Below, piece by piece: positions 1 to 42,383 of a stretch of 42,383 bases of DNA. This stretch comes from an uncultured Caryophanales bacterium (GTDB taxonomy: Bacteria; Bacillota_I; Bacilli_A; RF39; UBA660): positions 1 through 42,383 of the forward strand of contig CAMNHK010000012.1 of NCBI GenBank assembly GCA_946539445.1, read 5' to 3'. How positions within the stretch are numbered: position 1 is the stretch's first letter; the number at the start of each line of letters is the position of its first letter. The position numbers and the translations under genes are program-made. Under the pieces are notes generated by a model that worked only from the letters and a program-made list of their open reading frames with translations, was not told where the DNA came from and searched no databases.

Positions 1-227
1 CTGGAACATGTCAAGTACCAATCTCTACTTATGACTGTGACTGTTACAGCTATGCCTGTGGAAGTTACGCTTGTGGAAGTTACGCTTGTGGAAGTTATCA
101 ATGTGGCTGTTCTAACTATGTATATATAAGTCATTTTAGGGGTTGTATTGCTTATAGTTATTGTACCTCTTATTGTACCTCTTACTGTACTGCCTATTGT
201 ACAGGATGTTATACGTGTTATCGTTAA
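1..227 (+). CDS. Cys/Tyr-rich low-complexity protein, C-terminal part only
   Basis: A reading frame enters from the left edge (first full codon at base 3) and ends at TAA 225-227, giving 74 visible residues and no start codon. Fifteen of the 74 residues are Cys and fifteen are Tyr, with Ser, Gly and Thr making up most of the rest. Two tandem motifs are visible: three copies of CGSY(A/Q) at about residues 19-33, and four copies of YCT(S/A/G) at about residues 53-68, followed by a Cys/Tyr-rich tail ending in Arg. There is no hydrophobic segment. The frame is open, strongly periodic and followed at once by a terminator, so it is very likely a real gene. I do not recognise the family. The composition suggests a disulfide- and possibly tyrosine-cross-linked structural protein such as a spore coat component, which is inference. 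A modified Cys-rich peptide precursor is an alternative. Confidence 0.7.
   Translation, partial: GTCQVPISTYDCDCYSYACGSYACGSYACGSYQCGCSNYVYISHFRGCIAYSYCTSYCTSYCTAYCTGCYTCYR
57..206 (+). repeat. In-frame tandem repeats (15-nt and 12-nt units) in the Cys-rich gene
   Basis: Bases 57-101 hold three near-identical 15-nt units beginning TGTGGAAGTTA. Bases 159-206 hold four 12-nt units of the form TAYTGTACNKCN. Both unit lengths are multiples of three, so they add whole Cys/Tyr-containing motifs to the protein and could change in copy number without shifting the frame. Confidence 0.85.
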
Positions 228-229
228 TT

Positions 230-254
230 AAGAATGCTTTTGCATTCTTTTTTT
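230..254 (+). terminator. Intrinsic terminator after the Cys-rich gene
   Basis: An 8-bp stem AAGAATGC/GCATTCTT with a TTTT loop is followed directly by a T-run. It begins three bases after the TAA of the upstream gene. Confidence 0.85.
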
Positions 255-294
255 ATCCTTGAAATACGCTCTTTTTTTCTTTTCCTTTTTATAG

Positions 295-300
295 TATAAT
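295..300 (+). promoter_or_regulatory. Probable -10 box of the ackA unit
   Basis: A perfect TATAAT sits 31 bases before the acetate kinase start and 40 bases after the preceding terminator. The sequence 17 bases upstream is a T-run and not a recognisable -35. A TTGAAA at 259-264 is too far away (30 bases) to pair with it. Confidence 0.5.
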
Positions 301-331
301 AGTAGTGAGTTTATATAGGAGGTAGACAACT

Positions 332-1513
332 ATGAATATTATTTCTCTTAATGCTGGTAACAATTTTTTAAAATTTTCTCTTTATGATATGAATCATGAA
401 TCTGTTATTGCCAGTGGTTTATTCGAAAGAATTGGTCTTGAGGGAAGTCAATATCAAATGAATTATCATAATAATCGAATTACTCAGGAGATTTCAATTG
501 CTACTCATCAAGAAGCTGTTAATCTTTTATTAGAGAAATTAATCGATTTACGTATTATACCTTCTTTGGATTCTATTGATGGAGTTGGACATAGAATTGT
601 TGAGGGAATGGACTGTTTTTCATCTAGTGTATTAATAAATGAGGATGTAATGGAACGTTTGATTGGACTAAAGGACAATTCCCCTTTGCATTCTTCTGCT
701 GAGATTCAGTGTATTGAGGCTTTTCATAATGCTTTACCAGAGATCCCTATGGTTTGTGTTTTTGATACTTCCTTCCATCAAACGATGGGTGCTGAAGCCT
801 ATTTATATGCTGTGCCTTATCGTTGGTTTCAAGAGTATGGAGTTCGTAAATATGGATTTCATGGTATCAGCCATCAATATGTGACTGAGTGTGTGCATGA
901 TATCTTAGGTAGGGATTCTTTCAAGATTATCAGTTGCCATTTGGGAAAAGGTAGCAGTGTTTGTGCTATTAAAGATATGAAATGTATTGATACTTCTATG
1001 GGATTTACTCCTTTATCTGGTGTTGTTATGGGAACACGTAGTGGAGATATCGATCCTTCTATTATTCCGTTTGTTATGGAGCGAGAAGGAAAAAATGCTA
1101 GTGAAGTCGTTGATGATTTGAATAAAATGAGTGGATTACTTGGCTTAAGTGAATATAGTGATAACATTAAAGATCTTTTAGAACGTTGTAATGCAGGAGA
1201 TGAAAAAGCTCTTCTTGCCAAAAATAAATATGTTCGAAGTATTGTGAATTATATTGCTCAGTATTATGTTTTATTGGGTGGTGCTGATGCTATTGTTTTG
1301 ACTGGCAAAGTAGGGGAAGAATGTATTCCTATCCGCCAAGAAATATGTAATCAATTAGCTTGTTTAGGTGTAAAAATTGATTCTAACCAAAATAATATTT
1401 GTGGTGACATGGCAAAAATTAGTTCTAATGATTCTTCAATGGATGTTTATGTAATTCCAACGAATGAGGATTTATTGATCGTTAGAGATACTTATAAGTT
1501 AATAAATAGATAG
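332..1513 (+). CDS. ackA: Acetate kinase family protein with altered active-site residues
   Basis: The protein has 393 residues, close to the usual ~400 for acetate kinase, which interconverts acetyl phosphate + ADP and acetate + ATP. Family landmarks are clear: NAG at 7-9, GHR with Arg88, His120, VFDTSFHQTM around Asp145, YGFHG...SH with His181, DTSMGFTPL, GTRSGDIDP with Arg236, and IPTNED near the end (Glu379). The start is supported by AGGAGG nine bases upstream of the ATG. Several positions normally fixed in the family are changed: the NAGSSSLK phosphate loop reads NAGNNFLK, HLGNG reads HLGKG (Lys206), GTSH reads GISH, and AGIGEN reads GKVGEE. The catalytic Arg/Asp/His set remains. It could be a divergent acetate kinase, a short-chain fatty acid kinase with other specificity, or a weakly active paralogue. 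It heads a co-directional run with nrnA, engB and two unknowns. Confidence 0.85.
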   Translation: MNIISLNAGNNFLKFSLYDMNHESVIASGLFERIGLEGSQYQMNYHNNRITQEISIATHQEAVNLLLEKLIDLRIIPSLDSIDGVGHRIVEGMDCFSSSVLINEDVMERLIGLKDNSPLHSSAEIQCIEAFHNALPEIPMVCVFDTSFHQTMGAEAYLYAVPYRWFQEYGVRKYGFHGISHQYVTECVHDILGRDSFKIISCHLGKGSSVCAIKDMKCIDTSMGFTPLSGVVMGTRSGDIDPSIIPFVMEREGKNASEVVDDLNKMSGLLGLSEYSDNIKDLLERCNAGDEKALLAKNKYVRSIVNYIAQYYVLLGGADAIVLTGKVGEECIPIRQEICNQLACLGVKIDSNQNNICGDMAKISSNDSSMDVYVIPTNEDLLIVRDTYKLINR

Positions 1514-1523
1514 GAAGTCTGTT

Positions 1524-2477
1524 ATGTTTAAAGAAATAATTGATAAAATTAAGGAATATGATACAATCGTTATTGCTCGTCATATTGGAGTGGATCCAGA
1601 TGCTTTATGTAGTCAATTGGCTTTACGAGATAGCATTAAATTAACATTTCCTGAAAAGAAAGTTAGTGCTGTTGGTACGGGAAGTGCTAAGTTTATTCCT
1701 ATCGGTCGTTTGGATAGGCTAGAAAAATATGAGAATGCTTTGCTGATTGTATGTGATACCCCTGATCAAAAAAGAGTTGATTCTGCAAGTACTAGTGATT
1801 TTCAGTATTCGATTAAGATTGATCATCATCCCTTTATTGAAAAATTTTGTGATTTTGAAATGATAGATGAAAAAAAGACTTCTACTTGTGAAATCATAAT
1901 GGAAATGATACGTGATACCGAATTATTATGTAATAGTTCTATTGCCGAATTGTTGTATATGGGATTGGTGTCTGATTCTAATCGATTCTTATTTAATAGT
2001 TGTGTTCCAAGTACTTTTCAATTGATTTCTTATTACTTGGATCAATATCCTTTTGATCTATCAAAGGCCTATGAAAAATTATATCTTAGACCTTTAAATG
2101 AAGTGCGTTTAGAAGGATATCTTTCCACTCATATGAAGGTAAGCGAGAATCATTTAGGATACGTTGTTATTATGGATGATGTTATCAATGAATTAAGTGT
2201 TGATAGTGCTGCTGCTGGTAATATGATCAATGATTTTAATTATATAAAAGAGATTTTAGTTTGGGCAACCATCACGGAAGATAAAAAGAATAATCAATTT
2301 CGTGTTTCCATCCGATCTCGTGGTCCTGAAATTAATCAAGTTGCAGAAAAGCACCATGGTGGAGGACATAAATTTGCTTCTGGAGTTAAAACAAAAACTT
2401 TGGAAGAAGCTATAGCTGTAATGGAAGATTTGGATTTATTATTAGCTAACTATAATCAAGAAATAAGTGAGGGATAA
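1524..2477 (+). CDS. nrnA: DHH/DHHA1 phosphoesterase, nanoRNase/pAp phosphatase NrnA-like
   Basis: This 317-residue protein has the DHH phosphoesterase layout. It carries an N-terminal metal-binding motif HIGVDPDAL at about 20-30, the motif VCDTPD at about 75, the signature IDHHP at about 98-103, GLVSDSNRF in the middle, and a C-terminal DHHA1 substrate-binding domain with GGGHKFASG at about 282-290. Length and motif order match NrnA (YtqI), a Mn-dependent cytoplasmic enzyme that degrades 2-5 nt RNAs and dephosphorylates 3'-phosphoadenosine 5'-phosphate. Some relatives act on cyclic dinucleotides, but no PAS or membrane part is present, so this is not GdpP. It starts ten bases after the ackA-like stop and ends two bases before the engB start, so it is almost certainly co-transcribed with both. 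Confidence 0.85.
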   Translation: MFKEIIDKIKEYDTIVIARHIGVDPDALCSQLALRDSIKLTFPEKKVSAVGTGSAKFIPIGRLDRLEKYENALLIVCDTPDQKRVDSASTSDFQYSIKIDHHPFIEKFCDFEMIDEKKTSTCEIIMEMIRDTELLCNSSIAELLYMGLVSDSNRFLFNSCVPSTFQLISYYLDQYPFDLSKAYEKLYLRPLNEVRLEGYLSTHMKVSENHLGYVVIMDDVINELSVDSAAAGNMINDFNYIKEILVWATITEDKKNNQFRVSIRSRGPEINQVAEKHHGGGHKFASGVKTKTLEEAIAVMEDLDLLLANYNQEISEG

Positions 2478-2479
2478 TT

Positions 2480-3061
2480 ATGGTAATTAAAGAGGCTAAT
2501 TTGGATATTATTGCGACAAGACGTAGTCAATATCCAGAAGATGGTAAACCAGAATTTTTATTAGTAGGTAGAAGTAATGTTGGAAAAAGTAGTTTTATTA
2601 ATACCATTCTTTCTCGTAAAAATTTGGCTTATACTTCTGCAAAACCTGGAAAAACTCAAACCCTTAATTTTTATGGTATTAATGATCAATTTTATATTAT
2701 TGATGTTCCCGGATATGGTTATGCAGCAACTGATAAAAAGACGCAAGCAAAGTTTGGTATGATGATTGAAGAATACCTAGAAAAAAGAGAGCAATTAAAA
2801 CGTGTCTTTATGTTAGTGGATTTTCGACATAAGCCAACAGAAGACGATTTATTAATGTATAACTTTTTGAAATACTATAATTTGCCAGTAACCGTAATCG
2901 CAACGAAAGCAGATAAAGTTAGTGGTGGCAAGAAACAAAAGAACTTGAAAATATTATTAGATACTATGGATTTAGTAGTTGGGGATGATTTGGTAGTTTT
3001 TTCTAGTATTTCTAAGTTGGGCGTTAAAGAAGTATTAAATAAAATAGAAAGTTTGATATAA
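2480..3061 (+). CDS. engB: Ribosome biogenesis GTPase EngB (YsxC/YihA)
   Basis: This 193-residue small GTPase is the normal length for EngB. It has G1 GRSNVGKSS at 30-38, G2 region KPGKTQTLNFY, G3 DVPGYGYA and G4 TKADK. EngB assists late assembly of the 50S ribosomal subunit. It starts two bases after the nrnA stop, with the ribosome binding site inside the end of that gene (GAGGG). In many Bacillota engB follows lon or clpX, so its place behind nrnA is a lineage arrangement. Confidence 0.93.
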   Translation: MVIKEANLDIIATRRSQYPEDGKPEFLLVGRSNVGKSSFINTILSRKNLAYTSAKPGKTQTLNFYGINDQFYIIDVPGYGYAATDKKTQAKFGMMIEEYLEKREQLKRVFMLVDFRHKPTEDDLLMYNFLKYYNLPVTVIATKADKVSGGKKQKNLKILLDTMDLVVGDDLVVFSSISKLGVKEVLNKIESLI

Positions 3062-3097
3062 AAGAGTCCTATTTCATATATTAATATGGGTGATGCG

Positions 3098-3520
3098 ATG
3101 AAATGGAAAAATCTTTCCGATAATCATTTCATTCTTTTCCTTTTAAAGGAGAACTATTCTATTGAAACGATTCTTTCTTTTTTAAAGAAACATCAAAAGG
3201 ATTTATCTTTAAATGGTTTTTATAAAGGTATTTATTGTTCCAATCCATTAGGTACTTTTTTGCAAATGCAAAAAATTCAAGATTCTCTTTATCGGAGTAC
3301 TGTTGATTTCCAGTTGAGTGAAAAAGATTTTCCTATCTTTTTTCGAGCTGATGATTATGAAGTCCTATCTTTTTCAAAAGAAATAAGGTATAAAGATGGA
3401 GACTATTATACTCTAGTAGATCATTCTTTTGATGAGATCTTGAAAAGGTTGGATTTTGGTAATTTAGTTTTTGGATTAGAGATGGAAGAAAAATATCAAC
3501 AATCTTATCCAATAAAGTAG
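3098..3520 (+). CDS. Conserved-looking protein of unknown function (140 aa)
   Basis: I do not recognise a family. The ATG at 3098 is preferred over one at 3086 because GGGTGAT lies six bases before it, the same Shine-Dalgarno form used by many genes here; the upstream ATG has none. The product is soluble-looking, aromatic-rich and slightly basic at the N-terminus (MKWKNLSDNHF) and more acidic towards the C-terminus. There is no signal peptide or membrane segment. It lies 36 bases after engB with no terminator between, and eight bases before the next gene, which suggests one transcription unit. Confidence 0.7.
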   Translation: MKWKNLSDNHFILFLLKENYSIETILSFLKKHQKDLSLNGFYKGIYCSNPLGTFLQMQKIQDSLYRSTVDFQLSEKDFPIFFRADDYEVLSFSKEIRYKDGDYYTLVDHSFDEILKRLDFGNLVFGLEMEEKYQQSYPIK

Positions 3521-3528
3521 GTGATAGT

Positions 3529-4227
3529 ATGAGTTTGAAACGTAAAATATTATATATTGTGGCTTTTATTTTTGTTAATATTAGTTTGATTTTTGGATAT
3601 GTTTTATTTCGAGAAGCTACTATGGCTAATGATTTAAAAAAAGAAATATTGAATCTTGCAAAAATGGATATGGCTACGGATCGTTATAAAACTCCTATTA
3701 AAACTAGAGGGGAATATGCTATTGTAGAAGAGACTATTAAAGAATATTTGGATGATTCCGCTTCTTTATTACAAGATTGTTTGTCTGTTACGAAGGATAG
3801 TCGTTTTACAAAAGCATTATCAGTTGATAATTATGTAGCCGATGGTCCAAACTTTGTGAATACTTTGGATTATTTCACTAGAACGCAATTGAAATTTAAT
3901 AATAATATGGATGTGTTAATGAATCGGTTGGACGATTCTACTATTCGAGAATATATAGATCATAAAGTTTTTCATTCATATTATGAAGAGTTATATCAAG
4001 AGTTAATGGGAAGTTCCCCTATGAAAGAAGATTTCTCTTTGGTGGAAGATTATTTAATTCAAACTAGAACTTCCATTAATCATAAAATGGATGTTAGTAT
4101 TCAGATATTGAACTTTTTAAAAGATCATCCTAATGATTGGAAAGTAGAAAATCAAGAAATACAGTTTACTGATACGGAACTTTATAATCAATATAATTTA
4201 TTGATTCAAGATTTAAATACAAAATAA
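3529..4227 (+). CDS. N-terminally membrane-anchored protein of unknown function (232 aa)
   Basis: A short basic start (MSLKRK) is followed by one strongly hydrophobic segment at about residues 6-26. About 200 charged, helix-prone residues follow and would lie outside the membrane as a signal-anchor protein. No catalytic motif or Cys is obvious apart from one Cys at about 84. GGTGATAGT precedes the ATG. It is the last gene of the rightward ackA-nrnA-engB run and is followed by a terminator shared with spoIVA on the other strand. A role in envelope or spore development is possible only by neighbourhood. Confidence 0.75.
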   Translation: MSLKRKILYIVAFIFVNISLIFGYVLFREATMANDLKKEILNLAKMDMATDRYKTPIKTRGEYAIVEETIKEYLDDSASLLQDCLSVTKDSRFTKALSVDNYVADGPNFVNTLDYFTRTQLKFNNNMDVLMNRLDDSTIREYIDHKVFHSYYEELYQELMGSSPMKEDFSLVEDYLIQTRTSINHKMDVSIQILNFLKDHPNDWKVENQEIQFTDTELYNQYNLLIQDLNTK

Positions 4228-4253
4228 AAGGATATTTTTGAATATCCTTTTTT
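4226..4253 (+). terminator. Bidirectional terminator between convergent genes
   Basis: A 10-bp perfect stem AAAAGGATAT/ATATCCTTTT with a six-base loop is flanked by A's on one side and T's on the other, so it can end transcription both rightward and leftward. It overlaps the stop codon region of both genes. Confidence 0.85.
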
Positions 4254-5727
4254 ATATGACAATGGTAATTACATTATTACTTCCTTTATTTACAACTTTT
4301 GTTAGAGTATTTTGAAGTTTAAATCTGATATTATCTGGCATAAGATTAATTTTTGATTGGATTCCTTCTTGGACTATGGAATCTAGACTTCTTCCAAAGA
4401 TTTCACTTTTCCATATTTCATTTGGATCTTTATCTTGATTTTTTGTTAAATAATCAATTAGTTCTTTGCTTTGAATTTCACTACCAATAATTGGTTCAAA
4501 GGTGGATTCTACATCGACTCTAATCATGTGAATAGATGGAGCAACAGCTTTTAATTTTACTCCATATCTTGGACCTTGTTTGATGATTTCTGGTTTTTCT
4601 AGTTTCATATCTTCTACTCCCGGAGTAGCAATTCCATAACCAGTTTGCTTTACCATCTTAAGAGCGTATTTCATTTGGTCATATTCTTTTTTGGCAGTAT
4701 TATAGTCTTGAAATAATGCTAGTAAGTCTGCTTTACTTTGAATATCTACGTTGATTAATTCTTTTAATGCTTCATTGTATAGTTTTACGGGAGCCGTTAA
4801 ATTTACTGTTATAGTTCCGGTTGAAGTATCTATGTTGGATAAATAACTTTTTTCTATATATTCATTTTCTAGGAAATGATCGGTGATTTTTTCTACATCT
4901 TTTATTTTATCTATTTCGATTACACTTTCTCGTATGGAGTTGATATAAGACTTTTTGATTTTATTGTCTGAATTTAATATTGAAATCCATTCTGGCATAT
5001 TGACTCTTACTTCTAATACTGGAAATTCATATAAGGCTTCTTTTAATAATTGCATGGTATCTTTTTCATTCATATCTTCGATGTTCATTGGTAATACTGG
5101 GACTTTATATTCTTCTTCTAATTCTTTTGCAAGATGATCTGTTTCTGGAAGAGTAGGATGGGTTGTATTTAATACTACAATGAAAGGTTTCCCAATTTCT
5201 TTTAACTCTTGAATGACTCTTTTTTCTGCTTCTATGTAGTCTTTTCTTGAGAATTCTCCAATGGATCCATCCGTTGTGATTACCATACCTATGGTAGAAT
5301 GCTCTTTAATTACTTTTTCTGTTCCTATTTCGGCAGCTTCTATAAATGGTATTTCTTCATTGTACCAGGGAGTTTTTACCATTCTAGGACCATTTTCATC
5401 CGTCGCTCCTATAGCGTTTTCTATCATATAGCCAACACAGTCTATTAATTTAATGTTACAAGTAAAATCATCGATTTGTATTTTTGCGGTATTGTTTGGT
5501 ACAAATTTTGGCTCTGTGGTCATAATGGTTTTTCCTGCTGCACTTTGTGGAATTTCATCTAAGGTTCTTTTTTTCTCATATTCATCTTCCATATTTGGAA
5601 TGATTAATGTTTCTACCATCTTTTTAATAAAGGTAGATTTACCGGTACGTACGGCTCCTACTACTCCTAAGTAGATATCTCCACCACTACGTTTGGCAAT
5701 GTTTTTAATGATTTCATATTTTTCCAT
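4252..5727 (-). CDS. spoIVA: Stage IV sporulation protein A, spore coat ATPase
   Basis: This 491-residue protein matches SpoIVA in length and in its nearly invariant N-terminus, IYLGVVGAVRTGKST, with the Walker A motif at about 24-31. Next come IDCVGYM as the Walker B-like segment, TTDGSIGEF, and a C-terminal region ending NVITIVI. SpoIVA is made in the mother cell, hydrolyses ATP to polymerise on the forespore outer membrane, and forms the platform for the coat. AAGGAG lies upstream of the ATG. The gene sits in the der-spoIVA-hup neighbourhood also found in Bacillus. It is strong proof that this organism, or a recent ancestor, forms endospores. Confidence 0.97.
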   Translation of the reverse strand: MEKYEIIKNIAKRSGGDIYLGVVGAVRTGKSTFIKKMVETLIIPNMEDEYEKKRTLDEIPQSAAGKTIMTTEPKFVPNNTAKIQIDDFTCNIKLIDCVGYMIENAIGATDENGPRMVKTPWYNEEIPFIEAAEIGTEKVIKEHSTIGMVITTDGSIGEFSRKDYIEAEKRVIQELKEIGKPFIVVLNTTHPTLPETDHLAKELEEEYKVPVLPMNIEDMNEKDTMQLLKEALYEFPVLEVRVNMPEWISILNSDNKIKKSYINSIRESVIEIDKIKDVEKITDHFLENEYIEKSYLSNIDTSTGTITVNLTAPVKLYNEALKELINVDIQSKADLLALFQDYNTAKKEYDQMKYALKMVKQTGYGIATPGVEDMKLEKPEIIKQGPRYGVKLKAVAPSIHMIRVDVESTFEPIIGSEIQSKELIDYLTKNQDKDPNEIWKSEIFGRSLDSIVQEGIQSKINLMPDNIRFKLQNTLTKVVNKGSNNVITIVI

Positions 5728-5763
5728 TTTTTATCTCCTTATTCTCTAAATATTTATGATAGG

Positions 5764-5794
5764 AAATAAAAAAAAGAACAAAATCTGTTCTTTT
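5764..5794 (-). terminator. Terminator between the three-repeat gene and spoIVA
   Basis: A 9-bp stem AAAAGAACA/TGTTCTTTT has a long T-run on the leftward strand. It overlaps the last codons of the gene at 5793-6530 and precedes spoIVA by about 40 bases, so spoIVA needs its own promoter. A weak CATAAATAT on the leftward strand about 25-30 bases before the spoIVA start is the only candidate I see. Confidence 0.75.
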
Positions 5795-6530
5795 ATCTTT
5801 GATAGGTTCTTTCTACTACTGGTTGCGGTTTTTTTACTGGCATTATTTCTTTATGATTAAACTCAATTGTGATTCCTTCTTGTTTTAAATCCTCTTGAAT
5901 ATAATCTAGTTCTTGAGGCGCTATTTCCGCAAACATTTCTCCATCTACTCGAATTCTCTTTCTAAGAGATGTATCAATTAAAAAGGCAAGAGCGATTTCT
6001 TCTGATATGAACAATCGATTACCGATATAAGCAACTATAATTTCAAGAGCTTTATTTGGCTTTGTATATACTTTTACTAGAATAATTCTTGTGTTATACA
6101 TTTTTTCTAGTTGTTGTTCGTTTGTTACTACACAAGGTTTATCCATTATGATTCTAGAACTTGTTTTCTTTTCTCCAAGGTATTTGGTAGGTATATATAG
6201 TGTTTTGGTATTGGCATCTTGATATACAATGATTGTTTTTTCTACTTTTTTAGGAGCTTCTTTTTGTTTTTTCTCAAGTTGTACTTTTTGTTCAATCCCA
6301 ATAAATTCACTTTTTTCTACTAATTCCTTTAACTGTTCTTCCGCAATAGAGTAACAATTTCTTCCATGAATTATTTTAGGTTTTCCCTCACATTCAATTC
6401 CTAGAGATCGACATGCTTCATATTGTTTTCTTGGTATATAGATTTCTGAATTGTTTGTATCTAAATAGTATACAAATGATTTTTTTCTTGGAATAATAAT
6501 AATTTTATTTTGACTAATTATATCTGCCAT
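5793..6530 (-). CDS. Unknown protein with three divergent internal repeats, next to spoIVA
   Basis: The product has 245 residues. The ATG at 6530 is chosen because AAGGAAG lies seven bases upstream; an in-frame GTG six bases earlier would be too close to that site. I recognise no family, but three similar segments are visible at about residues 9-76, 97-150 and 160-222. Each contains a beta-rich stretch with an aromatic and Asn turn followed by YIP, FIS or similar (YLDTNNSEIYIP, YQDANTKTLYIP, YIGNRLFISEE). Each then has a charged segment, a short motif ending in an Ile or Val pair, and a helix with repeated Leu/Glu (EEQLKEL, EQQLEKM, PQELDYIQ). There is no signal peptide or membrane segment. 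Placement between spoIVA and spoVIF makes a spore morphogenetic or coat role the leading inference, perhaps in the position of SpoVID/SafA-type partners. Confidence 0.8.
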   Translation of the reverse strand: MADIISQNKIIIIPRKKSFVYYLDTNNSEIYIPRKQYEACRSLGIECEGKPKIIHGRNCYSIAEEQLKELVEKSEFIGIEQKVQLEKKQKEAPKKVEKTIIVYQDANTKTLYIPTKYLGEKKTSSRIIMDKPCVVTNEQQLEKMYNTRIILVKVYTKPNKALEIIVAYIGNRLFISEEIALAFLIDTSLRKRIRVDGEMFAEIAPQELDYIQEDLKQEGITIEFNHKEIMPVKKPQPVVERTYQR

Positions 6531-6566
6531 ATACACACTTCCTTATTCTAATCATTATTATAACGT

Positions 6567-6596
6567 AAAAAAGACTAAATTTATAGTCTTTTTTAA
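6567..6596 (-). terminator. Terminator after spoVIF
   Basis: An 11-bp stem AAAAAAGACTA/TAGTCTTTTTT ends leftward transcription and overlaps the spoVIF stop codon. A TATAAT on the leftward strand at 6562-6557, 26 bases before the next start, may be the -10 of the three-repeat gene. Confidence 0.8.
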
Positions 6597-6829
6597 AAAA
6601 AAGTATCAATATTTTTTGGAACCTTATCTTCTAGGATTGTTTTTATTATTTCTTCTTCTTTTTCTTTGCTTATTTCTTTACCGGTTAACTGACTTAATGT
6701 TTGAATTATTTCTCTTATACTTTTTTCATCTTTTCCATTTTTTGCTAATTTATTGGCTAAATCTAGAATGGTTTCTTTTTTTACTTTTGTTTTATTTTCT
6801 ATTTTATGAAATAGGGAATCTTTCCACAT
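6593..6829 (-). CDS. spoVIF: Stage VI sporulation protein F (SpoVIF/YjcC-like)
   Basis: This 78-residue protein matches the small SpoVIF family across its length. It has an N-terminal LFHKIENKTKVKKETIL segment, a central helix DEKSIREIIQTLSQLTG, the motif KEKEEEIIKTI, and an end resembling IPKDF (VPKNIDTFF). In Bacillus, SpoVIF is needed for coat assembly and resistance. The ATG at 6829 is favoured over one at 6847 because AGGAGG lies seven bases before it and overlaps the upstream ATG. That Shine-Dalgarno sits in one arm of a terminator-like hairpin (see 6831-6866). It lies between the der unit and the three-repeat protein in a leftward sporulation cluster. Confidence 0.88.
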   Translation of the reverse strand: MWKDSLFHKIENKTKVKKETILDLANKLAKNGKDEKSIREIIQTLSQLTGKEISKEKEEEIIKTILEDKVPKNIDTFF

Positions 6830-6830
6830 A

Positions 6831-6866
6831 AAAAAACCTCCTACCATACTATATGTAGGAAGTTTT
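6831..6866 (-). promoter_or_regulatory. Terminator-like hairpin containing the spoVIF Shine-Dalgarno and a CATAnnnTA element
   Basis: On the leftward strand a 12-bp stem with one mismatch (arms at 6833-6844 and 6855-6866, loop 6845-6854) is followed by a T-run that ends at the spoVIF ATG. The spoVIF ribosome binding site (bases 6841-6837) lies in the 3' arm. The loop and 5' arm contain CATATAGTA (6855-6847), a match to the sigma-K -10 pattern CATAnnnTA, 17 bases before the ATG. Read-through from der would end here or have the site masked, while initiation at the element would begin near base 6840 and leave the site free. I found no convincing -35 for sigma-K or sigma-E. Confidence 0.5.
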
Positions 6867-6868
6867 CT

Positions 6869-7159
6869 TTATTTTCGTCTTGTTTTATTTAATTGGTTGC
6901 ATTTGCGATTGAATTCTTCTAATGAAATTAGACCATTATTCAATCTTTCTTGAAGAATGTCAAAACTGCGATCTGCCATTTCTCTTTGGTTTGTGATATT
7001 TGGATGTTGATTATTGGTTACTGGTTTAGAAAAAGGATTTTGTCTTTCTAAGGATTTTTGTCCTTCTTCTTTTATTAGATTGAATCTTTGTTCAAAATTT
7101 GAGTGAAAATTATCTCCATTATTGATACGATTGTTTCCATTATTATTTCCAATAATCAT
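6869..7159 (-). CDS. Small Asn-rich protein with SHOCT-like C-terminus (96 aa)
   Basis: The N-terminal third is low complexity and Asn/Gly-rich (NNNGNNRINNGDN). The C-terminal 30 residues, ILQERLNNGLISLEEFNRK, look like a SHOCT-type short helical motif (Leu-Xaa-Gly-Xaa-Ile-Ser-Xaa-Glu-Glu-Phe). The start overlaps the der stop in an ATGA arrangement, so the two are translationally coupled. SHOCT motifs are often oligomerisation or targeting add-ons, and no enzymatic motif is seen. The link to der may reflect ribosome biology, while the next genes are sporulation genes. Function unknown. Confidence 0.75.
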   Translation of the reverse strand: MIIGNNNGNNRINNGDNFHSNFEQRFNLIKEEGQKSLERQNPFSKPVTNNQHPNITNQREMADRSFDILQERLNNGLISLEEFNRKCNQLNKTRRK

Positions 7160-8463
7160 TCTTCCTCACTCCTGTTTTTAAATTGTAAGGTAATAGGGGT
7201 TCCTGTAAAATCAAAATTTTCTCTTATTTTGTTTTCTAGATATCTTTCATAAGAAAAATGGACTAACCCTTTACTATTAACACGGAAAGTAAACTTTGGT
7301 GGATTTACTCCAGTTTGTGATACAAAATAAATTTTTAATCTTTTTCCTTTATAAGAAGGTGGGATGTTTAGTTGATAAGCATCTTGGATAACATCATTTA
7401 AGATGTTTGTTTTTATTTCTCTTTTAATATTTTCTTTTACTCTTAAGATTTCAGGCATTAGTGTATGAATTCTTTTCTTTGTAAGAGCTGATAAGTAAAC
7501 GATAGGTGCATAAGTTGCGAATTGAAACTCTGCACGCATTTGTTTTTCAAATTCATTAATGGTTGTATCTTTTACCGTATCCCATTTGTTTACGACAAAT
7601 ATTAATCCTTTTCCTCTTTCAATGGCATATCCCGCAATATGTTTATCGTGTTCTGTTATTCCTTCTTCGGCATTAATTACGACTAAACATATGTCACTTC
7701 GATCAATGGATTTTAGAGAACGGAATAGGCTGTATTTTTCAATGGATTCAAATACTTTTCCTTTTTTTCTCATACCAGCGGTATCAATCATAATAAATTC
7801 TTCATTATGATATTTTAAAACTGAGTCAATGGAGTCCCTTGTTGTTCCAGCAATGTCAGATACAACGACTCTTTCTTCATTTAAAAGTGCGTTCATTAAG
7901 GAACTTTTTCCAACGTTTGGTCTACCAATAATTGAAAACTTAATACGTGTATCTTCTGTTTCTTCTTGTTCTTTGAAATTCATGGTAATGGTATCCATCA
8001 ATTCTACAAATCCAATATTATGAATACTACTGATTGGAATGTATGTATCAAAGCCTAGTTCATAGAAGTCATATAGATTCTCTTTTGCTTCTTTTACATC
8101 CATTTTATTGATTGCGACAATTACTTTTTTTTCACTTTTTCGTAAGATGTCTCTAACAAGTCGATCATTGGCGGTTAACCCTTCTTTTCCGTCTACTAAG
8201 AATACTACAATATCTGCTTCTTTGATGGCAATTTCTGCTTGCATTTTTATTTCACTATTAAAATCCATTTTTGTAGCATCAATTCCACCAGTATCGATTA
8301 AATAAAAGCGTTTATTATTATAGACTGCTTCTTGATAGATTCTGTCTCTGGTTACTCCTGGTACATCTTCAATGATGGAAATTTGTTTTCCTACAATTTT
8401 ATTAAATAATGTACTTTTGCCTACGTTTGGTCTCCCTACTAAGGCAACGGTAGGTAGTTTCAT
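7156..8463 (-). CDS. der: Ribosome-associated tandem GTPase Der (EngA)
   Basis: This 435-residue double-GTPase has the standard Der layout. The first G domain has GRPNVGKST at about 10-18, DTGG and NKMD. The second has GRPNVGKSS at about 180-188, DTAG and NKWD, and is followed by a C-terminal KH-like domain with FVSQTGVNPPKF. Der is essential for 50S subunit assembly. The ATG at 8463 (MKLPTVALVG) is preferred over one at 8478 because GGAGGGGAT lies between them at proper spacing. A leftward TATAAT (8493-8488) preceded by TGC lies 24 bases upstream of the start. The stop is TGA, one of the few in the window, which shows that TGA is not read as Trp here. Confidence 0.97.
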   Translation of the reverse strand: MKLPTVALVGRPNVGKSTLFNKIVGKQISIIEDVPGVTRDRIYQEAVYNNKRFYLIDTGGIDATKMDFNSEIKMQAEIAIKEADIVVFLVDGKEGLTANDRLVRDILRKSEKKVIVAINKMDVKEAKENLYDFYELGFDTYIPISSIHNIGFVELMDTITMNFKEQEETEDTRIKFSIIGRPNVGKSSLMNALLNEERVVVSDIAGTTRDSIDSVLKYHNEEFIMIDTAGMRKKGKVFESIEKYSLFRSLKSIDRSDICLVVINAEEGITEHDKHIAGYAIERGKGLIFVVNKWDTVKDTTINEFEKQMRAEFQFATYAPIVYLSALTKKRIHTLMPEILRVKENIKREIKTNILNDVIQDAYQLNIPPSYKGKRLKIYFVSQTGVNPPKFTFRVNSKGLVHFSYERYLENKIRENFDFTGTPITLQFKNRSEEE

Positions 8464-8556
8464 ATAATCCCCTCCCATTCAGCCTTTATTATAGCATAGA
8501 TTGTCAACTTATCCAAATAAAATTAGTTTCTTCTATCTCACTTTTCTTTTTGATGC

Positions 8557-8562
8557 TATAAT
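8557..8562 (+). promoter_or_regulatory. Short-leader extended -10 promoter of the gene at 8581
   Basis: TGCTATAAT ends 18 bases before the ATG, and GAGGGTGAT fills the gap. Position -35 has no recognisable box. The der promoter on the other strand uses the same TGCTATAAT form, so the 8464-8580 interval holds two divergent promoters. Confidence 0.6.
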
Positions 8563-8580
8563 GATTTTGAGGGTGATAAT

Positions 8581-9549
8581 ATGGAAAAAAAGTCCAAGAT
8601 GAAATGGTATGATAATGCTAGTACCATAACTACTTTATTGATTGGCATTATTTTAATCATTATTGTATGTAGTCAGTCTTTTGTAGCTCCTACTAATTTT
8701 TCAATCGAGTTATTTGAGAGTATATTAAATCATAATTCGGTTTATTTATTAGTACTGATTTATTTTTGCTTTATTAAGTTTCCTGTTGGAAAGAAATATT
8801 TTAATTATTTTAATGTATTCTTAATTTTTATTTATTTTTTGGCGATGATTACTTCTTTCTTAACGGTTATTCAATCATTTTCTTTGAATACTATACTTAG
8901 TTTTATTGAGAATTTCTTATTTGTTTTATATATGGTTCATACGTTATTCCGTGATACTAGATTATGGAAGGAATTCAATCTTCACCGTTCGCCTTTTAAT
9001 GAATTGAGTAATGATTGGTATTACTATTCTATTGTTGTGGTTAGCTGTGGATTGTTAGCCGTTAATCTAATTAGTACGGTTGTTATTCGAGGTGTTATTA
9101 TTTCCATTTTAGATTGTTTCTATATTTTATTATTAGGCAGATATATTTATTTATATCATGATTATTTAGATGAAAAGGAATTAGATTCTAATAATGAAGG
9201 TAATTTTGATGATATTCGAGAAAAAGTACATGAAAATGTTCAAGAAGTATTAGATAAGACGGAAATTGATGATAAGATTATGGATGCTTCTAATACCATA
9301 GAAGAAAAAGTAAATGACTTTATTGATGAGAAAGGAATTGATAAAGTTATCAATAATACTACTGATAAAATTATTGGGGCTTCTAATACAGTAGAAGATA
9401 AAGTAAATGATTTTATTGATGAGAAGGGTATTGACGAAGTTATTAATCATACAACCGATCAAATTATCCATAATACTCCTAAAGAAAAAAAAGGTGCTCC
9501 TAAGAAGGAAAAACGTAAAAATTTCAAACATGAGAAAGGGGAGAAGTAA
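8581..9549 (+). CDS. Multi-pass membrane protein with a repeated charged cytoplasmic tail
   Basis: The 322-residue product begins with a short basic segment and then about five or six hydrophobic segments over residues 15-200. They are followed by a hydrophilic tail. The tail contains a 31-residue unit repeated twice and a third partial copy (DKIMDASNTIEEKVNDFIDE / DKIIGASNTVEDKVNDFIDE), and ends in a Lys-rich stretch. The repeats look amphipathic and helical, like a small coiled or scaffold tail. No family is recognised. GAGGGTGAT gives the start. The next gene begins two bases after the stop and also encodes a small membrane protein, so the two probably work together. Confidence 0.8.
   Translation: MEKKSKMKWYDNASTITTLLIGIILIIIVCSQSFVAPTNFSIELFESILNHNSVYLLVLIYFCFIKFPVGKKYFNYFNVFLIFIYFLAMITSFLTVIQSFSLNTILSFIENFLFVLYMVHTLFRDTRLWKEFNLHRSPFNELSNDWYYYSIVVVSCGLLAVNLISTVVIRGVIISILDCFYILLLGRYIYLYHDYLDEKELDSNNEGNFDDIREKVHENVQEVLDKTEIDDKIMDASNTIEEKVNDFIDEKGIDKVINNTTDKIIGASNTVEDKVNDFIDEKGIDEVINHTTDQIIHNTPKEKKGAPKKEKRKNFKHEKGEK
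9271..9456 (+). repeat. Two tandem 93-nt in-frame repeats
   Basis: Units 9271-9363 and 9364-9456 encode near-identical 31-residue segments, and a third partial unit starts at 9457. The differences are mostly silent or conservative, which points to an old in-frame duplication under selection. Confidence 0.85.
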
Positions 9550-9551
9550 TT

Positions 9552-9896
9552 ATGAACTTTTTTGATGATATTTCAAAACAAAAGGTTGATTTTCCAAAAA
9601 TTCATTCAGTTCGTAATGAAATGCAAAACTACACATTGAATTTTTATCAGTCTTTTGCAGTGGCTCTTTTTATTGTTTGTTTCTTTTTAGGAATTATATT
9701 TGGAAACTTATTTGCTACTTGTGATGCAACTTCTTATTTTTATTCTGACATCTGTGTCGTAACAAAGTTTAATTTTTCTTTAATGATTAGTGTTTGGTTT
9801 ATTGGATTGTTGATTTCTGTTGTTATTTTCTCTATCGGACATATAATTGCTCTTTTAACAGAAATTAATGAAAAACTTAGTAAATTTAAGCGTTAA
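9552..9896 (+). CDS. Small two-TM membrane protein (114 aa)
   Basis: Residues 1-30 are soluble, followed by hydrophobic segments at about 33-55 and 73-100. A short loop between them carries two Cys (CDATSYFYSDIC) that could form a disulfide outside the cell. The tail (EINEKLSKFKR) is charged. No family is recognised. The gene starts two bases after the repeat-tail membrane protein, with a ribosome binding site GGGGAG inside that gene's end, which suggests a two-gene operon. No clear terminator follows. Confidence 0.7.
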   Translation: MNFFDDISKQKVDFPKIHSVRNEMQNYTLNFYQSFAVALFIVCFFLGIIFGNLFATCDATSYFYSDICVVTKFNFSLMISVWFIGLLISVVIFSIGHIIALLTEINEKLSKFKR

Positions 9897-9935
9897 TTGT
9901 TGCAATTCCTTTTATTTTATGATACTTTTAATTTG

Positions 9936-9955
9936 TAAGCATAATATAATGCTTA
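9936..9955 (+). promoter_or_regulatory. Perfect 7-bp dyad overlapping the -10 box of the HU gene
   Basis: TAAGCAT and ATGCTTA flank a six-base centre in a perfect inverted repeat. The TATAAT at 9945-9950, the best -10 for the HU gene (29 bases before its ATG), lies inside it. A protein bound here would block RNA polymerase. I found no second copy of the dyad in the window. It may also be chance in AT-rich DNA. Confidence 0.45.
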
Positions 9956-9979
9956 ATTTACATAGGGAGGTAAATATTT

Positions 9980-10252
9980 ATGAAAAAAGTTGAATTAGTA
10001 GAAGCTGTTGCTAAAGCTACAGGATTAACAAAAGCTGACTCTACTAGAGCAATCGATGCTACTTTTGCTGCTATTACTGGAGCATTAGCAAAAGGAGACA
10101 AAGTTCCACTAGTTGGATTCGGAACATTCGGTGTTTCTAAGAGAGCTGCTCGTGAAGGACGTAATCCTAGAACAGGAGCTACAGTTAAAATTGCTGCTAG
10201 AAAAGCTGTTACTTTCAAAGCTGGTACTGCTTTAAAAGATGCTGTAAACTAA
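9980..10252 (+). CDS. hup: DNA-binding protein HU
   Basis: This 90-residue protein is a textbook HU: MKKVELVEAVAKATGLTK at the N-terminus, the dimer core GFGTFGVSKRAAREGRNP, and the DNA-binding arm region RTGATVKIAARKAV. HU is the main nucleoid protein and bends and compacts DNA as a dimer. The ribosome binding site GGGAGG is strong and the codon use (GCT, GGA, AAA) is that of a highly expressed gene. Its position not far from spoIVA and der matches the Bacillus hbs neighbourhood. It is a single-gene unit with its own promoter and terminator. Confidence 0.97.
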   Translation: MKKVELVEAVAKATGLTKADSTRAIDATFAAITGALAKGDKVPLVGFGTFGVSKRAAREGRNPRTGATVKIAARKAVTFKAGTALKDAVN

Positions 10253-10265
10253 TTTTCAAAGTATT

Positions 10266-10296
10266 AAAAAAAAAGAACCTATTTAGGTTCTTTTCT
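10266..10296 (+). terminator. Terminator after the HU gene
   Basis: The stem AAAAGAACCTA/TAGGTTCTTTT is preceded by an A-run and followed by T's, and starts about 15 bases after the HU stop. Confidence 0.85.
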
Positions 10297-10308
10297 TTTC
10301 CCTTATGA

Positions 10309-10314
10309 TATAAT
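10309..10314 (+). promoter_or_regulatory. Short-leader extended -10 promoter of cca
   Basis: TTATGATATAAT ends 19 bases before the cca ATG, with AGGTGGTGAT between. There is no -35 box; that position falls in the HU terminator. Confidence 0.6.
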
Positions 10315-10333
10315 AATGATAGGTGGTGATACG

Positions 10334-11431
10334 ATGCTTGAGGTTGCTTTAAAGCTACTGAAGGAATTAACGACTCGTTCCTATAAAGCCTACATCGTTG
10401 GTGGATTTGTTCGTGATTATATATTAGGAATAGAATCGAATGATATTGATATCACTACTAATGCTACACCGAAAGAGATTAAAGAAATCTTTGAGGATAG
10501 CTGTTTACCAAATGAAGACTATGGATCTGTTACCGTAGTACTAAAAGGAATTCGATTTGAAATCACTACTTTTCGCAAAGAAATTGCTTATATTGGTAAT
10601 CGTAAACCGGTTGAAATCAAATATATAGATGATTTAGAAGAAGATTTACTACGTAGGGACTTTGTGATTAATACTTTATGTATGGATGAAAATGGTGACA
10701 TTTTGGATTTGTTACATGGAAGAGAAGACTTGGAGAAGCGTGTTTTAAGAACAGTTGGTAATGCTACGGATCGTTTTAATGAAGATTGTTTACGTATTTT
10801 ACGCGCCATTCGATTTGCTACGATTTTGGATTTTTCTTTGGATTCTGAAATTATAGAAGCTATTCCTAAGACGAAGCATTTATTAAAATCTTTATCTTAT
10901 TATCGAAAAAAAGAGGAATTAGATAAAATTTTTACTAGTTCTAATTGTAAAAAAGGAGTCCAATTTCTTTTGAATTTTGGATTAGAAAAAGAACTGGAAA
11001 TACCTAATCTTTCTAAATTGTTAGAGACCGATACTATTAGTTTAATTGGTATTTGGAGTATATTGGGTGCTAGTTCTAAGTATCCTTTTAGTAAGAGTGA
11101 ACAGCGGTTGATTCAAGATGTTCATGCTGTTATGAATTCTAACAATTATGATCCTATGGTTTTGTATTCTTATGGCTTGTATGTTAATAGTGTGGCTGGA
11201 GAAATTAAAGGATTAGAATTAAAAAATATTACGGAAGCTTACAATAATCTTGTGATTAAAAGTAGGAGAGAGATTCAAATTGAGGCTTCTACTATTATGA
11301 AGTTATTAAAGAAAAAACCGGGAAGATATTTAAAAGACATCTATGATGATATTGAAAGAGAAATACTATATCATCGATTAAATAATACAGAACATGATAT
11401 TTCAGCCTATATTGTTCAAAAATATCATTAG
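10334..11431 (+). CDS. cca: CCA tRNA nucleotidyltransferase
   Basis: This 365-residue class II nucleotidyltransferase has GGFVRD at 23-28 and the metal-binding pair in NDIDI (Asp37, Asp39). ITTFR and DLEEDLLRRDFVINTL follow, then the neck motif RFNEDCLRILRAIRFA. It adds or repairs the 3' CCA of tRNAs. The ATG at 10334 is chosen because AGGTGGTGAT precedes it; an in-frame ATG at 10316 lies before that site. The C-terminal part is short and there is no HD phosphohydrolase domain. A CC-adding or A-adding specialisation cannot be excluded from sequence alone. Confidence 0.9.
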   Translation: MLEVALKLLKELTTRSYKAYIVGGFVRDYILGIESNDIDITTNATPKEIKEIFEDSCLPNEDYGSVTVVLKGIRFEITTFRKEIAYIGNRKPVEIKYIDDLEEDLLRRDFVINTLCMDENGDILDLLHGREDLEKRVLRTVGNATDRFNEDCLRILRAIRFATILDFSLDSEIIEAIPKTKHLLKSLSYYRKKEELDKIFTSSNCKKGVQFLLNFGLEKELEIPNLSKLLETDTISLIGIWSILGASSKYPFSKSEQRLIQDVHAVMNSNNYDPMVLYSYGLYVNSVAGEIKGLELKNITEAYNNLVIKSRREIQIEASTIMKLLKKKPGRYLKDIYDDIEREILYHRLNNTEHDISAYIVQKYH

Positions 11432-11445
11432 AAAAGAGGTGGAGT

Positions 11446-12651
11446 ATGAAGAAAATTCTTAGTTATGTATTGCTTCTATATTATTTCTTTGGCAGCATTA
11501 TTTCTGTATCTGCATTAAACTATGATACTTATATATTGATTCCTGCTGATACTCCAGCAACGGTTAAAACGGAGATATTTGAGTATACAGATTTTACTTA
11601 TCATTCTACTCCGAATGAGAGAGGAAACTGCTCTGTTGAGTTTCAATCTATTACGAATTTGACGCAATTTAAGAAACCAATTAGTATTAATATATTGTTA
11701 TTTGATGCTAATCGTGTTAATATTGGTTTTTTAACTTACTGTACGGATAAAGATGTAAGTAGTGATTATAATGGCTTTAAGTTATTGCCAGGGCAAGCTT
11801 CTCCTTTTGTTATTAATGTAACGCCTCGTTATATGGTAGAGGGAAAAGCACCTGCGGATGTTCGTTATATCGCAGTTATGGATGAAAATGATTATTGTCA
11901 AATTGGTGGATATTCTAAATATGAAGGATTGACGATTCAAGAGATTTATGGTGGAAGTGTTGTTCCTGAACATAAACCTGGATATCATTTCCGTGATATT
12001 CTAAAATATTTTAGAGATGCGGATTTACAAGTTATTGTTGTTACAGCGGCTATTGTATTCTTTATCGCAATAACCTTTGGAGTAGTAATTAATTTATTCC
12101 ATAAAAAATTATTCTTAAAGTATTCCCCTTGGGCTTATGTTCCAATTGCTAATGCTTATATTGCTGCTAAAATGCTATGTGGAACTGTTATAGCAAAGTA
12201 CTTTGTAGGATATACTATTATTTCTGTTATATTGTTCTTTTTTAACTTTAATTTCTTTATTATGGTAGATTTAGTTGTTTTACTTTTTATGTTTTTGGTT
12301 ATTGCTTTTAAACTTATTACCAAACGTTATGAAACTTTGTATTATGATCCTAGAATTGCTATGCAAAAGCCAACGGATCAGAGCTATTCTATGTCTGATT
12401 ATTATAGTAATTTAGATGCTAGTGGAAATTTTGATGGATCTAATATTGCGAATGATTATCTAGATCATAATTCTCGAGATAAGGTTTCGAGTAATTTAGC
12501 TTATTCCAATCAAGAAATTCAAAATGATTTTAATTTTGGTGAAGATGATGTTAGAGCAGGGGATGATGCTTTCCAATTTGATGAATCTATTCGAAACCAA
12601 AGCCAAATAAATGATGAAGGAGAATCTGATTTATCGAATTTGTTTAAATAG
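11446..12651 (+). CDS. Secreted-domain membrane protein of unknown function (401 aa)
   Basis: A signal peptide (MKKILSYVLLLYYFF...SVSA) is followed by about 160 extracellular residues predicted to be beta-rich, containing three Cys. A transmembrane segment follows at about 192-214. A second hydrophobic block at about 225-285 starts with YSPWAYVPIANAYIAAKM, a pattern seen in small integral membrane domains of uncharacterised Firmicutes proteins. The C-terminal ~110 residues are hydrophilic and rich in Asn, Asp and Ser and look disordered. AAGAGGTGGAG precedes the ATG. It follows cca by 14 bases and may be co-transcribed. I cannot name a function. Confidence 0.75.
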   Translation: MKKILSYVLLLYYFFGSIISVSALNYDTYILIPADTPATVKTEIFEYTDFTYHSTPNERGNCSVEFQSITNLTQFKKPISINILLFDANRVNIGFLTYCTDKDVSSDYNGFKLLPGQASPFVINVTPRYMVEGKAPADVRYIAVMDENDYCQIGGYSKYEGLTIQEIYGGSVVPEHKPGYHFRDILKYFRDADLQVIVVTAAIVFFIAITFGVVINLFHKKLFLKYSPWAYVPIANAYIAAKMLCGTVIAKYFVGYTIISVILFFFNFNFFIMVDLVVLLFMFLVIAFKLITKRYETLYYDPRIAMQKPTDQSYSMSDYYSNLDASGNFDGSNIANDYLDHNSRDKVSSNLAYSNQEIQNDFNFGEDDVRAGDDAFQFDESIRNQSQINDEGESDLSNLFK

Positions 12652-12699
12652 ATTCTTTTTCTTTTCTATGATAAAATAAAACTATTTAAGGAGGATTAC

Positions 12700-13377
12700 A
12701 TGAAAAATTCTAAATTAATGGATATTATTAAAGATGGGAATATGGTTGTTCCAATCTATTTTCTAAAAAACTATAAAAAGTTATCTCTTGAATTAGGGGA
12801 ATTTGTCTTTTTAATGTATTTATATAATTTAGGAAATAAGTGTTTATTTGATCCTGGACATTTTGCAGAAGAACTAGATATGGAATTAGCTGAGATAATG
12901 GGGCTTATTAGTTCTTTGACTGATAAGAAATTTTTACGTGTAGAAGTTTTAAAAAATGAAAAAGGGTTTATGGAAGAAGTAGTTTTATTAGATGATTTCT
13001 ATCAGAAGATTGGTATTTTTATGGTGGAAGAAGTTAATAAAGAAAAGGAAACGGATCATTCTAATATTTTTGAAGTTATTGAAAAAGAATTTGGTAGAAC
13101 TTTGAGTTCTATGGAATATGAAATTATTAAAGCTTGGCTTGATAGTAATATTTCCGAAGAATTAATTCGAGAAGCTTTGAAAGAAGCGGTATTTAATGGA
13201 GTTTCTAATTTACGATATATTGATAAGATTTTATATGAATGGGGAAAACATAATATTAAGACCAGTAAAGATGTAGAATCTATGAGGAATAAAAGAATGA
13301 AGAATGCAGAAAAGGAAAAAGATACTGATATAGATTTGGATATTGTGGATTGGAATTGGTTTGATGAAGACGAGTAG
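12700..13377 (+). CDS. dnaD: DnaD-family replication initiation/primosome protein
   Basis: The 225-residue product has an N-terminal winged-helix-like region (about 20-100) and a C-terminal DnaD domain at about 120-195 containing the FGRTLSSMEYEIIKAWLD and RYIDKILYEWGKHNIKT segments. The tail is acidic. DnaD remodels DNA and helps load the replicative helicase in low-GC Gram-positives. AAGGAGG lies upstream of the ATG. Its order before nth, then ponA and recU, is the same as in Bacillus subtilis. A TAAAAT preceded by TGA about 23 bases upstream of the start may be its promoter. Confidence 0.92.
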   Translation: MKNSKLMDIIKDGNMVVPIYFLKNYKKLSLELGEFVFLMYLYNLGNKCLFDPGHFAEELDMELAEIMGLISSLTDKKFLRVEVLKNEKGFMEEVVLLDDFYQKIGIFMVEEVNKEKETDHSNIFEVIEKEFGRTLSSMEYEIIKAWLDSNISEELIREALKEAVFNGVSNLRYIDKILYEWGKHNIKTSKDVESMRNKRMKNAEKEKDTDIDLDIVDWNWFDEDE

Positions 13378-13990
13378 AATAGAAGATTATTTGGATTCTT
13401 TATTTCCGAATCCTCAATGTGAATTGTCTTATCAAAAAGACTATGAACTTTTGATGGCCATTGTTTTAAGTGCTCAATCGACCGATAAAAGGGTGAATCA
13501 AGTTACTAATATATTGTTTCAGAAGTATCCCACGTTAAAAGATATTTCTAAGGCTTCTATAGCCGATTTAGAAGACATTATACGGCCAGTTGGTTCTTTT
13601 CGTAAAAAAGCATCTTATATTCGAAATATTGCGGTTATTTTATTGAGAGATTATGAAGGAATTGTTCCTAGAAGTCGGGAACAATTAATTCTTTTTCCAG
13701 GGGTTGGAAGAAAAACAGCGAATGTCTTTTTAAGTGAATTTTATGGGGATGCTGCTATTGGTGTTGATACTCATGTAGAGCGTATTTCCAAGCGACTTGG
13801 GTTAGCTTCTCGCAAGGATGATGTTTTACAAGTAGAAAAGAAGCTTATGAAAAAGTTTGATAAAACGGTATGGGGGAAGAGACATTTACAAATGGTATTA
13901 TTTGGAAGATATCATTGTAAGGCTATTAAACCAGAATGCCAGAATTGTTTATTAGTTGATATTTGTGGTGAAAAAAAGAAGAACCTTTAG
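13364..13990 (+). CDS. nth: Endonuclease III
   Basis: This 208-residue HhH-GPD glycosylase has the helix-hairpin-helix FPGVGRKTANV with catalytic Lys117, the Asp135 in GVDTHVER, and a complete 4Fe-4S cluster motif (Cys185-X6-Cys192-X2-Cys195-X5-Cys201). It removes oxidised pyrimidines and nicks the strand in base excision repair. The ATG at 13364 gives the usual N-terminus (MKTSRIEDYLDSLFP). It lies 14 bases inside the end of dnaD in another frame, so the two genes overlap and are coupled. An in-frame ATG at 13343 would add residues unlike the family. Confidence 0.95.
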   Translation: MKTSRIEDYLDSLFPNPQCELSYQKDYELLMAIVLSAQSTDKRVNQVTNILFQKYPTLKDISKASIADLEDIIRPVGSFRKKASYIRNIAVILLRDYEGIVPRSREQLILFPGVGRKTANVFLSEFYGDAAIGVDTHVERISKRLGLASRKDDVLQVEKKLMKKFDKTVWGKRHLQMVLFGRYHCKAIKPECQNCLLVDICGEKKKNL

Positions 13991-13999
13991 TTCTTCTTT
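13975..13999 (+). terminator. Bidirectional terminator between nth and the PBP gene
   Basis: The stem AAAGAAGAA/TTCTTCTTT sits between the convergent stop codons with A's on the left and T's on the right. It partly overlaps the last nth codons. Confidence 0.8.
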
Positions 14000-14001
14000 T
14001 C

Positions 14002-16728
14002 TTATGGATTCTGAGTTGAGGATGAATTGTCACCATTCTCTGTTGGTTCTTTATCCTTATCTTTATCCTTATCTTTGTCTTTGTCTTTGTCTTCTTCTTT
14101 TGGTTTTTCATATCGAACGATTGCAGGATCACTTTGTAGTTCGTTATATGATTTATAAGTTCCAACAATTTTATATGTACCATAAACGCTTCCATCTGGA
14201 GTGAAGCTATAAGTTGTTTTATCGGTCCATGCGATTAAGACATCATCTTTATAAACATTATAACCGAATGTTCCGTGGTTTGGATTACCAAGTTCTCCTG
14301 GAGATACTCCATTCCATGAAAGAGTAACTTTTCCGTTTGCATCGGTTACTTTGAAATTTCCTGGAGCAGCTAAACGATATTTAGACATATCATATTCCGT
14401 TGGTTCTGTTCCTTTTTTAAAGTATTCGTAAGTTGCTTCTCCACCAGGAACGGCTAATTTTGCAGGATTGCTTCCTGATGATACAGCTACTTGAACAACG
14501 CTAGCTGGTTGAACAAAGGCAGCACGATCTGCTTCCATAGCTCCAGAATTAACTAAAGCGCGGAATAAGTAATCTTTTTGAATGGTTGCCGGAACGTTAT
14601 GTAATACATATCCTTGTTGGATGGAGTCATAGGTAAAGTCATCATATCCATACCACATTCCAATGGTAGTTTTGGTTGAATATCCAATTACCCATGAATC
14701 ACGAATTGCATCCCAAGGCATGTCATAATCATCCATTGTTTTTTCATCAAAGTTTGTAGTACCTGTTTTACATGCTACATTGTAAGGTGTTCCACCTGTT
14801 AAAGCAACATTTTGTAAAACACTTGAAATCATGAAGGCTGTAGCATCTGACATTACTTGTTTCTTTTCAGATTTGTATTCAAAGGTTTCTCCTGTTTTAC
14901 GATATACGATTTTAGAAACAGTATATGGTTCATTATAATATCCACCATTTGAGAATGCTGCATAAGCACCTGCCATCTCTAATGGAGATACTCCTGTAAA
15001 GGCACCAATGGAATGGGCTTCGTGCAGACGAATGGTATCATGGATATCACTCTTATCATTTTTATTAACGCATTTATACATGTCACGGTCAAAGGTATAG
15101 CCAGATTCACATATTTCTGGAGTAATTCCTAAACTTGTAACAAAGTGAGCAATACTATCATTATCAACTTGTTGGAAGGCTTTTAATGCTGGAATATTAC
15201 GAGAGGCTGATAATGCTCTACGTAGAGTAATCCATCCATAGTATCCACCATCCCAGTTTTTAATAGAACGACCACTTGAATAAGAATATGGCGCATCATC
15301 AAACATTTGATAGGTTGACCAGTTGTTGTATTCAATACCTGGACCATAGTCGAATAAAGGTTTTGCAGTTGATCCTGGTTGTCTTCTAATTTGAGTGGCA
15401 TAGTTGTATTGCTTTGCTTGACCTGTTGCACGTCCGTTAATATTACGTCCATTTCCGATTGCTAAGATTCTTCCTGTTTCAGATTCAATAACAGCTACAC
15501 CAGTTTGAACACGGTCATCAATCCAATCATATGTTTCTCCATTTAGTACTGAGTTAACTGCCATTTGACGACTTATATCTAGGTTTGTATATACAATTAA
15601 TGGAGTTGTATAAGGATCGATTCCATATTTTTCATTTAATTCTTTTGATACGGTATCAATGTAACCTTGATATGGATTCGCATTCGAATAATCATAGGTA
15701 TTAGCAATGGATTCTACTGGAACAGCATTCGCTATTTTTTCTTCTTCTTTTGTAATATAACCAGCTCTTCTCATAAGATAAAGAACGGTTTTTCTACGAT
15801 TTGCAGCATTTTCAGGATTAACGGTTGGTCGATAAGCATTTGGAGACTTAAACATACCGGCTAAGATGGCTGCTTCACTTAAGTTCAAGTCCGTAACATT
15901 TTTTCCAAAGTAAGCAACAGATGCTTCTTGTACTCCATAAATGTTTTGACCTAAGAAGTGGTTGTTAACATAGAATTCAATAATTTGTTCTTTTGAATAA
16001 TCTTTTTCTAATCGGAATACTGCTAAATAAATATCTTCAAATTTACGAATTATACCTGGAATTCCATGAGTTAGTTTCCCATATTTATCCGTAAAACTGT
16101 TTTTAACAACTTGCATGGATAGGGTAGATGCACCACCGGCACCAGACTGACCAAGAAGTTGTCCAATTGTTGCTCTCAAGAATCTTGGAGCATCTAATCC
16201 ATTATGTTGGAAGAATCTGGAATCTTCTGTGGCAATAATGGCATCTACTAAAACTTCTGGTAATTGCTCGTAGGTAACTTTTTCACGAGTTTCTTCTCCT
16301 AATTTAGCAATTTCGTATCCTTCACTAGAGTAAATACGCGATACTTCAATGGTATTCAGATTCTCTACTAAATATTTTGGATCTGCCTGTGATTTGATGT
16401 ACATTACAAATACACTAAAAGCAATTAATGCTAAAATTCCTAAAATTAGAATAAGAATTAACAAGATATTGATTATTTTTCTTCTTTTACGTTTTTTCTG
16501 CGTTAGAAGGAATCCAATACCAATGATAATTGCTACTATAATGGTAACTAGTAAAGCAAACATTTTTCCTAATGTCATATAACTAATTACAATTACTGCT
16601 AAAGCTGCTAATAAAGCAGCAATTCGCATATGCATATTCATTTTATTACTATGAACTTTCTTCTTTATTTCATTTCGTTCTGTATTATTTTTTCTTCTCT
16701 TTTTAATCTCTTTCTTCTTTTTTTGCAT
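14002..16728 (-). CDS. ponA: Class A penicillin-binding protein (PBP1A-type) with FN3 domain
   Basis: This 908-residue bifunctional peptidoglycan synthase has a long Lys/Arg-rich cytoplasmic start. Three hydrophobic segments follow at about 35-51, 54-76 and 86-112, instead of the usual one. The glycosyltransferase domain has ATEDSRFF with Glu168 and GGASTLSMQ at 198-206. The transpeptidase domain has S453-T-A-K456, S509-R-N511 and K654-T-G656. A fibronectin type III-like domain spans about 786-873, followed by a (Lys-Asp)n tail and a Ser/Thr/Asn end. It polymerises glycan and cross-links peptides outside the membrane. Its start codon abuts the recU stop and its GGAGG lies inside recU, the classic recU-ponA operon. 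Two Cys at about 540 and 553 might form a disulfide. Confidence 0.95.
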   Translation of the reverse strand: MQKKKKEIKKRRKNNTERNEIKKKVHSNKMNMHMRIAALLAALAVIVISYMTLGKMFALLVTIIVAIIIGIGFLLTQKKRKRRKIINILLILILILGILALIAFSVFVMYIKSQADPKYLVENLNTIEVSRIYSSEGYEIAKLGEETREKVTYEQLPEVLVDAIIATEDSRFFQHNGLDAPRFLRATIGQLLGQSGAGGASTLSMQVVKNSFTDKYGKLTHGIPGIIRKFEDIYLAVFRLEKDYSKEQIIEFYVNNHFLGQNIYGVQEASVAYFGKNVTDLNLSEAAILAGMFKSPNAYRPTVNPENAANRRKTVLYLMRRAGYITKEEEKIANAVPVESIANTYDYSNANPYQGYIDTVSKELNEKYGIDPYTTPLIVYTNLDISRQMAVNSVLNGETYDWIDDRVQTGVAVIESETGRILAIGNGRNINGRATGQAKQYNYATQIRRQPGSTAKPLFDYGPGIEYNNWSTYQMFDDAPYSYSSGRSIKNWDGGYYGWITLRRALSASRNIPALKAFQQVDNDSIAHFVTSLGITPEICESGYTFDRDMYKCVNKNDKSDIHDTIRLHEAHSIGAFTGVSPLEMAGAYAAFSNGGYYNEPYTVSKIVYRKTGETFEYKSEKKQVMSDATAFMISSVLQNVALTGGTPYNVACKTGTTNFDEKTMDDYDMPWDAIRDSWVIGYSTKTTIGMWYGYDDFTYDSIQQGYVLHNVPATIQKDYLFRALVNSGAMEADRAAFVQPASVVQVAVSSGSNPAKLAVPGGEATYEYFKKGTEPTEYDMSKYRLAAPGNFKVTDANGKVTLSWNGVSPGELGNPNHGTFGYNVYKDDVLIAWTDKTTYSFTPDGSVYGTYKIVGTYKSYNELQSDPAIVRYEKPKEEDKDKDKDKDKDKDKEPTENGDNSSSTQNP
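14050..14088 (-). repeat. Hexamer microsatellite coding a Lys-Asp repeat in the PBP tail
   Basis: Six-base units coding Lys-Asp are repeated about six times near the C-terminus of the PBP. Copy-number change would stay in frame and alter only the length of a charged tail outside the cell. Confidence 0.8.
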
Positions 16729-17310
16729 TTAAATACCTCCAATTACTTGGTCTATTATTTTTAAGTAATCTAATCTTGGATTATATCCATCTTTTATCTG
16801 ATAAGCTTTTTCCCGAAAAAAATCAATTGGGATAGATTTTCGATTGCTTGTTTGTAAGAATTCTAATAAATCTTTTGTCATCAGTAAATACGTTTCATTT
16901 AAAGTTGTAAATCTTACTATTACAAAAGCAATTCCTCCGTGTTTATCGATATTTTCTAGATGCTTGATTTGATGCTCGTGAATATTTTCTAAGGAAAAGG
17001 AAGTTTTACTTTTGGTTTCTTTGGCTTCGAAATCAATATATTTTCCTTTATATAATCCATTATAATCGGTAGTGGATGGAATAGTAAAAAAAGCTTCCTT
17101 AATTACAGCTTTATCTCTTGAAGGATAGTCCACTTTGGTAATTTTGATAGGGGTAGGCTTTTTATAAATATAAGCTTTGTCTATACCACGGTAATATTCA
17201 TTCGAAGTATTTAGTTCTGCTTCTAATGTCATTCCTCTGTTTTTATAACTGACATTTTTTGCAGTAACGGAACTCTCATTTTGTTTTTTTATACCACCTG
17301 GATAGTTCAT
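16729..17310 (-). CDS. recU: Holliday junction resolvase RecU
   Basis: This 193-residue protein matches RecU. It has NRGMTLEAELN, the KKPTPIKI segment, PSTTDYNGLYKGKYIDFEAKET with the catalytic acidic residues and Lys, and HEHQIKHL. RecU cuts Holliday junctions during recombination and segregation in Bacilli. GGTGATGAG lies just before the ATG, and a leftward TATAAT at 17333-17328 ends 17 bases before it (short-leader type). Transcription continues into the PBP gene, whose start touches the recU stop. Confidence 0.95.
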   Translation of the reverse strand: MNYPGGIKKQNESSVTAKNVSYKNRGMTLEAELNTSNEYYRGIDKAYIYKKPTPIKITKVDYPSRDKAVIKEAFFTIPSTTDYNGLYKGKYIDFEAKETKSKTSFSLENIHEHQIKHLENIDKHGGIAFVIVRFTTLNETYLLMTKDLLEFLQTSNRKSIPIDFFREKAYQIKDGYNPRLDYLKIIDQVIGGI

Positions 17311-17327
17311 CTCATCACCTATGTTTC

Positions 17328-17333
17328 ATTATA
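17328..17333 (-). promoter_or_regulatory. Short-leader promoter of recU-ponA
   Basis: The leftward TAGTATAAT ends 17 bases before the recU ATG, with the Shine-Dalgarno GGTGATGAG filling the gap. No convincing -35 box is seen. Confidence 0.55.
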
Positions 17334-17446
17334 CTATATTTTTTTCCTTTTTTCCATAAATTTTTATTTGTATTATTATTTCTTCTTTTGTCGGTTTTAT
17401 GATTTTTTTTCTTTTCTATATTATGATGGTTTGGGTGATGAAAAAA

Positions 17447-17569
17447 TTGAATTATTTAGATATTCAAAAAATTATCAATAAAATGATTTATCAGTCTAAA
17501 AAAGCATCTATGGAATTATCGATTCAATGTTTAAAGAAGGGGATACCAATTGACAAAACAAGGAACTAA
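17447..17569 (+). CDS. Possible tiny basic protein (about 40 aa) upstream of gpsB
   Basis: An open frame reads from TTG at 17447 to TAA at 17567-17569. GGGTGATG lies five or six bases before the TTG, the same arrangement that precedes the TTG start of recX. An in-frame ATG at 17438 is an alternative but would overlap that ribosome binding site. The peptide (about MNYLDIQKIINKMIYQSKK... ending DKTRN) is basic, helical-looking and has no signal or membrane segment. The gpsB -35 box lies in its last codons. It could be a real micro-gene or chance in a 290-base intergenic region; I see no homologue. Confidence 0.35.
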   Translation: MNYLDIQKIINKMIYQSKKASMELSIQCLKKGIPIDKTRN

Positions 17570-17578
17570 TGCCATAAT
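17550..17578 (+). promoter_or_regulatory. Promoter of gpsB-rnpB
   Basis: A consensus TTGACA (17550-17555) is followed after exactly 17 bases by CATAAT (17573-17578), itself preceded by TG. This is one of the strongest promoters in the window and lies 25 bases before gpsB. It probably also drives the RNase P RNA just downstream. Confidence 0.75.
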
Positions 17579-17603
17579 ACTAATGTAAGGGATTGGTGAT
17601 AAA

Positions 17604-17957
17604 ATGTATCAAAATAAAATAAAACTTACACCTCAAGATATCCTTGAAAAAAATTTTAAAATTGATATGAGAGGATATTGTTTGACGGAAGTAGATCGCT
17701 TTTTGGATGATATCATTGGTGACTACGAACAATTTCTTGAAATTATAAATAATCTTGAAAAAGAAAAGACAGACTTACTTTCAGAAATTATGCAGTTAAA
17801 ACAAGAATTGCGTAATTCTCAATTGAGTGTTGAAGTTGCTTCTAAGACAAAAGCAGGCGGAGAAGTTACGAATGTGGACATTATTCGTCGTTTATCTCAA
17901 TTAGAGAAGATGGTTTATGAATCAAGAAATAACAATTCAGAAGAGAAAAATAATTAA
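17604..17957 (+). CDS. gpsB: Cell division regulator GpsB (DivIVA family)
   Basis: This 117-residue protein has the DivIVA-type membrane-binding N-terminus LTPQDILEKNFKIDMRGY, then EVDRFLDDIIGDYEQF and a coiled coil at about 35-75. The typical GpsB C-terminal helix, TNVDIIRRLSQLEKMVYE, comes last. GpsB dimers link the PBPs to the division and elongation machinery and shuttle class A PBP. The ponA gene lies close by on the other strand. A strong TTGACA promoter precedes it, and the RNase P RNA begins at its stop codon. The gpsB-rnpB order is shared with Bacillus. Confidence 0.95.
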   Translation: MYQNKIKLTPQDILEKNFKIDMRGYCLTEVDRFLDDIIGDYEQFLEIINNLEKEKTDLLSEIMQLKQELRNSQLSVEVASKTKAGGEVTNVDIIRRLSQLEKMVYESRNNNSEEKNN

Positions 17958-18303
17958 TAATATATAGACAAACGCTGGAGATCTTGAGTCTCTTGAGGAA
18001 AGTCCATGCTCACACAGCCTGAGATGACTGTAGTGTTCGTGCCTAGGGAATAAATAACTTAGGGTAGCTTATGCTAACGGCGGATCTTGTTCCTAACTCA
18101 CACGATATGGAATAAACCGTAAAGTGCCGCAGTGACGATGCTTTTCGAAAGGAAAGAGTGAAACGTGGTAAACCCCGCGAGTGAGAAACCCAAATTTGGT
18201 AGGGGAGTCTTAACAAAAGAAATGAATGGAGTTAAGGACTATTGTAGTAGATAAATGTTTGTCGCCCGAAAGGGAACAGAACATGGCTTATTTATATTAT
18301 TAT
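17956..18303 (+). ncRNA. rnpB: RNase P RNA, bacterial type B
   Basis: The catalytic RNA of RNase P is recognised from its conserved blocks: GAGGAAAGTCC near 17995, GTAGTGTTCGTGCCTAGG, the CCGCAGTGACG region near 18127, GTGAAACG..GGTAAACCCCGCGAG, GAGAAACCCAAATTTGGTAGGGG near 18183, and ACAGAACATGGCTTA near the 3' end. The blocks resemble the Bacillus type B RNA. The ends are set by a 9-bp pairing of 17956-17964 with 18293-18301 (helix P1). Total length is about 345 nt, shorter than the roughly 400 nt of Bacillus. Its 5' end overlaps the gpsB stop codon and I see no separate promoter, so processing from a gpsB transcript is likely. A T-run after P1 (18304-18313) probably ends transcription. Confidence 0.95.
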
Positions 18304-18328
18304 TGTTTTTTTTTAATCGAGGTGTTGT

Positions 18329-18811
18329 ATGAAAGAATTAGGTGAATACTTGAAACGTACACGAATCGGTAATGGTGTTAGTATTACAGAAGCTTGTGAA
18401 GATTTAGAATTTTCCACTTCTCAATTAGAAAATATTGAAAGTGGAAATGTTAGAGCTTTTAAAGATGTATATGAGTTAAAAGAATTAATTAAACTGTATG
18501 CTAAATATTTGGGATTAAATCCAGATAAAGTAGTAGACGAGTTTAATGGTTTTTTATTTCAACATACTTCTAAAATATCATTAGAAGATATTGTGGCGGC
18601 TCAAAAGAGAAAAGAAGCAGAGGAGAGAAAAGTAAAATCTCCTTATACAAAAGAATATAAAGAAAAATTTAATTTTTGGCCTTTTGTTTATGGAGCTATT
18701 GGTATTGTACTATTTGTTGGTATTTTATATATTGTGATTAGTCATATCAACAAAGCACCAGAGAGGGTTGATGAATTAAAGTCTGATATAGAAGAGGTGA
18801 TGGTACTATGA
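18329..18811 (+). CDS. rodZ: RodZ-like protein: HTH domain plus one TM, truncated outside
   Basis: The 160-residue product has an N-terminal Cro/C1-type helix-turn-helix (about 1-70, with GEYLKRTRIGNGVSITEACED and FSTSQLENIESGN) typical of RodZ. A basic linker follows, then one transmembrane segment at about 115-137. Only about 23 residues remain outside, so the periplasmic/extracellular domain of full-length RodZ is missing. RodZ connects MreB to the elongation machinery. The stop overlaps the pgsA start (ATGA), the same rodZ-pgsA order as ymfM-pgsA in Bacillus. GAGGTGTTGT precedes the ATG, 25 bases after the RNase P RNA. Confidence 0.85.
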   Translation: MKELGEYLKRTRIGNGVSITEACEDLEFSTSQLENIESGNVRAFKDVYELKELIKLYAKYLGLNPDKVVDEFNGFLFQHTSKISLEDIVAAQKRKEAEERKVKSPYTKEYKEKFNFWPFVYGAIGIVLFVGILYIVISHINKAPERVDELKSDIEEVMVL

Positions 18812-19410
18812 ATTTACCAAATAAGATTACAGTTAGTAGACTTTTTTTAACTCTTATTATTATTTTACTATTATGTGTTCCTTTTTCTTCTTTTGGAATT
18901 CATTTTCCTAAATTTGATATTGGAGGAATAGTTGTTGAGTTGCAATATTTTATTGCGGGATTTATTTTTATTATTGCTAGTTTAACGGACTTTTTAGATG
19001 GGTATATTGCTCGCAAGCACAATTTAATAACCGATACTGGAAAGATGTTAGATGCTATTGCAGATAAATTTTTGGTTAGTCCTATTTTAATTTTACTTGC
19101 AACGAATGGATTTATCCCAGCAGTTATTCCTGTTATTTATATTACTCGTGATATTGTAGTAGATGCTATTAAAATGCAAGCTGCTAGTAAGGGAAAAGTT
19201 GTAGCTGCTATTAAATCTGGAAAATGGAAAACCGCTACTATGATGATTGGAATTACACTGGTATTCTTTTACAATATTCCATTTGAATATATCAATATAA
19301 GAGTGGATTTATTTTTGCTATTTGTTGCTTGTATTTTATCGGTTGTAAGTGCTTTTCAGTATTATCGTTTGAATAAATCCCTTTTGTTTTCTAAAAATGA
19401 AAATAATTAA
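18808..19410 (+). CDS. pgsA: CDP-diacylglycerol-glycerol-3-phosphate 3-phosphatidyltransferase
   Basis: This 200-residue integral membrane protein has the complete CDP-alcohol phosphatidyltransferase signature D-G-x2-A-R-x8-G-x3-D-x3-D (in LDGYIARK...GKMLDAIADK) and about five hydrophobic segments. It makes phosphatidylglycerophosphate, the first committed step to phosphatidylglycerol. It overlaps rodZ by four bases. In Bacillus cinA lies between pgsA and recA, but here only a terminator and the recA promoter do. Confidence 0.92.
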   Translation: MNLPNKITVSRLFLTLIIILLLCVPFSSFGIHFPKFDIGGIVVELQYFIAGFIFIIASLTDFLDGYIARKHNLITDTGKMLDAIADKFLVSPILILLATNGFIPAVIPVIYITRDIVVDAIKMQAASKGKVVAAIKSGKWKTATMMIGITLVFFYNIPFEYINIRVDLFLLFVACILSVVSAFQYYRLNKSLLFSKNENN

Positions 19411-19430
19411 ATGAAACATTCTATATAGCT

Positions 19431-19460
19431 AAAATTCTCTTTTTGATAAGAGAATTTTTT
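19431..19460 (+). terminator. Terminator after pgsA
   Basis: The 10-bp perfect stem AAAATTCTCT/AGAGAATTTT is followed by further T's and ends the rodZ-pgsA unit. Confidence 0.85.
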
Positions 19461-19493
19461 ATTTTTATTATAAAATAAGGGTTTAAAAAAATA

Positions 19494-19544
19494 AAAACAT
19501 TTGTTCGAATTAGTATTGCTTTTTAAAAAAAACTATTATACAAT
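19494..19544 (+). promoter_or_regulatory. recA promoter with LexA-like SOS box
   Basis: AAAACATTTGTTCG at 19494-19507 matches 8 of the 10 fixed bases of the Gram-positive SOS box CGAAC-N4-GTTCG, with the right half perfect. It lies eight bases upstream of TTGCTT (19516-19521), which is 17 bases from TACAAT (19539-19544). LexA bound here could control recA. No lexA gene is in the window, so this rests on the family rule that recA is SOS-controlled. Confidence 0.6.
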
Positions 19545-19577
19545 GATAATGTAAGTTATTTACGAGGAGGAAAATAA

Positions 19578-20612
19578 ATGGCTGTTAGTAAAGATGCTGC
19601 CAAAGACAAGGATAAAGCTTTGGAGCAAGTATTAAATGATATTGAAAAACAATTTGGAAAAGGTTCTATCATGAAACTAGGCGAAAATAAACATTTAAAG
19701 GTAGATGTTGTTTCTAGTGGAGTGTTGTCATTAGATATTGCATTAGGCGTTGGAGGATATCCTAAAGGAAGAATTATTGAAATTTATGGACCTGAGTCTA
19801 GTGGTAAAACAACGTTTGCTTTGCAAGCAATTGCAGAACATCAAAAATTAGGTGGAAGAGCTGCGTTTATTGATGCAGAGCATGCATTAGATCCTGTTTA
19901 TGCCGAAAGACTTGGAGTTAATATTGACGAATTATTACTTTCTCAACCGGATACTGGAGAACAAGCATTAGAGATTTGTGATGCTTTGGTTCGTAGTGAA
20001 GCAATTAGTATTATTGTTATTGACTCTGTTGCAGCATTGGTACCTCAAGCTGAAATTGAAGGTGAGATGGGTGATTCTCATGTGGGACTTCAAGCAAGAT
20101 TAATGTCTCAGGCTTTGAGAAAATTAAATGGAACTATTAGTAAGACTAACACAACGGTAATTTTTATTAACCAATTAAGAGAAAAAGTTGGTGTTATGTT
20201 TGGAAATCCTGAAACAACTACTGGTGGAAGAGCTTTAAAATTCTATGCTAGTGTTCGTTTAGAGATTCGTCGTAGTGAACAATTGAAGATGGGAGAGGGA
20301 GTTGTTGGTAATAAAACGACAGTTAAAGTTGTTAAAAATAAAGTAGCTCCTCCTTTTAAATCTTGCGTTGTTGATATTATGTATGGTGAAGGAGTTTCTC
20401 GTGAGGGAGAAGTTATTGATTTAGCTAGTGAAGCTGGTATCTTAGATAAAACGGGTGCTTGGTATGCTTATCAAGGTGAAAAACTTGGGCAAGGTAAAGA
20501 AAATGTTAAGTTACTTCTAAAAGATAATCCAGATTTATGCCATGAATTAGAAGAAAAAGTTAGAGAATACTACGATATTTCTACGAATAAAAAAGAAGAA
20601 AAATCTGAATAA
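19578..20612 (+). CDS. recA: Recombinase RecA
   Basis: This 344-residue protein is of normal length. The Walker A motif GPESSGKTT is at 71-79, and [43 protein letters not shown] and the C-terminal EYYDIS region follow the family. RecA forms filaments on single-stranded DNA, exchanges strands and triggers LexA self-cleavage. Strong GAGGAGG precedes the ATG. It has its own promoter with an SOS-like box and its own terminator. recX, often the neighbour, lies about 16 kb away in this window. Confidence 0.98.
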
Positions 20613-20624
20613 TTAATTTAATAT

Positions 20625-20649
20625 AGTACCCTATGGGTACTTTTTTTTC
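20625..20649 (+). terminator. Terminator after recA
   Basis: The stem AGTACCC/GGGTACT with a TAT loop is followed by eight T's. Confidence 0.9.
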
Positions 20650-20693
20650 TTCTTTTTCTTTTTTATTTGTAATATACTGATAGTAGGTGTTTT

Positions 20694-22082
20694 ATGAAAG
20701 TTAGAGATTTATTAAATGTTGATAGTGATATTGAAATAATTGGGATTACGGATGATTCTAGAAATGTTAGACCGGGATATTTATTTGTGGCGACTAATGG
20801 TTTTCACGTGGATCATTTTGATTATATTGACAAAGCTATTGAAAACGGTTGTGTCTTTTTAGTAGTGGACCGTGAAATTGATTTCACTTTTCCCCATATT
20901 CTTGTGGAAAAAATCGATGAAGTTTATAAGGAGTTGTGCATAAAGTTTTATGGAGTTGATTTAGAATCTTTTCATTTGATTGGAATCACAGGTACAGATG
21001 GTAAAACGACTACGGCTAGTGTTGTTCAAAGATTGATTGATCATTGTGCTTATCTAGGAACAAATGGACTTATAGTTGAAGATTTTACTACTTCTACCAA
21101 TAATACAACGCCTTGTATTTCAGAACTTTATCAAGATTTGTCTATTGTTCAACAGCAATTTGTTTCTAATGTTGTAATGGAAGTATCAAGTGAAGCACTA
21201 CTTCATAATCGGGTTAATAATTTTCAATATGATATGATTGCTTTTACCAATGTCACAGGGGATCATTTAAATGTACATGGATCTTTTGAAGAGTATTTTG
21301 CTTGTAAAAAGAAACTCCTTCAATATGTTAAAAAAGATGGAATTATTTTTGTAAATGGTGATGATTCTAATCTTTGTACCATTCAAGATCCTCGTATTAT
21401 TACTTTTGGATTTCAGGATTCTAATGATTATCAAATTGTAGATTATAAGGATACAAATCGAGGAAGTACTTTTTTGATACAACATTCTTCTGACAAAGTA
21501 TCCATCGTTTGCCCCCTTCCTGGTAAATATAATGCTTATAATATTACTTTGGCTTTTTTAATTGCTTCTTTTTTTGAAAAGAATAAAACTATTTTAGTGG
21601 ATAAGATTGCTCATTTAAAACCGATATCTGGAAGGTGTGAGTTTTTAAATTTTGGGCAAGAATATGATATTGTATTAGATTATGCTCATACGATTCATGG
21701 GATTGAAACGATTTTAGATACATTCCAAAATTATGAGCGAGTAATTGTCGTTACAGGAGCGGCTGGTGGAAGAGAGTCGGCTAAAAGGCCCATTATTGGA
21801 AAAATGGTAATAGAGAAAAGCGATATTGCAATTTTTACAATGGATGATCCTAGATATGAGAATGTTGATGATATTATTGATCAAATGGTTGGAGATGAAA
21901 AAGATTATATTCGAATTGTGAATCGGGAAGAAGCCATACATTATGCTTTATCAATTGCTTCTTCTGGGGATGTTGTTTTAATTCTTGGAAAAGGAAGAGA
22001 TTCCTATATGGCCATTGAAGATAAAAAAGTATCTTATTGTGATTATGATGTCATTCAAAACTATTTTAAAAAAAGAATCTAA
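20694..22082 (+). CDS. murE: MurE-type UDP-MurNAc-dipeptide amino-acid ligase
   Basis: This 462-residue Mur ligase has an N-terminal UDP-binding domain with TDDSRNVRPGYLF. The ATP-binding central domain carries GTDGKTTT at 100-107, EVSSEAL and FTNVTGDHL. The C-terminal domain carries SGRCEF, DYAHTIHG and VVTGAAGGRES. The substrate-reading motif is DDPR (384-387). Arg at the last position is typical of enzymes adding meso-diaminopimelate (DNPR), whereas lysine enzymes usually lack it, so a DAP-type wall is inferred. A TATACT box 15 bases before the ATG is another short-leader promoter. It is separated from other mur genes and converges on the Lgt-like gene with overlapping stop codons. Confidence 0.9.
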   Translation: MKVRDLLNVDSDIEIIGITDDSRNVRPGYLFVATNGFHVDHFDYIDKAIENGCVFLVVDREIDFTFPHILVEKIDEVYKELCIKFYGVDLESFHLIGITGTDGKTTTASVVQRLIDHCAYLGTNGLIVEDFTTSTNNTTPCISELYQDLSIVQQQFVSNVVMEVSSEALLHNRVNNFQYDMIAFTNVTGDHLNVHGSFEEYFACKKKLLQYVKKDGIIFVNGDDSNLCTIQDPRIITFGFQDSNDYQIVDYKDTNRGSTFLIQHSSDKVSIVCPLPGKYNAYNITLAFLIASFFEKNKTILVDKIAHLKPISGRCEFLNFGQEYDIVLDYAHTIHGIETILDTFQNYERVIVVTGAAGGRESAKRPIIGKMVIEKSDIAIFTMDDPRYENVDDIIDQMVGDEKDYIRIVNREEAIHYALSIASSGDVVLILGKGRDSYMAIEDKKVSYCDYDVIQNYFKKRI

Positions 22083-22100
22083 TTTATTAGATTCTTTTTC
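22068..22100 (+). terminator. Bidirectional terminator formed by the overlapping ends of two genes
   Basis: The 11-bp stem AAAGAATCTAA/TTAGATTCTTT has its loop immediately right of both stop codons. The murE stop (22080-22082) and the stop of the leftward gene (22081-22079) share bases, and both lie in the left arm. Confidence 0.85.
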
Positions 22101-22765
22101 TTCTTCTGATATAAATATAACATAATAATACTTGTACATAAAACTAGACTAAAAATTTGATTAATGGTTACTATTTTTGTAAGATGATCATATCTTAAAA
22201 AATCTAAACTAAATTTTAATAATGAGATGGTTATTAAACTAATATATGGGATGTTTTTATTCTCTTTCTTTTTTTTTAAAATTATAAACAAAACCATGAA
22301 GCAAATAGTTTCTAAGGCTTGGATAGGAAATAAAGGTATATTTAGTCCATTGGTGTATATTACAGAAAATGGTCCGTTATAAGGAATTCCATGGCAGCAT
22401 CCTGCTACAAAACAAGCAATTTTTGTAAGACTATACGTTAATGGTAAAGATAGAATAGTATATTTTATGATGATTTGTTTGGAAGGTAAGATTTTTTCAA
22501 AAATTATGGAAGCAATCGTTACTCCTACTAAGCCTCCGTAAGCTGATAATCCTGCTTTTATAAAATTATCTTCATGACTGGTTAAAATGGTAAAAAGTTT
22601 TCCACCGATGAAGGCAAAGGCAATATACATTATGAAATATAACCAAATATACTTTTTTTCTATTTTTTCTTTTATTAGGTTTTTGTAGATATAATACATT
22701 CCTATCCCAACGGATAGAATCATTATGAATCCATAGGGGTGGATTTTCCATATAGGCATTTTCAT
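22079..22765 (-). CDS. Lgt-family-like membrane protein lacking the classical Lgt signature
   Basis: The product has 228 residues and about seven hydrophobic segments, and has features of the prolipoprotein diacylglyceryl transferase family: the opening WKIHPYGFIM, the motif GLSAYGGLVGV in the middle, and a membrane segment containing CFVAGCCHGIP. Classical Lgt has a conserved Arg-Ile-Gly-Asn-Phe segment at that place, which here reads KIACFVAGCC. It therefore belongs to a CFxxGCCxG branch whose activity is not certain; it may be a lipid or lipoprotein transferase. The start follows the zinc-ribbon gene by one base, and its stop overlaps that of murE on the other strand. Confidence 0.7.
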   Translation of the reverse strand: MKMPIWKIHPYGFIMILSVGIGMYYIYKNLIKEKIEKKYIWLYFIMYIAFAFIGGKLFTILTSHEDNFIKAGLSAYGGLVGVTIASIIFEKILPSKQIIIKYTILSLPLTYSLTKIACFVAGCCHGIPYNGPFSVIYTNGLNIPLFPIQALETICFMVLFIILKKKKENKNIPYISLITISLLKFSLDFLRYDHLTKIVTINQIFSLVLCTSIIMLYLYQKKKKNLIN

Positions 22766-22766
22766 T

Positions 22767-23207
22767 TTAACTGCATCCTGATGTATCCATGTTGGAGCAT
22801 GTTACATAACACCAAATCATAAATAATGCTAAAGCCAATAAGGAAAGAGCAATAGTCACAATATATATCCACATTACTATTTTAGCAAATTTGTTTTTTG
22901 GATATTTGATTCTAGCAACAATCATTAAAACGATGGCAGCAAGAGGAGAAAGGGCAGCAGTTGTGGCAGTTAATGGTCTTAAAATTGGGATTAGATAGTT
23001 TACTATCGCAATGGGAATACCGGCAGCATACATAAGTACTAGTGAGATGATGCATAAAATTCTTGCTTCTTTATCCTCATTGGATGATGGTTTGAAATTT
23101 GTATCAGTTGTTGGTTTTTGTACTAAAGTTTGATCTTTAGGAGTTCCACAATATATACAGAAATTATCATTTTCGGATAAGGGATTTCCACAGTTTTTAC
23201 AGAACAT
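22767..23207 (-). CDS. Zinc-ribbon membrane protein (146 aa)
   Basis: An N-terminal zinc ribbon (FCKNCGNPLSENDNFCIYCG, Cys 3, 6, 17 and 20) is followed by a Thr/Pro/Asn linker. Three hydrophobic segments follow at about 50-70, 75-95 and 110-132. The tail (WCYVTCSNMDTSGC) has three Cys. Proteins of this plan are common in Firmicutes, and their function is mostly unknown. AGGAGTG precedes the ATG. It is directly upstream of the Lgt-like gene, one base apart, so the two form a leftward operon. Confidence 0.8.
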   Translation of the reverse strand: MFCKNCGNPLSENDNFCIYCGTPKDQTLVQKPTTDTNFKPSSNEDKEARILCIISLVLMYAAGIPIAIVNYLIPILRPLTATTAALSPLAAIVLMIVARIKYPKNKFAKIVMWIYIVTIALSLLALALFMIWCYVTCSNMDTSGCS

Positions 23208-23294
23208 AAAATCACTCCTTTATTCTTAAATAGATTATAACATATTATTTAAATATTATAGTATTTATCCTATTTTTTTCCACTTTTGTTTTAC

Positions 23295-23323
23295 TTGACA
23301 TCAATCCAAAATAAAACTAAAAT
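23295..23323 (+). promoter_or_regulatory. Promoter of rny
   Basis: Consensus TTGACA (23295-23300) is followed by 17 bases and TAAAAT (23318-23323), 43 bases before the rny ATG. Confidence 0.7.
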
Positions 23324-23366
23324 AGAGATAGATTAGGAATTTATCTTAGTCAAAGTGGAGGTATAT

Positions 23367-24920
23367 ATGAATGATATGTTAATCTCCATTTTACTTGTTG
23401 TTGTAGGCCTAGTTTTAGGTCTAGTTGCATCTTACGTTATTAGTTATTTTAGAAAAAGTTTGGTTTCTAAAACGGCTGATAATATGATTAATCAAGCTAA
23501 GAAAGAGATTGAAAAATTAAAAAGAGATGCTGCCATTGAGCAAAAAGAAGAAGCTCATAAAATAAAAATGGATTTGGATAAAGAAATTCGTGAAAAGAAA
23601 GATGAATTGAAAGAAAGTGAAAATAGATTATTGCAACGTGAAGCAAGTATTGATAAACGTGATGAAATGCTTCAAAAACGTGATGCTGCTTTAGATGAAC
23701 GTGAAGATAAACTATCTGAAAAACAAGAAGAAATCCAAAGTGAAAAAAGTAAAGTGGAGGAAATTCGAAAAGAACAATTAGAATTGCTTCAAAAAATATC
23801 CGGATTTAGCAAGGATAAAGCTCGTGATTTAGTTATGAGTAAAGTAAAAGAAGATATGACGAAAGAGATTTCTGAGTATATTCGTGAAGCAGAAAATGAG
23901 GCAAAATTAGTTGCCGATAAGAAAGCTAGAGAGTTGATTGTAACTTCTATGCAAAAATATGCTGCTGATATCGCTAGCGACCAAACTGTTACAGTAGTAG
24001 ATTTACCAAACGATGAGATGAAAGGTCGAATTATTGGTAGAGAGGGAAGAAATATCCGTACGATTGAGGCTATTACTGGTGTTGATTTAATTATTGATGA
24101 TACCCCAGAGGCTGTTGTACTATCAAGCTTTGATCCTTTGAGACGTGAGATAGCACGTGTTACTCTTGAAAGTTTAATTAAAGATGGAAGAATTCATCCA
24201 ACCCGTATTGAAGAAATATATGATAAAGTTTGTAAAGATATGAAACAAAAGATTATTGAATATGGGCAAGAAACTGTTATGGGATTAGGGTTGACAAAAT
24301 TCTCTCCCGAATTAGTAGAGATTATTGGAAAACTTCATTTTAGAACCAGTTATGGACAAAATGCTTTGCAACATTCTAAAGAAGTTGCTGAATTGTCAGG
24401 TATTCTTGCTGGTGAAATGGGAGAAAATGTTAATTTAGCAAAGAGAGCTGGACTTTTACATGATATTGGTAAAGCCATTGATCACGAAGTAGAGGGAAGC
24501 CATGTTGATATCGGAGTTGATATTGCTAAAAAGTATCATGAAAATGAGACTGTTATTAATGCTATTGCTTCTCATCATGGAGATACACAAGCTACTTCTG
24601 TTATTTCTGTTATTGTTGCGATTGCTGATGCTTTGTCCGCTTCTCGTCCAGGAGCTAGAAATGATTCTTTAGAGAATTATATTAATCGTCTTTCTCAATT
24701 GGAAGAAATTGGTAATGCGATTAAAGGTGTTGATAAGACTTATGCTGTTCAAGCAGGTCGAGAATTAAGAGTTGTTGTTAAACCAGAAGAAGTAGATGAT
24801 TTAGAAGCACATCGTATTGCTCGAGAAGTAAAAGAAAAAATTGAAGCTAATATGAAATATCCAGGAACTATTAAAATTACGGTAGTTCGTGAGACAAGAG
24901 CTGTTGAAGAAGCTAAATAA
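23367..24920 (+). CDS. rny: Ribonuclease Y
   Basis: The 517-residue protein has the RNase Y plan. It begins with an N-terminal transmembrane anchor (about 3-24) and a long charged coiled coil (about 30-190, with [17 protein letters not shown]). A KH domain follows with [17 protein letters not shown], then an HD domain with [17 protein letters not shown], and a C-terminal region ending in [13 protein letters not shown]. It is the membrane-bound endonuclease that starts mRNA decay in Bacillota. The ATG at 23367 is preferred over GTG at 23355, since GTGGAGG sits between them. It follows recA at a distance as in Bacillus, but ymdB and spoVS are not behind it. Confidence 0.97.
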
Positions 24921-24949
24921 AAGAGTTTGTAAAAAACTCTTTTTTTTTC
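24918..24949 (+). terminator. Terminator after rny
   Basis: The stem AAAAGAGTTT/AAACTCTTTT is followed by a long T-run, starting at the rny stop. Confidence 0.85.
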
Positions 24950-25002
24950 GAATAATATAGTAGGATAAAAAGTCCGTTTTTTTTGAAAGGAGGAAATTTA
25001 TT

Positions 25003-25353
25003 ATGCTACCTTATCCTTCTATTTTCTTTTTTTGGTATATTGGAAAAAAAGTATATGAAGAAAAAGATCATTGCCTAAATGTGATTCAGAGGTATTCGGA
25101 TTATTATTCTTATTTCTATGGTAATAGTTTTTTATTTACTAGAGAAAACATCCATTTTATGAAACGCTTTTATATGAATTATCCTATTTATTATGAAAAA
25201 TTAGAATTGTTTTCATGGGAACACTATCAATTCCTTTTAAGTATTCCAAATAAAAAAGAAAGAACGTTTTATTATTCTTTGTCTTTATTTTTTCAGAGTA
25301 GTTATGAGGAATTATTGGATATGGTATATAATAACTACTATTTACGTATATAA
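25003..25353 (+). CDS. Stand-alone protein resembling the YhcG/DUF1016 N-terminal domain
   Basis: The 116-residue product aligns by eye with the N-terminal domain of YhcG-type PDDEXK proteins. It shares a WYIGKKVYEE start (family: W-x-IG-x-x-I), FLFTRENIHFMKRFYMNYP (family: GFS-x-x-NL-x-x-MR-x-FY-x-x-FP), FSWEHYQFLLSI (family: LSW-x-HY-x-x-LL-x-I) and a closing segment with YYLRI (family: LYERL). The C-terminal nuclease domain found in YhcG is absent and the gene simply stops. GGAGG upstream is strong. It stands between rny and rnjA, facing the latter. It could be a DNA- or RNA-binding adaptor or a regulator derived from a defence-type protein; its function is unknown. Confidence 0.75.
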   Translation: MLPYPSIFFFWYIGKKVYEEKDHCLNVIQRYSDYYSYFYGNSFLFTRENIHFMKRFYMNYPIYYEKLELFSWEHYQFLLSIPNKKERTFYYSLSLFFQSSYEELLDMVYNNYYLRI

Positions 25354-25383
25354 AAAAGATAGATTTTTCATCTATCTTTTTAT
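25352..25383 (+). terminator. Bidirectional terminator between the YhcG-N-like gene and rnjA
   Basis: The 11-bp perfect stem AAAAGATAGAT/ATCTATCTTTT has flanking A's and T's and overlaps both stop codon regions. Confidence 0.9.
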
Positions 25384-27045
25384 GTCTAATATAACAGGAA
25401 GTATAATTGGTTTTCTTCCAGTTAATGTGTATATAAATGGATAGAGAGCATCGGTAATATCGGTTTTTAAAGAGGCAAATGTTGATTTTGGATTTCCTAG
25501 AGCAGCCGTAATTGTTTCTTCTGCTTTGTTTTCAATTTTATTAATTAGTTCTTCATTTTCATTTACTAAGATAAATCCTCTTGTTGTTATATTTGGCTTA
25601 ATCAATAATTCTCTTTTTTTCATATCGACATTGACGATGACTACTAGTATTCCTTCTTTGGCCATTATTTTTCTATCTTTTATAACGGCTCCACCAATTT
25701 CTCCAATTCGATTACCATCTACATAGATATCGGCTCCAGGCTTACTATCTCCTCTAGTTAGAATGTGATTTTTTAGATTTAGTGTATCTCCATTTTTTAA
25801 AATGAAGGTATTTTCTTTTGGAATTCCGCAGTTTATACCAATATTCGCTTGCTTTTTAAGCATACGATAGTCTCCGTGGAATGGCATTAAGTATTTTGGT
25901 TTAATTAAACGAATCATTAATTTAATTTCTTCTTCATTAGCATGTCCAGATGTATGCAAATCTTGAAGAACATTATTTGTATAAACTTTTACTCCTTTAA
26001 GGTATAGTTTATTAATTGTTTTTGAAATACTTAAAGCATTTCCGGGAATAGCAGAAGATGAGAAAATAACTACATCATCTGGTCTTAATTTAATTTGTTT
26101 ATGCGTTCCATTGGAAATTCTAGATAGGGCAGCCAATGGCTCTCCTTGACTTCCTGTGCATAAAATCGTTACTTCATTTGGTTTCATATTATTGGCTTCT
26201 TCTGGAGAAATCAATAATTCTTTGTGATCAATATATCCACCATTTAGTGAGATGTTAATATTATTTTCCATACTTCTTCCAAAGATACAAATCTTTCGAT
26301 TATGTTTGAAGCAAGTTTCAAAAATATGTTTAACACGATAAATATTAGATGCAAATGTTGCGATGATGATTCGATTGTTTTTGCATTGTTCAAACATTTC
26401 ATTTAATCGTTCATCTACTACGGATTCACTACTTGAAAATCCTTCGTTTAAAGCATTGGTAGAGTCTCCAATTAAAACATCTACCCCTTCTTCTCCTAAT
26501 TTTGCCATTTTATATAAGTCTGCCATAGGTCCAATTGGTGTTAAATCAAATTTATAATCTCCTGTTGTTACTATGCGACCATCTGGTGTTGTAATGCTAA
26601 TTCCATGTGAATCTGGAATTGAGTGTGTAATTCTAAAAAATTCTACTTCTATTTGACCGAATTTTAATTTCGTTTGATCGGTATACACAAATAGATTATC
26701 ATAACGAATATTACGGTCTTGTAATTTAACCGCAATTAATTCTTTTGCGTGATTTGGAGCGTAAATAGCAGGAATATTTATACTTTGTAGTAAAAATGGA
26801 ATCCCACCAATATGATCTTCATGACCATGAGTAATTAATAACGCTTTAATTTTATCTTCATTTTCTTTTAAGAATGTGAAATCAGGCAATACATAATCAA
26901 CACCCATCAATTCACTTTCTGGAAAACTAACACCGGCATCAATAATAACAATCGAATTATTATGCATTACACAATACATATTTTTTCCGACTTCTCCCAA
27001 ACCACCTAACACGATAATCTTTGTTTGGTTGGTTTCTTTATTCAT
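25372..27045 (-). CDS. rnjA: Ribonuclease J
   Basis: The ATG at 27045, preceded by AAAGGAGAT, gives a 557-residue protein, the usual size of RNase J1; a longer upstream frame has no ribosome binding site. It is a beta-CASP metallo-beta-lactamase: HGHEDHIGG with zinc ligands at 73-78, GDYKFD, the GSQGEPLAALSRI segment, HTSGHANEEE and PFHGDYRML. It is a 5'-3' exoribonuclease and endonuclease that works with RNase Y in mRNA turnover and in rRNA maturation. It has its own promoter. The two degradosome nucleases lie about 2 kb apart and convergent, with one small gene between. Whether this copy is J1 or J2 cannot be decided here. Confidence 0.95.
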   Translation of the reverse strand: MNKETNQTKIIVLGGLGEVGKNMYCVMHNNSIVIIDAGVSFPESELMGVDYVLPDFTFLKENEDKIKALLITHGHEDHIGGIPFLLQSINIPAIYAPNHAKELIAVKLQDRNIRYDNLFVYTDQTKLKFGQIEVEFFRITHSIPDSHGISITTPDGRIVTTGDYKFDLTPIGPMADLYKMAKLGEEGVDVLIGDSTNALNEGFSSSESVVDERLNEMFEQCKNNRIIIATFASNIYRVKHIFETCFKHNRKICIFGRSMENNINISLNGGYIDHKELLISPEEANNMKPNEVTILCTGSQGEPLAALSRISNGTHKQIKLRPDDVVIFSSSAIPGNALSISKTINKLYLKGVKVYTNNVLQDLHTSGHANEEEIKLMIRLIKPKYLMPFHGDYRMLKKQANIGINCGIPKENTFILKNGDTLNLKNHILTRGDSKPGADIYVDGNRIGEIGGAVIKDRKIMAKEGILVVIVNVDMKKRELLIKPNITTRGFILVNENEELINKIENKAEETITAALGNPKSTFASLKTDITDALYPFIYTLTGRKPIILPVILDIKR

Positions 27046-27081
27046 ATAATCTCCTTTCTTTTTAAAAGAACTAACTATGAA

Positions 27082-27110
27082 ATTATACAATAATTTTTTT
27101 TGTTTGTCTA
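27082..27110 (-). promoter_or_regulatory. Promoter of rnjA
   Basis: On the leftward strand TAGACA (27110-27105), a 17-base spacer and TATAAT (27087-27082) form a near-consensus promoter 36 bases before the ATG. Confidence 0.75.
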
Positions 27111-27142
27111 CTTTTCTAAAAATAAAATCTTTTCCTTTACAA

Positions 27143-27170
27143 TAAAAAAAGACTATTTCTAGTCTTTTAT
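27143..27170 (-). terminator. Terminator of the membrane-anchored unknown
   Basis: The stem AAAAGACTA/TAGTCTTTT, with a leftward T-run, overlaps the stop codon of the gene at 27167 and isolates it from rnjA. Confidence 0.8.
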
Positions 27171-27991
27171 TTATTGTTTTTGAATCCTTGGAAATAGTAA
27201 GATTTTCCATCTTCACTTGTAAAAGTATAAACAATGTGACTTACTTTGTCTGGATTATTTTTTATAAAGTTTGTTAGATAGTCATCTCTATTATCGCTTC
27301 CACTAATTTTTTCTAAAGCAATATTTTGATCATAATCTTTGTAAATAGTATCGTCTGATCCATCGTATAATGCATAACCAGTTGTGATTTCTAATTTTGA
27401 TTTAGTAGCTTTATAATCCAAAACTATGTTCTTTGCCATAAGCATGGTGGTTCCACCACAACCTGTTTGAGAATAGTATTTGCCATCCTCTTTTAGATTG
27501 TAATCTCCACATCCTAAATTGAAAACTGCTTTTTCATAAGTGTTTGGTCCATAAACTTCTTCTACTGCCTTTTTTACATCTTCTTCTGTGATAATAGAGT
27601 AATGGTAGTCATCCGAATATGTTGCTTTTGAATATATTAGAGAACCAATGTATTCTATTTTTTTAGAAGCAGATAATAAACTGGAATCTACACTATTCGC
27701 ATTGTAAAGTAGGGCAGATGGTCCAATACTTACTGGTGAGATATATTCTACATATTTTGCTAATTCACTATCACTGAATGATACTGATTCTTCCTTTTCA
27801 TTATCGATTACTTCTTTGCTTTCTTTTTCATTTCCTTTACTAGCAAAGATAGAATCTTTATTTAGAAAAATAAAGCATCCTAAACCAAGAATAATTAATA
27901 CTAATACTATTATTATGATGGTAGATGCACCAGTCTTTTTTCCTTTTACATCCTCCCAATTTTCCATATTTTTGTTGTCATCTTTTTCCAT
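27167..27991 (-). CDS. Membrane-anchored extracytoplasmic protein of unknown function
   Basis: The 274-residue product has a 24-residue acidic cytoplasmic start and one transmembrane segment at about 24-45 (TIIIIVLVLIILGLGCFIFL). A Lys/Glu-rich linker and about 190 residues outside the membrane follow. The outer part has two Cys in NLGCGDYN and SQTGCGG that could pair. It contains repeated Tyr/Asp segments but no motif I know. The ATG at 27991 has AAAGGAG eight bases upstream; an ATG two codons earlier is too close to that site. It lies between rnjA and ftsY, divergent from ftsY, as a single-gene unit. Confidence 0.75.
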   Translation of the reverse strand: MEKDDNKNMENWEDVKGKKTGASTIIIIVLVLIILGLGCFIFLNKDSIFASKGNEKESKEVIDNEKEESVSFSDSELAKYVEYISPVSIGPSALLYNANSVDSSLLSASKKIEYIGSLIYSKATYSDDYHYSIITEEDVKKAVEEVYGPNTYEKAVFNLGCGDYNLKEDGKYYSQTGCGGTTMLMAKNIVLDYKATKSKLEITTGYALYDGSDDTIYKDYDQNIALEKISGSDNRDDYLTNFIKNNPDKVSHIVYTFTSEDGKSYYFQGFKNNK

Positions 27992-28067
27992 ATCCATTCT
28001 CCTTTCTATAATAAGTTTACTCTTTTTTTTCCTTAGAATAAAGTCTTTTCTGAATAATTATTTATGA

Positions 28068-28073
28068 TATAAT
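28068..28073 (+). promoter_or_regulatory. Short-leader extended -10 promoter of ftsY
   Basis: TTATGATATAAT ends 16 bases before the ftsY ATG, and GGTGAT lies between. The predicted start of the RNA falls at the first base of the Shine-Dalgarno. No -35 is seen. Confidence 0.6.
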
Positions 28074-28089
28074 AGGTTTGGTGATATAA

Positions 28090-29235
28090 ATGGGTTTATT
28101 TAGTAAAATAAAAAATATGTTTAAAGGAGTAGAAGAGAAAGAGGAGTCTACTATTTTATCCACAGAAACTGTGGAAGAAGAAAAAGAGAATTCAAAAGGA
28201 GATATTATTCCAGAAGAAAATGTCGTAGAAGATATGCCTCAAGATGTGTCTTCTCCTAAAAAAGAAAAGAAAAAACTATTTGTCAAAAAAGATAAAAAGG
28301 AAGAAGAAAAGAAATCCGTTAAAATCTATGAAAAAGGTCTTTCTAAGTCACGTGAGGGTTTTGTTTCCAAATTAGCCAATCTAACGAATAAATATGCTAA
28401 GGTTACGAATGAGTATTTTGATGAATTAGAAGAAATTCTAATAATGGCTGATATTGGTGTTAGCACTGTTATGGATTTTATGGATCGTTTGCGAGATCGT
28501 GTTCGTAAGGAAAATATTACAGATCCATCTTTACTAAAAGAGATTATTGTCGATGAATTATTCATTATTTATGTTAATGATGAAGTATTAAGTAATCGTA
28601 TCCAATATCGTGAAAATGGACCTACTGTTATTTTATTTATTGGGGTAAATGGTGTTGGAAAAACGACGACTATTGCGAAACTTGCCAATAAGATAAAGGA
28701 CGAAGGTAAAAAAGTATTAATGGTTGGGGCTGATACATTCCGTGCTGGGGCGGTTGAACAATTAAGAGAGTGGAGTGTAAAAGTTGGCACTGGTTTTTAT
28801 GGAAAAGAAGAAAGTGATCCTGCCAGTGTTGTATATGATGGAATTGAAATGGCAAAGAAAGAAGATTATGATGTTGTATTAATCGATACTGCCGGAAGAC
28901 TTCAAAATAAAGTCAATTTAATGAAAGAACTTGAAAAAATGAATAAAGTAATTGATGGTTTAGTGGAAGGCGGAGCTAGTGAGACTTTACTGGTGTTAGA
29001 TGCTACTACTGGTCAAAATGGAATTAGTCAGGCAAAGGCTTTTAAAGAGATTACAAATATTACAGGAATTGTTCTTACAAAGTTAGATGGTACTGCCAAA
29101 GGTGGTATTGTATTAGCCATTAAAGAAAGTGTTGGAATTCCCGTTAAATATATTGGACTTGGAGAAACAAAAGATGATTTACAAGTATTTGATATTGAAA
29201 AATATATTTATGGATTATTTAAGGATATGATGTAA
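28090..29235 (+). CDS. ftsY: Signal recognition particle receptor FtsY
   Basis: The 381-residue protein has a charged Lys/Glu-rich A region (about 1-85), a helical N domain and a GTPase G domain. The G domain has GVNGVGKTTTIAKL at about 185-198, DTFRAGAVEQL, DTAGRLQNK, TKLDGTAKGG and GLGETKDDLQ. It docks the SRP-ribosome complex at the membrane. The ftsY-ylxM-ffh order of Bacillus is kept in outline, but a small membrane gene is inserted after it (the stop TAA shares a base with the next ATG). Confidence 0.97.
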   Translation: MGLFSKIKNMFKGVEEKEESTILSTETVEEEKENSKGDIIPEENVVEDMPQDVSSPKKEKKKLFVKKDKKEEEKKSVKIYEKGLSKSREGFVSKLANLTNKYAKVTNEYFDELEEILIMADIGVSTVMDFMDRLRDRVRKENITDPSLLKEIIVDELFIIYVNDEVLSNRIQYRENGPTVILFIGVNGVGKTTTIAKLANKIKDEGKKVLMVGADTFRAGAVEQLREWSVKVGTGFYGKEESDPASVVYDGIEMAKKEDYDVVLIDTAGRLQNKVNLMKELEKMNKVIDGLVEGGASETLLVLDATTGQNGISQAKAFKEITNITGIVLTKLDGTAKGGIVLAIKESVGIPVKYIGLGETKDDLQVFDIEKYIYGLFKDMM

Positions 29236-29504
29236 TGGAAAAGAAACCGATACATGAATACAATTTATTAGGAGTCAATATTCAATTCTTTTTAACACTT
29301 CTTGTAGTTGTCACTGGAATTGTTAGTATATTTTTAGGAAAAAAATATTTTATTGTTTTTGAGTTTTTGGTAGGATTGGATTTATTTGCTATGGCTTACA
29401 ACAATGAGAAAATCTATAAAAGGAAGAATTATACGATTCTTTATATTGTCTCTGGGATAGGGATGATAGTATGTGGAATATTATCAGTGTTAGGAGTGAT
29501 TTAA
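29235..29504 (+). CDS. Small membrane protein between ftsY and ylxM (89 aa)
   Basis: Three hydrophobic stretches at about 14-32, 37-54 and 66-88 with short basic loops (KKYF, NNEKIYKRKNY) indicate a small membrane protein. Its start shares one base with the ftsY stop and its stop touches the ylxM start, so it is translated as part of the SRP operon. This placement makes a link to membrane targeting plausible but not shown. No family is recognised. Confidence 0.75.
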   Translation: MEKKPIHEYNLLGVNIQFFLTLLVVVTGIVSIFLGKKYFIVFEFLVGLDLFAMAYNNEKIYKRKNYTILYIVSGIGMIVCGILSVLGVI

Positions 29505-29798
29505 ATGGAAGATATTGTTTATTATAATGATTTATATGATTTGTATGGATCTTTATTGACCGATAAACAAAAAGAGTATTTTGAGGATTATTATTTTAGT
29601 AATTTAAGCTATTCTGAAATGGCAGAAAACTATGATGTTAGTCGAAATGCTACTTTTAAACAAGTCCATATTGTGGTTGAAAAATTAGAAGAATATGAGG
29701 AAAAACTTGGATTGTATCATAAGAAGAAAAGAATTATGGAACTTGCTACTCAAGTGGAGGATTCTCATTTGAGAGAAGAACTTGAAAATGTATTTTAA
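29505..29798 (+). CDS. ylxM: SRP-associated helix-turn-helix protein YlxM
   Basis: The 97-residue protein matches the YlxM/p13 family: LYDLYGSLLTDKQKEYFEDYY, an HTH-like segment LSYSEMAENYDVSRNATFKQV, and EKLEEYEEKLGLY. In relatives the HTH reads SRQAVYDNI, so the recognition part is diverged here. In streptococci and mollicutes YlxM modulates SRP and FtsY GTPase activity. It begins immediately after the small membrane gene and is followed by a terminator, which separates it from ffh. Confidence 0.92.
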   Translation: MEDIVYYNDLYDLYGSLLTDKQKEYFEDYYFSNLSYSEMAENYDVSRNATFKQVHIVVEKLEEYEEKLGLYHKKKRIMELATQVEDSHLREELENVF

Positions 29799-29814
29799 TA
29801 AATAGTTTTTATGA

Positions 29815-29848
29815 CGAAAAGATCTTTTATAAAAAAGATCTTTTTTTG
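29815..29848 (+). terminator. Terminator after ylxM
   Basis: AAAAGATCTTTT and a following AAAAGATCTTTTTTT pair around a short loop and end in a T-run. Confidence 0.8.
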
Positions 29849-29858
29849 GGTTAAATTG

Positions 29859-29888
29859 TTGAAATTCTTAGATTATCTATTTTATAAT
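29859..29888 (+). promoter_or_regulatory. Promoter of the secreted acidic protein
   Basis: TTGAAA (29859-29864), an 18-base spacer and TATAAT (29883-29888) lie 26 bases before the ATG. Confidence 0.7.
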
Positions 29889-29914
29889 GAAGATACAGGA
29901 GAGGAGGTGAATAT

Positions 29915-31381
29915 ATGAAGAAATACTTAAAATTATTCATTTTAGCATTATTTGTACCTTTTTTCATTACAAATGTTTATGCAGAAGAACCTATGGCTGC
30001 GGAAATATTAAGTAATGTGGAAGATAGTTATGTATTAGATGTTACGGAAGGGTATGCATTAGAGTATGGAGCTAATTGGACTATTAGCCAAGCAATTTAT
30101 AATGATTTATTAGCTAAGGGATATGATTTAAATACGGATGAATACTATTATAGTTTTGGATTAGATCCAGAAAATATTTATCAAGGTAATTTTTATTTAT
30201 CCCAACAATTAGAGGATGGAACTTACTTTGATGAGTTTAAAGAAGTGACTATTTCTTATGCAAATACAGGTAGTCAAACATCTGAAGGAGAGGAAATTGT
30301 TTCTAATTATTTAGATGGAGAAGAAGAAATCGTTTTCGAAGAAGCTGTCCCATTTGAAGAAATTGATACGTTTGATAAAGATGAGTTTTATGATCCTGAT
30401 AAAGTGTTAGAAAAATTAAAAGAACGTTCTGATGATGATAGTCTTGATATTATTTATAATTTCTATGGTGGAGCTATTACATACTTTGATGGTGGTTTCT
30501 ATGGACCAGCTCATTTTATTATTGATGATGTATGGTATGGATCTTGCTTTGTTCATAGTAGTTTCTATACAGAAGTATTTGTTCCATATATTGTAAAAGA
30601 TGCAGAGAGTTATGCATTAGAGTTATTAAAAGCTTATTTAGTTGATCAAGGTGAGGAAGTTGGTAATTTAGTCTTTTCAGATGGACATGTTGTTTCTGAA
30701 GATGGAGAACTAAATTATGGAAAAGTAGTAGTTATCCAAGATGAAGGAAAAGATATTGGAGAAAAAATTATTGCTGACTCTATTTATGAAGATTTAGTAG
30801 CAGAACCTTTAGAAGAGGAAGTCGTTACTACTTTAGAAGAAATTGCTTCTGAAAAAGGATATGAAGAGTCTTATACAACAGCAGATGTTCATAGTGAAGG
30901 TGATTTTCCAGAGGAAGTTCATTTTACTTTTGAAGTTGGAAGTGAATATGAAGGAAAAGAAGTGCTTGTCGTTATTCCAAATGAAAAAGAAAATGAAACA
31001 CAAACTATTGTAGTGGAAGATGGAAAAGCTGTTCTAACGGTAAGTTCTGAGACAAAAGTTGGAGTCTTTTTACCAAAAGTGGAAGAAGAACCAGTAGAGG
31101 AAGATACTACGGAAGAAGTTGTTGAAGTGGTTGAAGCTGTCGCAACAGCAGCACCTGTTGCTATTCCTGCTGGTTATAGTCCTTATCTTTATGGAACGGA
31201 TCCAGTAGTTGTAGCAGAACCTGAAGAGCCAGAAGTCCAAAAAGCCGATGAGCCTAAGAAAGAAAAAGAGACTAAAGTTGAGTCAGAAGAAAAACCTCAA
31301 AATAGAGCTGTTTTAATTCTTATTTTGGTAGCTTTGATTATTGGTGTTATTTACTTTATGTATATGGGAAGTAGAGATTAG
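29915..31381 (+). CDS. Secreted, C-terminally membrane-anchored acidic protein (488 aa)
   Basis: A signal peptide (KKYLKLFILALFVPFF...VYA) is followed by about 430 strongly acidic extracellular residues. A single transmembrane segment lies at about 464-483, with a three- or four-residue tail and no LPXTG sequence. The first ~250 residues look folded and aromatic-rich. A beta domain is suggested at about 328-390 (VHFTFEVGSEYEGKEV, VVEDGKAVLTVSSETKVGVFLP). Then comes a disordered Glu/Pro/Val linker. GGAGAGGAGGTGAA is a very strong ribosome binding site. I recognise no family. Together with the HerA-like gene behind it, it splits the ylxM-ffh pair. Confidence 0.8.
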   Translation: MKKYLKLFILALFVPFFITNVYAEEPMAAEILSNVEDSYVLDVTEGYALEYGANWTISQAIYNDLLAKGYDLNTDEYYYSFGLDPENIYQGNFYLSQQLEDGTYFDEFKEVTISYANTGSQTSEGEEIVSNYLDGEEEIVFEEAVPFEEIDTFDKDEFYDPDKVLEKLKERSDDDSLDIIYNFYGGAITYFDGGFYGPAHFIIDDVWYGSCFVHSSFYTEVFVPYIVKDAESYALELLKAYLVDQGEEVGNLVFSDGHVVSEDGELNYGKVVVIQDEGKDIGEKIIADSIYEDLVAEPLEEEVVTTLEEIASEKGYEESYTTADVHSEGDFPEEVHFTFEVGSEYEGKEVLVVIPNEKENETQTIVVEDGKAVLTVSSETKVGVFLPKVEEEPVEEDTTEEVVEVVEAVATAAPVAIPAGYSPYLYGTDPVVVAEPEEPEVQKADEPKKEKETKVESEEKPQNRAVLILILVALIIGVIYFMYMGSRD

Positions 31382-31398
31382 CTACTTCTCTTTTTTTA
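31366..31398 (+). terminator. Terminator after the secreted acidic protein
   Basis: The stem GAAGTAG/CTACTTC overlaps the stop codon and is followed by CTCTTTTTTT. Confidence 0.75.
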
Positions 31399-31400
31399 TC

Positions 31401-31429
31401 TTGAAAAAAAGTTCTTTTATTAGTATAAT
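31401..31429 (+). promoter_or_regulatory. Promoter of the HerA-like gene
   Basis: TTGAAA (31401-31406), a 17-base spacer and TATAAT (31424-31429) lie 37 bases before the ATG. The same TTGAAA form precedes the neighbouring secreted protein gene. Confidence 0.7.
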
Positions 31430-31466
31430 CTAATTTAGAATAGGGAAGTAGTGAAGAGGGGATAAC

Positions 31467-33602
31467 ATGTTTGATCGAATTACTTATATGAGTGATAATT
31501 CATGTAATATAAAACTAAAAGAAAATGCGGAACTTACTATGAATCTGATGAACTTGCATCTAGTTTTAGAAGATAGTACTAAGAAGATTCTTGCAGAAGT
31601 AGATGATATGGATGGAACAATTGTTAAAGCTAGATTCTTGGGAGAAATTGTTGGAAATCGTCTAATAGGTGGTACGATTCGTAAACCATCTTTGGATGCA
31701 ACTATTCGTGTAATTGATCGTAGTGAAATACCTCTTATTACGGGATCCGATGCGGCTGGTTTTATGAAACTAGGAGTTAGTCCATTTTATGATGATTTTC
31801 CTGTGTACTTAGATGTCAATAATTTCTTTAGTAATCACTTTGCTATTTTTGGTAATACTGGTTCTGGAAAATCTTGTGGTACTACTCGTTTATTTCAAAA
31901 TATGTTTCATGATCAACGATTAAATCCTTACAAAGCGAATGTATTTATTTTTGACTCTTCTGGTGAGTATTATTCTGCTTTCCGTAATTTAAATGAAATT
32001 AATTCTACTTATAACTACCGTTATATTAGTACAAATGAGACGGATGGATTGGGAGAAAAGTTGCGTATCCCAGTTTATCTACTAAATAAAGATGACTTGG
32101 CTTTGTTATTGCAATGTACTTCACATTCTCAATTACCTATTATTGAAAGAATGTTAAAACTAGCTTTGGTATTTAGTCAAAATGATATGGATGCTACGGC
32201 TTATAAGAATCACTTAATTGCTAAAGCTATTATGACAATTTTATATACAAATGAAACGGCTCCTAATAAGAGAAATGAAATTTTCTCTATTGTTGCGAGT
32301 TGTTCTACTCCTCAATTTAATTTGGAGGCTCCTGTTCAAGGAGTTGGATATGTTCGTAAATTCCGTGAATGTTTCTTAATTGATAATTCTGGTAACTTTA
32401 CAGAGAGTGTATTGTTAACTGAATATTTGAATTCCTTCATCAAAGAGGAATATGATGATTATGAACCTCATAAAGGAGTTTATTATGATTTGAATACAAT
32501 GGAGAGAGCTCTTAACTTTACTTTAATAAGTGAAGGTTGGTTAAGAAATGATCAAACTTACGGAGACTCTGTTACTCTTCGTGTTCGTTTACATGCATTA
32601 CTTGTTGGAGAAAATGCTAAATATTTTGATGTCAAAGATTATGTTTCTTTGGAATCTTATTTGTCCTCTTTATTAATAAATAATGGGCAAAAATATCAAA
32701 TTGTTAATATCAACTTAAACGATGTGGATGATGATTTTGCTAAGGTTATTACTAAAATCTTTTCTCGTTTAATCTTTGATTTTGCTAAGGGACTAAAGTA
32801 TCGTGCTAGTATTCCGTTTCATATCGTTTTGGAAGAGGCACACCGTTATATTCAAAGTGACCAAGACCGTTTCTTATTCGGATATAATATATTTGAACGT
32901 ATTGCTAAAGAGGGTCGTAAATATGGGGTTATAATGGGACTAATTTCTCAAAGACCGGTTGAAATTAGTGATACTGTAATTTCTCAATGTACTAATTTCT
33001 TAATTTTTAAAATAAACCATCCGATTGATGTAGAATATATTCGTAAGATGGTACCAAATATTACCGATGAAATTGTTGAAAAGCAAAAATCCTTACAATC
33101 TGGTACTTGTTTAGGATTTGGATTGGGATTTAAAATACCATTGATTATTAAAATGGAAATGCCAAATCCAGCTCCTATGTCTGGAAACTGTGATGTTGTT
33201 CGTATTTGGTGTGGAAATAATTCTGCCAACTCAGCTCCAGCTGCTGCGCCAGAACCTGCTCCTACACCAGTTGCTATGCCAACTACCCCGGTAGTGGCTA
33301 CGCCTCCTGTTTCTTCTCAACCAGTTATTACACAGGTTCCTAGTGTTCCAGCTGCTGTACCAACTCCTCCTGTTATGATGTCTAGTGCACCTGCTCAACC
33401 AGTTATGCCTTCTAGTGAGGTAATTCAGATTCCAAGTTTTGTTAATAATCAAGTTCAGAATCAAGAAGCAAAGTTTGATGACTCTTTTGTGGTAACAAAT
33501 CCTGTTCCTCAAACTACTGCAACACCAGCACCTGCTGGACCTATCTTGGAAATTGATGACGATGATGATGATGCGTCAGATTTTGGACCAGACTTTAGTT
33601 AA
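31467..33602 (+). CDS. HerA-like FtsK/HerA-fold ATPase with long disordered tail
   Basis: This 711-residue protein belongs to the HerA/DUF87 branch of hexameric DNA-pumping ATPases. An N-terminal beta domain (about 20-95) resembles the HAS barrel. It is followed by Walker A GNTGSGKS at 129-136, Walker B FIFDSSGEY at 160-168, a second acidic motif VLEEAHRY at 454-461, and the SQRP motif at 494-497. Residues 590-690 are a Pro/Ala/Val-rich linker, and the end is a run of Asp with DFGPDF. HerA normally works with the nuclease NurA in end resection or with Sir2/DUF4297 in defence; none of these is adjacent here. GAGGGGATAAC precedes the ATG. The tail could bind a partner protein, which is inference. 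Confidence 0.88.
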   Translation: MFDRITYMSDNSCNIKLKENAELTMNLMNLHLVLEDSTKKILAEVDDMDGTIVKARFLGEIVGNRLIGGTIRKPSLDATIRVIDRSEIPLITGSDAAGFMKLGVSPFYDDFPVYLDVNNFFSNHFAIFGNTGSGKSCGTTRLFQNMFHDQRLNPYKANVFIFDSSGEYYSAFRNLNEINSTYNYRYISTNETDGLGEKLRIPVYLLNKDDLALLLQCTSHSQLPIIERMLKLALVFSQNDMDATAYKNHLIAKAIMTILYTNETAPNKRNEIFSIVASCSTPQFNLEAPVQGVGYVRKFRECFLIDNSGNFTESVLLTEYLNSFIKEEYDDYEPHKGVYYDLNTMERALNFTLISEGWLRNDQTYGDSVTLRVRLHALLVGENAKYFDVKDYVSLESYLSSLLINNGQKYQIVNINLNDVDDDFAKVITKIFSRLIFDFAKGLKYRASIPFHIVLEEAHRYIQSDQDRFLFGYNIFERIAKEGRKYGVIMGLISQRPVEISDTVISQCTNFLIFKINHPIDVEYIRKMVPNITDEIVEKQKSLQSGTCLGFGLGFKIPLIIKMEMPNPAPMSGNCDVVRIWCGNNSANSAPAAAPEPAPTPVAMPTTPVVATPPVSSQPVITQVPSVPAAVPTPPVMMSSAPAQPVMPSSEVIQIPSFVNNQVQNQEAKFDDSFVVTNPVPQTTATPAPAGPILEIDDDDDDASDFGPDFS

Positions 33603-33627
33603 AATAGTGGATTTCCACTATTTTTCT
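33601..33627 (+). terminator. Terminator after the HerA-like gene
   Basis: The 11-bp stem AAAATAGTGGA/TCCACTATTTT with a two-base loop starts at the stop codon and ends in T's. Confidence 0.85.
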
Positions 33628-33650
33628 TTGTAGAAAAAAGACTTCTTTGT

Positions 33651-33656
33651 TATAAT
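33651..33656 (+). promoter_or_regulatory. Short-leader promoter of ffh
   Basis: TATAAT ends 19 bases before the ffh ATG, with AGGTGAT between. A possible -35 is not evident. Confidence 0.55.
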
Positions 33657-33675
33657 AGTTTTTAGGTGATATAAG

Positions 33676-34983
33676 ATGTTTGAAAGCTTAGGAGATCGAC
33701 TACAAAATGCCATTCATAAAATAAAGGGATATGGTAAGATAACAGAAGATAATATTTCTGATATGATGCGTGAAATTCGTCTTGCTTTGTTGGAAGCCGA
33801 TGTTAACTATTCTGTTGTGAAAGAGTTTACCAATGCGGTTAAAGAAAAAGCGTTAGGAGAAGAAGTTGCTTCTAGTATTAATCCAGGTGACTTATTTGTT
33901 AAAATTGTAAAAGATGAATTAACAGAATTGTTAGGTGGAGAAAGTGAGCCTTTAAATGTGAAAGGTAATCCGGCTATTTTGATGCTTGTTGGATTACAAG
34001 GTTCAGGAAAAACGACCACCATTGCAAAATTAGGAAATTATTTAAGAAAAAAGCATGCAAAAAAACCTTTATTAGTTGCTTGTGATGTTTATCGTCCTGC
34101 TGCTATTGATCAGTTGGTTCAACTTGGAAAGCAATTAAATATTGAGGTTTATCAAGAGGGAAAGAAAGACCCAGTAGAGATTTCTCAAAATGCTTTAGAG
34201 TATGCACGAGAAAATGGATACGACTATGTATTGATTGATACGGCTGGTCGTTTGCATATTGATGAAGATTTGATGGATGAGTTAGATCGTATCCAAAAAA
34301 CAATTGCTCCTCAAGAAACTTTATTGGTTATTGATTCTATGATGGGGCAAGATGCTATTAATGTTATTACTGGTTTTAATGATAAATTACCTCTAACGGG
34401 AGTTATTCTTACTAAATTAGATGGAGATACTCGAGGAGGAGTCGCTTTATCGGTTCGTCATTTAACTCATGTTCCTATCAAGTTTATTGGAGTTTCTGAA
34501 AAGCTAGATGGATTGGATTCCTTCGATCCAGAACGAATGGCTGGACGTATTCTTGGAATGGGAGATATTATTTCTCTTGTTGAAAAAGCAACAGAATCTA
34601 TTGATGAGGCAGAAGCTGAAAAAACAGCGAAACGCATGCAACAAGGAAAATTTGATTTAGAAGATTTTTTATCTACCATGAAACAAATGAAAAAATTAGG
34701 ACCTTTAGAGAATTTGATTAAAATGATACCTGGTGCTAAGAAAATGGGATTAACGGATATTAAGATTGATCCAAAACAAATGGCTCATATCGAAGCAATT
34801 GTATTGTCTATGACACCAAAAGAAAGAAAGAATCCAGATATTATTAAAGCAAGTCGTAAAACTAGAATTGCCAAAGGATCTGGTACTTCGGTTCAAGAAG
34901 TTAATCGTTTATTGCAGCAATTTGATCAAATGAAAAAAATGATGAAACAAGTTACAAACGGTAATATGAAATTACCATTTTAA
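33676..34983 (+). CDS. ffh: Signal recognition particle protein Ffh
   Basis: The 435-residue protein has an N domain, a G domain with GLQGSGKTTTIAKL at 106-119, DVYRPAAIDQL, DTAGRLHIDE, TKLDGDTRGGVAL and GVSEKLDGLD, and a short methionine-containing M domain. The M domain has MTPKERKNPDIIKASRKTRIAKGSG for 4.5S RNA binding. With the 4.5S RNA it targets membrane and secreted proteins to FtsY. rpsP, the usual next gene in Bacillus, is replaced here by an unknown. Confidence 0.97.
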   Translation: MFESLGDRLQNAIHKIKGYGKITEDNISDMMREIRLALLEADVNYSVVKEFTNAVKEKALGEEVASSINPGDLFVKIVKDELTELLGGESEPLNVKGNPAILMLVGLQGSGKTTTIAKLGNYLRKKHAKKPLLVACDVYRPAAIDQLVQLGKQLNIEVYQEGKKDPVEISQNALEYARENGYDYVLIDTAGRLHIDEDLMDELDRIQKTIAPQETLLVIDSMMGQDAINVITGFNDKLPLTGVILTKLDGDTRGGVALSVRHLTHVPIKFIGVSEKLDGLDSFDPERMAGRILGMGDIISLVEKATESIDEAEAEKTAKRMQQGKFDLEDFLSTMKQMKKLGPLENLIKMIPGAKKMGLTDIKIDPKQMAHIEAIVLSMTPKERKNPDIIKASRKTRIAKGSGTSVQEVNRLLQQFDQMKKMMKQVTNGNMKLPF

Positions 34984-34996
34984 GGAGGATTTATAA

Positions 34997-35503
34997 ATGG
35001 CATTGGATGAGGTCAGTAATCAAGGATCTGTTCGATTAAGAGATTTATATGATAAATGGGGTAGTTGTGAAGAAAATGGTTTTTTTACTCCTTTTTCTCA
35101 AATATTAATAGGAGAAGGAAATCGAGTTTGTTTTGCTTCAGATGTTTCCGATAAAGGTTTAGAAGTTCATTCTTTTGGAGTTGTTTTGCCGGATAGTCTT
35201 GTGATTAAACAAACCAAAGAAACTGAGAGAAATATGTATTATCAATTATTTGCATGGAGTGCAGATAATTCTTCTTTTACTCGCTTGGGATTTGATAATC
35301 TAGAAACAATGGATTATACCTTTCAAGAAGTAGTGGGACAAAATGTAAATCTTTGTGAAGGTGATATTTCAGAGTCGTTATCTCGATTAAACGTTGATTT
35401 TGAACATGTAGCTCAAGTATTAACAAAGCAGAGAAAAAATCCTTTATATGATATGTTTCAAGATACAGATTCTAGTGAAGAAGTTATTCAAAAAAGACAT
35501 TAA
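34997..35503 (+). CDS. Unknown soluble protein in the ffh unit (168 aa)
   Basis: AAGGAGG lies upstream of the ATG and only 13 bases separate it from ffh, so it is co-transcribed. The product has no membrane segment. It has a predicted mixed fold in residues 1-115 (VRLRDLYDKWGS, VCFASDVSDKGLEVHSFGVVLP) and a helical acidic end. Two Cys near the start and one later are unremarkable. I do not recognise a family. Its place is that of rpsP or ylqC in Bacillus. Confidence 0.7.
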   Translation: MALDEVSNQGSVRLRDLYDKWGSCEENGFFTPFSQILIGEGNRVCFASDVSDKGLEVHSFGVVLPDSLVIKQTKETERNMYYQLFAWSADNSSFTRLGFDNLETMDYTFQEVVGQNVNLCEGDISESLSRLNVDFEHVAQVLTKQRKNPLYDMFQDTDSSEEVIQKRH

Positions 35504-35517
35504 ATGTCTTTTTTTTG
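35489..35517 (+). terminator. Terminator of the ffh unit
   Basis: The stem AAAAAGACAT/ATGTCTTTTT overlaps the stop codon and is followed by T's. Confidence 0.85.
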
Positions 35518-35548
35518 GGCATTTTATGTGGATTATGTTTTCTTGATA

Positions 35549-35557
35549 CATACAATA
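35549..35557 (+). promoter_or_regulatory. Mother-cell sporulation -10 element of the cotD-like gene
   Basis: CATACAATA matches the sigma-K -10 pattern CATAnnnTA and also the sigma-E form CATACAnT. It ends 16 bases before the ATG. A good -35 for either sigma factor was not found. Confidence 0.55.
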
Positions 35558-35573
35558 GGTTAGGAGGTTTTAT

Positions 35574-35894
35574 ATGTATAATACTGATTTTTTTCAAAAT
35601 GTGAATATGAATTCTTCCATTGATGGAAATCAAAATTATGTGGATCAAGATATGGATGTTGATGTAAATGTTATGATGAATCAAAACCCTATGATGGAAA
35701 CCCCTACTAGTTGTGGGGTACAAGAAAGAGTAATTAATCGTACTTTTGTCCACGAAGTTCCTCATATTTGTCCTATTCATACTCGTATTATCAATCATCA
35801 TGTTTATAAGCATACTTATCGCCCTGCTTATACTTGTTCTGAAGAAAATGTTTGTAGTAATGTTCAATGTGGCTCTTGTAATCAATTCCGTTAA
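35574..35894 (+). CDS. cotD: CotD-like inner spore coat protein
   Basis: This 106-residue protein has an Asn/Asp/Met-rich first half (SIDGNQNYVDQDMDVDVN). The second half resembles the spore coat protein D family: a VHEVPHICPIHTRIINHHVY segment (family: V-x-H-I-H-P-x-HT-x-x-VNHH), followed by a Cys-rich end with five Cys (CSEENVCSNVQCGSC). His and Cys enrichment is usual for coat proteins that cross-link. The strong GGAGG, the CATAnnnTA element and the absence of any co-transcribed gene support a sporulation-specific single-gene unit. The symbol is by resemblance; the exact orthology to Bacillus cotD is not proven. Confidence 0.8.
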   Translation: MYNTDFFQNVNMNSSIDGNQNYVDQDMDVDVNVMMNQNPMMETPTSCGVQERVINRTFVHEVPHICPIHTRIINHHVYKHTYRPAYTCSEENVCSNVQCGSCNQFR

Positions 35895-35948
35895 TTTTAT
35901 TTGTCAAAATATTTTGTAAATGTCAAGTGTCTAATTGTGTCAGTTTAC

Positions 35949-35977
35949 TTGCTATTTTACGAATAACCCTTTATTCT
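35949..35977 (+). promoter_or_regulatory. Possible promoter of rpoZ
   Basis: TTGCTA (35949-35954), a 17-base spacer and TATTCT (35972-35977) lie 22 bases before the rpoZ ATG. Both boxes are imperfect. Confidence 0.4.
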
Positions 35978-35999
35978 AATAATAGGGAGTGTGATATTA

Positions 36000-36206
36000 A
36001 TGATATATCCATCTATCGACAAATTGCTAAATGTGGTTAACTCAAAATATGAGTTAGTTCATATTGCGGCGAGAAGAAGTAAGCAGATTTCTAAAGACGG
36101 ATATTTACAAATGCCTGAATCCGAGTACAAAAGCAAAAAGAATATTGGAAGGGCTCTCGAGGAGGTTTCTGAAGGCCTTATCGAGGTAAAGAAAAGAGAC
36201 GAATAA
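36000..36206 (+). CDS. rpoZ: RNA polymerase omega subunit
   Basis: The 68-residue protein begins MIYPSIDKLL, as omega proteins of Bacillota do, and contains YELVHIAARRSKQI and KKNIGRALEEVSEGLIEV. Omega helps assemble and stabilise the beta' subunit. The ATG at 36000 is chosen over a GTG at 35991 because GGGAG precedes it at about ten bases and it gives the family N-terminus. It is isolated from its usual neighbours gmk, coaBC and priA. Confidence 0.93.
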   Translation: MIYPSIDKLLNVVNSKYELVHIAARRSKQISKDGYLQMPESEYKSKKNIGRALEEVSEGLIEVKKRDE

Positions 36207-36218
36207 GTCTCTTTTTTT
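36192..36218 (+). terminator. Terminator after rpoZ
   Basis: The stem AAGAGAC/GTCTCTT encloses the rpoZ stop codon in its loop and is followed by T's. Confidence 0.85.
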
Positions 36219-36222
36219 ATGA

Positions 36223-36228
36223 TATAAT
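36223..36228 (+). promoter_or_regulatory. Short-leader extended -10 promoter of recX
   Basis: TTATGATATAAT ends 18 bases before the TTG start of recX, with GGGTGAT between. No -35; that position falls inside the rpoZ terminator. Confidence 0.6.
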
Positions 36229-36246
36229 GAAATTGGGTGATGTCTT

Positions 36247-36996
36247 TTGAAAATTGCAAAATATAAAAAAATGTCCAAGGGACGCTACAAAGTATTTTTG
36301 GAAGATGATCGTGAATATATTTTTTATGAAGAAGTAATATTACAATATAATCTTTTGATAAAGAAAGAGTTGAGTGAAGAACTATTAATAGAGGCTGATC
36401 AGTGTAATCAAGAATGGGATGTATATTATGTTGCCCTAAATAGTATTCAGAATCGTTTTCGAAGTGTTTTTGAATTACGAACATTGCTTTTGAAAAAAGA
36501 ATATCCTTATGATTTGGTTGAAAAGGCTATTCAAAAGCTAATAAAGCAGGGATATTTAAATGATGAAAGTTATGCAAAAAGTTATGTAAATAATCAAATG
36601 ATTACAACGAATAAGGGACCCTATAAATTGGCTCGTGAATTGCAAGAAAAGAAAGTGGAATCTAATTATATTGATGAGGCATTAATCGTTTTTACAGAAG
36701 AAGAACAGCAGGAAAGAATTCAGAAATTAGTGGATCGTTCTATAAAGTCTAATCATTCTCGGGGAGGCGTCGTTTTAAAGCAAAAAATCTATCAAGATAT
36801 TAAGAATATGGGATATGATATTTCTGTTTTAAATCAAGTGATATCTCATTATTCTTTTGAAAATGATTTCGAAATTGCTAAAAAAGAATATGAGAAGTAT
36901 TATCGAAAATATAGTAGAAAATATGAAGGGGAAGAATTAAAACAAAAAATAAGAGAAAAACTCTATCAGAAAGGATTAAAATATGAAGAAGAGTAA
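36247..36996 (+). CDS. recX: RecA regulator RecX
   Basis: The 249-residue protein starts at TTG, placed by GGGTGAT six bases upstream. It shows the RecX three-helix repeats: YYVALNSIQNRFRSVFELRTLL, LVEKAIQKLIKQGYLNDESYAKSYV (the most conserved signature), KGPYKLARELQEKKV, and a long basic tail. The beta start KIAKYKKMSKGRYKVFLED is usual in Bacilli RecX. It binds RecA filaments and modulates them. It overlaps the next gene by 14 bases in another frame. Confidence 0.93.
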   Translation: MKIAKYKKMSKGRYKVFLEDDREYIFYEEVILQYNLLIKKELSEELLIEADQCNQEWDVYYVALNSIQNRFRSVFELRTLLLKKEYPYDLVEKAIQKLIKQGYLNDESYAKSYVNNQMITTNKGPYKLARELQEKKVESNYIDEALIVFTEEEQQERIQKLVDRSIKSNHSRGGVVLKQKIYQDIKNMGYDISVLNQVISHYSFENDFEIAKKEYEKYYRKYSRKYEGEELKQKIREKLYQKGLKYEEE

Positions 36997-38395
36997 TCGT
37001 AAGTTATCTTATTTATGGATTGTTTTAATATTGGGATTAGTTGTCTTTATGACTTCTTTATTTCGAGTAGATCCAGATTATTTTTGGCATATCAAAGCAG
37101 GGGAGTATATGATTCATCACGGAGTTTTAAAGAAAGATATTTTTTCTTGGTTTGTTGCGGGAAAATATTGGATGAGTCATGAATGGTTATTTGAAGTTTT
37201 TTTGGCATTTTTAAAAAATATCTTTCATTCCTTTCATCCTCTTGTTTATTGTTTTCTAGGAATGGGAGGATTGCTATTTTTATTGTTTTATCCAAACCGA
37301 GAATCGTTGGATAAAAATATACCATATTCTCTTATTTATTTGCTATTTTTCTTTTTATTATTTTTAGGCTTTATTCAAGCAAGACCTCATTTGATTAGTT
37401 TTTCTTTTTTGGCTCTCACCATTTGGTTCTGCTATGACTTGTATCAAAAGGAAGACTCTAAAAAAATATATTTTCTACCTTTTATAGCAATGCTATGGGC
37501 TAATTATCATGGTGGCTCTAGTAATTTAAGTTATTTATTTTGTTTCTTGTTTCTTATTGGAGGAAGTTTTTCTTTTCAATTTAAAAAAATGGAAGCCAAA
37601 AAAATGAGTAAGAAAAAGCAAAAAAAATTTTTCTTAATAATGATTTTATGTATGATAGCTATCTGTATTAATGTTCATGGATTTAAGATGTTTCTTTATC
37701 CTTATCAAAATATGGCAGATACTACTATGATTCAAAATATTAGTGAATGGCAAAGTACATCTTTAAATGAATGGTATCATTATGTTTATTATGCTTTTTT
37801 ATTATTTATGATTTTTACTTTGTTATTAAGTGATCGTAAGATTCAATTTATGGATTTTATATTATTAGGAGTTACTACTTATTTAGGTTTAAAGAGTATT
37901 CGTTTTTGGCCTTATACATATATTGTAATGAGCTATGTTATTTTTTCTTATGTATCAAAGAGAAAAGTGGATGTTGGAACGGATTTTAGTATGATTCTTT
38001 TGTCTTTTCTTGCTTTTGGTGTTGCGGGATACCGTTTTTATCAAAATATTCCTATTTCCTATGAACTGGATTTAAAACCATCTATTATTCAACAAATAAA
38101 AGAAGAACAGCCAAAGCGTTTATTTAATATGTATGGGTATGGAGGAGAGTTAATCTATCATGATATTCCTGTTTTTATTGATGGGCGTGCTGATTTATAT
38201 GGTAAGTATAATTATAAAGACTATTTAAATCTTTCTATGTTACAAGGGGATTATGTTTCTATTATTGATAAATATAATTTTGATTATTATTTGGTGGATG
38301 AAGATTATCCAATTGCTTATTATTTGAAATATCATGATGAGTTTGAAGAAATATATCATGGTTCTAATATTGTATTTTATAAAAAAAATAGTTAA
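36983..38395 (+). CDS. Polytopic membrane protein, GT-C glycosyltransferase-like
   Basis: The 470-residue product has about ten hydrophobic segments. An early outside loop reads VDPDYFWHIKAGEYMIHHGV, followed by DIFSWFVAGKYWMSHEWL, a pattern seen in GT-C-like membrane proteins where an acidic residue and a WH pair sit after the first segment. The last 100 residues form a hydrophilic domain with NMYGYGGELIYH and PVFIDGRADLYG, also seen in that group. It probably handles a lipid-linked sugar or peptidoglycan-related polymer, but substrate and activity are unknown. Its ATG lies inside the end of recX. Confidence 0.7.
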   Translation: MKKSNRKLSYLWIVLILGLVVFMTSLFRVDPDYFWHIKAGEYMIHHGVLKKDIFSWFVAGKYWMSHEWLFEVFLAFLKNIFHSFHPLVYCFLGMGGLLFLLFYPNRESLDKNIPYSLIYLLFFFLLFLGFIQARPHLISFSFLALTIWFCYDLYQKEDSKKIYFLPFIAMLWANYHGGSSNLSYLFCFLFLIGGSFSFQFKKMEAKKMSKKKQKKFFLIMILCMIAICINVHGFKMFLYPYQNMADTTMIQNISEWQSTSLNEWYHYVYYAFLLFMIFTLLLSDRKIQFMDFILLGVTTYLGLKSIRFWPYTYIVMSYVIFSYVSKRKVDVGTDFSMILLSFLAFGVAGYRFYQNIPISYELDLKPSIIQQIKEEQPKRLFNMYGYGGELIYHDIPVFIDGRADLYGKYNYKDYLNLSMLQGDYVSIIDKYNFDYYLVDEDYPIAYYLKYHDEFEEIYHGSNIVFYKKNS

Positions 38396-38416
38396 CGATT
38401 GTTAACTATTTTTTTG
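38384..38416 (+). terminator. Bidirectional terminator between the GT-C-like gene and prsA
   Basis: The 11-bp stem AAATAGTTAAC/GTTAACTATTT with a GATT loop has A's left and T's right and covers the ends of both genes. Confidence 0.9.
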
Positions 38417-39389
38417 CTGTTTTCATTAAATTGTTCATATAATCATTGTAGGCTTTTTTTAAGACATCATCATTCCACTCAATTTTGTTATCTTCTCTTA
38501 ATCCTTTTAAAGCTTCATAGTAAAGAGATGAGTCTTCTTTTAATTTTTGTTCACTTAGTGTTGTTTTAATATCATCTTGTACTTCTTTTAATTTTGGTTT
38601 TTCTTTTTCTTCTACTTTTAATATGATGTGGTAACCTAATTCTGTCTTTATTGGTTCTTTTGTATATTCTCCTACTTTTAAAGATTTTAAGGCATTACCA
38701 AAGTTTTCTGGGACATCATTTACATCGATAAATCCTAAATCTCCACCATTTGCGGAAGTAGTTTTATCAGCAGAATGTTTTTTTGCTAGAGAGTCAAATT
38801 TTTTTCCATCTTCTAATTCTTTGATAATACTTTCTGCTTGTTCTTTTGCACGTTTATCGGCATCTTCGTCTGTTTCTTCGCCTTCTTTTTCAATGGCGAT
38901 AAGAATATGACTGGCTTTTACTTCTCCGTAAATATTATCGTTATAATATTTTTTTATTTCTTCTTTTCCAAGATGTTCTTTTACATAATCTTTTACTGCT
39001 AGATTTCTCTTATATTCTAGACTAAGTTTTTCTCTTAATTCTTCTTCTGTTTCTACTCCGAAGTATTGTCTTAAAACTGAAGTATAAGAATCTTCATCTT
39101 GTCCATAATAACTCTTGATTTGATTTACTTGATTATCAATGGATTCTTTTTCTTTATCGTCTGCCTTATATTTTTCATCTAATAGACTATGATCTATCAT
39201 ATCTACTAATACTGAAATATTGTTTTCTTTTATTTTTTCGTAATATTCGGTTGCGGTAAATTTATCGTTTTCTAGAGATACAGCTACTTTTGAACCATTT
39301 TTTACTTCAATTTCTCTTCCACATCCTGTTGTTAGAGCAGATACTGCTAGTACTGTTCCTAAACATATTAATAGTTTTCCTTTTTTCAT
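38406..39389 (-). CDS. prsA: Foldase lipoprotein PrsA (parvulin peptidyl-prolyl isomerase)
   Basis: The ATG at 39389, preceded by GGGAGGA, gives 327 residues. A lipoprotein signal peptide ends at TTGC (Cys23). An N-terminal helical domain is followed by a parvulin domain at about 160-260, with ASHILIA, FDSLAKKHSADKTTSANGGDLGFI and TELGYHIILKVEE, and then a C-terminal helical tail. It folds secreted proteins outside the membrane, including PBPs. It needs diacylglyceryl transfer; the Lgt-like protein at 22079 may or may not be the enzyme that does this. It is a leftward single gene. Confidence 0.93.
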   Translation of the reverse strand: MKKGKLLICLGTVLAVSALTTGCGREIEVKNGSKVAVSLENDKFTATEYYEKIKENNISVLVDMIDHSLLDEKYKADDKEKESIDNQVNQIKSYYGQDEDSYTSVLRQYFGVETEEELREKLSLEYKRNLAVKDYVKEHLGKEEIKKYYNDNIYGEVKASHILIAIEKEGEETDEDADKRAKEQAESIIKELEDGKKFDSLAKKHSADKTTSANGGDLGFIDVNDVPENFGNALKSLKVGEYTKEPIKTELGYHIILKVEEKEKPKLKEVQDDIKTTLSEQKLKEDSSLYYEALKGLREDNKIEWNDDVLKKAYNDYMNNLMKTAKK

Positions 39390-39461
39390 TTTGATTCCTC
39401 CCATATAAAATGTATCATAACAAAAAAATTTTTTTCTTGCAATAAATAAGAAAGATATATG

Positions 39462-39489
39462 AACATTTTTCTACTTTTTCCATAGAATA
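39462..39489 (+). promoter_or_regulatory. Sigma-K-type promoter of the tiny YjcZ-like gene
   Basis: AC at 39463-39464 (in AACA) is followed by 16 bases and CATAGAATA at 39481-39489, which fits the sigma-K consensus of AC with a 16-base spacer to CATAnnnTA. It ends 19 bases before the ATG. Confidence 0.65.
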
Positions 39490-39508
39490 CTTTGAAGGAG
39501 GAATAATC

Positions 39509-39595
39509 ATGACTAATTGTGGTTCATCATCTAATGGAGCTATCGTCTTAGTTTTATTTATATTATTAATTATTATTCTTGGTGCTTCTATTTAA
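39509..39595 (+). CDS. Tiny transmembrane sporulation protein, YjcZ-like (28 aa)
   Basis: A 28-residue product starts at ATG 39509 with GAAGGAGGAAT just before it. The first ten residues are polar (MTNCGSSSNG) and the rest is one hydrophobic helix AIVLVLFILLIIILGASI, the pattern of the YjcZ/tiny-TM family found in spore formers (ALIVVLFILLIIVG). A sigma-K-like promoter precedes it and a terminator follows. The combination makes a real, sporulation-time membrane micropeptide likely. It is too short for most gene finders. Confidence 0.8.
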   Translation: MTNCGSSSNGAIVLVLFILLIIILGASI

Positions 39596-39599
39596 CTTT

Positions 39600-39630
39600 A
39601 AAAAAAAATACCTACTTGTAGGTATTTTAT
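39600..39630 (+). terminator. Bidirectional terminator between the tiny gene and the HIT gene
   Basis: The 11-bp stem AAAATACCTAC/GTAGGTATTTT with a two-base loop overlaps the HIT stop codon. Confidence 0.9.
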
Positions 39631-40022
39631 TTTGTTAGTTTTGCATAAACTTCATCTAAATCTGATAGTTTCGATTCATCATAATGGAAATCTGCACCAT
39701 CCTCTGGATATCTTGGTGTTAAGTGAATATGATAGTGTTTGATTTCTTGGCCTAACTCATTATTTTGAGCAAGAGTTAATCCTTCGCAATGCAATCTTTC
39801 TTTTAGTAATGGATAAATTGTATTACGTACGATATCTAGTGCATGAGTAATGATTTCATTATTAGTGTCCATTAGATTTACTAAGTGTTCTTTTGGTAAT
39901 ACTAATAGGTGACCATCGGTTGATGGATTAATATTCATTATTATTTTAATGATATCATCTTCATAAATTGTTTTTGAAGGTAGTTCTCCTTTTATTATTT
40001 TACAAAAAATACAGTCGTTCAT
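39627..40022 (-). CDS. HIT-family nucleotide hydrolase/transferase
   Basis: The 131-residue protein has the HIT fold with CIFCKIIKGELPSKTIYED at the start, GHLLVLPKEHLVNLMD, and the catalytic His triad HYHIHLTPRY at about 97-106. The two Cys at 4 and 7 are part of a zinc site in this branch. Such proteins hydrolyse phosphoramidates or dinucleoside polyphosphates, and the substrate is not predictable. AGGAGG lies just before the ATG. It follows the anchored unknown at 40032 by nine bases and shares its unit. Confidence 0.9.
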   Translation of the reverse strand: MNDCIFCKIIKGELPSKTIYEDDIIKIIMNINPSTDGHLLVLPKEHLVNLMDTNNEIITHALDIVRNTIYPLLKERLHCEGLTLAQNNELGQEIKHYHIHLTPRYPEDGADFHYDESKLSDLDEVYAKLTK

Positions 40023-40031
40023 ATATTCCTC

Positions 40032-40787
40032 CTAATTTAAGTATTTATAAGTAATTTTATTTTGTTTTAAAACTTCTGAGTTTTCATCCATTATTATATC
40101 ATGAATGATTTGCTGCTGGTTCGGATTTTCTAAAAAATCTTCTCTAATATTTTGAATTTGAATGGATTGAGTGATATCTTCTGGATTTGTAAATCTTATG
40201 GTATAACTTTTTGGAGTTATGTTGTTTTGTTGATAGGTTTCTAAAAGGTGATTGATTTTTGTTATGATCTCTTTTTCACTCCATTCTTTGATGGATAATT
40301 CTTTTTGTATCGAATAAAATTTTAATTCTAATAAATTGTCTTCTTTTAGGATTCTTTCTTGAACATTAGAAGTGTATTGATCTAGTGTTTGGGGAATCAT
40401 TACTTGGCATGCAGTGTTTGTTTTTTGCTGTATTTCTTTTTCTAGATTTTTTTGTATGTTTTCTAATAGAGTTTTTCCTTCTATATAATCTTCTTGATAG
40501 GTATCCGTTGTCTCTTTCTTTTGATAATATACATAAAAATAATGATTTTCATTTTCTTTGTCAGTTACTTTCATGGCGTATTTTGTACTTTCGTAGGTGG
40601 GGCTATTCCAAATAAAATTCTGAAAATTATTGGAATAATTATCTCTTAAATAAGAAATCATTTTTTCTTGTACTTTTGGAATTAGTAATCCTCCCGCTTT
40701 TTCTGTTACTACAATGACTCCTAAACTAACTGATATTATGAATATGAATATTCCTCGAAAGAATAGTAGTTGTTTTTGTTTTTTCAT
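40032..40787 (-). CDS. Signal-anchored extracytoplasmic protein of unknown function (251 aa)
   Basis: A short basic start (MKKQKQ) leads into one hydrophobic segment at about 7-27. About 220 charged residues outside the membrane follow, rich in Gln, Asn, Glu and Lys and apparently helical with some beta parts. The ATG at 40787 has GGTGAT at proper distance; a TTG four codons earlier does not. A promoter with TTGCAT and TACAAT lies upstream. No motif or family is recognised. It is co-transcribed with the HIT gene. Confidence 0.75.
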   Translation of the reverse strand: MKKQKQLLFFRGIFIFIISVSLGVIVVTEKAGGLLIPKVQEKMISYLRDNYSNNFQNFIWNSPTYESTKYAMKVTDKENENHYFYVYYQKKETTDTYQEDYIEGKTLLENIQKNLEKEIQQKTNTACQVMIPQTLDQYTSNVQERILKEDNLLELKFYSIQKELSIKEWSEKEIITKINHLLETYQQNNITPKSYTIRFTNPEDITQSIQIQNIREDFLENPNQQQIIHDIIMDENSEVLKQNKITYKYLN

Positions 40788-40803
40788 TTTTATCACCAAA
40801 AAT

Positions 40804-40832
40804 ATTGTAACTTATTCTGCTTTTTTATGCAA
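40804..40832 (-). promoter_or_regulatory. Promoter of the anchored unknown and HIT gene
   Basis: On the leftward strand TTGCAT (40832-40827), a 17-base spacer and TACAAT (40809-40804) lie 16 bases before the ATG. Confidence 0.65.
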
Positions 40833-40922
40833 TTTTATTAATTTCATAAAAATTATTGTTTTGAAATATTTTTTGTGATATATTATTAAGTAGATTAATG
40901 TAGAATATTGGGTGGTGTGTTT

Positions 40923-42383
40923 ATGAAAGTCCAAAAAGGAGTCGTAAAATATAGGGATCGTGATGATATTAATTGTACTTATGGTATCACAGACGATGGA
41001 AGAACGTACTATTTTTTAGATGAAACGGATCAAAAGAAGTTTAAGAATGGAAATAGAATTGCCTCAACGGATTTAAAAGAGGCGATTGATCCTATGGCTA
41101 AAGCTAGTCATATTGGAGTTATTGATGATAATGGAAGAGAAGTTATACCATTTACCAACCGTATGATTAAGCCAGTGGACGAGGATACTATATTAGTAGA
41201 ACCTGCTGAAGCTGTTAGTGAATCTGTTATTGAAGCAGTTAATTTACGAAATGATCCTTTAGCTGCCACTAAATTAGTTTCTACACCTGCTTTGATTAAA
41301 GATAGGTTGAATACAAAAATGGGTGGTGAGGGAAGATATCTTTTCAATGATCAGTTTTCTGAAGCTACTTTGTGTGATATTGATGGAAATAATTTATTAG
41401 GAAATGAATACTATAGTTTTATTGCTAGTGTTGACAGTAAGATGTATTTTAGTAAGAATACTCCTGATTGTGAGATTGTAGAATATACTCTTATTCCAGG
41501 TGCTATTCAAAATAATCCCGATGCACAAGATATTAATGTTAGTGAGGTTCATGTTTCACAAGATGTTGTGGAAGGTGCGTTGGCAGCTGAGACAACAACA
41601 AATGAACCAATTGCTGATAATTATCAAGTAGAAGTTCCAACTGGTATGGAAGAACAAGCTAATCAAACAGAAGTTGCTCCTATTGCTCCACCTGTAGAAG
41701 AAGATGTTGCAGTTGCTAGTGAAACACAAAATGAGCCTGCTCCCGTTTCTACGGAAGAGACTGTAGAGGCTGCTCCAGCAGAAGCGGTAACTCCTACTAC
41801 AGAAGAGAATATTTTAATTGAAAATAATCAAGGAACTGTTGAATCTCAAAGTGTTGGGTTCTCTTTGGGTGATGTCAATGGTGATTTGATGGGTAATATG
41901 GTTGCTCCAGTAGAAGTTCCAACACAAAATGTTCCAACGCAGGATGCGGAGAATGTCACTGTACCTACTGATGTTGCCAATGAAAGTGTAATGGCTAATG
42001 CCAGTGTAGAGGTTCCGCCAGTTACGGAAGAGGCTATGAATGTAGAAGTTCCGGTTGCCCCTGAAGAATCCGTTAATCAAGCAGAAGTTGCTCAAGAAAC
42101 TCCTGTTAATGAAGGAGAGAAAATTGAGATTCCTTCCGCTCAAGCAGATGTTTCAACGGATATGGGTATTCAAGTACCTGTTGTTGAAGCGGATGCGGTA
42201 GAAGAAAATCCTGCTGTTCCAGTAGAGGAGACTCCTGCTGAAGAAGTGAATGCTGAGACTTCTGATGAGAAAGTAACAGCAGAATCTCCTGTAGAAGAGT
42301 CAAATGTTGAGGAAGAAAGTGCTGAAGTTCCTGTAGAAGAAGAATCTGTTTCAGAAGAAAGTACAGCTGTTGATTCTAGTGAT
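40923..42383 (+). CDS. Long acidic Val/Glu/Pro-rich protein, 5' part (cut by window edge)
   Basis: From ATG 40923 (preceded by GGGTGGTGTG) the frame is open for 487 codons to the end of the window with no stop, so the gene is longer. Residues 1 to about 200 look like a folded beta-rich cytoplasmic domain with aromatic and Asp/Gly turns (YGITDDGRTYYFLDE, HIGVIDDNGREVIPF, GRYLFNDQFSEATLCDIDGN). After that the protein is very acidic and repetitive, with recurring VEVP, PVEE, VPTQ and TEE units and almost no Lys, Cys or aromatic residue. There is no signal peptide, so it would be cytoplasmic unless a later segment anchors it. The tail resembles the disordered Pro/Ala end of the HerA-like protein in style only. 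Function unknown. Confidence 0.85.
   Translation, partial: MKVQKGVVKYRDRDDINCTYGITDDGRTYYFLDETDQKKFKNGNRIASTDLKEAIDPMAKASHIGVIDDNGREVIPFTNRMIKPVDEDTILVEPAEAVSESVIEAVNLRNDPLAATKLVSTPALIKDRLNTKMGGEGRYLFNDQFSEATLCDIDGNNLLGNEYYSFIASVDSKMYFSKNTPDCEIVEYTLIPGAIQNNPDAQDINVSEVHVSQDVVEGALAAETTTNEPIADNYQVEVPTGMEEQANQTEVAPIAPPVEEDVAVASETQNEPAPVSTEETVEAAPAEAVTPTTEENILIENNQGTVESQSVGFSLGDVNGDLMGNMVAPVEVPTQNVPTQDAENVTVPTDVANESVMANASVEVPPVTEEAMNVEVPVAPEESVNQAEVAQETPVNEGEKIEIPSAQADVSTDMGIQVPVVEADAVEENPAVPVEETPAEEVNAETSDEKVTAESPVEESNVEEESAEVPVEEESVSEESTAVDSSD
41580..42383 (+). repeat. Degenerate Val/Glu/Pro/Thr-rich coding region
   Basis: Short degenerate units (VEVP, PVEE, EAVT, VPTQ) recur throughout the coding frame. 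GTAGAAG(T/A) and GTTCC(A/G/T) recur at DNA level. The repeats continue into the unseen right flank. Confidence 0.7.

Follow-up and report, generated by a model that had tools for sequence, protein, structure and literature searches.

Two HerA-type ATPases as apparently vertically inherited core genes in an order of uncultured Bacilli

Background

The locus described here raises the question of what a HerA-type ATPase does when encoded between ylxM and ffh, and whether it works with the acidic surface protein encoded beside it. The bacterial HerAs known so far work mainly either in repair, together with NurA, or in phage defence, together with SIR2/DUF4297 effectors. The window, a contig of 42,383 nucleotides (CAMNHK010000012.1) from an uncultured Caryophanales bacterium of the RF39 lineage, had received a first-pass annotation, in which the two genes were read as an insertion splitting a conserved ylxM-ffh pair, and as a possible system for DNA translocation, chromosome packing or defence, with a partner still to be found.

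Results

Layout of the locus

Both open reading frames between ylxM and ffh were confirmed, as were the Pro/Ala linker and the Asp-rich end attributed to the ATPase, called here HerA-A. The features, all on the + strand, are:

29505-29798, +: ylxM, above the cut-off of the NCBIfam YlxM equivalog; by synteny the order-wide upstream neighbour of HerA-A
about 29817-29844, +: AT-rich hairpin and T-run 3' of ylxM, likely terminator, read from the sequence, being too AT-rich for the consensus terminator scan
29859-29888, +: promoter-like TTGAAA-18-TATAAT of the acidic protein gene, 11/12 matches
29915-31381, +: open reading frame (488 aa) of a secreted acidic protein with a C-terminal membrane anchor; lineage-specific recent insertion outside the HerA unit
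31366-31390, +: terminator-like hairpin of the acidic protein gene, from the hairpin scan
31401-31429, +: promoter-like TTGAAA-17-TATAAT of HerA-A, 11/12 matches
31467-33602, +: HerA-A, 711 aa, with HAS barrel, RecA-like motor with helical insertion and disordered tail (PF01935, PADLOC, structural model)
31467-31736, +: N-terminal HAS-type beta barrel, about residues 1-90; strands in the model, and HerA structures align from residue 1
31851-31874, +: Walker A GNTGSGKS, residues 129-136; K135 invariant in 33 HerA-A/B proteins
32832-32837, +: Walker B acidic pair E456-E457, invariant in the same 33
32916-32921, +: trans arginine-finger pair R484-K485 (EGRKYG), invariant in the same 33; aligned with R455/K456 of DUF4297-HerA
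33192-33542, +: Pro/Ala-rich linker, about residues 576-692, modelled as disordered (pLDDT 32-39)
33471-33491, +: KFDDSFV motif in the linker, pattern K[FI]D.SF[IV]
33543-33599, +: Asp-rich C-terminus ILEIDDDDDDASDFGPDFS of HerA-A, from the sequence and the comparison of tails
33601-33624, +: terminator-like hairpin of HerA-A, from the hairpin scan
33676-34983, +: ffh, above the TIGR00959 cut-off; by synteny the order-wide downstream neighbour of HerA-A

Promoters of the same TTGAAA form and separate terminators had been claimed for the two genes, and such promoter-like pairs and hairpins are indeed present at both. The two pairs are the best-scoring in the region, while the sites are not more numerous than in shuffled sequences (17 vs 18.4 for promoter-like, 2 vs 1.5 for terminator-like ones): the signals appear persuasive by strength and position, not by number. 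As previously remarked, no gene for NurA, SIR2 or another nuclease is found in the scanned neighbourhood of the locus.

The acidic surface protein

The acidic protein features a signal peptide and a C-terminal transmembrane helix, and its mature part has a pI of 4.05, with 107 D+E vs 24 K+R. It matches no Pfam, NCBIfam or PHROG family, and its structural model, built from just two sequences, has a mean pLDDT of 48, which is not good enough to look for similar folds. Genes of the HerA family are found in all 36 genomes of the genus, both copies in 33 of them, and the acidic gene in only 2 of 36. It adjoins HerA also in the sister species (G022, locus L072), where the acidic proteins share 43-45% identity vs 94% for HerA. 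Judging from these comparisons, the acidic protein is a fast-evolving, recent insertion in two species, unrelated to HerA, and was rejected as a HerA partner on both non-co-occurrence and unequal divergence. Cooperation between the two proteins, suggested by gene adjacency in both sister species, a common strand and similar promoter forms, is scarcely credible, given the 34 of 36 HerA-bearing genomes of the genus which miss the acidic gene, the gap in identity between sisters, and the separate promoter and terminator signals. The idea of a single system thus fell with the co-occurrence check, while that of an insertion holds for the acidic gene and not for HerA, whose position there is an ancestral, order-wide arrangement.

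HerA-A is a complete HerA

HerA-A matches PF01935 (DUF87/HerA) with E=2.7e-21 and 77.1 bits, against a cut-off of 23.2, and the PADLOC HerA model with 360 bits; its paralogue HerA-B, about 40% identical, matches PF01935 with 74.3 bits. The FtsK_SpoIIIE domain gives no match in HerA-A, and 23.1 bits, under the cut-off of 24, in HerA-B. The structural model aligns with solved HerAs over about residues 1-574, with Z up to 37.0, the best match being 8xau_A (rmsd 4.2 over 456 residues); the first proteins of other types, TdpA, DndH and VirB4, appear at Z of about 24 or lower. The reference residues for mapping the finger pair are those of DUF4297-HerA (PMC11291478), and in the alignment the catalytic acid, E167, is likewise invariant in 33 HerA-A/B. 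By alignment and model, HerA-A is a true HerA, with a complete fold and all catalytic residues intact.

The disordered tail following the motor carries, in many species, conserved short motifs beyond shuffle expectation. Residues 576-690 of HerA-A contain 23 P and 16 A, and the K[FI]D.SF[IV] pattern occurs in 12 of 28 HerA tails of the genus, against a mean of 0.00 in shuffles, which ignore the kinship of the sequences. An acidic end closes 30 of 66 long-tailed HerA-A and no HerA-B, and is restricted to this genus, not family-wide. As a lead only, the combination of disordered linker and acidic tip is reminiscent of SSB (C-terminal ends: SSIEISDDELPF in the SSB of the same genome, LEISDDDDEDDLGFDDE in HerA-A of genome G016); HerA-A tips, however, seldom end in F, are variable and are limited to this genus.

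Distribution, inheritance and gene neighbourhoods

HerA-A and HerA-B were found in 277 of the 288 genomes, and 101 of the 102 genera, of the order. In a few genera neither copy is present (four genomes of g42), and some others retain just one, so neither appears strictly essential; among the single-copy genomes examined, some carry only A and others only B, which weakens the case for an obligate heteromer. In the tree, A and B form one clade (branch 1.24, support 100) apart from the SIR2/DUF4297-type HerAs of other Bacilli, and HerA-A a clade of its own, again with support 100. Evolutionary distances of HerA-A correlate with those of FtsY (0.49), YlxM (0.54) and Ffh (0.65); since covariation with FtsY and YlxM is as strong as between these two (0.52), vertical inheritance is indicated. 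HerA-A and HerA-B are core genes, passed on vertically, of an entire order of uncultured Bacilli with small genomes, probably RF39 of GTDB.

The order ftsY-ylxM-herA-ffh is kept at HerA-A across many genera, and a HerA gene directly between ylxM and ffh is the norm in this genus; among 142 dereplicated HerA-A loci, YlxM is upstream in 98 and Ffh downstream in 71. YlxM and HerA-A, separated by a median of 20 bp, are therefore probably often on one transcript. Other genera have asnS and genes reading as gatCAB next to HerA-A, so that its neighbours may simply mark a stable core region. HerA-B has PP2C, SepF and DivIVA as neighbours: it is typically followed by sepF-divIVA-ileS, with SepF in 30 and DivIVA in 29 of 50 loci no more than six genes downstream. 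Its median distance to sepF is 97 bp, so the two may not be co-transcribed. At the loci examined in the order, no recurrent nuclease and no SIR2 or DUF4297-type effector lies beside HerA-A or HerA-B. Outgroup HerAs of other Bacilli, in contrast, do adjoin effectors, as confirmed for SIR2_2 at locus L285.

Partners and other motors elsewhere in the genomes

The NurA search found none in the same genome and none in 117 genomes of the order, positive controls being detected. An FtsK domain is present in 59 of 59 genomes searched (in the one under study, its open frame spans about 760 aa), and replacement of FtsK by HerA was rejected on this basis. The proposal that HerA replaces AddA is weakened by AddA-like proteins, about 1035 aa long, in most genomes of the order, this one included, though just 4 of 117 exceed the curated cut-off.

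Discussion

The best explanation of these data, which we regard as about evenly poised between right and wrong, is that HerA-A and HerA-B form a vertically inherited, NurA-less pair of housekeeping motors translocating double-stranded DNA in chromosome maintenance, alongside FtsK. Each would assemble into a HerA-type hexameric ring, hydrolyze ATP and pump dsDNA. HerA-B, its gene lying beside sepF-divIVA, would perhaps act at or near the division site, while HerA-A would handle other DNA, and short motifs in the disordered tails may serve to recruit the HerAs or their partners. Since the motor residues are intact and no nuclease adjoins the gene, the translocation proposed by the first-pass annotation is retained, while its attribution to a joint system with the acidic protein is abandoned. 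A bolder version, in which both are fixed as core chromosome machines, HerA-A, bearing an interaction-motif tail, within the SRP gene cluster, and HerA-B, with SepF/DivIVA, as a second septal DNA pump beside FtsK, appears unlikely. If true, it would provide a bacterial case for the proposal, reportedly made by Iyer et al. in 2004 for the FtsK-HerA superfamily, that HerA serves chromosome segregation like FtsK.

End resection is the best-known role of HerA, and HerA-A and HerA-B might accordingly drive recombinational repair with a nuclease other than NurA, such as RecJ, or one that is encoded elsewhere and has escaped recognition. HerA-A is catalytically complete, the absence of NurA leaves space for another partner, and a RecJ-HerA interaction in Deinococcus is reported in PMC4663267; AddA-like proteins suggest, however, that a resection helicase is probably present already, and no nuclease recurs beside either HerA, so that we hold this possibility to be doubtful. 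HerA-A shares its fold and its motor residues with the HerAs of the HerA-NurA complex of archaea, Deinococcus and Thermococcus (Z 29.4 for Sulfolobus 4d2i, 30.2 for Thermococcus 9x1m and 24.5 for Deinococcus 7wrx), from which the order differs by lack of NurA in 117 genomes, of nuclease neighbours and of similar gene contexts.

The nearest solved relatives are defence HerAs, which share HAS barrel, RecA core, helical insertion, Walker A/B and R-K finger with HerA-A, and PADLOC HerA matches are strong. Derivation from an anti-phage SIR2-HerA or DUF4297-HerA (Nezha-type) pair, through loss or unlinking of the effector, is nevertheless improbable: HerA-A and HerA-B are near-universal, vertical, set in housekeeping contexts without the effectors that adjoin defence HerAs, and separated from them as a clade by a long branch, as two paralogues with long disordered, motif-bearing tails. 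An active defence role, as first considered, is also unlikely for genes so distinct from sporadic loci of that type. More improbable still is an export motor, akin to VirB4 or coupling proteins, for DNA or protein transfer or type VII-like secretion. DndH, VirB4 and TrwB do align with the HerA-A core (Z about 18-23), and a few species (L043, L069, L070) have EssC genes next to HerA-B; yet these neighbours are sporadic, no membrane segment is apparent in HerA-A, and HAS barrel and whole-length fit are of the HerA, not the VirB4, type.

Two further systems invite comparison with the housekeeping pair. FtsK/SpoIIIE, sister motors in the FtsK-HerA superfamily, share the core fold (6t8o, Z 16.5 vs HerA-A); HerA-A, however, has a HAS barrel and helical bundle in place of the membrane-anchored FtsK layout, and a separate FtsK is retained in the same genomes. 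The Thermus HerA homologue HepA is, according to PMC5448004, present in all strains then sequenced and involved in competence, DNA donation, and UV and heat tolerance, and is thus likewise a strain-wide bacterial HerA tied to general physiology. The HerAs of this order differ in being two paralogues, in another phylum, with SRP- and division-gene synteny and motif-bearing tails. In a text search of open-licence literature on HerA with SepF, HerA as Bacilli core genes and the RF39 sporulation paper, the pair was unmentioned.

For annotation, PADLOC-type HerA models alone would mark these core HerAs as defence components. The order comprises about 100 genera, mostly gut-derived and uncultured, and a near-universal HerA pair for which no such partner was found implies that a DNA pump has a housekeeping role, not described before, in this widespread lineage.

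Organization of the locus

Gene calls place two genes between ylxM and ffh, encoding an acidic, secreted, membrane-anchored protein of 488 aa and a HerA-like ATPase (HerA-A), whose paralogue, about 40% identical, is called HerA-B.

Features of the ftsY-ffh region
28090-29235, ftsY
29235-29504, small membrane protein gene
29505-29798, ylxM
29915-31381, acidic secreted protein gene
31467-33602, HerA-like ATPase gene (HerA-A)
33676-34983, ffh

By motif scan, each of the two genes is preceded by a strong TTGAAA/TATAAT pair and followed 3' by a hairpin and T-run. Scan totals in the region do not exceed shuffled-sequence counts, yet both hairpins and the two top-scoring promoter matches occupy the positions given by the first-pass annotation, confirming its description of two genes with their own signals.

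The same annotation suggested that the two genes could be one inserted system, which they are not. When the identical set of 59 genomes was queried with both, HerA family proteins were found in 36/36 genomes of the genus, with two paralogues in 33, while the acidic protein was detected only in the source genome (a MAG, 77% complete) and one sister. Between these two, identity is 94% for HerA-A (first 358 residues), 91% for FtsY, 81% for YlxM and 43-45% for the acidic protein. The latter had no match in family searches, its structure model was too poor for a fold search, and it has the appearance of a rapidly evolving surface protein whose gene came into an intergenic space.

The gene at 35574-35894, present 3' of ffh at about 20 of the order's loci, codes for a small protein rich in Met, Asn and Asp whose His/Tyr/Cys C-terminus is conserved (CPIHTRIINHHVYKHTYRP...); a Pfam search gave no match, and our guess is a spore-coat type protein.

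Distribution and descent of the HerA pair

Throughout the order, HerA-A and HerA-B are a pair of core genes. By profile search, HerA is present in 277 of 288 genomes and 101 of 102 genera, mostly in two copies, in an order (probably GTDB RF39) of more than 100 genera with genomes mostly of 0.8-1.6 Mb. Copies missing in single genomes may reflect assembly gaps. Two genomes from a single genus have HerA-A duplicated in tandem within the ylxM-ffh interval (L127, L139; G198, G128).

Elsewhere in the class, just 14/341 genomes contain any HerA match (best E about 1e-39), those inspected being SIR2-like or DUF4297-type loci; in one (L285) Pfam confirmed SIR2_2, and DUF4297-type partners, without Pfam match, were named by N-terminal pattern. 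In a tree, a long branch (1.24, support 100) sets the order's HerA-A and HerA-B apart from these as a single clade, and HerA-A is itself a clade (support 100).

The order ftsY-(small TM)-ylxM-herA-A-ffh recurs across genera. Among 142 dereplicated loci, in which genera are unevenly represented, ylxM is immediately upstream of HerA-A in 89 and within six genes in 98, and ffh is downstream in 71. The median ylxM-herA-A gap, 20 bp, makes co-transcription likely in many genera; in the source species separate promoters intervene. In other lineages HerA-A adjoins asnS and genes reading as gatCAB, so that conserved gene order here is a sign of a core region no less than of a function. Pairwise HerA-A distances track those of FtsY (correlation 0.49), YlxM (0.54) and Ffh (0.65), FtsY versus YlxM giving 0.52, which indicates that HerA-A descends with its neighbours.

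In 26 of 50 loci the gene directly after HerA-B is sepF, and divIVA and ileS come farther on; upstream there are often asnS and a gene for a PP2C phosphatase. An EssC-type (type VII secretion) ATPase of 1522 aa with FtsK domains (L068:6915-11483 in G000:C11; L071) is conserved throughout the genus, and a few species have an EssC gene next to HerA-B (L043, L069, L070).

Motor and tails

In the predicted structure of HerA-A, a beta barrel at the N-terminus is joined to a RecA-like core that carries a helical insertion, and the tail is disordered from residue 573 onward. The model aligns best to solved HerAs, over residues 1-574 and with Z scores reaching 37.0, followed by TdpA, DndH, VirB4 and TrwB, with FtsK lower. 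K135 of Walker A, E167, E456-E457 of Walker B and the pair R484-K485, which aligns to trans finger R455/K456 of DUF4297-HerA, are invariant in both paralogues.

HerA-A commonly runs 60-300 residues past the core. Within the genus, 12/28 tails carry KFDDSF[VI] (shuffles 0.00) and 15/28 have a hydrophobic plus D/E run (0.40); in other genera an IPE[IL]x-type motif occurs in 22/38 (1.27). The shuffles take no account of sequence relatedness, which makes these motifs leads. At its acid end the HerA-A tail is similar to the tip of this genome's own SSB (SSIEISDDELPF), and no acid end is present in HerA-B tails. The latter often contain NRF[IFL] or GRFI in otherwise Gln/Pro-rich sequence (L034, L081, L115, L117, L131).

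Possible role

For the pair, the predicted fold, catalytic residues, conservation, vertical descent, contexts and NurA absence are shown, and a hexamer is inferred. It would pump dsDNA in chromosome maintenance, the tails providing recruitment and HerA-B possibly acting at the septum. An RF39 comparative paper (PMC10868615) mentions neither HerA, FtsK, SepF nor DivIVA.

The main rival is DNA repair with a nuclease other than NurA. The first-pass annotation noted no NurA adjacent to the ATPase, and NurA was found in 0/117 order genomes with positive controls detected. AddA-like proteins occur in most of these 117, and an FtsK domain match in 59/59 genomes searched, which rules out the pair as an FtsK replacement; nor does it obviously replace the AddAB helicase. 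Defence and secretion are both less likely. The one DUF4297-type gene and HerA pair within the order (G217, L289:3980-7020) stands alongside core HerAs, which shows the defence HerAs to be a distinct type of sporadic occurrence.

Both paralogues are absent from 4/4 sampled genomes of one genus, g42 (G081, G145, G199, G244), and this natural loss could help to identify proteins that work with HerA.
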